DNA of 39,019 bases, from IMG/VR virus record IMGVR_UViG_3300042478_002553, positions 1 through 39,019 of that record, one strand, 5' to 3'. A program made the translations under genes and the position numbers. The stretch comes from a virus. A model generated the notes under the pieces. It was not told the origin of the DNA. It searched no databases and saw only the letters and a program-made list of their open reading frames with translations. The stretch's first letter is position 1. Each line of letters opens with the position of its first letter. Of the stretch, positions 1-39,019 are shown in pieces.

Positions 1-127
1 GGCTTTTGTTGTGATTGACGGAAATGCTACTCGTGTGTCAGACATCTTGGAAACGGTGAGGGAATTTGATAACCATGTAAATGCGTTTAAAGCCTGTGGG
101 ATATTATGAATGATTTTTTAGATTGCT
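1..127. repeat. Terminal direct repeat, left copy
   Basis: These 127 bases are identical to 38893-39019. An exact repeat at both contig ends is the usual signature of a circular or circularly permuted genome assembled with a 127-base k-mer. It could instead be a true short direct terminal repeat of a linear phage genome. It cuts through the end of one virion gene and the start of the next, which argues for an arbitrary breakpoint. Confidence 0.95.
2..109 (+). CDS. 3' end of the 473-residue internal virion protein (duplicate of the gene at 37580)
   Basis: Only the last 35 codons and the TGA stop lie here, because the linear window starts inside the gene. The complete copy is at 37580-39001. 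The stop overlaps the next gene in an ATGA, so the two large virion proteins are probably translationally coupled. This is not an independent gene. Confidence 0.93.
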   Translation, partial: AFVVIDGNATRVSDILETVREFDNHVNAFKACGIL

Positions 128-2568
128 TAAAAGGCCAACTGCCCAACGACCTTTATAAACGGGCAGAAAAAGCTTACGAACAAAACCGTAAAGCCTTTGA
201 ATCCGAAATGGGATCAGAGGAAGCCAAGGTAAAGGCCACGCAGCGCACAACAGAGTTTTTTGACGAATACCTAAAAAAGCAAAAGAACAATCTCCTTACC
301 ACCGCCCAGCGTTCTTTAGAGATGTGGGATGAGGTTAATCGTCTTAAAGGCAATAAAACATCCGATTGGGCTTATGCCAACGTCATTTTGGAAAGAATCG
401 GCGACCAACAAGCCTACAATCGCGGCCTTGTTGCCAAACTGATGAATGCGTTTATTGAGAAATACAAACCCCGTTTGGGTGTGTTTCGTCCTGCTGAAAA
501 CATATCCATGACAAAGCAAGTTTATCGGGAAATGTTTTTAGAGAATACGGGTGATGTTGATGCCCAAGGATTTTATAAATCCTATAATGACACGCAAAAT
601 TATCTTATAGACCAACTTAATGCCCATGGGGCCTCTATCAACAAAAGGGCAAAACGCCAACCAGGCCAGTTCCATGACAGCGAATTATTAAAATCTGTAT
701 CGCCGGAAGAGTGGTGGAGCCGCATATCTCCTTTGTTGGATAGAACGGCAATGATTGATAAAAAAACGGGCGCACCGCTTGATGATGCAAACTTGAAAAG
801 AATTTCATTAAAAATATATGATGAAATTACAACGGGTATTGGTGAGGGTAATCTTCTTCGTTTAAGCAGTGGCGATCCTGCTACGGTAAAACCCAAAAGC
901 ATTGTGGACCGATATTCTGATAAACGGTTTTTTGTTTTTAAGGATGCGGATTCATTCTTTGCTTATAACGATATGTTTGGCAGCGGAGACGAGGGCCTTT
1001 ATAATTCCATGATTGATGAATTAGGCGGCATGGCTGAGGATTTGGCGGTATTACAAGTCATGGGCCCGAATCCCGAAGACGTACATAAGTACATGATGAG
1101 CCGCATTTCTTTTGACCCAAGTAAAAGCAAAGAATGGGGATTATATCGGGAAAAACAGATTGAGGGGGCTTTTCGTCTTCTCACGGGCAAAGATTATGCG
1201 GTAGGGAATCCCCATTGGTCCATTAACACTTATTCAGCTATGAGAGGATTATTTGTATCGGCTAAATTGGGATCAGCGGCCCTTCTTACTTTGGCGGATT
1301 CTATATTTGCTGCCAACACCCTAAAAATGAATGGCATGTCTGCAACCAAGGGGTTTATCCGTTATTTTGGTGGACTTAATCCAGCTAAAGAAAGCGATAG
1401 AGTGCTGGCTGCCAATCTTGCGTTGGCAGGGGATGTTGTGACTGATGGATTTATTTCAGCGTCTCGTTATGGAGAAATAGAAGCCATTGGAAAATCAAAA
1501 GCCGTAGAGTTTTCCCAAAAAACAGCTAGTGCTACTATTCATTTGTCTGGGTTAAAAACCATGACAACCCACGTTAAGAAAATAACGGGGCTAGAGTTTT
1601 ATGGGTATTTTGGGGCGCATATTAAGGCCCAAACGCCCTGGGCAGAGTTAGACCGCGATCTATTAGAAGCCTTTGACCGATACAATATCACGCAAGACGA
1701 TTGGGCAAAAACCCTTAAAACAGGAACGTTATCCTTAGACGAGCAAGGCAACACAGCCTTTATGAACGTAACGGAATGGACGGATAAAGAGTTGGCCAGT
1801 AAATATGGCACGTTTGCCGCAGAGATGATGCGTAAAGCCTCTAATGAACCTTCCGTTATGTTGCGCAGTGCCCGTACTGGTTTTGGGTCAAATAAAAATT
1901 CCTTAAAACGTATGATTGCCACGGATGCTTTTTTCCTAAAAAGTTTTGCCATATCCGCTGCTAGTAATCATTTAATTCCTGCTTTTAACCGAGCTTTTAA
2001 ACGTGGGGAGTTTGGAAGTTTAGCAACACTTGTTATTGGTGGAATGGTTATTGGGACTATGACTTCCCAATTACGAGAAGTAGTTTCAGGGAAAGACATG
2101 AGAGAATGGGATAATCCAAAAACGTGGGCGGCGGGGCTTTTGTCTTCTGGGGGATTGGCTATTGTGGGTGATTTTGTTTTTGGGGATTACACAAGAAATG
2201 GACAAAAAATGTCTGATTTTTTAGGTGGATGGCTAACCAATACAGGAGTAACTATATTTGATGTCATCACTGGCTCTTTTGGGAAAGCCCTAGACCCTGA
2301 AAAGGAAACAAACTGGTTAAGGGATTTTTATACTTACGCGCAAAACTTTATTCCTGCCAAGAATCTCTGGTATTCCAAAATGTTCACGGATCGTTTTATT
2401 TGGGATAATGTGGAAAGACTGGTAGACCCTGATTTTGACAAGAAGGTTGCCAGAAATGAAGCCAGGATTCGTCGGGAAACAGGGCAAGGTTTTTGGTGGC
2501 CCAGAACATCCACATTGCCCACAAGAGAGCCTGTTGTAACCAAAGGAATACCCGATGTGGGCAGCTAG
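106..2568 (+). CDS. Large internal virion (DNA ejection) protein, 820 aa
   Basis: A very large protein directly after two other internal virion proteins and before the tail appendage genes. This is where podoviruses encode the proteins expelled into the cell ahead of DNA. The first 400 residues look largely helical and charged. The C-terminal third has two hydrophobic stretches (about residues 635-655 and 675-700), then a helical region ending in a WW-containing tail (near residue 800). That end resembles the C-termini of large podoviral virion proteins I have seen; this is recollection, not a search. I see no lysozyme or transglycosylase motif. Together with the 473-residue protein just upstream (ATGA overlap), it approaches the size of T7 gp16, so the pair may be a split equivalent. 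The start has only weak Shine-Dalgarno pairing, consistent with coupling. Confidence 0.7.
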   Translation: MNDFLDCLKGQLPNDLYKRAEKAYEQNRKAFESEMGSEEAKVKATQRTTEFFDEYLKKQKNNLLTTAQRSLEMWDEVNRLKGNKTSDWAYANVILERIGDQQAYNRGLVAKLMNAFIEKYKPRLGVFRPAENISMTKQVYREMFLENTGDVDAQGFYKSYNDTQNYLIDQLNAHGASINKRAKRQPGQFHDSELLKSVSPEEWWSRISPLLDRTAMIDKKTGAPLDDANLKRISLKIYDEITTGIGEGNLLRLSSGDPATVKPKSIVDRYSDKRFFVFKDADSFFAYNDMFGSGDEGLYNSMIDELGGMAEDLAVLQVMGPNPEDVHKYMMSRISFDPSKSKEWGLYREKQIEGAFRLLTGKDYAVGNPHWSINTYSAMRGLFVSAKLGSAALLTLADSIFAANTLKMNGMSATKGFIRYFGGLNPAKESDRVLAANLALAGDVVTDGFISASRYGEIEAIGKSKAVEFSQKTASATIHLSGLKTMTTHVKKITGLEFYGYFGAHIKAQTPWAELDRDLLEAFDRYNITQDDWAKTLKTGTLSLDEQGNTAFMNVTEWTDKELASKYGTFAAEMMRKASNEPSVMLRSARTGFGSNKNSLKRMIATDAFFLKSFAISAASNHLIPAFNRAFKRGEFGSLATLVIGGMVIGTMTSQLREVVSGKDMREWDNPKTWAAGLLSSGGLAIVGDFVFGDYTRNGQKMSDFLGGWLTNTGVTIFDVITGSFGKALDPEKETNWLRDFYTYAQNFIPAKNLWYSKMFTDRFIWDNVERLVDPDFDKKVARNEARIRRETGQGFWWPRTSTLPTREPVVTKGIPDVGS

Positions 2569-2863
2569 ATTTTGGAGTAAACGGTTTTGGAGTGGCCGGT
2601 ATTGGACACCCAGTGACACTGAGGAAGAAATTATTTATGTTCATGTCTATCCCCCTATCAATGGGCAATTATTTGTTCCATCACCGCAAAAGACTTTTTT
2701 TATTCACAATTTGCCGTTAATAGGTAAAGTAATTGTGAATACGCCTTTTAAAGCATTCTTTAGAAAAGAGTTTATCAATAAGGGACAAGTTCAATCTGAA
2801 TTGAATGCCCGTATCCAACTAGAAGGAATCAAAGGTTATGTCGGTAAAATCCCTACAAGTTGA
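2555..2863 (+). CDS. Unknown virion-region protein, 102 aa
   Basis: A small gene overlapping the end of the 820-residue gene by 14 bases. It starts at an ATG with AAAGGA seven bases upstream. The N-terminus is rich in Trp and Arg, and the rest alternates hydrophobic and polar residues with a KxFFRK segment near residue 70. I do not recognise the family. Its position between the ejection proteins and the tailspike suggests a minor tail or appendage-attachment protein, but that is inference from context. Confidence 0.6.
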   Translation: MWAARFWSKRFWSGRYWTPSDTEEEIIYVHVYPPINGQLFVPSPQKTFFIHNLPLIGKVIVNTPFKAFFRKEFINKGQVQSELNARIQLEGIKGYVGKIPTS

Positions 2864-3242
2864 TTTTGGGTCGCCTGCCCCTATTCGCTTAGACTTTAAT
2901 CTTGCCAGTGAATTCCCAGGCAAATCCGCTTCAAACATCACAGAGGTGTATTGGTCCTTAAAGCGCTCTGATAGGGATGCGGATAATAAGTATGTTCTTA
3001 AACAATTCACAACTGGCGGCGTGACCAAAGAAAATATCACGGCTGAAAACGGAGAAAGCCTTGTAAGGTTTTCCGTGGTGCTTTTGCCGGCAAATTGGGC
3101 AAATTTATCGGTGGAAGAATACATCCTTGTGGTGGGATTTAAACTAGATAGCCAAGGACCAACGGAATTAAGTTACCTTTTGAAAGGAGATCAATACACC
3201 AAACTTCGTATTCTGTTTAGGCAGCGTGCGCTTACCGCCTAA
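2838..3242 (+). CDS. Probable tail-appendage accessory protein, 134 aa
   Basis: Overlaps the preceding gene by 26 bases and ends in TAATG shared with the tailspike gene, so it belongs to the appendage operon. The sequence is a run of short beta-type segments (for example near residues 15-30, 60-85 and 100-125) with no membrane segment, compatible with a small beta-sandwich. I do not recognise a catalytic motif. The tight TAATG coupling to the spike fits an adaptor or attachment role, which is inferred. Confidence 0.6.
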   Translation: MSVKSLQVDFGSPAPIRLDFNLASEFPGKSASNITEVYWSLKRSDRDADNKYVLKQFTTGGVTKENITAENGESLVRFSVVLLPANWANLSVEEYILVVGFKLDSQGPTELSYLLKGDQYTKLRILFRQRALTA

Positions 3243-5338
3243 TGCCTATTATTGAAGTTCCTTTTAATGGATACTTTCAATCTAAGTTTGACACACTTGG
3301 GTTTCCGTTTAATATAGATTTACCTGAATTTGTTGCCAATTTTTTTAAGGAGCCTTTCTTGGCATTACCATTTATCACACGGCAAGATATAGGACTGGCA
3401 GGGGATGGTGTCACAGATGATTCGTTTCTTTTAAATAGAAAGATGCGGGAATTGTGGGACGATGGGCTAAGTGCCGTGTTTTGGCTAGACCCACAAGAGG
3501 GAAAATCATTTTATTTCAATGCCAGTGTGGACGTTCGCTCTAACCAATGGGTTATCTTTTCTAGCCGTTCAGAAAAAAACAATATCACTTTTGGTCCCAA
3601 TGGAAGAATGCGGATTTTTGGCGGATTGGATGAAGACCCTGATGAAAACCTGCCTAAGTTAGGCGCAACGTCTACAGAAGGCAGCACAACGCTTTTTATG
3701 GGGCCTGAACCAGAAAGCAATGCCTCTTTATTTCAAGTGGGACAACGGATCATTATTCGTGGAAAAACGGATGCCAACGGTGTGGCCTTGCAAAAAGAAG
3801 ACAATGTTGTAACGGCCATTAACACCAGCCTGAACACCTTGACTGTTTTAAACCCTTTAGAGTTTACTTATTTGCCTGTGTATCCACCAGGGGATTTTGA
3901 GGCCAAGCAAGGGATACCCGATAGGTCGTTTGTCACGCGCTTAATCTCTTATGATTTGACGGCCAATACAACCGTGGGAAGCCCTATTATTTCTCTGGTA
4001 TCTACAACAGGGTTGGCGGTTGGCGACTGGATGTATTTATTTGACGAAGGCGTGGCCAAAGATGTTGGGGGCACGTCTGGAAACTTTATTCGTCAAGAAG
4101 TCGGGAGAATCATTGCCATTAACGGCCTTAACGTCACATTAAACCATGGGGTGTACCATCAATATCTTACCAGCAAAACAGCACGAGTCACCCGTTTGGA
4201 TGCCGTAGGCAATGCCCGTATTACAAACGCTAGAGTGTCTTGGAACACGCCGTCATCGGAAAGAGATAATCATGCTTTCTTTGTGGGGTATGCTTATGAT
4301 TCCATGATTGATAATTGCCATGTTTCTGATGAGGCAGGCTTTGGAAACATTGGATCGTGTTTCCGTTTAGACATTGGTTATAACAACAAGATTCAAAATT
4401 GTTCTGGCCGCAATCCCTATCTTATCGGTCCTGGACTTGGGTATGGAGTTTCTATGTACGGTTCCACATCGTGCTTTTCGGATAATTGCCATGTGGACGG
4501 GATGCGCCATGGGTTTATTTTGTTTAAGGGCACGGCAGGATGCTTATTTACCAACACCAGCATTGTCAATTCCACCATTTCGGACATTGATTTGCATGGG
4601 GCCAATGAAGTTTATAATACCTTTCGTGGGTTCAAGATTGTTTCAGGTCCCACAATTTCAGCCGATGCCAATGACAAAAGCGCAATTAAACTAGGCAATG
4701 AGTTCCATTTGGCAGGTGCTTCCCACAACATTATTGAAAATGGGGAGATAGATTTTTTTGATACCACTCATGATACCAACGGTATCGACATATTGCCCAC
4801 AAGCAGTTGTAATCTTGTAAAGAATGTGGTTATAAAATCCCCTACTGTTGGCATTCAGATCATTGACCAAGATGATGATGCTCTTCCTGGCGATGCTAAC
4901 TTGAAAGCAGAATTTAATAAAATTGAGAACGTAGATATTTACAATGCTTCCGACCGTGCCATAAAATTGCGTGGAAATGCCAATGGATCGACAACACGGA
5001 TTATCAAAGACTTGGAGTTAATCAATATCAAGATGTATGGATGCACGCGCCACATTGACCTTGTGCAAGCGGAGAACGTGTTGGTTAAAGATTGCCAAGT
5101 GATCCGGCCAGGAGACACAACAACCTATCCATACTGTGTAGATGCCACAAATGTGTTGGGATTGAGAGTTTCGCAGAATTATTTTGAGAAAACGCAACGC
5201 GCCGTAAGGATTCAGGATTGCCCATCGGCCAGAGTTATTGATAATACGTTTGTGGATTTGATAAGCGCATCTTCGGCAATCAATGATGTTTCAGGCAATA
5301 CGGGAGCAATTTTAACCCCTAATACGGATATTCCATAA
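3242..5338 (+). CDS. Tailspike with parallel beta-helix (pectate-lyase-like) fold, 698 aa
   Basis: Residues 54-61 read GDGVTDDS, the opening motif of the pectate lyase 3 / right-handed beta-helix superfamily found in many phage tailspikes. From about residue 330 to 690 the protein is a series of short turns rich in Asn, Gly, Asp and Ile/Val (N-x-I, D-N, V-x-N), as expected for successive beta-helix coils. The first 45 residues probably form the particle-binding head. The expected role is recognising and perhaps cleaving a surface polysaccharide. Catalytic residues cannot be assigned by eye. It is coupled by TAATG to both neighbours (3242 and 5338). Confidence 0.82.
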   Translation: MPIIEVPFNGYFQSKFDTLGFPFNIDLPEFVANFFKEPFLALPFITRQDIGLAGDGVTDDSFLLNRKMRELWDDGLSAVFWLDPQEGKSFYFNASVDVRSNQWVIFSSRSEKNNITFGPNGRMRIFGGLDEDPDENLPKLGATSTEGSTTLFMGPEPESNASLFQVGQRIIIRGKTDANGVALQKEDNVVTAINTSLNTLTVLNPLEFTYLPVYPPGDFEAKQGIPDRSFVTRLISYDLTANTTVGSPIISLVSTTGLAVGDWMYLFDEGVAKDVGGTSGNFIRQEVGRIIAINGLNVTLNHGVYHQYLTSKTARVTRLDAVGNARITNARVSWNTPSSERDNHAFFVGYAYDSMIDNCHVSDEAGFGNIGSCFRLDIGYNNKIQNCSGRNPYLIGPGLGYGVSMYGSTSCFSDNCHVDGMRHGFILFKGTAGCLFTNTSIVNSTISDIDLHGANEVYNTFRGFKIVSGPTISADANDKSAIKLGNEFHLAGASHNIIENGEIDFFDTTHDTNGIDILPTSSCNLVKNVVIKSPTVGIQIIDQDDDALPGDANLKAEFNKIENVDIYNASDRAIKLRGNANGSTTRIIKDLELINIKMYGCTRHIDLVQAENVLVKDCQVIRPGDTTTYPYCVDATNVLGLRVSQNYFEKTQRAVRIQDCPSARVIDNTFVDLISASSAINDVSGNTGAILTPNTDIP

Positions 5339-7941
5339 TGGCCAATCAGACCATCACAACGGGAACGCTTGCATCGCCTATCAATTATGATGATGCGTCC
5401 ATTTCTGGTTTGCTGAATGGGGAATCGATCACGATCAATGGTGGTGCGTTAAAAATTGATTCTGATGTTCGTTGGAATCAACAGGCGGCCGTCATGGGCA
5501 ACGTCACGCTTTCGGCCACGCTTGGTGGCTCTTTTGTTGTTGATGGGTCGCAAGTATGGGAGGTTCCGTTCTCGGCCTCTGCTGGAAATGTTCCCACCCA
5601 AGGTGCGTTAGGCACAAACGGCGTTACAGGTGGCACAAGTGGTGCGACTGGTGAACTCACCCGCGTGTGGGCTACTGGATCGCTCAACCCTGCCACGGCG
5701 GGAGGCGCAATGCCCGCCACCGGCTTCATCAAGCTCCGCAGCAAAACAGGCACGTTTCAGAACGGCGAGACAATCACCCTTCCCGGCGGCGCTACCATCA
5801 CCGCCTCTGGCGCTGGCAAGCGGTCATGGATACACGTTGTCGGGCGCTCTGCCGTAACCGGCGGTGGCAGCGTATTAACAATCCCGCGATTGGGCAACGC
5901 TTCATTTTCAGGCGACTGGTACGAGCTGGGCACCACGAATGGCGCGGACAACCAGACTTTCCAGTATCCCGTTGCCGATCAGTGTCCAGCTATCTGGATT
6001 GAGACGGCGGCAGGTTCTGGCGTTTACGAAATCTGGATGAATGCGGGCGTCCGCTGGACCGATGGCCTCGGCGCGATTGCAACCACCGACAAAAGGGGGA
6101 CATACTTTGGTTGCACCAATTCAGGAGTCATTACCATAGCAGGGCGCGGCGCGGCAAACGTTGGACTAAAACCACCCTCGGGTTGTCGAGTGCGCATTCC
6201 AAATGTTCTCATGAGCAATGCGGAACCAACTGATTATTCAGTAAATCATCTGCCAGCAGCCTCGATTTCGCGCTATCAGTTCATTCTCAGTTCTGCTGGC
6301 GGTATGTTTTTGTCAAATGTGTCGAGCAACTGGCTTCACAGCAACACAGGTGCCTTTAAAATAGAAATAAAAGACAGCGGCCTAAACCAGCCGCTTCAGA
6401 TAAGCTCTGTCGGTACAACCCTCGACGTGAGCAACGTCGGCATTGCACAGGTTGACTCCGCTGTAAACACGACGTTGGCAATTCAAACCTGCTACGGCGG
6501 AACGAGATTAACCGATGTTTTTGCGGCAAAGCCTCTGGCTGCCGTGATGCTCAATCTTGCAAACTTATCAGACATTGAGTTTACGCGCGTCAGACTGGAT
6601 GTTTTTGGAGTTGCCGGTTCAACGGTGCAAACCTCAACAAACTGCTTTGGAATTGGACCTGCTATCAACCTGACTATGACCGATTGCGTTGCGGTTGGTG
6701 GGGTCGGCTTGGCCCTCTCAACAGTAGTCACCGCGTCGATTAAAGGCTTCGAATACGCGGCGCAGAACGCCGGAACCACATTGCCAACGAGTACCGCAAC
6801 ACCAATATCCCTTGCCAGCGGTTGCAAAGACATTGTAATTGATGGCTTTGACAATTTTGATAACATACCTGACGTGCATGCCTATGTACCGCTCTATACG
6901 ATTGGCGGAAACTGCGATGGCATTGAGATAAAAAATCTAGGCACACCAATCACGCCTTACAATATGGGAAGCGTGAATCCTGCGTCGCGCGTTGCCTCAA
7001 TAAGCGGGTCCAGAAACATTCAATTAAGAAGGCTTTACGCTCAGAATACGAGAACTGCCGGTGTGTCGCTTGCAACAACAGTGCAGAATGTAGTGATGGA
7101 CAACGTATGGAGCGATGAAGCGGACCCCGCACAAACTCCTGCCAATAATATGGTTTTGCGCGGAGGACGATCAGCAAGCCCGACGGCTGGCTTCTCGGGC
7201 ATCTACGGCTTCCATTGGATGGATGCCTGGACCTCAACTACAGCGGGTTATATCACGATTGCCTGCAATGAGCCGACCGCCCAATCTCTGAACCAGTGTT
7301 CTGCGAGCCTTGCCGTTGGTGCTGGTTCTGGCTTCACTGGTGCTGGCAACGTGGCCATGACCAAGCTCACGGACACAATAGAATGGGCCATGCCGTATTA
7401 TGCCTTGGGCATAACGGGGTTTCAAAATACTGCGCCCACCATCACCGGGACAAATCCTAGCAACCACACGTTACAATTCCAGTGGGATACTGGGGCAGGA
7501 TGGAATGGAACATGGCTCGCTCTGACGGGCGCGAACTTGTCCGGTATTGGTGCCATCAACCCAGCCACCGGCATTAAGCTGAAAGTGCGCGTTACTGTGA
7601 ACACAGCGAGCGCAACAAACCTGCTTACCTACATCAGGATCGACACAACCACTGATGCGGTCTCGCAGCGGATTGAATATCCGCTTCCCGGATCGATTGT
7701 GGCTGTGAACAACCTCGTTCCGAATAGCAGGGTTAAGATCACCCGCGTCGATACTGGCGCGGTTCTCGCTCAGATATCGTCCGTCACGAGCACAACAAAT
7801 TTTGATTTGCAATATGCAGGCGAGGTTCGGATTGAAGCTCGGAACGCAAGCGGCAGCCCAGCGTACAAGCCGTGGGTCACGCGGACTACAATTAGTGCCA
7901 GCTTCACAACAACCGTTACGGCTTTACAGGAGATTGATTAA
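5338..7941 (+). CDS. Large beta-rich tail appendage protein, 867 aa
   Basis: A Gly/Ser/Thr/Ala-rich protein coupled to the tailspike (TAATG) and followed immediately by another appendage gene. Roughly the first 85 residues are encoded by DNA of normal phage composition. From about 5590 to 7935 the DNA is visibly richer in G+C, pointing to a transplanted distal module. The middle (about residues 290-640) has N-x-x-(V/I) and D-N-(V/I) spacing typical of beta-helical or beta-solenoid shafts. The C-terminus (residues 750-867) looks like a beta-sandwich; its RIEARNASGS segment resembles RVDVRNGSGA near the end of the next protein. Likely a receptor-binding fibre or second spike. The specificity is unknown. 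Confidence 0.68.
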   Translation: MANQTITTGTLASPINYDDASISGLLNGESITINGGALKIDSDVRWNQQAAVMGNVTLSATLGGSFVVDGSQVWEVPFSASAGNVPTQGALGTNGVTGGTSGATGELTRVWATGSLNPATAGGAMPATGFIKLRSKTGTFQNGETITLPGGATITASGAGKRSWIHVVGRSAVTGGGSVLTIPRLGNASFSGDWYELGTTNGADNQTFQYPVADQCPAIWIETAAGSGVYEIWMNAGVRWTDGLGAIATTDKRGTYFGCTNSGVITIAGRGAANVGLKPPSGCRVRIPNVLMSNAEPTDYSVNHLPAASISRYQFILSSAGGMFLSNVSSNWLHSNTGAFKIEIKDSGLNQPLQISSVGTTLDVSNVGIAQVDSAVNTTLAIQTCYGGTRLTDVFAAKPLAAVMLNLANLSDIEFTRVRLDVFGVAGSTVQTSTNCFGIGPAINLTMTDCVAVGGVGLALSTVVTASIKGFEYAAQNAGTTLPTSTATPISLASGCKDIVIDGFDNFDNIPDVHAYVPLYTIGGNCDGIEIKNLGTPITPYNMGSVNPASRVASISGSRNIQLRRLYAQNTRTAGVSLATTVQNVVMDNVWSDEADPAQTPANNMVLRGGRSASPTAGFSGIYGFHWMDAWTSTTAGYITIACNEPTAQSLNQCSASLAVGAGSGFTGAGNVAMTKLTDTIEWAMPYYALGITGFQNTAPTITGTNPSNHTLQFQWDTGAGWNGTWLALTGANLSGIGAINPATGIKLKVRVTVNTASATNLLTYIRIDTTTDAVSQRIEYPLPGSIVAVNNLVPNSRVKITRVDTGAVLAQISSVTSTTNFDLQYAGEVRIEARNASGSPAYKPWVTRTTISASFTTTVTALQEID

Positions 7942-9384
7942 ATGGCTATTCAAGACGACTTTCAAATTAGTGCCACAGGGGACATTCGTCGCCAAGCTGG
8001 GGCCAGCACAACCGTTTATTCGGTGTTGGATTTGCACGCATGGTTACAAGATTTAGCGGATGATTCATCTGCTACAGGCAATGACCTTGTAGATATTTTA
8101 GCCCCTAATCCATCACGTTTAGATGGCCCACGGGATGCGGCTGTGGCTTCAAGGCTTAACCTTTTGACTAGTGGTTCCATTATATTCAATTTAGATGATA
8201 CGGCGGCGCAGTTTATCAATTTTGGGTCTATTAAACAGGACAGTGCAAACGTTCAATACTCTGGCCTAAAAACCATCGGTGGTATTGTTGCGGCATCGCC
8301 CGTATATGTTGTGCAAAATGGATCAAAACTCACGACCTTTTGGTCTAACGGTCACATTCAGATTTTGGTGAAGGTGCGTACAGGTGGTGCCCTGATTGAT
8401 TTAGGAAACGTGACGGCGTTTTCAAGAAAATGGGGACAATCGTATTCTCATTTTGACGTAAACCTTGCGGCGGGTGGTGAAAGCAATGCGGCTTTGTCAA
8501 CGTCCCTTGATTCTAACATTGTGCTTTCTGAGGCCAGCGCGGCGGCCTTATCCAGCAAGGTCACGGTAACGTTTGGGGATACCAACCAAGATTTAGCCAA
8601 CGGAAATGGGTCAAAACTGTATAAGGGCACCATCACACTGTCAAGCAGCTGTACCTTGCAAGAAGCGTATCAATACTTGCAATACCTAACGCGGGAAAAC
8701 AGTGCTGCAACCCTTAACAGCATTCCCGGGTGGCGGTATCGGGTTTTAAACGCTGCTTATACGGAAAACGCGGCGGCCCCTTTTGGAACCTTTGCGGGGG
8801 GTACGTTCTTTGTGGCTCAGGGATGGTGGCTCACGGGTGTGTTGGCGTCAGAGGCTACAAAATACCAACTGATCGCGCATGATGGCACAACACAAGTTCC
8901 GCCCACCTTAATTGGCATCACGGTGGGGAATCTTGTGGCTGGGGATCGTGTTTTGGTGGCACGTGACAATGGATCAGGGGCCTTATTAAAAGATGAATAT
9001 ACGCCCGTTGCGGCCAGTGCAGGGGCTACGTCATTGCAGGTTGTGGAAAGCATTAAAACAGATACGCCGTCCTCTGGTGTTATTCGGATTAAGGGGTTAC
9101 GTTATACGTATTCTGCGTTTAATGCTGGCACCAAAACCTTTACGGGTCTTTCGCCTTCTTTAGCCAGCAACATTGTAACAGCGGATGATGTGTTTGTGCC
9201 TTATATTGATAGGGCAGCAACGGGATCATCGGAAAGCGTGACGTTTATTTATGCCTCTAACTTTAATGCCCGCGTGGATGTACGAAATGGAAGTGGCGCA
9301 TCGCCGATTGTGCCTTTCTCTACCACGTTATCTGTGACAAACGCAGGGGCAAGTGTGAATGCAAGCCGAAACAGTGATGTTTAA
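7942..9384 (+). CDS. Tail appendage / structural protein, 480 aa
   Basis: Starts immediately after the stop of the 867-residue protein (TAA ATG), with an AGGAG about ten bases upstream. The N-terminal 60 residues contain a compact helical segment (VYSVLDLHAWLQDLADD). The rest is beta-rich with many Gly, Asn and Val residues and no membrane segment. The C-terminal 60 residues resemble the C-terminus of the upstream protein in spacing (R-x-(E/D)-x-RN-(A/G)-SG), so the two may share a terminal domain. The start of the next gene overlaps the stop (TAATG). A virion appendage role is likely from position; the exact role is not known. Confidence 0.65.
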   Translation: MAIQDDFQISATGDIRRQAGASTTVYSVLDLHAWLQDLADDSSATGNDLVDILAPNPSRLDGPRDAAVASRLNLLTSGSIIFNLDDTAAQFINFGSIKQDSANVQYSGLKTIGGIVAASPVYVVQNGSKLTTFWSNGHIQILVKVRTGGALIDLGNVTAFSRKWGQSYSHFDVNLAAGGESNAALSTSLDSNIVLSEASAAALSSKVTVTFGDTNQDLANGNGSKLYKGTITLSSSCTLQEAYQYLQYLTRENSAATLNSIPGWRYRVLNAAYTENAAAPFGTFAGGTFFVAQGWWLTGVLASEATKYQLIAHDGTTQVPPTLIGITVGNLVAGDRVLVARDNGSGALLKDEYTPVAASAGATSLQVVESIKTDTPSSGVIRIKGLRYTYSAFNAGTKTFTGLSPSLASNIVTADDVFVPYIDRAATGSSESVTFIYASNFNARVDVRNGSGASPIVPFSTTLSVTNAGASVNASRNSDV

Positions 9385-9992
9385 TGACCTATTATCAAGC
9401 CCCTTTTACATTTGACTTTAATGCGTCTATAATTGATATAGATGTAGGAACGTCAGATGTGGATTGTTTTGACATCTACGACGCAATAAAAAAAGCACAA
9501 GCGAGCGAAGAAGGAATCATATATGACAGAATCGGTAGAGGGTCAGGACTCAATGTCCTTGGACCCGGGATCCAAGTTGGTCTCACCGTCGAATTATTGG
9601 GGGCTTGGCAACTTCGGTTCCCGAGTGGAAACTACGTCGCCCGTATCTCCGGCGGAAACTTCATCGGAGGACCAGGAGGAGACCCCATTGCCTACACCGC
9701 CGGAGTCCAAACCCTCCTGATTCAATCTGCGGCTTCCACAATCGTAACAGAAGGTGGCTCTGTCCCCACAGCAGCGCAAAACGCGGATGCTGTTTGGAAT
9801 TACACAATGGAAAACGCCATCACATCAAGCCAAATGCTTAAAGGTGTGGCAAGAACGCAACTGGCCAAAGTCAACGTCAACGAAATAACAGGTGATGTGA
9901 CAATTTATAAACTGGATGGTACAACCGTATTTGCACAGGCATCAACGTCTCCCACAGGGGATAGAAATGCCCCAACCGTAGATTGGAATTAA
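9384..9992 (+). CDS. Minor tail / appendage protein, 202 aa
   Basis: Last full-size gene of the late block. The N-terminal half alternates beta segments, with WQLRFPSGNYVARISGGN near residues 70-90. This is reminiscent of a widespread small phage tail protein family in which a short strand is followed by a (F/L)xDGxY turn and a Val/Ile-rich strand. The C-terminal half has an Ala/Gln helix and a final ITGDVTIYKLDG beta hairpin, as in proteins that cap or attach tail fibres. About 9530-9720 is richer in G+C than the rest of the gene, suggesting mosaic exchange. The assignment is by analogy only. Confidence 0.55.
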   Translation: MTYYQAPFTFDFNASIIDIDVGTSDVDCFDIYDAIKKAQASEEGIIYDRIGRGSGLNVLGPGIQVGLTVELLGAWQLRFPSGNYVARISGGNFIGGPGGDPIAYTAGVQTLLIQSAASTIVTEGGSVPTAAQNADAVWNYTMENAITSSQMLKGVARTQLAKVNVNEITGDVTIYKLDGTTVFAQASTSPTGDRNAPTVDWN

Positions 9993-10002
9993 AGGAGTTT
10001 TT

Positions 10003-10044
10003 ATGAAAAAGAAAAAAGGAAAAGGCGGCGGAAAGGGTTGCTAG
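10003..10044 (+). CDS. Micro-gene for a 13-residue Lys/Gly peptide ending in Cys
   Basis: The reading frame MKKKKGKGGGKGC lies 10 bases after the last tail gene. It is preceded by a perfect AAAGGAG five bases before the ATG, one of the best ribosome binding sites in the late block, and it ends 10 bases before the convergent gene's stop. The peptide is strongly basic with no hydrophobic residues. Nothing but this peptide would use that binding site. Function is unknown; a nucleic-acid-binding or virion-associated peptide is possible. It could also be a spurious frame with a fortuitous SD. Confidence 0.5.
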   Translation: MKKKKGKGGGKGC

Positions 10045-10054
10045 TCAATCGTTT

Positions 10055-10315
10055 TTATACAGGTTCATATTTTTTGTGAAAAATGCTCGGTTTGCACGCG
10101 GAAAAGTTACCTTCCGTGTCCTTAATAATAAAATCATCTTTAGACGCAAGCATCGGTTTCTCTTGAGTTTCAATATGAATTCTACACCGATCATCATAAT
10201 GGTAACTCATGCTAAAGAAATCTATGCCCCAATGTTCCTTCATGGCATAGTAGGAATCGCGTGTCCCATCATATTGCATGGCATCAATTTCAACGGGTTT
10301 TGTTTTGTATTTCAT
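10055..10315 (-). CDS. Conserved phage small protein, 86 aa
   Basis: Starts MKYKTKPVEIDAMQYDG and ends with DFIIKDTEGNFSACKPSIFHKKYEPV. This matches the layout of a common small phage protein: an MKxxxKPVxVxAxQ(F/Y)xG start, a central helix, and a GD(Y/F)IIxG...G(E/N)(F/Y)xxCKPxIFxxxYxxV end. The family is widespread but, as far as I know, uncharacterised. The gene closes the lysis operon and overlaps the upstream holin gene by four bases. It converges on the Lys/Gly micro-gene. Confidence 0.72.
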   Translation of the reverse strand: MKYKTKPVEIDAMQYDGTRDSYYAMKEHWGIDFFSMSYHYDDRCRIHIETQEKPMLASKDDFIIKDTEGNFSACKPSIFHKKYEPV

Positions 10316-10827
10316 GCTTTTGCTCTTAATGATGAAAACTTATCAAACGTTCTCAACCCCATGTAAATGTAGGGCAGCATCATAAGCCCATCAAATACCT
10401 TTTCATTGGGGCTGGGCATAAGAATAACATAAGCGATGCTTCCTAATAATCCTAGCCACGCCATACCAGGGCGGGTAGAGCGCACAAAAATATCATCTGC
10501 TTTGTCCCCTGCCCTAATGGTGTCTTGCGTTTCTTTCTGCTCTAGCTGTGAATCCTGTAGCCGGATGCGTTCCATTTCCAGCAGGTGAGAGCGAATAGAG
10601 GCTTCATTCTCATAAGCCATCTTTTTAAGCCGTTCTAAAGCCTGTGGGTCGTTTTGAAGGACAGAGAGTGCCAAATCAGGTGTGGCGTAGTTGGTGGCCC
10701 CAGAAACCAGCTTTACGCCAGCCTCTACAGCACTGCCAAGGTTTCCAGTTAAAAGTGAACCGACAAGGTTTGCGCCTTCCGTGCCGTTTCTGCTTAGCCA
10801 TGCGCCTACGTCCTTCCATGTACTCAT
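10312..10827 (-). CDS. Holin of the GTA 3TM type, 171 aa
   Basis: An N-terminal amphipathic region (residues 1-55, Gly/Ala-rich) is followed by a long charged helix (60-108). Then comes RSTRPGMAWLGLLGSIAYVI and two further hydrophobic stretches (about residues 120-155). The order, especially the RPG(M)xW motif at the start of the membrane part, matches the holin family first named from alphaproteobacterial gene transfer agents. It would form the inner-membrane lesion that releases the endolysin. It sits two genes after the endolysin, joined by ATGA overlaps on both sides, which confirms a lysis cassette. Confidence 0.75.
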   Translation of the reverse strand: MSTWKDVGAWLSRNGTEGANLVGSLLTGNLGSAVEAGVKLVSGATNYATPDLALSVLQNDPQALERLKKMAYENEASIRSHLLEMERIRLQDSQLEQKETQDTIRAGDKADDIFVRSTRPGMAWLGLLGSIAYVILMPSPNEKVFDGLMMLPYIYMGLRTFDKFSSLRAKA

Positions 10828-11135
10828 AGTTTCATGCCTTTCCCGTATTCCCTTAACCCCGAAAACTCTCTCATTTTATCAATATGACGGCATTGTTCAA
10901 CTCGGATATGTTCAGCGAGATCATCCGTAAACTCTATAATCTCTTCAAGACTTTCCCTTTTTTCCTGATCCACATCATCTAAATTTAGCCGCAAAGTATG
11001 AGAAATCATAGGCAAAAATTTATGAATTTCATTTAGTTTGTCATTCAATGCCACGCATAACCAGTGCGCGTTTGTTTCCCCTTTGAGGTTTTCAAACACA
11101 TTTTGGTAAACGGTCTCATCTACTAGGTTTTTCAT
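10824..11135 (-). CDS. Unknown helical protein in the lysis cassette, 103 aa
   Basis: The chosen ATG at 11135 overlaps the endolysin stop in an ATGA, the same coupling used at every other junction here. An alternative ATG five codons upstream has no properly spaced ribosome binding site. The protein is strongly acidic and helical (for example DDVDQEKRESLEEIIEF), with no membrane segment and a single Trp near residue 25. Lying between the endolysin and holin, it may modulate lysis. No family is recognised. Confidence 0.6.
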   Translation of the reverse strand: MKNLVDETVYQNVFENLKGETNAHWLCVALNDKLNEIHKFLPMISHTLRLNLDDVDQEKRESLEEIIEFTDDLAEHIRVEQCRHIDKMREFSGLREYGKGMKL

Positions 11136-11599
11136 AATAAATCTTTCCATCCTTCATTGCCTAAAAACATCAAGGATTCTGCCTGTCTGCGTCTGCGAAG
11201 GCCGTTAGAGGGTTGACCTTTAATATAAATCCATCGTTTAAATTCTGCGGATGCTTCTTGTATTCTGCCTTCGTTCAACAGGCGGCGTATGGTTGAACTA
11301 GAAACTTTCCCTCTCCCAAGGTTGAAAACAAAAGAAACCATAGCATCAAACTGGTTTTGGTTTAGGGGAAAATGGACCAAATCGTGGATGTGGTTTTCTG
11401 CTTTTTTTTTATCTACCAAAAAAAGTGCGTCTGCCTCTTCTTGGGTAAGACCATTTTTAAAGCGTTCTGTTTCCTCTGGCCATATTCTGTGACCCCATCC
11501 TATAGTGGGATATTTTGCCCCATCATCGTATGCTCTTAATCGGCACCCTTCAAAAGCATGGATCAATCTGATTCCGTCCTGAGAAAGAGAAAGCATCAT
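11132..11599 (-). CDS. Endolysin, T4-type lysozyme (GH24), 155 aa
   Basis: The muramidase active site is plain near the N-terminus: FEGCRLRAYDDGAKYPTIGWGH carries Glu17, Asp26 and Thr32 in the family's E-x8-D-x5-T arrangement. Length is typical for a compact soluble phage lysozyme. There is no signal peptide or N-terminal membrane anchor, so export should depend on the holin, unlike SAR endolysins. The reaction is cleavage of the beta-1,4 bond between N-acetylmuramic acid and N-acetylglucosamine. The start overlaps the upstream membrane-protein gene in an ATGA. Confidence 0.92.
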   Translation of the reverse strand: MMLSLSQDGIRLIHAFEGCRLRAYDDGAKYPTIGWGHRIWPEETERFKNGLTQEEADALFLVDKKKAENHIHDLVHFPLNQNQFDAMVSFVFNLGRGKVSSSTIRRLLNEGRIQEASAEFKRWIYIKGQPSNGLRRRRQAESLMFLGNEGWKDLL

Positions 11600-11841
11600 T
11601 TAGCCCCTTGGTTAGCGATAAGGGTTGGGATGGCGTTTTCGATATTGGTAACGCGCTCTTCGAGTTTGGCAAAATCGGATTGCTCATCTTCTTTTTTCAT
11701 AATCGCCACCATTACGGCAAGGTTTTTATCCATGTCCGCTTGCGTTTTCAGAAAATAGGTTCCAGCCCCCGCAATGGTGGCGATGACAATACCAATAAGC
11801 GTTATAAGCAATTTGGTATTTGTATTGCTGCTGTCATCCAC
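11596..11841 (-). CDS. Small membrane protein with coiled coil, lysis-associated, 81 aa
   Basis: One strongly hydrophobic segment at about residues 10-31 (LLITLIGIVIATIAGAGTYFL) follows a short polar N-terminus. The rest is a charged helix with heptad character (FAKLEERVTNIENAI). An N-terminal membrane anchor with a coiled-coil domain immediately upstream of an endolysin suits an inner-membrane spanin-like protein, an antiholin or an XhlA-like lysis helper. I cannot choose among these. No lipobox partner is seen nearby. Confidence 0.65.
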   Translation of the reverse strand: MDDSSNTNTKLLITLIGIVIATIAGAGTYFLKTQADMDKNLAVMVAIMKKEDEQSDFAKLEERVTNIENAIPTLIANQGAK

Positions 11842-11852
11842 AACAGGGGCCC

Positions 11853-12134
11853 TTAGTTTCCCCGTTGTTGCACGTGTGCAACAGTGGTGCGAACTTGGTT
11901 TTGAAAGTTAGGAAAGTCATTAAGAGCAGACAGAATCAGTTGCTCGCCTTCCACTTTCGTGATTTTAGCAACAATTTCAGGGCTGCGGATAATACGAAAA
12001 GCAATAGCAGCAAGATCAAAAGAAGCCACTTTGTAAACTTCCTCAATAGCGGCTAAGTGTTGTTGGACTTCAGACATGGGGTCTTCCTTTATTTGGGGTT
12101 TTTTAGGTTTGAAGAGTGAAAAAAAGAACCTCAC
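11853..12134 (-). CDS. Unknown small protein with two candidate starts, 93 or 74 aa
   Basis: Two starts look functional. A GTG at 12134 has AAAGGAG seven bases upstream. An in-frame ATG at 12077 has AAAGGAAG about five bases upstream. The long form adds MRFFFSLFKPKKPQIKEDP, a short hydrophobic then basic leader, to a helical domain (VYKVASFDLAAIAFRIIRSP). The AAAGGAG also precedes a two-codon frame, ATG AAG TGA. Position just ahead of the lysis genes makes a lysis-timing role possible, since dual starts are known in holins, but the protein itself is not recognised. Confidence 0.55.
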   Translation of the reverse strand: MRFFFSLFKPKKPQIKEDPMSEVQQHLAAIEEVYKVASFDLAAIAFRIIRSPEIVAKITKVEGEQLILSALNDFPNFQNQVRTTVAHVQQRGN

Positions 12135-12166
12135 TTCATCTCTCCTTTGGCAGGTTTTACATAACT

Positions 12167-13081
12167 TTATACACCATTGTCTTGATTTTCAAATGGTTTT
12201 TCCAGTTTATTTACCATCTCAAAGTACACGGGGTTGATAATGTCCATAATCACTTGGTTGTCTTTGTATTTTTCTTCTGCCTTTTCCATGGCGGCATTCA
12301 GGTCTTTCTCGGTTTCCATAGCGCGTAGACGTTCTGCCATAGCTTGTGCAATGCGTTCTGGCGATAAAGGCTTTTTCTCGGGTTCTTGCCCAGAGTTAAG
12401 CCAGCTTAAAATGCTTGAACACAGTGTTTCATCAATGGGAAATATCTTCCCAGAAAAGAATCCCGTTCTATCCTTAGAAGAGGAAGCCATAAAGTTCCCG
12501 CCGCCAGGAAGATCAAAGACAAGTGTAAATTCGTAGTCCATGCCTTCCCGTTGAATGGGGGCCAGCCCTATTTTTTCAGGGACTTTTTTGCCGTTTTTCT
12601 CAACAAGAGCATATTCTTGTTTGGCACGCATTGTTGCAATAATGTGACATTTGGATGCTAAAATGGCGTCAACAAACGCCTGGTGTTTTGGCGTCACGTC
12701 TTTCCAGGATGTGTAGCTGTTTTTTGAGTTGGATGTCTTGGTTACGGTATCCACCTGCTCTAAGCACCCGCCTTGTCCGTTCCACTCATGGCTTATGCTA
12801 TCAATGATGATAACATCCGCCCCAAATGCTTCTGCCTCTTTAATGCGCTTTATATAAGCCTCAGGGGCATACGGAGGCGAAAACTGAGATACATAATACT
12901 CAGGAAATTTATCGCTATAGAGTTCCGCAGAGCCATGCTCAGTGTCAATAACGCAAACCTTGGCATCCTTCCCAAAAATGCCAAAAGCCATTGTAAGCGC
13001 GGAATACGTCTTTCCACTTCCCGATGGCCCCGTTAAGGCAAGTCTCAATTTCTGCTTTTTCTTCTCGGCTTTCGTAAACAT
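12167..13081 (-). CDS. RecA-like ATPase, Sak4-type recombination protein, 304 aa
   Basis: With the start at 13081 (AAAGGAA upstream), residues 18-25 are GPSGSGKT, a clear Walker A, and VIIIDS at 90-95 is the Walker B. Between them is VIDTEHGSAE. The compact RecA-core arrangement without RecA's flanking domains resembles phage Sak4-type proteins, which support single-strand annealing or recombination together with a host or phage SSB. The C-terminal 70 residues are charged and helical. It is the first gene after a TTGACT-17-TATTGT promoter, and a PD-(D/E)XK nuclease gene lies just upstream, a common pairing. An upstream ATG adding 18 residues lacks SD support. Other phage AAA ATPases remain possible. 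Confidence 0.75.
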   Translation of the reverse strand: MFTKAEKKKQKLRLALTGPSGSGKTYSALTMAFGIFGKDAKVCVIDTEHGSAELYSDKFPEYYVSQFSPPYAPEAYIKRIKEAEAFGADVIIIDSISHEWNGQGGCLEQVDTVTKTSNSKNSYTSWKDVTPKHQAFVDAILASKCHIIATMRAKQEYALVEKNGKKVPEKIGLAPIQREGMDYEFTLVFDLPGGGNFMASSSKDRTGFFSGKIFPIDETLCSSILSWLNSGQEPEKKPLSPERIAQAMAERLRAMETEKDLNAAMEKAEEKYKDNQVIMDIINPVYFEMVNKLEKPFENQDNGV

Positions 13082-13111
13082 ATCATGGTTCCTTTGTGTT
13101 GGTGTGTGTAA

Positions 13112-13140
13112 ACAATACACAACAAAGCAAACCAAGTCAA
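13112..13140 (-). promoter_or_regulatory. Promoter of the RecA-like ATPase and lysis genes, with TGTGT-N7-ACACA dyad
   Basis: Read on the - strand, TTGACT (13135-13140) and TATTGT (13112-13117) are separated by 17 bp. The dyad TGTGT-N7-ACACA at 13105-13121 covers the -10 box, so a bound protein would block initiation. The same dyad recurs at 16819 and 19381. This promoter would give the ATPase and lysis genes a start separate from the operon promoter near 14200. Confidence 0.55.
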
Positions 13141-13143
13141 CGT

Positions 13144-13527
13144 TTATTTTATCTGGTTATTGACAAACAAAATCCAGTCTTCGGTTATCATGACTTGTGT
13201 AAGTCGGTAGACTTTCCAGCCCATAAACTGCGCTTGATTATATTTCTCACAGTCCTTTGAGTATCCCACAAGCGTCTGGTGGCGGCCCATTTTGTGCGTA
13301 TTAATGCCCTCTATTTCGATGGCAATTTTGCTTTTGGGGTGTGCGTAGTCAAACCGCCATTTTCTCACAGGGTGAAACTTGTATTCCTTTTCCAGCTTGT
13401 GTTTTGAAAGTATTTCCCAAAGATAGAGAAACTTGCATTCAAGGCCAGAGGATTCCTCAATGCTTTTGACTTTAGCTGCTTTAGGTAGCTTCTTGCCTTT
13501 AAAAAAGGCTTTTGGCAGTCGGATCAT
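13144..13527 (-). CDS. PD-(D/E)XK-type nuclease, 127 aa
   Basis: The core WRFDYAHPKSKIAIEIEG (residues 57-74) places Asp60 before a strand with Glu71 and Glu73, the metal-binding pattern of small nucleases in the VSR/DUF559 and resolvase-like group. The C-terminal helix and strand (KDCEKYNQAQFMGWKVYRL) also fit that fold. The Lys-rich N-terminus probably binds DNA. Directly upstream of the Sak4-like ATPase, it is likely a recombination or resolution nuclease acting on phage DNA. Substrate is unknown. It overlaps the upstream gene by four bases. Confidence 0.7.
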   Translation of the reverse strand: MIRLPKAFFKGKKLPKAAKVKSIEESSGLECKFLYLWEILSKHKLEKEYKFHPVRKWRFDYAHPKSKIAIEIEGINTHKMGRHQTLVGYSKDCEKYNQAQFMGWKVYRLTQVMITEDWILFVNNQIK

Positions 13528-13682
13528 TCCACAGGCACCGTTTCAGAATCCACCACCATAGACACCATTTTATCTTTCAGGCGGCCATAATCAAAACACA
13601 CCTTTTGATCGTCCAGCACAATCAGAGACACCAAAGCCAGCACCGTGACAATCAAAACAAAACAAGCGGCTTTAAGAATCAT
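13524..13682 (-). CDS. Small single-pass membrane protein, 52 aa
   Basis: This short frame begins MILKAACFVLIVTVLALV, a hydrophobic segment spanning residues 2-23, and ends in an acidic tail. It is joined to both neighbours: it starts 11 bases inside the 84-residue gene and its TGA overlaps the nuclease ATG in an ATGA. That coupling, which fits the rest of the operon, is the main evidence that it is real. Topology suggests an N-in anchor with a short outer tail. Function is unknown. Confidence 0.6.
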   Translation of the reverse strand: MILKAACFVLIVTVLALVSLIVLDDQKVCFDYGRLKDKMVSMVVDSETVPVE

Positions 13683-13926
13683 CACATGCCCCATCTATTT
13701 CGCTTGCCAACATTCTCAGGTAATTTGAGATTGTTTTTGGGTTTTCCTTGTTTTCAATTCTTTGGGATACCGCTTCCCAAATCAAATCCACAAGGGTGCA
13801 TTCAAAATGGGCATCAGATTCGTCTGGGAAGGGATGGAACGTGATGACAAAACTGGCTGTGGGAAAGACATTAAAATCAATATCCACTTCAGCGTCGTCT
13901 AAAAAATTCTCATCCCTTATCATCAA
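13672..13926 (-). CDS. Unknown acidic protein, 84 aa
   Basis: Second gene of the - strand operon, starting in an ATGA overlap with the 77-residue gene. Two beta-like stretches (VDIDFNVFPTASFVITFHPF) are followed by a long helix (residues 44-78). The protein is acidic, lacks a membrane segment and ends GACDDS. No family is recognised. The early-operon position beside recombination genes suggests a small host-takeover or DNA-metabolism accessory protein, but there is no direct evidence. Confidence 0.6.
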   Translation of the reverse strand: MMIRDENFLDDAEVDIDFNVFPTASFVITFHPFPDESDAHFECTLVDLIWEAVSQRIENKENPKTISNYLRMLASEIDGACDDS

Positions 13927-14156
13927 TGAGTGCCAAACGTGTCCACCAAAGAGTCTTCCTTTTGATCCTTTTTGCGCTTCTTGTGAACAAACGTCTGAAC
14001 AACGCGGTCAGAATCAAGAGCAAGATTTGTGCTGTATAAAGACCATCCCTCACTGGCAGCCTTGTTAAGGTATTGGGTTACCTCTTCATCACTAATTTCG
14101 TCAACCTCAAAGGGAAAGCTCTTAAACACGAACTCAGACTTTAATTTTCCAATCAT
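13923..14156 (-). CDS. Small protein with DUF4177-like layout, 77 aa
   Basis: First gene of the - strand operon. An N-terminal beta strand, a helix with YLNKAASEGWSLYS (near residues 29-43) and a second strand match the LNxxGxEGWxLV pattern of DUF4177-like small proteins. The Lys-rich tail (HKKRKKDQKE) may bind nucleic acid. It lies 79 bases from the divergent HTH regulator gene and is probably controlled by it. Function is unknown and the family link is by pattern only. Confidence 0.55.
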   Translation of the reverse strand: MIGKLKSEFVFKSFPFEVDEISDEEVTQYLNKAASEGWSLYSTNLALDSDRVVQTFVHKKRKKDQKEDSLVDTFGTH

Positions 14157-14235
14157 AAAAACACTTTCTTTTTGTGTGGGTGTGTGATATACATAACACT
14201 TATACAGAGATTAAGTCAAGAAGAAAAAGGATGTT
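14157..14235. promoter_or_regulatory. Divergent early promoter region
   Basis: This 79-bp gap separates the - strand operon from the + strand HTH gene. On the - strand, TTGACT (14214-14219) is followed after 17-18 bp by a TATGT-type -10 at 14190-14196. An imperfect 18-bp dyad beginning GTG and ending AACAC (14182-14199) covers that -10 box, similar to dyads at other early promoters. A + strand promoter must also lie here, with TATACA at 14201 as a possible -10. Confidence 0.45.
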
Positions 14236-14514
14236 ATGCACAAAACGCTTTTAAGAAGTCGCAGGGAATCGTTGGGTTGGTCAAGAGGTCATGTTCTTGA
14301 TTTGATGAAAGACTATGGTTTTTCAGGATCGGGTCACAAGATTCTTTTTATCGAAGACCGACGCACAAAAAGTCAGGACGAAGCATTTTTACGTTGCCTT
14401 TGTAAAGTATTGGATTTAAATTTCGATGATGTGGCTAGAGAACTTGAGATCGTGCCGGAGAAAATCAAAAAAGCATATTTTGAAGGCAAGATTCAGTATG
14501 AGGAAGGTCATTGA
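14236..14514 (+). CDS. HTH (XRE/Cro-like) transcriptional regulator, 92 aa
   Basis: Residues 3-60 read as a helix-turn-helix of the Cro/CI class. A first helix LLRSRRESLGWSRGHV is followed by VLDLMKDYGF, then a recognition-helix region ending in IEDRRTKSQDEAFLRCLCKVLDL. Long linkers make it an atypical member. It is divergent from the 14156-to-10055 operon and shares its control region, the usual place for an autoregulated early switch. SD AAGGA is four bases from the ATG. Confidence 0.65.
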   Translation: MHKTLLRSRRESLGWSRGHVLDLMKDYGFSGSGHKILFIEDRRTKSQDEAFLRCLCKVLDLNFDDVARELEIVPEKIKKAYFEGKIQYEEGH

Positions 14515-14755
14515 TTTTTTTGAGTACAAAAAGAAAAAGCAAGAGCCTTTAAAAAACGTTCAGGACATAATCCTGAAAAACAACCACCTGAAGACGATAG
14601 AGTGTTTATGCCGTGTTGCGCGTTTCCATGCCAACACGGTTGACGATTACCACATCAACGCATCTGTGCATTGTCTAGAGAGCATCAGGCAAGAGATTGA
14701 CGACCTGCTGGATAGAGTTAAGGAGCAGGGTGGCTGTTTGGTGTTTGACCAGTAG
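14498..14755 (+). CDS. Unknown helical protein, 85 aa
   Basis: The start at 14498 gives a 17-base overlap with the HTH gene. A longer frame from 14426 would lie wholly inside that gene and lacks a binding site. The protein has a basic N-terminus (FFEYKKKKQ) and then helices containing CLCRVARFHANTVDDYH and SIRQEIDDLLDRVKEQ. It may act with the regulator upstream. Its end overlaps the convergent gene at 14718 by 38 bases. No family is recognised. Confidence 0.55.
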   Translation: MRKVIDFFEYKKKKQEPLKNVQDIILKNNHLKTIECLCRVARFHANTVDDYHINASVHCLESIRQEIDDLLDRVKEQGGCLVFDQ

Positions 14756-15152
14756 GCAAGATCACTTCGTCCCATTCAATCAACGGCGCTCCTTGTCCGT
14801 TGTAGTATGTGCGTAAAATAATGCGCTTAACGATTGCACTAGGGTTTTCTAATGATTTAAACTCAAACTTAGAAAGATATATAGGTGTAAATACTGAATA
14901 TTCTTTATAAACATCCACCAAATCCCCTACCATCGGTACAGGACTTAGCAACTCTTGGTTATCTTCGGTAACAGTGACGCGCCAACAAGAGATAAAATCA
15001 TCACCTACATGGGTTTTAAACCCTTTTTTCCATTGCCCTTCGTATGCCGAAAAAGATTCGATGGCTTTCCAACAAAAACTTTCTTCATACAAAGCCGCCT
15101 GACTCAGACGACGTGTTATGAGTTGTGTGCCTATAGGGTATAGTTTGGTCAT
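14718..15152 (-). CDS. Unknown protein, 144 aa
   Basis: The ATG at 15152 has AAAGGAG seven bases upstream, so it is preferred over an ATG ten codons earlier. The protein is beta-rich in its N-terminal half (LYPIGTQLITRRLSQ, then FISCWRVTVTED), has GDLVDVYKEYSVFTP in the middle and a Pro/His tail. No membrane segment or catalytic motif is seen. The gene is preceded by a leader with a promoter and an intrinsic terminator, suggesting attenuated expression. Confidence 0.6.
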   Translation of the reverse strand: MTKLYPIGTQLITRRLSQAALYEESFCWKAIESFSAYEGQWKKGFKTHVGDDFISCWRVTVTEDNQELLSPVPMVGDLVDVYKEYSVFTPIYLSKFEFKSLENPSAIVKRIILRTYYNGQGAPLIEWDEVILPTGQTPNSHPAP

Positions 15153-15187
15153 AATCATTCTCCTTTGCTTGTTGGTACTCAATCAAT

Positions 15188-15224
15188 AAAAAAACGGGGC
15201 TTCCCATCAACAAAGAAACCCCGT
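15188..15224 (-). terminator. Intrinsic terminator or attenuator ahead of the 144-residue gene
   Basis: On the - strand, ACGGGGTTTC (15215-15224) pairs with GAAGCCCCGT (15194-15203). This is a 10-bp stem with one G-U pair and an 11-base loop, followed by seven U residues (15188-15194). It ends transcripts from the gene at 15307-15702. It also lies between the local promoter and the gene starting at 15152, so it could act as an attenuator. A second hairpin (TAAGTGG/CCACTTA, 15232-15258) precedes it. Confidence 0.75.
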
Positions 15225-15263
15225 CCAGTTTTAAGTGGCAAGAAACCAAAACCACTTAGGAGC

Positions 15264-15301
15264 GTTGGTGTTGTTATGACACACACACCAACCATTGTCA
15301 A
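15264..15301 (-). promoter_or_regulatory. Promoter with an 8-bp perfect operator dyad
   Basis: On the - strand, TTGACA (15296-15301) and CATAAC (15273-15278) are 17 bp apart. Perfect inverted arms GTTGGTGT (15264-15271) and ACACCAAC (15285-15292), separated by 13 bp, flank the -10 box. It would drive the leader and the gene starting at 15152. A 38-codon frame also spans this leader (15295 to 15179, - strand) but has no ribosome binding site. Confidence 0.55.
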
Positions 15302-15306
15302 CGGGT

Positions 15307-15702
15307 TTATAAATCCCTGTATTCTGGGTCATAAAGAAGTCCGTCTGTTTTTTCGATTTCTTCTGTGGACCAAACGTATTTGATATAGTTAGACCTGCGT
15401 GGCTCTTCTACGGAAAAATCCATGCAAACATCCAGCAACCCGCCTAAAAAGGCTTCATACTCATCGCGGGTTAAGAGAAACTCTAAAGCATCTAAGTTTA
15501 CTGCGCCTTCTTGATCTTTCGTTTTAATACGAAAAAGACTTTTAGAAAGATTGTTTGGATAAAAAACATAACCAATTAAGGTAACATCATTCCCGATCAA
15601 TTCTTCATCATCGGAAAATGCCACATATTCCAACGTATATTGCTCTCTTTCGTACACGTCTGTGCATTCAAAAGGTCTTTTAAAGTCTGTTAGCGAAATC
15701 AT
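15307..15702 (-). CDS. Unknown protein, 131 aa
   Basis: Starts at an ATG with AAGGAA about seven bases upstream. The sequence mixes beta strands (YTLEYVAFSDDEELIGNDVTLIGYVFY) with an acidic helix (LLTRDEYEAFLGGLLDVCMDF). No membrane segment and no recognised motif. It is the last gene of a three-gene - strand set (16240 to 15307) that shares a divergent promoter region with the + strand gene at 16315. Confidence 0.6.
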   Translation of the reverse strand: MISLTDFKRPFECTDVYEREQYTLEYVAFSDDEELIGNDVTLIGYVFYPNNLSKSLFRIKTKDQEGAVNLDALEFLLTRDEYEAFLGGLLDVCMDFSVEEPRRSNYIKYVWSTEEIEKTDGLLYDPEYRDL

Positions 15703-15728
15703 AAAGGTTTCCTTGTTTGTTGTATAGT

Positions 15729-15971
15729 TTACCGTCTTGTCGGTAGATGTGGCAAAATTTGCTTTTTATTCGCATAAACCTTACGAAAAACCGATGCCTT
15801 TTTTTCACACTCGGTTAAATCATTGCCTGTAAAATGAACCCGCATTGTTCTTTCGATACCGCCGACCACGAACGATTTATAATCAGCCTGTAGTTTCTTT
15901 GCCTTTTTTTCAAAGGCCGGCAATTCATCTTTGTGAATCCCCGTGTAGTAGTATGATAAAATCATAATCAC
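15729..15971 (-). CDS. Unknown small protein, 80 aa
   Basis: Starts in an ATGA overlap with the 90-residue gene. A short beta start (IMILSYYYTG) is followed by a Lys-rich helix (LPAFEKKAKKLQADY), a strand with a Gly-Gly turn, then a second helix with ECEKKASVFRKVYANKKQ. The composition is small, basic and soluble, typical of early phage proteins. No family is recognised and no function is claimed. Confidence 0.55.
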   Translation of the reverse strand: MIMILSYYYTGIHKDELPAFEKKAKKLQADYKSFVVGGIERTMRVHFTGNDLTECEKKASVFRKVYANKKQILPHLPTRR

Positions 15972-16240
15972 ATGCTTTCTGTTGGTGGATTTTCAGGACT
16001 TAATGCAAGAATAGATTGCCAGCGACCTAACGATATAGGGTGATATGTATTCCCACATAGCTGATCTTTACTGGCTTCATAAGGAACAGCTACCCAGCCA
16101 TCCAAGGATTGCTTTATAGCCTCTCTAAGAAAATTGCGGGCTTCGTAAAGTGAACTTTCTTCGTCAGAAAAAAGAAGGTTTAAAATATCAGCCACGTCGC
16201 TTTTTTTGAGAATACAGGTGTCATCAAGTCTATATAGCAT
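15968..16240 (-). CDS. Unknown small protein, 90 aa
   Basis: First gene of the - strand set. Acidic N-terminal helices contain ILKKSDVADILNLLFSDEESS and ARNFLREAIKQSLDGW. The C-terminal part is loop-rich (GNTYHPISLGRWQ). It starts 75 bases from the divergent gene at 16315 and is likely controlled by the overlapping promoters there. Function unknown. Confidence 0.55.
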   Translation of the reverse strand: MLYRLDDTCILKKSDVADILNLLFSDEESSLYEARNFLREAIKQSLDGWVAVPYEASKDQLCGNTYHPISLGRWQSILALSPENPPTESM

Positions 16241-16314
16241 GGTTTTTTCCTTTGACTTTCGTTTGTGTTATGTATACCATACACCAACACAATGACAAAA
16301 TCAAGAGATAAGTT
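16241..16314. promoter_or_regulatory. Overlapping divergent promoters with a shared dyad
   Basis: On the + strand, TTGACT (16252-16257) and TACCAT (16275-16280) are 17 bp apart. On the - strand, TTGTCA (16293-16298) and TATACA (16271-16276) are 16 bp apart. The two -10 boxes overlap around the GTATAC-centred dyad with outer arms GTGT and ACAC (16265-16284). One bound protein would silence both directions. The arms resemble the dyads at 13105, 16819 and 19381. Confidence 0.55.
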
Positions 16315-16761
16315 ATGAAAAATGATGCGTGGTTAAAATATAATGATGCGTGTAAAAAAACGATCATTGCGTTTTTCAAGAAATACTACCCTGAAGAATC
16401 TTTAGACACTGTGTATTTTGTTGGGTGGGACGAAAACGATTACACCAATGTTTTTGAATGCTGCGACAGGTACTACGGCATAGACTTTGTCCAAGAGTGC
16501 TTAAAGCTAGATGCCACGTTCGAGGATATGGATTCATACTATGAGCATGTCCTTCAGTGCGGAATACAAGGTAAGGAAGATGGCATTAACTTTAAGACGT
16601 GGGTGCTGCACCCTGAAAAAAGAAAGACACCTGAACAGCAACCTTTTACTGCCCAGCAGCGGGCAAAGCAGCTTCTTAAACGCTGCCTCCCCGCCCTTGA
16701 GGGCGTGACAATGCATGAATCTTTGGTGGCAGAGATTCAAAAAGAAATTAAACATCTTTAA
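16315..16761 (+). CDS. Unknown protein, 148 aa
   Basis: An acidic, aromatic N-terminal part (WLKYNDACKKTIIAFFKKYYP; VYFVGWDENDYTNVFECC) is followed by a basic helical C-terminus (QQRAKQLLKRCLPALEG). Several Cys residues (13, 50, 51, 62, 82) are not arranged as an obvious zinc site. A divergent promoter with overlapping dyad precedes it. SD pairing is weak. No family is recognised. Confidence 0.6.
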   Translation: MKNDAWLKYNDACKKTIIAFFKKYYPEESLDTVYFVGWDENDYTNVFECCDRYYGIDFVQECLKLDATFEDMDSYYEHVLQCGIQGKEDGINFKTWVLHPEKRKTPEQQPFTAQQRAKQLLKRCLPALEGVTMHESLVAEIQKEIKHL

Positions 16762-16818
16762 GGCCGTCTAAAAGCACTTGATTTTTCTGTTGTTGTTTCA
16801 TTCCTAATCGAGTATCAT

Positions 16819-16839
16819 TTGTGTTACAAATAAACACAA
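16819..16839. promoter_or_regulatory. Operator dyad TTGTGTT-N7-AACACAA
   Basis: Perfect 7-bp arms separated by seven bases lie 14 bases before the ribbon-helix-helix gene, immediately downstream of a TATCAT -10 candidate (16813-16818). This is the best example of the dyad found in several early promoters. Its place in front of a small DNA-binding protein gene suggests autoregulation. Confidence 0.6.
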
Positions 16840-16852
16840 CAAAGAGGACTTT

Positions 16853-17059
16853 ATGATAGACGACACGGAAAACAAGTATGAATCCGCAAGCGTTCCATTG
16901 AACGTGAGGATTCCTTTTGATATTAGGGATTCTCTTGATATGAGGGCAAAACAGCTTGGATGGACACGATCTCAATTGGTGAAAGAGTACATTGTGGAAG
17001 CGATTTTGCATGATAATAGAAGGTCTAAATTATCCAACTTACGCAAGAAAAATGATTGA
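16853..17059 (+). CDS. Ribbon-helix-helix (Arc/MetJ-like) DNA-binding protein, 68 aa
   Basis: SVPLNVRIPFDIRDSLDMRAKQLGWTRSQLVKEYIVEAIL (residues 13-52) has the RHH layout. A strand that would enter the DNA major groove is followed by helix 1 (IRDSLDMRAKQLG) and helix 2 after W-T-R-S (SQLVKEYIVEAIL). The basic C-terminus (NRRSKLSNLRKKND) may add contacts. RHH dimers bind short inverted or tandem sites, which suits the TTGTGTT/AACACAA dyad just upstream and its relatives across the genome. It is therefore a candidate for the regulator of several early promoters; this is inference. Confidence 0.75.
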   Translation: MIDDTENKYESASVPLNVRIPFDIRDSLDMRAKQLGWTRSQLVKEYIVEAILHDNRRSKLSNLRKKND

Positions 17060-17084
17060 CCTTGGTATGCGTGTGCGATACAAA
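17056..17084 (+). promoter_or_regulatory. Promoter of the first structured RNA
   Basis: TTGACC (17056-17061) and TACAAA (17079-17084) are 17 bp apart. The predicted start, about seven bases on, falls at 17091, where the first helix of the RNA begins. It overlaps the last codons of the RHH gene, so the RNA would have its own start independent of that gene. Confidence 0.6.
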
Positions 17085-17090
17085 TGAATC

Positions 17091-17337
17091 GTGCTAGGAA
17101 GATCCTCCTTCCAAAAGCCCCGCCTGAGTGACATTAGGGACGGGTTGCCGCTATAGAATAGTAACCGGTAGATGGTGCTGTTTGATTTCTGGACAAGGAA
17201 ATGTGTCCTATAATGGCCGATTTGTGCTGCCTAGCTGCCAGCTACCTGGCAGGTTCTCTCTAGCAGAGTTCGCAGTATTAAGGGTGCCTTGGTGCGGTGA
17301 TTAAAGTTGTCGTTGACTTTTCATCGCACCTCCTTTT
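17091..17337 (+). ncRNA. Candidate structured RNA, copy A
   Basis: No credible coding frame is present. The 5' end folds as GCT (17093-17095) with AGC (17116-17118) around GGAAG/CTTCC. The block GGGACGGGTTGCC (17137-17149) starts a hairpin in which GGTTGC pairs with GTAACC and CTAT with ATAG. GATGGTG (17171-17177) follows. Then GGACA/TGTCC (17191-17208) encloses the 8-base loop AGGAAATG. A perfect CTGCCAG/CTGGCAG hairpin and a strong intrinsic terminator (17291-17340) complete it. The three blocks and the folds recur in copy B. It is probably a free-standing RNA of about 245 nt. I do not recognise the class; a riboswitch-like leader of the replication operon is an alternative. Confidence 0.65.
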
Positions 17338-17340
17338 TTT
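17291..17340 (+). terminator. Intrinsic terminator of RNA copy A
   Basis: GGTGCGGTGA (17291-17300) pairs with TCATCGCACC (17321-17330) with one G-U pair. The stem is extended inside by AAAGT/ACTTT, and TCCTTTTTTT follows. This is one of the strongest terminator shapes in the window. It separates copy A from the promoter of copy B. Confidence 0.85.
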
Positions 17341-17351
17341 AATTATCCTTA

Positions 17352-17378
17352 TTGACTTTTTTCTTATTGTAGTATAAC
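17352..17378 (+). promoter_or_regulatory. Promoter of the second structured RNA and replication genes
   Basis: TTGACT (17352-17357) and TATAAC (17373-17378) have a short 15-bp spacer. The predicted start near 17386 falls at the first paired base of copy B. TATAACAACAACAC is shared exactly with the region just ahead of the antirestriction gene (from 23759), which suggests a common early promoter core. Confidence 0.5.
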
Positions 17379-17386
17379 AACAACAC

Positions 17387-17576
17387 GGGGCTAGGCATTG
17401 CAAGGCCGAAAGCCCAATTCTTCCTTCCTCGGGACGGGTTGCCCCAAAAAAGATGGTGACTGCGTAGCGGGTGCCTTCTGTTTCCGGGACAAGGAAATAT
17501 GTTCCAGCAAAAAATGCCGTGGCTAGAAGGGAAGTAATTAGCCCTTTGAAAAGTTATCGTTCGCCTGCCACGGCAT
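17387..17576 (+). ncRNA. Candidate structured RNA, copy B, in the leader of the replication genes
   Basis: A diverged second copy of the element at 17091. GGGCT (17388-17392) pairs with AGCCC (17411-17415) around GGC/GCC. The blocks GGGACGGGTTGCC (17431-17443), GATGGTG (17452-17458) and GGACAAGGAAAT (17487-17498) are kept in order. The third forms GGGACA/TGTTCC with an AGGAAATA loop. A 10-bp stem ATGCCGTGGC/GCCACGGCAT (17514-17523, 17567-17576) closes the 3' domain around an AAGGG/CCCTT hairpin. It ends 32 bases before the initiator ATG with only a short U run, so transcription may continue and the RNA may act in cis on replication gene expression. Confidence 0.62.
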
Positions 17577-17608
17577 CATTTTGAACGAAATAGAACGAAA
17601 GAAACCCC

Positions 17609-18466
17609 ATGAAAAAAAGTTTTATCCTGTATCAGGACTACGAACAGCACATCCAGTTGCTAACGGATGAACAAGCTGGAAAACTTTTTAAAGCCATTTT
17701 TTTATACAATCAGGGTCATGATGTGGAAATGGAACCCATCGTGCGCATGGCTTTCAGTTTTATCAAAGTGAATCTTGATAGAGACATGGAAAAATATGAG
17801 TCCGTGAAAGAAAGAAACAAGATCAATGGATTAAAGGGAGGCCGTCCTGTAAAAACAGAGGAACCCAAAGAAACCCAAAATAACCCAGTGGGTTTATCTG
17901 GGTTAGAGTCGGTTAATTTAGAAACCCAAAATAACCCAAAAAAACCTGATACTGATACTGATACTGATACTGATACTGATACTGATATTTTAAAAAAGAA
18001 ATCTATAAAGAAAAAAGCTGAATCGACAGCGTTGGTTTGTAAAACCATAACGCCTGTGAGTTTTCGATTAGCCCCCATCAAAAGCACTACGCTGGAACCC
18101 CACTACAGGGACGACCAAGAGTTCATGGCGTTTTGGGAGATGTATCCCAGAAAGCGCAGGGGTGATCCGCACGCGGCGTACAAGACTTGGCAGGAATTAA
18201 TTATTTCCGGTGAGGTGAGTACCGAGGCGATTATGCAAGGGTGCCACCAATATGCCAACAGCCGTGAAGGCTCTGGTCAATACGCCCAAGGATGCCAGAG
18301 ATGGCTTAACGACTACGGATGGATGAAAAACTACACAACCCAAGGAGACCCACATGCAAAATTTAACCCAGTACAAACCATCATCAACCTCAGAGACACA
18401 GGAGGAGAACTTAAGGAAGGCATTGATTACACTGTCATTTGTGGTGAACGTGTCCTCAACTACTGA
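17609..18466 (+). CDS. Replisome organizer / replication initiator, 285 aa
   Basis: The N-terminal 65 residues (SFILYQDYEQHIQLLTDEQAGKLFKAIFLY) match the DUF6291-type opening seen in many phage replication proteins. A KERNKINGLKGGRP segment follows. A variable linker contains an Asp-Thr repeat. The C-terminal domain has FMAFWEMYPRKRRGDPHAAYKTWQEL and ends the motif with CQRWLNDYGW (residues 170-243), the F-W-x-x-YP-x-K ... W-L-x-x-x-x-W layout of phage replisome organizers. It would bind the origin and recruit host helicase through the partner encoded next. The promoter and structured leader lie upstream. A tandem GAACGAAA pair (17583, 17593) precedes the start. Confidence 0.75.
   Translation: MKKSFILYQDYEQHIQLLTDEQAGKLFKAIFLYNQGHDVEMEPIVRMAFSFIKVNLDRDMEKYESVKERNKINGLKGGRPVKTEEPKETQNNPVGLSGLESVNLETQNNPKKPDTDTDTDTDTDTDILKKKSIKKKAESTALVCKTITPVSFRLAPIKSTTLEPHYRDDQEFMAFWEMYPRKRRGDPHAAYKTWQELIISGEVSTEAIMQGCHQYANSREGSGQYAQGCQRWLNDYGWMKNYTTQGDPHAKFNPVQTIINLRDTGGELKEGIDYTVICGERVLNY
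17946..17987 (+). repeat. Seven tandem CTGATA units encoding an Asp-Thr linker
   Basis: Seven copies of the 6-base unit lie inside the replication initiator gene and encode alternating Asp and Thr. Because the unit is two codons long, slippage would change linker length by pairs of residues without shifting the frame. Asp-Thr repeats at the same place are familiar from other phage replisome organizers. Confidence 0.9.
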
Positions 18467-18899
18467 ACAAGGCACGATGGATTTGAAGATTAACGAGTAC
18501 TGCCGATTGATAAAATTAGAAGGCTATTCTTACGATGTGGTCTTAATGGCCGTTCAGAGGCTCAAGGGACGTGTTAAGTTTTTTCCCTCATGGTTAGACC
18601 TAAAAGAAGAGATCGACGTCTGTAGGTACCTTAAAACGTCAATGGAGGGCAAAACAGAGTCTGGGGTAAGGTTTCTTGAAAAGTTATATCCTATGTTGCC
18701 AGCGGAGGTGGACAGGTGGCAAGCGGAGGTAGATTTTCGCGCTGTGCAGATAAAAATTCATGATGACGAGGTGGAGATATGCCTTGAAAAGGCACCGGCG
18801 CAAACCATAGTTGAAAAATATGCGAGTTATTTTAGCAGGATTTTTCCTGATAAGCAGATCACGGTGGTTTCATCTAAGGGCGCAAGGGCCAAGGTATGA
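18354..18899 (+). CDS. Putative replicative-helicase loader-like protein, 181 aa
   Basis: It starts inside the initiator gene with AAGGAG seven bases before the ATG, a 113-base overlap. An internal ATG at 18477 is a weaker alternative. Residues 17-87 follow a pattern common to small phage replication proteins that sit after the organizer: L-x-x-L then a helix, Y-x-x-L, V-x-x-A-(V/I)-x-x-L, and FFPSWLDLKEEI, where F-P-S/T marks the loader-like fold. The C-terminal 70 residues form a separate alpha/beta domain (RAVQIKIHDDEVEICLEKAPAQ). No Walker motifs are present, so it would be a non-ATPase loader like lambda P in role. This function is inferred from context and pattern. Confidence 0.6.
   Translation: MQNLTQYKPSSTSETQEENLRKALITLSFVVNVSSTTEQGTMDLKINEYCRLIKLEGYSYDVVLMAVQRLKGRVKFFPSWLDLKEEIDVCRYLKTSMEGKTESGVRFLEKLYPMLPAEVDRWQAEVDFRAVQIKIHDDEVEICLEKAPAQTIVEKYASYFSRIFPDKQITVVSSKGARAKV
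18876..18888 (+). repeat. 13-bp direct repeat AAGGGCGCAAGGG, left copy
   Basis: Found at the end of the loader-like gene and again at 19337-19349, at the end of the next gene, 461 bases apart. The pair brackets one small AT-rich gene and could mark recombinational insertion of that gene. Confidence 0.8.
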
Positions 18900-18916
18900 G
18901 GGAGATTTTTAAATAC

Positions 18917-18928
18917 GGCGAATTCGCC
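18917..18928. other. 12-bp perfect palindrome GGCGAATTCGCC
   Basis: A perfect palindrome in the short gap after the loader-like gene, inside an otherwise AT-rich stretch. It could be a protein binding site or part of a hairpin. It lacks the U-run expected of a terminator. Confidence 0.6.
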
Positions 18929-18966
18929 ACAATTAGAATTTAACAATGAAAACAAAGGGTAATTTT

Positions 18967-19353
18967 ATGGAAACGTCACAAGGTAAAATAATTGAAAACA
19001 TCATGCGTGCTTACTGCACAAAAGACCTTAAAAGCAGAAAGCGCTTTCAAATTAAAAAAATATCACAGTATATTTTTCATCATGATTTAACACGTTACAG
19101 GGTTGATTTTATTGACGTTGAAAATAATAAAAAATACCCGAATTGGCTAGATACATTTACATTTTTTTATTCTCCAGGTTGCAAGGATTTGGAATATAGG
19201 GTGGTATGCCCCAACCGTAATTATACCAAAAGAGCTGAAATAGGGGTTTCACGTCAACCGCTTTCAGAAGGGAAAACTGAAAGTGAAGTGGAGGAAGAGA
19301 TTCTTGATGAGTTTAAAAAATTTATAGGTTTTAACCAAGGGCGCAAGGGTTAA
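18967..19353 (+). CDS. Unknown AT-rich gene product, 128 aa
   Basis: The ATG at 18967 has AAAGGG upstream. An ATG seven codons earlier lacks one. The protein has a basic N-terminal helix (KDLKSRKRFQIKKISQYIFHH), aromatic beta-like strands (LDTFTFFYSPGCKDLEYRVVC) and an acidic C-terminal helix (ESEVEEEILDEFKKFIG). The gene is AT-rich and bracketed by 13-bp direct repeats, so it may be a late addition. No family is recognised. Confidence 0.55.
   Translation: METSQGKIIENIMRAYCTKDLKSRKRFQIKKISQYIFHHDLTRYRVDFIDVENNKKYPNWLDTFTFFYSPGCKDLEYRVVCPNRNYTKRAEIGVSRQPLSEGKTESEVEEEILDEFKKFIGFNQGRKG
19337..19349 (+). repeat. 13-bp direct repeat AAGGGCGCAAGGG, right copy
   Basis: Second copy of the repeat at 18876-18888. 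It lies in the final codons of the gene ending at 19353. Confidence 0.8.
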
Positions 19354-19363
19354 AGTTTAAGGC

Positions 19364-19399
19364 TTGACGGTGGTTTGTGTTTGTGTTATGCGTACACAA
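19364..19399 (+). promoter_or_regulatory. Promoter with TTGTGT-N7-ACACAA operator
   Basis: TTGACG (19364-19369) and a poor -10 TATGCG (19387-19392) are 17 bp apart. The dyad TTGTGT-TATGCGT-ACACAA (19381-19399) covers the -10 box. The arrangement matches the dyads at 13105 and 16819 in arm sequence and spacing. It would control the chain of small genes 19417-21375. Confidence 0.6.
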
Positions 19400-19416
19400 C
19401 AACAAGGAGGTGAATC

Positions 19417-19710
19417 ATGAGTGCTAAAATAACAGATGAGCTGTACATGGTAGCATGTGCTTTTGAGGGTAAAGAAATTGGCTCTGATTTTTTTCGTAAA
19501 ATAATTGACCTTAAGCAAGGAAATGCAGTTTTGGAGGCTGTGGAGGCTATAGAAATTCTTTATGGGGAGTTACGTAGGTTACTTTATACGGCAAATTTAA
19601 TCCTCGAAAACCACAAATATAGAATTGGGGATGATTATGGAAAATTAGTAGAAGCCATTTATGCAGCAAACCTTGTTCTTAAAAAATATGAACGGGAAAA
19701 TGAATCATGA
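19417..19710 (+). CDS. Unknown helical protein, 97 aa
   Basis: AAGGAGGTG lies six bases before the ATG, a near-perfect ribosome binding site. The protein is almost wholly helical, with two similar-looking segments, LRRLLYTANLILENHKY and KLVEAIYAANLVLKKYE, each carrying (T/A)AN-L-(I/V)-L. This suggests an internal duplication. It overlaps the next gene by four bases (ATGA). No family is recognised. Confidence 0.62.
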   Translation: MSAKITDELYMVACAFEGKEIGSDFFRKIIDLKQGNAVLEAVEAIEILYGELRRLLYTANLILENHKYRIGDDYGKLVEAIYAANLVLKKYERENES

Positions 19711-19982
19711 GTTGGACTGATCCGCAGCGTAACGATTTGTTTTATCACATAAACCGTATTTGTCGTGTGATGGATATGTATGGCATTTGCACACGTGATC
19801 CGAAAAGGGTGTGTGATGCTTTGGAGGATATGTTATCCAGCCGTTTTGCGGGGGATGATGTTGTGGTTGCTGTAAAGGCGATTATCCAAGAAACGGGCAG
19901 GGTTCCTTTGCCTTCGGAGATTGAGAGTTTTATCGGACAAAAGGAGGAAAGCCATGGGAATGACGGTTCAATTTATACTTGA
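19707..19982 (+). CDS. Unknown small protein, possibly replication-associated, 91 aa
   Basis: Starts in an ATGA overlap. After two helices it contains VVVAVKAIIQETGRVPLPSEIESFIG (residues 52-77). The A-(I/V)-x-x ... (V/F)-P-x-P-x-E-I layout is reminiscent of the end of small helicase-loader-like phage proteins, and of the loader candidate at 18354. The resemblance is short, so a replication role is only a possibility. It overlaps the next gene by 29 bases. Confidence 0.55.
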   Translation: MSWTDPQRNDLFYHINRICRVMDMYGICTRDPKRVCDALEDMLSSRFAGDDVVVAVKAIIQETGRVPLPSEIESFIGQKEESHGNDGSIYT

Positions 19983-20394
19983 TAGGGACATGATGCAATG
20001 CGAATCGTGGGGATTGCAAAAGATATGCGATGATTTAAATGCAGAAATAGAAAAGTTAACGGATTTAAGATGGGAATTTTATCAAAAACGAAGAGAATCA
20101 GAAGAAGAAATGGAAGACCCAAAGGATGGTGATGGTTTAGACGGATCACTTTTGGTTAAGTTTCACCCAACTCCATTAGGGGTTATTATGGGGGAAATGT
20201 CTAAAACAGAAATACCAGAAACTGTAAGGTTTTTAAGGAAAAAATTTGATACAGTTTTGTGGAAATGCCATGATTTTTATGATTATACATGGTTTGATGG
20301 AGATAAGGCTTTATGCAGGGATGAAAAAAAATACGGACCTATAATAGTTAGGCATTGGTATGAATTGGAAGAGGAGGAAAGCCATGACGCATAA
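19954..20394 (+). CDS. Unknown acidic protein, 146 aa
   Basis: The ATG at 19954 is preceded by GGAGGAAAGCC. An earlier in-frame ATG at 19921 has no binding site. The protein has a helical N-terminal half (ICDDLNAEIEKLTDLRWEFYQKRRESEEEMED), a linker, and an aromatic C-terminal half (LWKCHDFYDYTWFDGDKAL). It ends in an acidic tail. The same GGAGGAAAGCC-ATG unit precedes the following gene. No family is recognised. Confidence 0.6.
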   Translation: MGMTVQFILDRDMMQCESWGLQKICDDLNAEIEKLTDLRWEFYQKRRESEEEMEDPKDGDGLDGSLLVKFHPTPLGVIMGEMSKTEIPETVRFLRKKFDTVLWKCHDFYDYTWFDGDKALCRDEKKYGPIIVRHWYELEEEESHDA

Positions 20395-20524
20395 ATACGA
20401 GAGAATTTCAAAGGTTATCAAGGAAACTTTTGGGGAGGATTTTGACGATGTTAAACATTGGAATCTTGTGTGTTTTGCGTATGCAATTTTAGAGGAGCTT
20501 GAAAAAGATGAATCGCAAAATTAA
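20384..20524 (+). CDS. Small unknown protein, 46 aa
   Basis: A short frame beginning MTHKYERISKVIKE, with GGAGGAAAGCC immediately before its ATG. That ribosome binding unit is identical to the one in front of the preceding gene. It overlaps the genes on both sides (11 and 17 bases). The peptide is one or two helices with a Trp in the middle and an acidic end. The SD is the main support. Function unknown. Confidence 0.6.
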   Translation: MTHKYERISKVIKETFGEDFDDVKHWNLVCFAYAILEELEKDESQN

Positions 20525-20702
20525 AGAATTGTTTGTTTTTATTGAAAAAATGTTTATGTTTTTTTGGTTCGGGGTTACGGCTTTGTATTTTGCGGGTATT
20601 CTTTTTGGTTTTGAGAATCGTTTCCTAATAGATTTTGCCCTTTTGTTTGGCTTTGCTGGGTTTTTTATGTTTTGGGTGAGGCATCAGTATGAATCGCGCT
20701 GA
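20508..20702 (+). CDS. Small two-pass membrane protein, 64 aa
   Basis: Two hydrophobic, Phe-rich segments (about residues 12-33, MFMFFWFGVTALYFAGILFGF, and 38-57) are flanked by Lys/Arg on the first turn and an Arg-containing tail. This suggests both ends are cytoplasmic. The ATG at 20508 is preferred; a TTG three codons earlier is closer to the GAGGAG site. It could be an early inner-membrane host-takeover or superinfection-exclusion protein, but there is no specific evidence. Confidence 0.6.
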   Translation: MNRKIKELFVFIEKMFMFFWFGVTALYFAGILFGFENRFLIDFALLFGFAGFFMFWVRHQYESR

Positions 20703-20991
20703 AGTGATACAGCGATTAAAGGACGTCTTGCCGAAAACAGAGGCACCGTTTGTAGATATCTTTTTAAAGACGCTTGAGGTTGAATCGCATCCGTCAGAGG
20801 GGTTGGTGGTTTTAAGGCTCCCTGGGCGGCATTTGGGAAGTGTGGTGCAGCTTTATGGGTCGGCATTAGAAAGATGCTTTGAAGAGCCCAACGTGTGCAT
20901 GATGAAGGGCAACAAGGTTGAGTGGATCAAGAAAGAAAGGGATTATGTCTTGCCAAGGAAAGAAACGAAGGCGATGTGGTGGCAGAATTGA
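20689..20991 (+). CDS. Unknown protein, 100 aa
   Basis: Starts 14 bases inside the membrane protein gene. An amphipathic N-terminal helix (AEVIQRLKDVLPK) is followed by a strand-loop section (GLVVLRLPGRHLGSVVQLYGSALERCF) and a basic C-terminus with two Trp residues. It is coupled to the next gene by TGATG. No family is recognised. Confidence 0.55.
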   Translation: MNRAEVIQRLKDVLPKTEAPFVDIFLKTLEVESHPSEGLVVLRLPGRHLGSVVQLYGSALERCFEEPNVCMMKGNKVEWIKKERDYVLPRKETKAMWWQN

Positions 20992-21236
20992 TGGAGCCTT
21001 TGGAAGACAGAATTATCAATGTGATTGATGATTTGTTTGGTCATCGTCGCACAAGATTTGGGTATCTATCACCTATGGCTGATGATGATGATTTGCTGGT
21101 TTTGGGATTAGAGATTCTTAGGGAATTTGGTGTTAGGAATCCCGAAGAAGACACGCCTTGGATAAAAGAATTTATGCATGGAGAACAAGCCAGATTGGGA
21201 AAAGAAGTCTTGCAATCTGTGACAAAATGTGATTAA
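20991..21236 (+). CDS. Unknown small protein, 81 aa
   Basis: The ATG at 20991 overlaps the previous stop as TGATG. A longer frame from 20922 would sit inside the upstream gene and is rejected. A helix (LEDRIINVIDDLFGHRR) is followed by an Asp run (MADDDDLLVLGLEIL) and a C-terminal helix. The protein is acidic and soluble. Function unknown. Confidence 0.55.
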   Translation: MEPLEDRIINVIDDLFGHRRTRFGYLSPMADDDDLLVLGLEILREFGVRNPEEDTPWIKEFMHGEQARLGKEVLQSVTKCD

Positions 21237-21375
21237 GTTTTTGGTGTATAAGGCAAGTGAAAAGCCGCATCATGCGGGGTGTTTTGAAAAAAACCTAGCT
21301 TGCTTTAAAGTGACTGATAAAGATTTTGGATTGGGAATACTCGGTCGGTCTTATTGGTTACTCTGGTTGTCTTGA
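21229..21375 (+). CDS. Possible small protein with GTG start, 48 aa
   Basis: A frame beginning (V/M)IKFLVYKASEKPHHAGCF overlaps the previous stop by eight bases and ends TGA at 21375. Residue choice looks protein-like and the frame uses most of an otherwise empty gap. However, it lacks a clear SD and contains a small CCGCA/TGCGG hairpin near 21270. It may be a real coupled gene or chance. Confidence 0.35.
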   Translation: MIKFLVYKASEKPHHAGCFEKNLACFKVTDKDFGLGILGRSYWLLWLS

Positions 21376-21430
21376 GAGGATGCAAAACAGACAGCCTTAA
21401 CAAGCCCTAAGCACTTATAGTGGTTTGTTT

Positions 21431-21461
21431 AAAAGGGACGATTAAACACCGTCCCTTTTTT
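21431..21461. terminator. Bidirectional intrinsic terminator
   Basis: AAAAGGGACG (21431-21440) pairs with CGTCCCTTTT (21450-21459) around a 9-base loop, with U tracts in both directions. It lies exactly between the + strand small-gene chain and the convergent - strand chain whose last stop is at 21460. Confidence 0.88.
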
Positions 21462-21642
21462 AATCCAAGATTGAGTAGACGTTTTTTTCGTCGGGTTGTT
21501 TTTTGCGTTTCCGTTTCATAAAGAAATGGATGGAATCGGCAAAGGATGCTAGGGCAATGCAAAGGCATAGGCTGGCTAGGCCAACACCTTTTAATGATGC
21601 AACATAGTTGACTAAATCGAGCAATTCTTGTCCGTATTTCAT
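21460..21642 (-). CDS. Small single-pass membrane protein, 60 aa
   Basis: The start at 21642 (MKYGQELLDLVNYVASLKG) has GAGGGG a few bases upstream. A longer frame from 21684 has none. One hydrophobic segment (GLASLCLCIALASFADSIHFF, about residues 20-41) is followed by a very basic stretch (MKRKRKKQ), so the C-terminus should stay in the cytoplasm. It is the last gene of the - strand chain. Function unknown. Confidence 0.6.
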   Translation of the reverse strand: MKYGQELLDLVNYVASLKGVGLASLCLCIALASFADSIHFFMKRKRKKQPDEKNVYSILD

Positions 21643-21649
21643 AGTCCCC

Positions 21650-21883
21650 TCACGATACGAGTTTGTGGTGTTTTGTCCATTCACGCGGTAAAGACGTTTT
21701 AAGCAGCATCAGGTCATGGTTGATGTTCTTGATCTCTGTTCTGCATTCTGCCAGCGTTACGGTTGCTCTACGGCCTTCTTCATGAACAAAAAGGGCCTTG
21801 TGTCCGTGTTCTTCCATATGCATCATGCAGCGCGAGTAAAAACCGAGGTCACGTAGTTTTTGGATGTAGAGAGTGTTAATCAT
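21650..21883 (-). CDS. Unknown small protein, 77 aa
   Basis: The ATG at 21883 follows GAGGAGACCAACC, the stereotyped initiation region of this gene chain. A much longer upstream extension overlaps the neighbouring gene and is rejected. The protein begins MINTLYIQKLRDLGFYSRCMMHMEEHG and has helices in its second half (LAECRTEIKNINHDLMLLKTS). It overlaps the upstream gene by eight bases. No family is recognised. Confidence 0.57.
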   Translation of the reverse strand: MINTLYIQKLRDLGFYSRCMMHMEEHGHKALFVHEEGRRATVTLAECRTEIKNINHDLMLLKTSLPREWTKHHKLVS

Positions 21884-22079
21884 GGTTGGTCTCCTCAATA
21901 GGTAAATCAGCTTCAAGAATTTCTGCGTCTGGGTAATGTTTTTTTGCCTCTTCTTTTGACGCAAAAACAGGCATAAAGGCGTTTCCAAAAGACGCATCAA
22001 AGCGAGCCTCAAAGGGGATTCCTATCATTTGGACGTTGCCCCAAGTTCTTGCTATCAAAGGGATGTAGATGGTGTTCAT
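21876..22079 (-). CDS. Small protein with EEAKKHYPDAEIL motif, 67 aa
   Basis: AAAAGGAGAATAACC precedes the ATG. The C-terminal half contains VFASKEEAKKHYPDAEIL, which matches VFDSMEEARKHYPSAQIL in the protein at 22628-22867. The two are probably paralogues sharing a small strand-helix-strand unit. Such units recur in short uncharacterised phage proteins. Function unknown. Confidence 0.62.
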   Translation of the reverse strand: MNTIYIPLIARTWGNVQMIGIPFEARFDASFGNAFMPVFASKEEAKKHYPDAEILEADLPIEETNHD

Positions 22080-22125
22080 GGTTATTCTCCTTTTGATTGT
22101 TTTATGGTGGATTCCGCTTGGATGC

Positions 22126-22368
22126 CTACCCTGGGTTGCCGTATCGGATACAGCATGGGCAGTGTTGGGGGATGGGAGATGGTGTTAGGCCGACACCAAG
22201 GCGGTTAATGAGTAGGGGATTCTCGCGCTCTAATTTTTCTGCTATGTGCAAGAGGTGGATAGTCAAACATTCCCTTGTTAGTACAATATCTGAATTCGAT
22301 GGATAAACATGCTCTGGGAATGCCTCTCTCAGATAGGCATATACTTTGTTCACTCGTGTTTCAGTCAT
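22126..22368 (-). CDS. Unknown small protein, 80 aa
   Basis: Starts MTETRVNKVYAYLREAFPEH after an AAAGGAG-type site and in an ATGA overlap with the 86-residue gene. A helical middle (ECLTIHLLHIAEKLERE) is followed by a Pro/Cys-containing end (PIPQHCPCCIRYGNPG) whose Cys pair could bind metal only with help from another chain. No family is recognised. Confidence 0.55.
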   Translation of the reverse strand: MTETRVNKVYAYLREAFPEHVYPSNSDIVLTRECLTIHLLHIAEKLERENPLLINRLGVGLTPSPIPQHCPCCIRYGNPG

Positions 22369-22625
22369 TGGTTTTCTCCTTTGTTTTGGTGAGTCATGAT
22401 GGGGAATTTAAAAGGACTATAGGGATTGTATTCTGGCGAGACGTAGGACGTTTCTGCGTGTTCTTTGCCAAATTTGTTGGTTAGGCATGGGCTATTCAGT
22501 TTCTGTTGTTCTAACAAAATACGGGCGGCGAAGGCTTGCAGTTTTTCGCGGTCATCGGTTTGTCCAAAGATTTGATTGATGAGATTGTCAATCATTTGGT
22601 AGGAAAGGATGTTATTTTGGATCAT
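22365..22625 (-). CDS. Unknown small protein, 86 aa
   Basis: The ATG at 22625 has AAGGATTAACC upstream; a TTG five codons earlier is an alternative. An N-terminal helix (MIDNLINQIFGQTDDREKLQAFAARILLEQQ) is followed by an unstructured, Pro/Tyr-rich second half. It is linked by ATGA to the next gene and two bases from the previous one. Function unknown. Confidence 0.55.
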   Translation of the reverse strand: MIQNNILSYQMIDNLINQIFGQTDDREKLQAFAARILLEQQKLNSPCLTNKFGKEHAETSYVSPEYNPYSPFKFPIMTHQNKGENQ

Positions 22626-22627
22626 GG

Positions 22628-22867
22628 TTAATCCTTGCAAGATAGTGTTAAAATTTGGGCTGAAGGATAATGTTTTCTTGCCTCTTCCATGGAGTCAAAA
22701 ACAAGGCAATATCCTGAACAGGTAGTCATTTTTTCACCGTTATGGTATAGGGATAATTTTTCAGATTCATCAAAGTTCACTAATTCTTGATTATTGAGGC
22801 GGTGGCTTAAATTCTCCCATTGGCAATAAACCAAAGCCAAATAGCGCGTTGTTGTGGTTTCAGTCAT
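22628..22867 (-). CDS. Small protein paralogous to the one at 21876, 79 aa
   Basis: The ATG at 22867 follows AAAAGGACCAATCCA and overlaps the HTH gene by eight bases. A longer frame would run through that gene. It ends with VFDSMEEARKHYPSAQIL, aligning with the 67-residue protein at 21876. The N-terminal half (RYLALVYCQWENLSHRL) contains a strand and an aromatic helix. Function unknown. Confidence 0.6.
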   Translation of the reverse strand: MTETTTTRYLALVYCQWENLSHRLNNQELVNFDESEKLSLYHNGEKMTTCSGYCLVFDSMEEARKHYPSAQILTLSCKD

Positions 22868-23045
22868 TGGATTGGTCCTTTTGTTTGATAAGATGCTTGA
22901 TGAGTAACTCCATGGATTTGGGGATGGGGTACTTGCCAGATTCATAGGATCGGATCGTGCGCACGCATTTCCCAACAAGAGCGCATAGTCCTGTTTGACT
23001 GACACCCAAGTGTAGCCTTGCTTGTTTAAACTGTTCGGGTGTCAT
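22860..23045 (-). CDS. XRE-type HTH regulator, 61 aa
   Basis: Nearly the whole protein is one Cro/CI helix-turn-helix: FKQARLHLGVSQTGLCALVGKCVRTIRSYESGKYPIPKSMELLIKHLI. The Q-A-R-x-x-L-G-(V)-SQ opening, the recognition helix VRTIRSYESGK and the IP(KS)ME end are all typical. It is the second gene of the - strand chain whose promoter faces the antirestriction gene, so it may act on the CTGCA dyad at 23735 and thus set the balance across 23444-23806. AAGGAAACCAACC precedes the ATG. Confidence 0.8.
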   Translation of the reverse strand: MTPEQFKQARLHLGVSQTGLCALVGKCVRTIRSYESGKYPIPKSMELLIKHLIKQKDQSND

Positions 23046-23056
23046 GGTTGGTTTCC

Positions 23057-23443
23057 TTATTCTGGTAACTGATTTGTGATAGGACCCAAAATATCTTTAT
23101 GTTTTTCTAAGATATCCTTTAAATCTTTAAAAAATTCGTTGTTTCTTTTATCAATAGGGATTGTGATGGTACGGGTTTTATCCCGCCATGAAAAATACGA
23201 ATTAGATAAAAAACGTTCAGATATAAAAAATTCACGGCCTTTTAATAAAAATTGGATAATTCGGCTTGGGTGTTCTTCTATGTGATTTTTTAATTTGTGA
23301 TAGTTATACTCGCTTGATGCTTCTGGGTCTGGGATAAATTCCTTAAAACACAAAAGGAATTTAGAAAATTCTAGCTCGGCTTTCGCCTTTTCCAAGCTGT
23401 TTTCCAAGGATTCGATGTTGTCTTCTATGTTTTCGATGTTGAT
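23057..23443 (-). CDS. Unknown coiled-coil-containing protein, 128 aa
   Basis: The ATG at 23443 has AAAGGAAACCAACC upstream. The longer frame extends into the promoter region and is rejected. An N-terminal heptad segment (NIEDNIESLENSLEKAKAELEF) suggests a coiled coil. It is followed by helices and a RTITIPIDKRNNEFFKDLKDILEK section. It is the first gene after the - strand promoter at 23477-23505. Function unknown. Confidence 0.6.
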   Translation of the reverse strand: MNIENIEDNIESLENSLEKAKAELEFSKFLLCFKEFIPDPEASSEYNYHKLKNHIEEHPSRIIQFLLKGREFFISERFLSNSYFSWRDKTRTITIPIDKRNNEFFKDLKDILEKHKDILGPITNQLPE

Positions 23444-23476
23444 CATGGTTGGTTTCCTTTTGTTGATGATAGATAC

Positions 23477-23505
23477 ACAATACGGCAATACTTGCAGTCT
23501 GTCAA
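23477..23505 (-). promoter_or_regulatory. - strand promoter of the small-gene chain
   Basis: TTGACA (23500-23505) and TATTGT (23477-23482) are exactly 17 bp apart on the - strand. ACTGCAAG falls within the spacer and GCTGCAATT lies just upstream, related to the dyad on the + strand side. Confidence 0.65.
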
Positions 23506-23734
23506 GGAAGAAATTGCAGCTCCATTGTATTTTTTTTATTTTTAGGTTTTTGGGGGATTTTCTTTCGACCCCCCTCCATTTTGCCGAGTACGCATTAAAA
23601 AATATATAAAATATCAGCAGAATATCATTAAATGACAAGCAATAATCAATACTACACTAGTCCAGTTTTCTATAAAAAAGGCACAATATACAGAGAGATT
23701 TTTTTTGAAAAAATGAAAAAAAGGTGTTGACATG

Positions 23735-23749
23735 CTGCAGGAATTGCAG
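23735..23749. promoter_or_regulatory. Operator candidate CTGCA-N5-TGCAG beside a TTGACA box
   Basis: A perfect dyad with 5-bp arms starts two bases after TTGACA (23727-23732). With a 17-bp spacer the -10 would be TAGTCT, which is poor. A TATAAC at 23759 has no good -35. Either the promoter is activated, or the -10 is non-standard. The XRE regulator at 22860 is the natural candidate to bind here. Confidence 0.5.
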
Positions 23750-23806
23750 TAGTCTGTATATAACAACAACACAAGCGTTTAACACTCAACAAAGGAAACC
23801 AAAACC

Positions 23807-24589
23807 ATGAAACACGACTTTGAAACCATCCTAAACGAGGCCCTAGAGAATGAAGGCATCATGAATGAGCAATACACAGCCTTTCACAACTACAGTGTGG
23901 GAAATCAATTTATGGCCAGATGCCAGCTAGAGAAGTGTGAACCCATAAACACCTTTAAAGGCTGGCAGGCACTAGGGCGCACCGTGAAGAAAGGGGAGAA
24001 GGCAATCTCTTTATTGTACCCGTACATCTTCGCAAAAGACAAAGAAGACCCAAACGGCGAGAGCGTCACAGTCTTTAAACCGCGTAACCTTTGGTTTGGA
24101 TTGTCACAAACAGAAGGCAAAGACTACAGGCACGAATTGCCACCAGAAGTGACTAAGGACCGCCTGAGAAAAATGATGCTAAACCTAAACATAACAGGAG
24201 AACCCTTTAAACGCATGAACGGCAACGTCATGGGATACGCAAAAAACAGAACCATCGCTATCAACCCTTTGGATAAAAACCCGATTGCAACCCTGTTTCA
24301 CGAAATAGGACATATCCTTTTAGGACACACGGTAGACGTTCACGAATACCTAGCAACCAGAAACGTATGCGAAGCCGAAGCAGAAAGCGTGTCTTATCTC
24401 ACCATGGCTTGCCTAGGGCTACACACAAAAACAACAAAAGGACATTCATCGCGATATATCAAATCTTGGCTAGAAAACCCCAAGAATGATATGCGCCTGA
24501 ATAAGGTTTTCAAGGCCGTGGACGACATTTTAAAAGCTATGGCACAAGAACCTAAAGAACTACCCCAAACCCTCAGAAACGCAGCCTAA
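23807..24589 (+). CDS. ardC: ArdC-type antirestriction protein with zinc metallopeptidase domain, 260 aa
   Basis: The N-terminal half has the ArdC single-stranded-DNA-binding layout: YSVGNQ near residue 30, then FKGWQALGRTVKKGEKAISLLYP at 50-72 and NLWFGLSQT near 94. The C-terminal half is a zincin with LFHEIGHILLGH (HEIGH at residues 165-169) and a downstream EAEAESVSYL (189-198) that can supply the third zinc ligand. This combination is known from plasmid and phage proteins that protect incoming DNA from restriction. It leads its own + strand unit after the divergent switch, as expected for a gene needed at once on entry. The coding strand is unusually rich in A and C compared with nearby genes. 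Confidence 0.82.
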   Translation: MKHDFETILNEALENEGIMNEQYTAFHNYSVGNQFMARCQLEKCEPINTFKGWQALGRTVKKGEKAISLLYPYIFAKDKEDPNGESVTVFKPRNLWFGLSQTEGKDYRHELPPEVTKDRLRKMMLNLNITGEPFKRMNGNVMGYAKNRTIAINPLDKNPIATLFHEIGHILLGHTVDVHEYLATRNVCEAEAESVSYLTMACLGLHTKTTKGHSSRYIKSWLENPKNDMRLNKVFKAVDDILKAMAQEPKELPQTLRNAA

Positions 24590-24601
24590 AGGAACAGAAT
24601 C

Positions 24602-24805
24602 ATGATCACTTTAATCATCCTTATCATCAACATGGCAAACATCGAGCCAGAGCAAACAATCCACACGCAAAAATTTACAACCAAAGAACAATGCGAAAGC
24701 GTAGGGAAGGAAATCCTAGTCATGGAATATGAACAGCTACAAAAACGAGGAGCATTAAACAAAGACAAGAAAAACTATCAGATCAGCTTTAAATGCGTAA
24801 AATAG
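24602..24805 (+). CDS. Small protein with hydrophobic N-terminus, 67 aa
   Basis: MITLIILIINMANIEPEQ begins with a short hydrophobic stretch that could be a signal or anchor. The remainder is polar with two Cys residues (CESVGKEIL, ISFKCVK). AAAGGAAC lies about seven bases before the ATG. It follows the ArdC gene by 12 bases and shares its A/C-rich style. Similar short leader-plus-Cys proteins are common in phages but I cannot name the family. The TAG stop is followed by 21 purine-rich in-frame sense codons. Confidence 0.57.
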   Translation: MITLIILIINMANIEPEQTIHTQKFTTKEQCESVGKEILVMEYEQLQKRGALNKDKKNYQISFKCVK

Positions 24806-24922
24806 GGAGAAAGAGCGAAAAGAAAGCGAAAAAAAGACGTGAGAAAGAGGCGAAAAAGACGTGAGAAATAATTTCTTAAAATTGTATCTTTAATTTCTTT
24901 CTGGTTTTTTTGACGAAAAATT

Positions 24923-24952
24923 GCCTTATGCTTTTGCATGGGGCTTTTTTTT
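24923..24952 (+). terminator. Intrinsic terminator before the late genes
   Basis: GCCTTATGC (24923-24931) pairs with GCATGGGGC (24936-24944) with two G-U pairs and a TTTT loop. Eight U residues follow. It would end the ArdC transcript and isolate the terminase promoter downstream. Just ahead lies a purine-rich stretch with an imperfect repeat of GACGTGAGAAA. Confidence 0.82.
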
Positions 24953-24959
24953 GTTTTTG

Positions 24960-24978
24960 TTGTGTATTATATACATAT
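24960..24978 (+). promoter_or_regulatory. Candidate late-gene control site
   Basis: TTGTGT-N7-ACATAT is a degenerate form of the dyad found at the early promoters, in the gap just before the terminase genes. TATTAT and TATATA within it are -10 candidates, but there is no good -35 box. Late transcription may need an activator, or may read through from upstream. Confidence 0.4.
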
Positions 24979-24992
24979 AAGAAAACCTAATT

Positions 24993-25400
24993 ATGGATTG
25001 CAAGATGGTATCAAAAACGCCTGAGATCGCACGCAGGGCTGGACGGCCTACAGGCAGCACAAAGAAGAAATACTTAACGCCGCAACGTATGCAGGACGTG
25101 GAAGACACTCTCACACTGTTGACAGGCAAAGCATACGAAGACAGCCCGACAGTGCCTAAAGGATGGGACGTTGAGAAATGGGCAGAGAGCGCTTGCTATA
25201 GAGCAACGCAGGTGGTGTGGAGCATTCTTAACGAAAAGGACTCTGACAGCCTCACAGCCGCGCAAATCATCTTCAGGCTTGCCAAGAAGCTAGAGAGCAA
25301 GAACGCATCCAGACAGGCCGTGGAGGACACAATAAACGCCCTTGCGGCAATCAAGCATGTGATCGTAGATGCAAAAATTGACCAAAGCCAAAACAGCTAA
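24993..25400 (+). CDS. Putative terminase small subunit, 135 aa
   Basis: It sits immediately before, and overlaps by 32 bases, the large terminase gene. The Arg/Lys-rich N-terminus (ARRAGRPTGSTKKKYLTPQRM) could bind DNA. It is followed by helices (VEDTLTLLTGKAYED; ACYRATQVVWSILNEKD; AAQIIFRLAKKLESKNASRQAVEDTINALAAI) of the kind that build small-terminase rings. There is no direct motif proof, so the call is from position and size. It would recognise phage DNA for packaging. Confidence 0.62.
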   Translation: MDCKMVSKTPEIARRAGRPTGSTKKKYLTPQRMQDVEDTLTLLTGKAYEDSPTVPKGWDVEKWAESACYRATQVVWSILNEKDSDSLTAAQIIFRLAKKLESKNASRQAVEDTINALAAIKHVIVDAKIDQSQNS

Positions 25401-26694
25401 AGCACGCGCACCCAAGGCAGAGATGCCAACGGTTGAAATGCCAGTAGGGCGCACGCTTGATATACCCGTTGCTAGGGTGTTTCAGCCTCTCTTGCAGCCC
25501 GCACGATACAAGGGCATACACGGCGGCAGGGGATCAGGTAAATCAACGTTTGCAGCACAGGCCGTGGTGACGCAGTGCCTCTTTCGCCCTGGATTGCGTG
25601 TGGTGTGCGTACGTGAAACACAAAACAGCTTGAAGGAATCGGTTTACCAGTTGATTGTGGACCAGATAAACAAGCTAGGTGTTGCGTCGGCGTTCAACGT
25701 GCAATCATCGCGCATTATTACACCCGGAAATGGATTGATAATTTTTGCAGGGATGCAGGACCACACTGCCGAAAGTATCAAGTCACTAGAGGGATTTGAC
25801 ATTGCATGGTGTGAAGAGGCGCAAACCATGTCCAGCAGGTCACTGGAGATACTGCGGCCAACCATCCGAAAGATAGGCAGTGAATTGTGGTTTACGTGGA
25901 ACCCAAGAAACGCCAGTGATCCCGTGGATCAACTCTTGCGGTGTGAACAGCCACCAAAGGATGCCGTTGTCATCAAGGCCAACTACAACGACAACCCTTG
26001 GATGCCTGATGTTCTAAACGAAGAGCGGCTTTATGACCAGCAATTCAAACCAGACAGATATGGCCATATTTGGCTTGGTGAATACGAACCGACAGCCGTA
26101 GGGGCAATATGGTCGCGACAAATCATCCATGAAGGTAGGCGATGGGAAAAACCAGAAATGGAGCGCATCCTTGTTGCTGTTGACCCTAGTGTGACAGCGG
26201 GAGAACATGCAGACGAAAACGGTATTATTGTTGTGGGCAAAGGTACAGATGGGCGCGGGTATGTTTTGGATGATGTGAGCATTAAAGGCACGCCAGCGCA
26301 ATGGGCACAAAGGGCTGTTGCTGTTTATGATGAATATCAGGCGGATGCTATCGTGGCAGAAGTGAATCAGGGCGGGCTTATGGTTAAAAATACCATTATG
26401 GCCGTGCGTCCCAACGTGCGTGTCATAGAGGTGAGAGCGTCAAGGGGTAAACACGTCAGGGCAGAGCCTATCAGTGCCTTGTATAACCTTGGGCGCGTAT
26501 CTCATATCGGAACATTTCCCGAGTTAGAAAGTCAAATGTGCAAGATGACAGCGGCGGGATATGATGGGGAGGGGTCACCTGATAGGGTAGATGCTCTTGT
26601 GTGGGGCTTTACTCAGCTTTTTGAGCAAATAGCCAAAGGAAAGCCAAAATTTTCTAAACCCGTAGTATTGCGGCCAGCATATAGGTTTTACTGA
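25369..26694 (+). CDS. terL: Terminase large subunit, 441 aa
   Basis: Walker A GGRGSGKST is at residues 52-60 and FDIAWCEEA (143-151) gives the Walker B strand with catalytic Glu. SELWFTWNPRNASDPV (about 171-186) contains the coupling region with the WNP motif. The nuclease domain starts VAVDPSV (Asp272) and has a later Asp in DRVDALVWG near residue 410. Length and motifs fit PBSX-type large terminases. It pumps genomic DNA into the prohead with ATP and cuts concatemers. It is followed by TGATG coupling to the next gene. Confidence 0.93.
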   Translation: MQKLTKAKTAKARAPKAEMPTVEMPVGRTLDIPVARVFQPLLQPARYKGIHGGRGSGKSTFAAQAVVTQCLFRPGLRVVCVRETQNSLKESVYQLIVDQINKLGVASAFNVQSSRIITPGNGLIIFAGMQDHTAESIKSLEGFDIAWCEEAQTMSSRSLEILRPTIRKIGSELWFTWNPRNASDPVDQLLRCEQPPKDAVVIKANYNDNPWMPDVLNEERLYDQQFKPDRYGHIWLGEYEPTAVGAIWSRQIIHEGRRWEKPEMERILVAVDPSVTAGEHADENGIIVVGKGTDGRGYVLDDVSIKGTPAQWAQRAVAVYDEYQADAIVAEVNQGGLMVKNTIMAVRPNVRVIEVRASRGKHVRAEPISALYNLGRVSHIGTFPELESQMCKMTAAGYDGEGSPDRVDALVWGFTQLFEQIAKGKPKFSKPVVLRPAYRFY

Positions 26695-27194
26695 TGAAAA
26701 GCTTCCGCATTAAACAGGAATTTTATTTGGTGTTTTTGCCTTTTGACCGAACAAGTGGAGTGACCACATTTTTTGATAAAATCAGATTTAGGGCTTTGTC
26801 ATGGTTTTTTGATAGGGAAAAACGGGATTTTTATGATTTTGGCCATGTTTATATCTTTTTAAAGAAAAATGACGTATTGGCTTGTTTAAGTAGGACGATG
26901 TGGGGTTATTTTTTGGATGTGGAAAAGATCAACTTGTTTAGTGACAACCTATTGGACAATGAGAAGGATTTATTTTTGAAGTCTTTAAAGCAGAATCATG
27001 GTAAAAGCAACGCGATTGTGAAAGTGAAAACGCACATCAAGCCTCAAATGAGATGGGAAAAAACAATCCATAGCGGAAATTTATGCCATATTTTAGCTTG
27101 CAATGTGTTAGCAATTAAAAGAAAAGCAAAAAGTCCCTTTGATTTATACAAGTTTTTGGTTAAAAAGGGCTGTGAGGTTATAAAGGAGTATTGA
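26694..27194 (+). CDS. Unknown terminase-adjacent phage protein, 166 aa
   Basis: Coupled to the terminase by TGATG. An aromatic beta-rich N-terminal part (FYLVFLPFDRTSG; HVYIFLKKNDVLACLSRTMWGYF) is followed by a C-terminal end CHILACNVLAIKRKAKSPFDLYKFL. That C(x)n-(V)-x-x-(V/I)-K-R...(T/S)-P-x-x-L-Y-x-x-L pattern is familiar from uncharacterised proteins next to terminases in podoviruses. A link with packaging or head assembly is plausible but unproven. Confidence 0.6.
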   Translation: MKSFRIKQEFYLVFLPFDRTSGVTTFFDKIRFRALSWFFDREKRDFYDFGHVYIFLKKNDVLACLSRTMWGYFLDVEKINLFSDNLLDNEKDLFLKSLKQNHGKSNAIVKVKTHIKPQMRWEKTIHSGNLCHILACNVLAIKRKAKSPFDLYKFLVKKGCEVIKEY

Positions 27195-27196
27195 TT

Positions 27197-27472
27197 ATGG
27201 CAAGTGCAATCATACCAGCAGCCTTGGCTATTGGAACTAGTATATATTCGGCAAAACAGCAACAAAAACAGGCTAAAAAACAAGCCAGCATTGCTACAAC
27301 AAGCCAAGTTAAAATTGAAAAGGAACAAATGCAACAAGAACGGGTTTTAAAAGACCAAGAAAGCGAACAAAAAAGAATGCGGGCAGAGCAAATTAGGGCT
27401 TTGCGTGGAAGAAGTGGCTCTAGGTCGCTTTTAGCGACATCAGAAACAGGTTTAAGCAATGTGATGGGTTGA
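27197..27472 (+). CDS. Small virion-region protein with RGRSGSRSLL motif, 91 aa
   Basis: The ATG at 27197 has AAAGGAG upstream; a TTG two codons earlier is possible. A hydrophobic start (ASAIIPAALAIGTSIYSAK, a likely membrane or signal-anchor segment) is followed by a Gln/Lys/Glu-rich helix. The C-terminus reads RALRGRSGSRSLLATSETGL. Small podoviral proteins between terminase and portal often have this membrane segment, coiled coil and RGRxSxLLT-type end. They are thought to be virion components, but their role is not known. Confidence 0.6.
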   Translation: MASAIIPAALAIGTSIYSAKQQQKQAKKQASIATTSQVKIEKEQMQQERVLKDQESEQKRMRAEQIRALRGRSGSRSLLATSETGLSNVMG

Positions 27473-27473
27473 T

Positions 27474-27746
27474 ATGTCCAAACCAGTTAAAAAAATAACC
27501 AAACCGATTAAAAAAGTTGGAAAAGCTGTAGAAAAATATGCCCTCAAAACACCGGCAGCAAAAGCTCTAATGCCTAAAATGCCTCAAGAGGCTGCACCAA
27601 AGGCAGGCAATCCAAGCGTGGAAGGATCACCAACTCAGCCAACTCAGCCAGCTGAACCAACATTAACCACAGATCAAATTGAAGAAAAGCGCAGAAGAGG
27701 AACAAGACGTTTATCGGCAGATAAAAATAGATCATTGTTAGGATAA
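27474..27746 (+). CDS. Basic Pro/Lys-rich protein ending NRSLLG, 90 aa
   Basis: Begins KPVKKITKPIKKVGKAVEKYALKTPAAKAL, a basic amphipathic helix, then a Pro/Thr/Gln-rich linker (SPTQPTQPAEPTLTT). The C-terminus EEKRRRGTRRLSADKNRSLLG shares its end with the next protein and resembles the RGRxSxLL segment of the previous one. It starts two bases after the previous stop. Probably a DNA-contacting or virion protein; this is inferred. Confidence 0.57.
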   Translation: MSKPVKKITKPIKKVGKAVEKYALKTPAAKALMPKMPQEAAPKAGNPSVEGSPTQPTQPAEPTLTTDQIEEKRRRGTRRLSADKNRSLLG

Positions 27747-27750
27747 AAAA

Positions 27751-28011
27751 ATGCACTCAAAAATACCAAAATTTAGAAACAAATACAGATCCGTAACACA
27801 GGATGTAAAATGGACAAAAAAACCAGATGGAACATATGTACATAAACGAGATATAGGGAAAACCGAAAATAAACTAACAACAGCAGATATTAAACCAGGT
27901 GATCCACGTGTCTCTCACCCAGTAAGAGGCCGTCGTGGTCCTTTTAGTAGAATTATTCCTCTTAAATTAGGAAATCAAAATTTAAACCCTCAAAATTCAC
28001 TTTTAGGATAA
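27751..28011 (+). CDS. Basic protein ending NSLLG, 86 aa
   Basis: AGGATAAAAAA precedes the ATG. The protein is basic and loop-rich (KFRNKYRSVTQDVKWTKKPDGTYVHKRDIGK, then VRGRRGPFSRIIPLKLG), with a C-terminal NSLLG identical in its last four residues to the upstream protein. No fold is recognised. It ends one base before the portal gene, so it is co-translated with head genes. Confidence 0.57.
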   Translation: MHSKIPKFRNKYRSVTQDVKWTKKPDGTYVHKRDIGKTENKLTTADIKPGDPRVSHPVRGRRGPFSRIIPLKLGNQNLNPQNSLLG

Positions 28012-28012
28012 C

Positions 28013-29605
28013 ATGTTAGACGTAGAAACAATTTTAAAGCGATATCAAAAAGCAAAGTCAGAGTATGACGAAAATAGATGCTTGTTTGAGGAGGTAATTA
28101 ACTACGTCAACCCATTTAAAAACACTTATAATGGCAATTCATCACATGAAGCTAATGAATCCAACACTTTGCAGCATGACAGTACGCCACTTGTTTCTAG
28201 TGTGAATTTTATCAATACTTTGTCCAAAAAGTTTACGCCTCAATTTACGCGATGGGTTGAGTTAGAGGTAGGCCCTGGAATGCCTGACCAATATCGGAAC
28301 CTTTTTGATACTGCTTTGGAAGCATTAAATGAATTGATCTTTAGTTTTATCGAGACTAGCAATTATGCGGCGGTAAAACCAAGAGTATATTTTGATCTTG
28401 GAATTGGCACAGGGTGTTATGATATTGTAAAAAACCCTGATCCTTTGGCAAATCCATTGCTATTTATTGACCATCCATTAACGTCATTATCGCTTGTTAG
28501 TCGTGCTGATGGATTCATAAATATGAAATTCATCGATAAACCGGTTAAATGTTGTGAATTAAAAGAACTTTATGGTGGAAAATTAAACTTAACCGCAAAA
28601 TTGGAAAAAGACGTAAGCAATTCTAAGGATGGGAACCGCGAGATAAAATTGGTTGAGGTTGTCTATTGGGATGACTTGACAAAATTATGGTATTTTGAGG
28701 TTATTTATCCAACAGAAAAGCACAGTATGCTGAAGGTTTCAGATAAAGAGTGCATGAGAATCACGCCGAGATGGTTGACAATTCCAGGGCAATCTTATGG
28801 AATCGGTCCGTTTACAATGGCTTTATCTGATATTCGGCAGTTAAACTCTTTGACAATTTTAGAACAACAAAGCGCAGCGTTTAGCACGTTTGGTGCTTAT
28901 ACTGTGGCTGGCATGGATACGTTTAATCCTACAAATTGGGTGATGCAACCCATGTCATTTTTTCCTGTGGAACGCAATGGTGGACCTGATGGTCCGAGTA
29001 TTGCGCCTTTTCCAAATGTAGGAAATTTTCAGGCACAGGAATTTATGATAACGGGCATGAAAGATCAAATTCGCCAAATTATGCTGGATCGTCGATTGCC
29101 ACCTGAAACGGCGCAGCCTAAAACGGCGTTTGAAATTGCGGAAAGAATGAAAGAGCTTGAGACAGATATAGGCGCAGCATTGCCGCAACTTTATTATGAA
29201 GATGTTATGCCTGCTGTTCGTAGAATTGTGTCTATTTTGCAAACGTCAGGTCATTTGGATGCTGTTTTGCAGCCATTATTGGGCAAAATACCAAATTTGA
29301 GTTTAGCAGATTTGCTTAATGGATTTGCTTTAAAGGTTAAAATCACAAGCCCTATATCAAGATTGCAATCTGTTCAAGATGTGCAAGCCTTTAGCCAAGC
29401 ATTTTCTATTATTCAAGGAATTTTACCTGAAATCTCCACTATGAGTTTAAATTTGCCCAAAACCGTGCATTGGATATTCCAAAAATTGGGTGCGCCTAAT
29501 AATCTTTTGTTGCCCGAGCAGGAATTGCAACAGCTACAACAGCAATTACAAGACGCGGCAGCACAAGGAGCGGCGCAGGTTCAAATGCAAAATGCAGGGG
29601 TTTAA
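28013..29605 (+). CDS. Portal / head-to-tail connector protein, T7 gp8-like, 530 aa
   Basis: Size and layout match the podoviral connector family. An N-terminal helix pair (ETILKRYQKAKSEYDENRCLFEEVINYVNP) is followed by TPLVSSVNFINTLSKKFTPQFTRWVELEVGP. PGQSYGIGPFTMALSDIRQLNSLTILEQQ near residues 258-286 is the most typical stretch. A helical crown-like region follows, and the tail is Gln-rich (QELQQLQQQLQDAA). It forms the dodecameric ring at the DNA-entry vertex, binds the terminase during packaging and the tail afterwards. Start has AGGA four bases upstream. Confidence 0.88.
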   Translation: MLDVETILKRYQKAKSEYDENRCLFEEVINYVNPFKNTYNGNSSHEANESNTLQHDSTPLVSSVNFINTLSKKFTPQFTRWVELEVGPGMPDQYRNLFDTALEALNELIFSFIETSNYAAVKPRVYFDLGIGTGCYDIVKNPDPLANPLLFIDHPLTSLSLVSRADGFINMKFIDKPVKCCELKELYGGKLNLTAKLEKDVSNSKDGNREIKLVEVVYWDDLTKLWYFEVIYPTEKHSMLKVSDKECMRITPRWLTIPGQSYGIGPFTMALSDIRQLNSLTILEQQSAAFSTFGAYTVAGMDTFNPTNWVMQPMSFFPVERNGGPDGPSIAPFPNVGNFQAQEFMITGMKDQIRQIMLDRRLPPETAQPKTAFEIAERMKELETDIGAALPQLYYEDVMPAVRRIVSILQTSGHLDAVLQPLLGKIPNLSLADLLNGFALKVKITSPISRLQSVQDVQAFSQAFSIIQGILPEISTMSLNLPKTVHWIFQKLGAPNNLLLPEQELQQLQQQLQDAAAQGAAQVQMQNAGV

Positions 29606-29606
29606 T

Positions 29607-29906
29607 ATGAATTTGAACAATCCATTACAATTTAAAACAAAAAATCCAGCCAATAAAACGGAAAATTCGGATGCTTTGTTAAAGCAAAACCATAAAGTTA
29701 TCCTTGATTTTTATCGTTTGTTTAGTACCCCTGAAGGAGAAAGAGTTTTGGCGTTTTTGAAATCAAAGACGCTGGATCAACCATGCTGGAATCCAGCATA
29801 CGGTGAAAATGCAGAGCGCAATGCCTTTGCAAGAGAAGGACAAAATCACATTGTCCGAGAAATCTTAAAATTTATTGAATACGGAAAGGGTTTAAACGAT
29901 GAATGA
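29607..29906 (+). CDS. Bbp19-like virion-region protein, 99 aa
   Basis: FYRLFSTPEGERVLAFLKSKT (about residues 35-55) and FAREGQNHIVREILKFIE (about 74-91) match the F-x-x-x-F-x-T-P-x-G-x-x-V-L and x-EGQ-R/N-x-x-V-x-x-I motifs of the small Bbp19 family. These motifs are known from Bordetella phage BPP-1 and relatives. The gene sits between portal and scaffold, the usual place for this family. The role is not established. A longer frame would overlap the portal gene and is rejected. Confidence 0.72.
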   Translation: MNLNNPLQFKTKNPANKTENSDALLKQNHKVILDFYRLFSTPEGERVLAFLKSKTLDQPCWNPAYGENAERNAFAREGQNHIVREILKFIEYGKGLNDE

Positions 29907-30756
29907 AGAAGCACTTTTATCAGAAAGTCTAATTGCGGATGGCACTCAAGATAGTTCTGTGGAAATTAAAGAATCTACGGCGCAAGAAATTATTTTTAAG
30001 CCAGACAATGTGCCCGATGATTTTTGGGATGATGAAAAAAAATCTCTTAAAACAGACGATCTTTTAAAATCATATTCGGAATTGGATAAACGCGCCAAAG
30101 GATTGCGAGAAAAGTTATCCAAAGGAATGCAAAACGTTCCTGATGATCCAAAAGGATATGAATTCCAAATGGAAGAACAGGTTTTGAAAGATTTAGAGGT
30201 TGAAGAATTAAATGCCGATATGGTGGATATGGCAAAATCAGCCGCTTTAGAGGCTGGATTGTCTAAAGAACAATTTAATGTGTTCATGACAAAAATCATA
30301 CCACAGTTGCATGAATATGAACAAGTTTTAAATCAAAGAGAACCTACCCAAGAAGAAATTGAACAACAAAAACAAGAAGTAGAAAGTTATAAAAAACAAG
30401 AACGTTCAAAACTTGGTGATGGCGCGGATAGAATTATTGAAAGCGTCAAAGCCCATCTTAATACAATCAAAAGACAAAATGTGTTTTCTGAATCAGAGGT
30501 TGATTTGATCCAAAACGGTCTTGGTGCATCTGCTGATGGGATCATGATTCTTAATAAAATGTTTACCAAAATGTTTGGTGAAACATCTCGGGTTTCTGAT
30601 TTTAATGCAAAACCATCATCGTTTGGTGTTGTTACGAAAGATTCCTTAATGGAAAGATTAAATGATCAAAGAAACGCCACCAATTCTGCTTTTTATGAAG
30701 AAACACAGCGCATGGTGGAAAGATATGGGGAACAAAAGAAAAGGGCATCAAAATAA
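29899..30756 (+). CDS. Scaffolding / head assembly protein, 285 aa
   Basis: A Glu/Lys/Gln-rich, mostly helical protein directly before the capsid gene. The N-terminus has KPDNVPDDFWDDEKKSLKTDDLLKSYSELDKRAKGLREKL (residues 34-73), the P-x-x-x-W-D... LLKxYxELxxK pattern of T7-type scaffolds. It then has NVPDDPKGYEF and a long helix and coil region (EQVLNQREPTQEEIEQQKQEVESYKKQE). The C-terminal helix is basic, for binding capsid subunits. It directs assembly of proheads and leaves during maturation. SD AAAGGG is eight bases from the ATG. Confidence 0.85.
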   Translation: MNEEALLSESLIADGTQDSSVEIKESTAQEIIFKPDNVPDDFWDDEKKSLKTDDLLKSYSELDKRAKGLREKLSKGMQNVPDDPKGYEFQMEEQVLKDLEVEELNADMVDMAKSAALEAGLSKEQFNVFMTKIIPQLHEYEQVLNQREPTQEEIEQQKQEVESYKKQERSKLGDGADRIIESVKAHLNTIKRQNVFSESEVDLIQNGLGASADGIMILNKMFTKMFGETSRVSDFNAKPSSFGVVTKDSLMERLNDQRNATNSAFYEETQRMVERYGEQKKRASK

Positions 30757-30764
30757 ATGTTTAC

Positions 30765-30809
30765 AAAATAGGTTTGTTGTTATATTTGATAAAAAAACGA
30801 CCTATTTTT
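30765..30809 (+). terminator. Weak hairpin with U tail after the scaffold gene
   Basis: AAAATAGGT (30765-30773) pairs perfectly with ACCTATTTT (30800-30808) and runs into a further U. The loop is 26 bases. The AT-rich stem makes a leaky terminator, or a processing site separating scaffold from capsid messages. Confidence 0.45.
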
Positions 30810-30842
30810 AGGCCCGCAGTTTTGCCCCTAGTAAAAAAATAG

Positions 30843-30882
30843 CCCTCTCGTTGATCGTGAAAAAATCAATTTAACGAGAGGG
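30843..30882 (+). promoter_or_regulatory. Perfect hairpin covering the capsid ribosome binding site
   Basis: CCCTCTCGTT (30843-30852) pairs with AACGAGAGGG (30873-30882). The 3' arm contains GAGAGGG, the Shine-Dalgarno of the capsid gene, whose ATG is at 30887. The inner GAT/ATC pair can extend the stem. The structure could tune capsid translation or mark the 5' end of a stable processed mRNA. Confidence 0.75.
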
Positions 30883-30886
30883 ACTT

Positions 30887-31768
30887 ATGTCATCTTTACA
30901 ACAGGCAAATAACTTTGCCATTGAGTTTGACCTTAAAACAAAACTTGATGCAACGTTACAGGAGTCAAAACTAAGAAAATTATGCCAAGTGCGTACAAAT
31001 GTTGTTGGTTCTACGACAACTTTTAACCGTATTGGCTTAATGACCACCAACCAAAGAACAATCGGTGCAGGACCATTGCAGGCTCAAGATGTGGCCCAAA
31101 GCCACGTTGTTGCGAACATTAACGTTTTTGATGCCGTCACAATGCTTGATGACACGGAAATGGATCGCATTACATACGATTTAAAATCGTATTTGATCCA
31201 AGCAGCACGTTCGGCGGTTATTAACCGTATTGAACAGGTTATTATCAATGCCATGAATGCTGGTGCAAGTGCTACAATTTCAGTGGGTGCAGATGGTACA
31301 AACTGGACTTTGGCAAACATGATTGAATTAGCCAACATTTTTGACCGATTAAACATGCCGCAACAAGGACGTTATTTTGTTGTGCATCCAAACAGTTTAA
31401 AAGCGGCTCTTCAAACATCGGCGGTTACAAGCTCTGATTTTAACACCTTGATGGCTCTTATGGGATCTACAGGTGATTTAACCGGAAAATCTTACCTTGG
31501 TTTTGAGTTTATCGTTATGGGTAACTTAGACACTACAGAAGGTGGTTTGCCGTTTAACGGTACAACAAACGTTCGTACAAACTTTGCCGTTTCCGCTAAT
31601 CATCTTGGTCTTGCTTTTAATAGAGACATTCGCACAAAAGTGTCTATGATTGATCGGGAAGATTCGTGGCAGATTTTGGCATCTGTTTCTGTTGGTGCCG
31701 TTGGCATTGGTAGTACGCAAGCTGGAAAAGAAGGAATTTACAAATACTTAATTGACGAAGCAGTTTAG
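30887..31768 (+). CDS. Major capsid protein, 293 aa
   Basis: Follows the scaffold gene and precedes the decoration-like gene. Sequence features suit an HK97-type capsid shell protein. There is an extended N-arm, then FNRIGLMTTNQRTIG, and a spine helix TYDLKSYLIQAARSAVINRIEQVIINAMNAG (about residues 96-126). A P-domain strand has RYFVVHPNSLKAAL (about 164-177), and a late beta section precedes REDSWQILASVSVGAVGIG. No protease domain is attached. The length matches small T=7 podoviral capsids. The message has a stable hairpin at its start site. Confidence 0.87.
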   Translation: MSSLQQANNFAIEFDLKTKLDATLQESKLRKLCQVRTNVVGSTTTFNRIGLMTTNQRTIGAGPLQAQDVAQSHVVANINVFDAVTMLDDTEMDRITYDLKSYLIQAARSAVINRIEQVIINAMNAGASATISVGADGTNWTLANMIELANIFDRLNMPQQGRYFVVHPNSLKAALQTSAVTSSDFNTLMALMGSTGDLTGKSYLGFEFIVMGNLDTTEGGLPFNGTTNVRTNFAVSANHLGLAFNRDIRTKVSMIDREDSWQILASVSVGAVGIGSTQAGKEGIYKYLIDEAV

Positions 31769-31776
31769 GAGAACTT

Positions 31777-32109
31777 ATGGCTTATATCGCAAGAAATCTC
31801 GTTTCCGTTGGGGGCGAACATTCAGGAACATCAGTTATCACATCGGGTGTGGCTCGCCGTGCTCCTATGCAATTTACTTATGGAACTGCGGATTCTATTA
31901 CCACATGTCGTGCCAGTGGATATTTTAACAATGCGGCAAATCTTCTTAGAAAAGGCGATCTGGTCACTATTACCAGTTATTCGGGTGCCGATTTTGAGAC
32001 AAACGCAAGTGTCACTATTTCTGGTTATCAAAACATGGTTGTTTTGAGTAGTGTAAACGGTGTTGTGGACTTATCGGACGGATCATCTATTGGATTAACA
32101 AACACTTAA
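31777..32109 (+). CDS. Probable capsid decoration protein, 110 aa
   Basis: MAYIARNLVSVGGEHSGTSV with FTYGTADSITTCRASGYFNNAANLLRKGDLVTI (residues 33-65) matches a common small phage protein found directly after the capsid gene: FxYxTxDxxxxVxAxGYFxxxxxxLxxGDxI. Its middle and end form several short beta strands. It is thought to bind the capsid surface, or to act as a head fibre base. SD AGGAG is five bases before ATG. Confidence 0.65.
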   Translation: MAYIARNLVSVGGEHSGTSVITSGVARRAPMQFTYGTADSITTCRASGYFNNAANLLRKGDLVTITSYSGADFETNASVTISGYQNMVVLSSVNGVVDLSDGSSIGLTNT

Positions 32110-32124
32110 TAATTTGGGCTTGTT

Positions 32125-32763
32125 ATGAGTTCGCGTGAAAGCATCGCATCGCAAGCCCTATCCCTTTTGGGAGCCAACACTATTTTAAGTTTTGATGAGG
32201 GCACAAATGAGGCTAACATCATAAACGATCATTACGATCAGTTTATCCGCAATATGTTTAGTTTGTATCCTTGGTCTTTTGCGACCAAAAAAGTCACATT
32301 AGAGCAATATACAACGGACCCATTAAATGAATATAAATTTCAATATGTGCGTCCCGATCAAGCATTGTATATTTTTAAGATATTTGATTCTATAAGCTAT
32401 TATGCTGATACTATTGTAGATTTTGATATTTTGGAAGATTTAATTCTTTGCAATTATGATAATCCTGTTGTAGCGCAGTATTCTGTTTATAAGGAAGAAA
32501 ACCTTTGGCCAGGATATTTTGCGGAATTTGCGGTTAATGCTTTAGCAGCGACTATAGCAATTCCTGTAACGCACAATGCAGAATTGGCTAGTCTTTATGA
32601 TACAAAGGCTTTTGGCGATCAACGTTCTGTAAGAAAAGGTGGCCTTTTTGCACGTGCAGTGGGAGCCGATTCTAGGCAAAAACCACCGATTGCCCTTAGA
32701 GGAAACCCTATTATTTCCTCTCGATATAGAAATGGTGGGTTTTTTGGATTATGCCAGTATTAA
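32125..32763 (+). CDS. Tail tubular protein A / adaptor, T7 gp11-like, 212 aa
   Basis: MSSRESIASQALSLLGANTILSFDEGTNEANIINDHYDQFIRNMFSLYPWSFATKKVTLEQ is the typical opening of podoviral adaptor (gatekeeper) proteins. An ALxxLG helix, the E-A segment, Y-x-x-x-(R)-x-x-x-L-x-x-(Y/H)-P-W-x-F-A and a following beta section are all there. A C-terminal QRSVRKGGLF stretch is basic. The ring binds below the portal and above the nozzle. It overlaps the nozzle gene by 13 bases. Confidence 0.85.
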   Translation: MSSRESIASQALSLLGANTILSFDEGTNEANIINDHYDQFIRNMFSLYPWSFATKKVTLEQYTTDPLNEYKFQYVRPDQALYIFKIFDSISYYADTIVDFDILEDLILCNYDNPVVAQYSVYKEENLWPGYFAEFAVNALAATIAIPVTHNAELASLYDTKAFGDQRSVRKGGLFARAVGADSRQKPPIALRGNPIISSRYRNGGFFGLCQY

Positions 32764-35090
32764 GAGTTGACCAAAGAAAATGGACTAAGGGTGAACTTGA
32801 CCCTGAAATGTTAAGTCGGGGTGATGTTGAACCTTATTATGGGGCTGCCTCAAGACTTTTAAACGTGTTTACGCTGCCTCAAGGTGGTATCCAGCGCAGT
32901 CCAGGGTTAAAATGGGTTGGCAGGGCTTTAAAGCGCGTTACACGGGCCACGCCAACAGTTATCACTGCTCCTAATGGCGGCATAACGTACAGTGCCAACG
33001 ATGGCAATCTTATTACATCCCTTTCATCCACAACGCCGATAAGCACAATAAACCCCTATGTTCTTGTGCAGTATGACCTTGGCGCGTCTATTCGTGTAGG
33101 GTATATTCGGGTTAGTGGGTTAAGGTCTGATTATGGCAGTGTTGCCAACGTTATTCTTCAGCGCAGTGTAGACGGTGTTGTTTGGACAAACATTCGCACA
33201 GATACGTTAAGCGCAACAGATTTAAATTACACAGCCAGGGTTCAAACCAATGCACGATATGTTCGCATTGCCCGTATAGGAACAACAGACGAAACCAATA
33301 ATTTGTTGCGTGTTCGTGAGTTGGAAGTTTGGTCAGAAGCCTCAGAAAGCAACATTAAATTTATAAATTTTGAATTTAATACGGAGGATACATATCTTTT
33401 GGTTGTTACGGAATTTAATATAGCCGTATACCGAAACAGTGTTTATCAGGTTGATATTTATGCACCTCAGCTTTTTAATTCAAAAATTCCTTATTTGAAT
33501 TGGACGCAAAATGCAGATGCGTTGATCCTTGTAGAGCAAACAATGCAACCTATAAAGATAACAAGATTGTCTAACACGAATTGGAATGTTGAAACCATAC
33601 AATTTGATTTTATTCCAAAATATGATTATGTTCAAACAGAATACACGCCAACAGGCCATTTGACCCTTAATGCTGTATCGGGAAACGTAAAATGCGTTTC
33701 TCAGACAGATGAATTTTTGTCTGGGGATGTTAATAAGTATATTGAAGGAAATGGAGGATTAGGACGCATTGTAAAATACATCAATAGCAAAACAGTCATT
33801 TGCTATATGGAAATTCCTTTTTTTAGTACAGATAATATAGCTGTAGGGTCTTGGAAAATTTTAGGGGATTATGTAAGCGTTTGGGGTGGTGGGTATGGAT
33901 GGCCTAAAACCGCAGTGTTTTATGAAGGTCGTCTTTGGTTTGGTGGCTCTCAAAGCCGCCCAAGAACAGTTTGGGGAAGTCGGGTTAATGACTTTTTTAA
34001 TTTTGATCCAGGTACTGCTTTAGATACGGATGCGGTTACGATTGATGTTGCCGGTTCAAACAATGAATTAAACTCAATAACAGCTATTTTTGGTGGTCGG
34101 AATCTTTTGGTTTTTACCACAGGGGCTTCGTATGCGTTTATAAAAAGCTTAGATGAAGTAATAACACAATCCAATGCTTATTTGCCGCCACAAACCAATA
34201 TAGGTGCCGCTGAAAATGTAAAGTTAGCTGATATTGAAGGCGTAGTCTTTTATGTGCAAAGAGGCGGATCAAGTCTAAGGCAGTTTGTTTATACAGACAC
34301 AGAGGCAGCTTATACATCTCCTATAGCGTCTCGGTTAAGTTCACATCTTTTTAAAGTCCCAAAATCAATGTCTTTAAGAAAAGCCATTTCTACCAATCAA
34401 GGATCGTATCTTTTGATTGTAAATGAAGACGGAAGTTTAACGATTGCTAATATCTCAACGGAAGAGGAAATTTTTTCTTTTTTTGAAAGACAAACAAGTG
34501 GCGGTGTATTTTTAGAATCAGGGACTGTTTTTGATCGCATGTATGTTGCGGTAAGAAGAGGAACAGAAATTGAAATTGAGGAATTTAATTTTAATCATAT
34601 TTTAGATTCTTCGACGCGCATAACCACGGGTTTACCAGCGCAATCTTTTTCAGGATTGGATTATCTAAATGGCAAAACGGTTAAGGTTTGGGCAGATAAT
34701 AAATTGCTTTCAGATGTTACCATTTCTAATGGAATGGCAACCATAGCAACACCAGCCTCTAATTTTGTAGAATTTGGTTTTGATTTTACCCCTGTTATCA
34801 AAGACCTGCCTCTTACAAAAGAAAATTCTGAAGCAAGACTTGGCATAAAAAGACATGTAAATCAAATTCATTTGCGCGTATATGGCACAACATCTTTAAA
34901 TGTAAATGGAAATGAGGTAGATTTTTTTAAAATAACCAATACACCTAAAACTAATGCTTTGTCTCCCTATACAGGCGTTGTATCTGTTTATGGAAATCGC
35001 GGCTGGGACAATGATGGAATTATAACGATAACGCAGACAAAACCAGGATTTATGGAAATTTTAGAAATTAGTAAGTTTGTTGACACATGA
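32751..35090 (+). CDS. Tail nozzle (tail tubular protein B-like) with discoidin-like insertion, 779 aa
   Basis: The N-terminal segment WTKGELDPEMLSRGDVEPYYGAASRLLNVFTLPQGGIQRSPGLKWVG (residues 11-57) is characteristic of tail nozzle proteins. Residues about 75-197 (LVQYDLGASIRVGYIRVSGLR, then SVDGVVWTNIRTDTL and ARYVRIARIGTTD...LRVRELEVWSE) read as an F5/8 type C (discoidin) domain. The rest returns to the nozzle pattern: YLLVVTEFNIAVYRN, then ILVEQTMQPIKI, SVWGGGYGWPKTAVFYEGRLWFGGS and SRVNDFFNF. It forms the tail end and opens for DNA release. The inserted domain could contact host glycans. Confidence 0.85.
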   Translation: MPVLRVDQRKWTKGELDPEMLSRGDVEPYYGAASRLLNVFTLPQGGIQRSPGLKWVGRALKRVTRATPTVITAPNGGITYSANDGNLITSLSSTTPISTINPYVLVQYDLGASIRVGYIRVSGLRSDYGSVANVILQRSVDGVVWTNIRTDTLSATDLNYTARVQTNARYVRIARIGTTDETNNLLRVRELEVWSEASESNIKFINFEFNTEDTYLLVVTEFNIAVYRNSVYQVDIYAPQLFNSKIPYLNWTQNADALILVEQTMQPIKITRLSNTNWNVETIQFDFIPKYDYVQTEYTPTGHLTLNAVSGNVKCVSQTDEFLSGDVNKYIEGNGGLGRIVKYINSKTVICYMEIPFFSTDNIAVGSWKILGDYVSVWGGGYGWPKTAVFYEGRLWFGGSQSRPRTVWGSRVNDFFNFDPGTALDTDAVTIDVAGSNNELNSITAIFGGRNLLVFTTGASYAFIKSLDEVITQSNAYLPPQTNIGAAENVKLADIEGVVFYVQRGGSSLRQFVYTDTEAAYTSPIASRLSSHLFKVPKSMSLRKAISTNQGSYLLIVNEDGSLTIANISTEEEIFSFFERQTSGGVFLESGTVFDRMYVAVRRGTEIEIEEFNFNHILDSSTRITTGLPAQSFSGLDYLNGKTVKVWADNKLLSDVTISNGMATIATPASNFVEFGFDFTPVIKDLPLTKENSEARLGIKRHVNQIHLRVYGTTSLNVNGNEVDFFKITNTPKTNALSPYTGVVSVYGNRGWDNDGIITITQTKPGFMEILEISKFVDT

Positions 35091-35641
35091 CATCCAGTTT
35101 TCTTCCTTCAATGACATCAATAGCTACAAGTGTTTCTGGCATGATGGGTCAACCTGCGCCTCAAGGTGTTGGTGGGTTATCTGCTTTAAGTATGTCTGGT
35201 TTTATGGCTAAAGAAAGTCTATTAAGCAACGTGGCAAAACCAGCTTTGCTGGGGTTTAAAATAGGTGGTGCTATTGGTGGCGGGTTTGCTGAAAAATATG
35301 CTTTAAAAACGCAAGCACGGGATGCGGAATTGCAAGCTAAACAAGAAGAATTAAATGCTCTATCTCAACAAAATTTTTTTCAAGAATCTTTAATAGAAAA
35401 TTTTGCTCAGCAGACGGCAAAATTGGCAGCTCGCGGCATTTTAACCACAGGACCATCCGCTTATGCTTTTGCGGGACGTTCGGCTAGAAATGTTACTCGT
35501 GACATTGAAGCCGCTAAATACTCAGGAAAAATTCGCTCTGAACAAAATAAAAGAGAGGCTTCTTCTTTTAGGTCAGCTTCAAAACAAGCTGTAAAATCCG
35601 GTATTGGTAAAGCATTTTCTTTTTTAGCGGGAGAACTATAA
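35087..35641 (+). CDS. Internal virion protein, T7 gp14-like in position, 184 aa
   Basis: Overlaps the nozzle gene in an ATGA. It has a Met/Gly/Ser-rich N-terminus and a hydrophobic Gly stretch (ALLGFKIGGAIGGGFAEKYAL). A long Gln/Glu/Ala coil follows (DAELQAKQEELNALSQQNFFQE), then RGILTTGPSAYAFAGRSARNVTRDIEAAKY and a basic C-terminus. The position (nozzle, then gp14-, gp15- and gp16-like genes) and the membrane-plus-coil content fit the smallest ejection protein, which inserts in the outer membrane in T7. The sequence match itself is not checked. Confidence 0.6.
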   Translation: MTSSFLPSMTSIATSVSGMMGQPAPQGVGGLSALSMSGFMAKESLLSNVAKPALLGFKIGGAIGGGFAEKYALKTQARDAELQAKQEELNALSQQNFFQESLIENFAQQTAKLAARGILTTGPSAYAFAGRSARNVTRDIEAAKYSGKIRSEQNKREASSFRSASKQAVKSGIGKAFSFLAGEL

Positions 35642-35642
35642 A

Positions 35643-37577
35643 ATGGTATCCCCAATTCCTGTTTTAGAACAAAGAACACAAGGCGTTGTGGATTTGCCTA
35701 ACGCGCCAGACCCTATTGCTCAAAATGGTTTTAATTCTTTTGTTGAAGCGACTATAAACGCATCATCAGCTTTAGAAAAATCTCAACAAGAAGCAGAAAT
35801 TCGCGCAGAAAGAGAATACCAGCAAGAGTTAAAAATTCAGTCCATGCAATTAGAGACTGATATGACTACGCAAATTTTTGAATTGAATAATAAATATGCT
35901 TTTGCCCCAAAAGATTTAGAAACGGCTTTAAATGAATATAAAAAAGATTTTATGAAAAACATTATTGATCCAACACAATATGCTGTTTTTGATAATGCTT
36001 TTGAAATAAAAAAAATGGCTTCAATAAACGCCGCTTTTCAAAATTATAGAAAGCAAAACGTGCAGTTTACCGAATTGAACGCCCGTAAATTGGTGGATTC
36101 AAATTTAAATGCCATGAGCCAAACGGCATCTCAGTTTTTTGGGCAAGAGCAATCCGCGCAAGTCACGAGTTCCATGGCTATTATGCAGGCTTACAATGGT
36201 ATTTTGCAGGCATACAATCAAACGGATTCCGACGGCAATTTGATTTTTACCCCGTTACAGATTGTCAACGGCATACAGCAAGCGGACAAAAACCTAAATG
36301 AAGGCTTGTTTAATGGGTGGTTAAACAGCCAAACAGATGAAGATGAGGTTTTTCGTGTCCTTCAAAGCGGACAATTAAACGTGTTATTGCCAGACGGACA
36401 AAGAGGAGTAAACACTATCAATGTTTTATCTGGCATGGACCCCAAGTTTTTACAGAATGTCCAAGAAAAAATTATTGCCCGTAAAGAAGGGCAATTAAAC
36501 AAAATCAATACTGCCTTAGAAAAGAAAGACTATCCTAAGTATTTTGCCCTGAAAGGCACGCCTATCCCGTCTTTGGATTTAGCAGACCCAGCATCTTTTG
36601 TGGAAAGAAAAAAGTTTTTTGACGACCAAAGTCAAAACGATCCTAATCTTCGTGGTGTTTTTTTTCCTCTCTTAATGAGAGAGGAAGTAGATGGCATCGC
36701 GGCGCAAGTGGAATCTTTACCAGCCAACCAACGCGGGGCGTTTTTATCGGAATTAACAGAGAAAAACTCTAACGCCATTAACGATGAAATTCTTTCTTCT
36801 CTCTTTGAAAAAGACCCTAACCTTGCTTTAGCCACAAGTTATACTAAAATTGATGATGACATAACCAACAACATCATTTTTGGTCAGGAATTGAGAAAAT
36901 CAAAATCCGTAGAAATGGATGAAGCCTCTCTTAAAAAAGGTGCTATTGCAGACCTTAATGGCGTAGAAAACCCAGAATTTCGGGCTATGGCTATTGATGG
37001 TATTTTAAATATGGCAGCCGTAAAAGCAGCAAAAGGCGAAATTCTTGATGAAGAGGCTATTAAATCAATCAAAGAAAAAATGGGCCTAAACGTTTTAGAA
37101 TACAAAGGAGGGCGCGTTCTTCCTTTTCGGAAAGATGGCAAATATGTCACGCAAACAGAATTAAAAGATACTTTGAATACTTTAGATAACATCTTCCTAA
37201 AAAGCATAAACCATGCCGTACCTGGTTATTTTGACACTAAGCAAAAGAAGTTTGTTACTATTGACGTAGAGGATGTGCTGAACAAAGCCACGTTAGGGAC
37301 GTATTCTAATGGCATGTATAACGTGAAGGATTCCACTATTGAATGGGCAGCTTTGGATGCTAACGGGCAGCCTTTTGTGGATAATTTTGGGGACGTTATG
37401 CCTTTTATGCTTGATATGATAAACATCGTCAAAAACGAGAACATTAAACCTAAAAAAATTCCTCAAACTATGGAAGATTTTGTAAAGCCAACTAAAATTG
37501 ATATAACTCCGCTTTCAATTCCAGAAAAAAATCAGAAAAATAATCAAAATACACTTGATGGTATATTTGGCTTTTAA
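35643..37577 (+). CDS. Internal virion protein, T7 gp15-like in position, 644 aa
   Basis: A long, mostly helical protein without membrane segments. It opens VSPIPVLEQRTQGVVDLPNAP, has QQEAEIRAEREYQQELKIQSMQLETD (about residues 45-70) and repeated Asn/Gln/Lys-rich helices through the middle. Some parts (residues 470-600) have beta-like stretches. This composition and place in the order are typical of the second ejection protein, which builds the periplasmic tunnel in T7-like phages. It starts one base after the previous stop. Assignment rests on context. Confidence 0.62.
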   Translation: MVSPIPVLEQRTQGVVDLPNAPDPIAQNGFNSFVEATINASSALEKSQQEAEIRAEREYQQELKIQSMQLETDMTTQIFELNNKYAFAPKDLETALNEYKKDFMKNIIDPTQYAVFDNAFEIKKMASINAAFQNYRKQNVQFTELNARKLVDSNLNAMSQTASQFFGQEQSAQVTSSMAIMQAYNGILQAYNQTDSDGNLIFTPLQIVNGIQQADKNLNEGLFNGWLNSQTDEDEVFRVLQSGQLNVLLPDGQRGVNTINVLSGMDPKFLQNVQEKIIARKEGQLNKINTALEKKDYPKYFALKGTPIPSLDLADPASFVERKKFFDDQSQNDPNLRGVFFPLLMREEVDGIAAQVESLPANQRGAFLSELTEKNSNAINDEILSSLFEKDPNLALATSYTKIDDDITNNIIFGQELRKSKSVEMDEASLKKGAIADLNGVENPEFRAMAIDGILNMAAVKAAKGEILDEEAIKSIKEKMGLNVLEYKGGRVLPFRKDGKYVTQTELKDTLNTLDNIFLKSINHAVPGYFDTKQKKFVTIDVEDVLNKATLGTYSNGMYNVKDSTIEWAALDANGQPFVDNFGDVMPFMLDMINIVKNENIKPKKIPQTMEDFVKPTKIDITPLSIPEKNQKNNQNTLDGIFGF

Positions 37578-37579
37578 CT

Positions 37580-39001
37580 ATGGATGGCATTGCTTCTTTT
37601 TTAAAACCACATTCACCCAACAAGCCAGACATTGCTGTTGATTATAGCCCCGATTCCTTTTTAGAGAATGCCCAAGCGCAATTTTGGAACATGGCATCTA
37701 ATGAAACCACCACCTATCGTGACTTGCGTCAAATGAGAATGGAATCCGACCGCTTGGATGCGCTGCGTCCTTATATCGGTGACAACCCTGATTATACCAA
37801 AATGGCGGGATTTGAAACGCTAACAGAGGAAGACAAAGCCCTTGTACGTGGGGAATTTTCTTTATCAAGAGTGTTTTTAGGCGATAGCAAAGAAGCCGCA
37901 TTAAAAGCAAACCAAATCAGAAACACCCTTCTTGATGGCGTTGTGGATGGGCTAAGAGCACAAGGACAAGGGCAAAACCTGAAAACATCCAAAGAGATGA
38001 TGTCCACCATTGTTGAAGAAGCCAAAACCTACCAACAAGAGGCCAACGTCAAATTCCGTGGCTCAACAAATCTCAGTGCCATTGGGGGGCTTTTGGCGGG
38101 TGGGGCAGCGGGATCATTAGTGGACCCTGTCAATGCAGCGGCCACGTTTATAGGGCCAAGCGCGCGTGTCAAACTAGGCAAGGCACTATTGCAAGGTTTT
38201 GCGCTTAATGCAGGTGTGCAAGCTGTCCAGCAGGAAACGGATGAGTTTCGGGAATGGAAGCAGCAGTTAGGCGCGGAATGGGGCATAGAGGAGCGTCTTT
38301 CTAACATTGCCTTTGCAGGGTTTGCGGGTTCTGCCTTTGAAGGCCTTTATCGTGGTTTAAAAGCCCTACCGAGTGTGTCTATGACGGCGGCGGAGCATTT
38401 GTTCAGAAACAAGAAAGCCAGTGCTGGCGGCGGTATAAACACTCAAGCCTTGGCTGATGAATTGGCAATTAAAGCCAGACAAGCGCATATTATGGAAACG
38501 GCCCCTGATAATTCTATCAATGGGCTAAGGAATCATGAAGCGGCTTTGCGTGATTTGGATAATGGGAAGCTGGATGTCCCAAGTGTAGATAACCAACGGT
38601 TTAAAGATGATATTATCAATTCTAAAAACATCATAACGGAGGATATGCCCAATTCCTATAGGGGGCTAAAGGAATCTATTAAACAAAATACCGCTGTGAA
38701 CGTAGCGGCGGCAGACAATCAGTTCGACGTACAAAAAGAATCCGCTTTTTTCCCCAAGGCCAGAGAAGACTTTAATCCCCAACAAATAGTCAATCCACCA
38801 CCGAAACAAGCATTATCCCCACAAACAGAGATTGAACGGGCCGCTGACCTTAAACTAAGTGCTTTTGAGGGCATGGTAGAACGTGACCCCGAGGCTTTTG
38901 TTGTGATTGACGGAAATGCTACTCGTGTGTCAGACATCTTGGAAACGGTGAGGGAATTTGATAACCATGTAAATGCGTTTAAAGCCTGTGGGATATTATG
39001 A
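37580..39001 (+). CDS. Internal virion protein (N-terminal partner of the 820-aa protein), 473 aa
   Basis: Starts two bases after the gp15-like gene. Residues about 145-215 hold Gly/Ala-rich hydrophobic stretches (IGGLLAGGAAGSLVDPVNAAATFIG; KALLQGFALNAGVQAVQQET), a pattern common in large podoviral ejection proteins. The flanks are charged helices. I expected a lytic transglycosylase domain at such a position but do not see a convincing catalytic E-S motif. The stop overlaps the 820-residue gene in an ATGA across the circular junction, and the two together may replace a single gp16-type protein. The last codons are duplicated at 2-109. Confidence 0.65.
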   Translation: MDGIASFLKPHSPNKPDIAVDYSPDSFLENAQAQFWNMASNETTTYRDLRQMRMESDRLDALRPYIGDNPDYTKMAGFETLTEEDKALVRGEFSLSRVFLGDSKEAALKANQIRNTLLDGVVDGLRAQGQGQNLKTSKEMMSTIVEEAKTYQQEANVKFRGSTNLSAIGGLLAGGAAGSLVDPVNAAATFIGPSARVKLGKALLQGFALNAGVQAVQQETDEFREWKQQLGAEWGIEERLSNIAFAGFAGSAFEGLYRGLKALPSVSMTAAEHLFRNKKASAGGGINTQALADELAIKARQAHIMETAPDNSINGLRNHEAALRDLDNGKLDVPSVDNQRFKDDIINSKNIITEDMPNSYRGLKESIKQNTAVNVAAADNQFDVQKESAFFPKAREDFNPQQIVNPPPKQALSPQTEIERAADLKLSAFEGMVERDPEAFVVIDGNATRVSDILETVREFDNHVNAFKACGIL

Positions 39002-39019
39002 ATGATTTTTTAGATTGCT
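38893..39019. repeat. Terminal direct repeat, right copy
   Basis: Second copy of the 127-base end repeat (see 1-127). Removing one copy leaves a 38,892-bp circular map in which the internal virion protein gene at 37580 runs directly into the one at 106. The last 22 bases (38998-39019) repeat the first codons of the 820-residue protein gene. Confidence 0.95.

Follow-up and report, generated by a model that had tools for sequence, protein, structure and literature searches.

Capsid/scaffold balance and assembly timing in tailed phages are usually ascribed to promoters and gene order. In MS2, an operator hairpin bound by coat protein controls replicase, and on the translational riboswitch platform sequestor and anti-sequestor helices decide whether the Shine-Dalgarno sequence (SD) is free. 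For phage T4, the accessible part of one source describes inhibitory hairpins at the ribosome-binding sites (RBS) of genes e, soc, 49 and I-TevI that sequester the SD or AUG; the gene e hairpin strongly lowers translation, with relief coming from late promoters in its 5' strand (PMC3014915). The same source describes, 67 nt ahead of the T4 gene 32 start, a pseudoknot at which the binding of gp32 over an unstructured RBS is nucleated (PMC3014915). The phage riboswitches encountered in the literature act on other genes, one example being the glutamine riboswitch at ssrA in Melnitz (PMC9004378). Our literature search found no capsid leader switch in these phages; most subscription journals lay outside its coverage and such an absence is weak evidence.

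Here we analyse the major capsid gene leader of a podovirus-like virus record, the whole 39,019-base stretch of which we call the window. Like T4 e, soc, 49 and I-TevI, the locus has its SD sequestered by a helix ahead of a phage gene; unlike gene e, it has a predicted competing helix upstream, no promoter-like site in the 5' strand that by eye is kept, and a major capsid gene downstream. Two competing helices over SD access recall the riboswitch platform, whereas the window leader lacks an unpaired core common to the compared lineages, its ligand is putative, and Rfam gave 0 matches above gathering score in the window and 10 related loci (a permissive scan of the leader gave 10 matches, all far below gathering scores). 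As in T4 gene 32, a structured phage leader lies upstream of the RBS and a pseudoknot reading is possible, but here the RBS itself is buried and the binder is putative. The locus recalls the MS2 operator, an RBS hairpin of capsid biology that controls translation, but here the leader is that of the capsid gene's own mRNA. On balance, we think it more likely than not that two competing folds make this capsid mRNA leader a conserved translational switch acting in cis, off by default.

Sequestration of the capsid start site

The capsid gene product matches PHROG 3437 (major head protein) at E 1.4e-28, and the gene upstream has no PHROG match at 0.001 (Table 1). A preliminary description of this DNA had proposed that a perfect 10-bp hairpin, P3, buries the capsid SD. 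All ten pairs are present, with 20 nt between the arms, and GAGAGGG lies entirely inside the 3' arm, its end 4 nt from the ATG. A 59-nt piece carrying P3 folds at -20.5 kcal/mol (z -5.3), which 0 of 200 shuffles equal. The window has four perfect inverted repeats of 10 bp with loops of 3-25 nt, versus a mean of 1.22 per shuffled window, and such repeats are in themselves not rare; for those with at least six G+C pairs, like P3, the shuffled mean is 0.08 (60 windows). Computed folds show that pairing of the anti-SD arm CCCUCUCGUU with the SD buries the latter. At none of the 45 window ORF starts examined is the mean unpaired probability lower than at the P3-held capsid SD, where it is 0.00, a value also reached by ORF 14718-15182, which has no recognisable SD. 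As computed, then, the capsid leader carries its SD inside a stable helix, as in the T4 e/soc type.

Table 1. Positions of features around the capsid leader of the window.
Feature	Position	Strand	Basis or remark
Major capsid protein gene	30887..31768	+	PHROG 3437/267/283 major head protein
Upstream gene, probable scaffold protein	29899..30756	+	Position; counterparts in other phages annotated capsid assembly or putative scaffolding
Weak promoter-like site TTTACA-15 nt-TATATT	30760..30786	+	Read by eye; putative
Strand a, ACGA (AACGA from 30796)	30797..30800	+	Able to pair with a'
Terminator-like hairpin GGCCTAAAAATAGGTC-GTTTTTTT, with T tail	30814-30799	minus	5' end of capsid leader
P1 helix CTATTTT/AAAATAG, 7 bp	30802..30842 (30802-30808 with 30836-30842)	+	Folds, structural alignment
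P1 inner pairs AGG/CCT	30810-30812 / 30827-30829	+	Within P1
P2 hairpin GCA-GTTT-TGC	30816..30825	+	Within P1; folds, structural alignment
Anti-SD arm of P3, CCCTCTCGTT	30843..30852	+	Contains a' TCGT 30848-30851
3' arm of P3, AACGAGAGGG	30873..30882	+	Holds SD GAGAGGG 30876-30882

Opening the capsid SD costs a computed 17.1 kcal/mol in the window, where the strong-SD control median is 2.4 and 0 of 34 other strong-SD genes of the same phage reach the capsid value. The cost is 9.4 kcal/mol in G001 (L002; reached by 0 of 40 controls), 13.3 in G003 (L024; 0 of 9) and 7.4 in G004 (L036; 1 of 11). Folds of the leader give 17.4 in the window, 9.1 in L002, 13.1 in L024, 7.4 in L036 and 7.2 in L045. 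On these computed folds, the default state of the leader should be off.

A buried SD before a probably highly expressed gene is a paradox that would be solved if long upstream transcripts with the anti-SD arm were silent and late transcripts, starting inside that arm and lacking it, were translated. The SD-in-stem anatomy is that given for T4 e, soc, 49 and I-TevI in the accessible part of PMC3014915. We nevertheless regard a mechanism of the T4 gene e/soc type as improbable here. By eye, the letters before the P3 loop read AAAAAAATAGCCC in the window versus GGTTTTGGCCCTG in L036, with no promoter-like letters kept; a scan of 22 of the window's roughly 45 proteins found no phage RNA polymerase; and the second helix described below would be left unexplained. 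A scan for sigma-70 promoters, its hits at chance level, listed none within the anti-SD strand, where a promoter of a phage-specific kind might still lie. Further upstream, the weak promoter-like site was not listed by a consensus promoter scan; by eye, its spacing is 17 in L002 and L024, and L036 and L045 carry TTGACA-17-TAAAAA/G.

Ten base pairs are short for an RNase III stem. The preliminary description had also raised stabilisation of a processed capsid mRNA, as by T7 RNase III sites. A long perfect stem just before the gene is in keeping with a processing site, for RNase III or another activity, that would stabilise or activate the mRNA. Given the stem length, the loss of two pairs in the closest clade and the fact that the stem buries the RBS, we consider such a site very unlikely.

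Other hairpins occur in the window. Between converging gene blocks, at 21431-21459, AAAAGGGACG and CGTCCCTTTT form a perfect inverted repeat of 10 bp with a T run behind it, which reads as a terminator, perhaps a bidirectional one. An operator-like perfect 11-bp inverted repeat TATTCACAATT/AATTGTGAATA lies inside an ORF at 2701-2741. On the minus strand, a small 5-bp CCCTT/AAGGG hairpin at 11605-11624 contains the SD of the endolysin gene (11132-11599, PHROG 7), which recalls T4 lysozyme.

A predicted second helix over the anti-SD arm

The 3' half of the anti-SD arm holds a' (UCGU, from 30848), which in computed folds pairs either with the SD side or with the upstream strand a. Strand a sits one base before P1, and a/a' would close a domain containing P1 and P2. 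Competing helices over the anti-SD strand are thus present at this locus, in computed folds only.

Since MAFFT was unable to align L036 and L045 with the remaining group-1 leaders, pairs were counted on an alignment of five such leaders (window, L002, L024, L036 and L045) that was fitted by hand to the structure and spans three lineages only. On it, 85 of 85 cells of 17 pairs are paired with standard pairs, and 10 of the 17 pairs show double-sided changes; when a single sequence stands for each of the three lineages, this result is equalled by 0 of 5000 partner shuffles. Because this alignment had been fitted to the structure, a test on shuffled 5' leaders was added for four of the five (not L002). 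Strand a plus an abutting P1 was allowed in 9 of 4000 shuffles for the window, 11 of 4000 for L024, 13 of 4000 for L036 and 17 of 4000 for L045. For the relatives compared, whose letters differ, the layout with two folds can also be drawn, and compensatory changes go with it.

Closer inspection of the relatives gives a mixed picture. The L001 leader equals that of the window. All eight of the closest relatives (L002-L009) keep the anti-SD arm letter for letter, while their 3' arm carries AAAAAGAGGG and two P3 pairs are lost without compensation, which counts against the switch. Kept despite the lost pairs, the arm is therefore conserved beyond the needs of the SD hairpin, and the second helix may account for the excess; UCGU is unchanged in these eight and in L024, although its P3 partners differ there. 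At 61% capsid identity to the window, L024 keeps SD sequestration, and the blocks AAAAACGACCTATTT and AAATAGCCCTCTCGT are identical in the two, with fourfold sites in five genes 21-63% identical. L036 and L045 (41-42% capsid identity) again have a stem-bound SD, AAGGG. Their upper stem differs, GAUUGGU/ACCAAUC, upper P3 being replaced as a block in L036; AUCA and UGAU stand at the places of a and a', and P1 is CCAGA/UUUGG.

Conserved pairing in relatives, which the preliminary description had looked to as a test of the hairpin, is therefore borne out in one respect and not in another. Compensation is seen in the distant lineages and in the pelagiphages, where it falls in a/a' and the enclosed hairpins; the SD pairs neither vary nor covary, and the base of P3 is invariant throughout group 1, which also counts against the switch. 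A search for covariation would have been misleading if run on the nearest relatives alone, because all eight drop two pairs uncompensated.

In growing-chain folds, which are equilibrium folds of lengthening RNA and not a kinetic simulation, all five leaders of the three lineages show a' paired initially with the a region, from which the SD hairpin then takes it over. Pairing of a' with the a region peaks at 0.92 in the window, 0.92 in L002, 0.75 in L024, 0.88 in L036 and 0.83 in L045. It declines during synthesis of the 3' arm of P3, in L036 and L045 even ahead of the SD, and has gone to 0 once the leader is complete. At the point preceding the SD hexamer, the exact a:a' register stands at only 0.15 in the window, 0.41 in L002, 0.43 in L024, 0.02 in L036 and 0.00 in L045. 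Upstream pairing of the hexamer is only 0.58 in L036 and 0.57 in L045. Both of these results count against the switch.

The favoured switch would work as follows. Nascent RNA would fold first into the a/a' domain, which the SD hairpin would then displace as its 3' arm is transcribed, so that capsid translation would be off by default. A putative trigger holding the a/a' domain would expose the SD; because unpaired letters differ between lineages, our guess for the trigger is a phage protein coevolving with the leader. Exposure would time or limit capsid synthesis relative to scaffold, the aim being perhaps timing, perhaps stoichiometry. The earlier suggestion that P3, by hiding the SD, could delay or regulate capsid translation is backed by computation, in that sequestration recurs in relatives with other letters and the leader has a competing fold. 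Delay of capsid translation until scaffold is made would fit these observations, and control by a putative stem-binding protein is possible.

Static repression, in which the hairpin merely lowers capsid translation or serves as an RNA thermometer, a second state does not exist and the a/a' match is incidental, is a credible but unlikely account. It agrees with the dominance of P3 in the full-length fold (a/a' 0.00 in all five group-1 leaders), with the fall in computed opening cost of the window SD from 20.9 at 20 C to 17.4 at 37 C, and with the weakness of a/a' just before the SD in the computed folds of L036 and L045. It does not explain that a/a' and the enclosed hairpins change in step, nor the constancy of UCGU opposite altered P3 partners.

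The two helices could also coexist. Folding of a/a' and CCCUC/GAGGG together around P1 would give an H-type pseudoknot, a putative protein or ligand site somewhat like that of T4 gene 32. Stacking of both helices is conceivable, since CCCUC is flanked immediately by P1 and a'; an A-rich stretch follows a', and the accessible part of PMC3014915 has gp32 binding a leader pseudoknot. In the pelagiphages, however, a' is itself the SD-binding strand, and the two pairings exclude each other because the same letters serve both. We therefore hold a pseudoknot to be rather improbable.

The strand on which the structure acts was also considered. The preliminary description had placed a U tail on a hairpin just upstream; that tail is absent from the plus strand, the terminator-like hairpin with a T tail being on the minus strand, and no plus-strand intrinsic terminator (G+C stem then U run) was listed within the leader, 30757-30886. 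The hairpin that reads as a minus-strand terminator might end an antisense or other functional RNA, and the SD hairpin also folds on that strand, at -18.9 kcal/mol. The terminator stem, however, loses one pair in L024 (GGCCCACAAATAGGTC), and G-U pairs fit the plus strand better: minus-strand P1 loses 2 of 25 cells, and 50 of 51 group-1 cells, 46 of 50 pelagiphage a/a' cells and 35 of 40 pelagiphage hairpin cells are paired on the minus strand, versus all on the plus strand, a difference that is small in group 1. We give a functional minus-strand RNA little credence.

Leaders of pelagiphages and other phages

HTVC010P-type pelagiphages, the second most abundant known pelagiphage group according to the accessible part of PMC12753301, have capsids about 25% identical to the window capsid. 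Their leaders follow, with variations, the layout CAAGAGA-GCC-hairpin-AAC-UCUCU-loop-AGGAGAC-AUG. Across 10 leaders, all 78 cells counted for the AGAGA/UCUCU helix and its enclosed hairpin are paired, 12 of 90 having been set aside for gaps; the set leaves aside HTVC028P and Baldr (leaders do not align), Hodr and the Skadi copies. Covariation of a/a' plus hairpin is 0.274 versus 0.161 when shuffled (0 of 500) and 0.005-0.146 when slid, and pairing of the UCUCU strand with the SD is 98% kept, with no covariation. Before the SD is made, a/a' is 0.66-0.92 in 7 of the 10 leaders, with HTVC035P at 0.37, Lederberg at 0.31 and Skadi4 at 0.09; in the full leader it is at most 0.04 in 9 of 10.

A pelagiphage covariance model finds six pelagiphage capsid leaders at E 1.4e-12 or better, all six belonging to its training set; the next best match has E 0.21, and nothing was found in Baldr, in the HTVC028P and Hodr capsid leaders, or in the window, the last of which counts against the switch. 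Searching phage DNA for distant matches to the window leader gave 36 records, the 20 listed being at E 0.2-0.7, and led nowhere, and capsid searches of bacterial genomes gave no relative. Elsewhere, Vibrio phage 1.182.O, ct8d5349 and ctHz2215 also have buried SDs; growing chains of the first two pass through an a/a'-like stage, those of Lederberg and ctHz2215 have no a/a' stage, which counts against the switch. In YeP5 an upstream SD complement pairs in the fold to -130, with an ordinary opening cost within -80; in SI2 the stem covers only part of the SD.

SD opening costs were compared with strong-SD controls of the same genome in 22 phages, with control starts from a simple ORF caller; the sets leave out L045, L037, other window-group contigs, Greip, HTVC034P, 100P, 204P, Skadi-3, -6 and -10, Vibrio phages L042 and L043, and SI2. 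The capsid SD is costlier than every control in 8 of the 22 (window, G001, G003, HTVC203P, Skadi4, HTVC028P, ct8d5349 and Vibrio 1.182.O), and its cost is reached by at most two controls in 12, with one or two matching in G004, Hodr, HTVC024P and ctHz2215. Controls reach it more often in HTVC035P (3/30), ZP6 (4/31), HTVC010P (5/31), Vibrio 1.254 (6/35), Lederberg (8/27), Baldr (10/25), ct3Et533 (12/19), YeP5 (13/26), MEP301 (19/33) and ctVRi840 (23/37). The ordinary costs in MEP301, ctVRi840, ct3Et533, YeP5, Baldr and Lederberg count against the switch.

With folds begun at -90, -110 and -140, 18, 18 and 17 of the 22 phages have a sequestered SD, versus 262, 275 and 311 of 615 controls, and a competing helix enclosing a hairpin is found in 9, 6 and 7 of 22 versus 36, 51 and 53 of 615 (Fisher p 4.9e-6, 0.0095 and 0.0026, the phages not being independent). 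In the automatic switch test, the window passes only with the -90 leader, not at -110 or -140, and L036 passes at none of the three lengths, which counts against the switch.

Only tentatively, we suggest that these leaders could form an undescribed phage regulatory RNA family, a trigger-operated two-state capsid-leader switch running from podoviruses of the window's group to HTVC010P-type pelagiphages, in which capsid translation would stay off and start only once the 5' domain is captured by some factor of the phage (scaffold, capsid protein or other assembly signal). If true, a conserved RNA switch on capsid start would add a translational layer in tailed phages, including HTVC010P-type pelagiphages, and would offer a direct, testable handle on capsid timing.

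Some features are particular to single lineages. An 18-codon ORF, MPPDGFGPDWFLKHHQSL, at 6142-6198 of L036 starts in the leader and ends at the capsid SD, and translational coupling is possible in that lineage. This ORF, a similar one in L045 (by eye) and an ATG before a in some pelagiphages hinted at a leader peptide, which was rejected when a matching start was seen by eye to be absent in L024, Greip, HTVC100P, 204P and 203P. Near the leader start, L036 (6060-6110) and L045 (1734-1781) carry an extra 11-bp hairpin, CAGTTCGCGTA/TACGCGAACTG, standing after a TTGACA-17-TAAAA promoter-like site. L024 is a mosaic over 5001-9730: compared with L012, a member of the nearer clade, identity is 97% for the portal, 91% for the scaffold, 95% for a later gene and 56% for the capsid; because the L024 leader differs too, it seems to have travelled together with the capsid gene in this swap.
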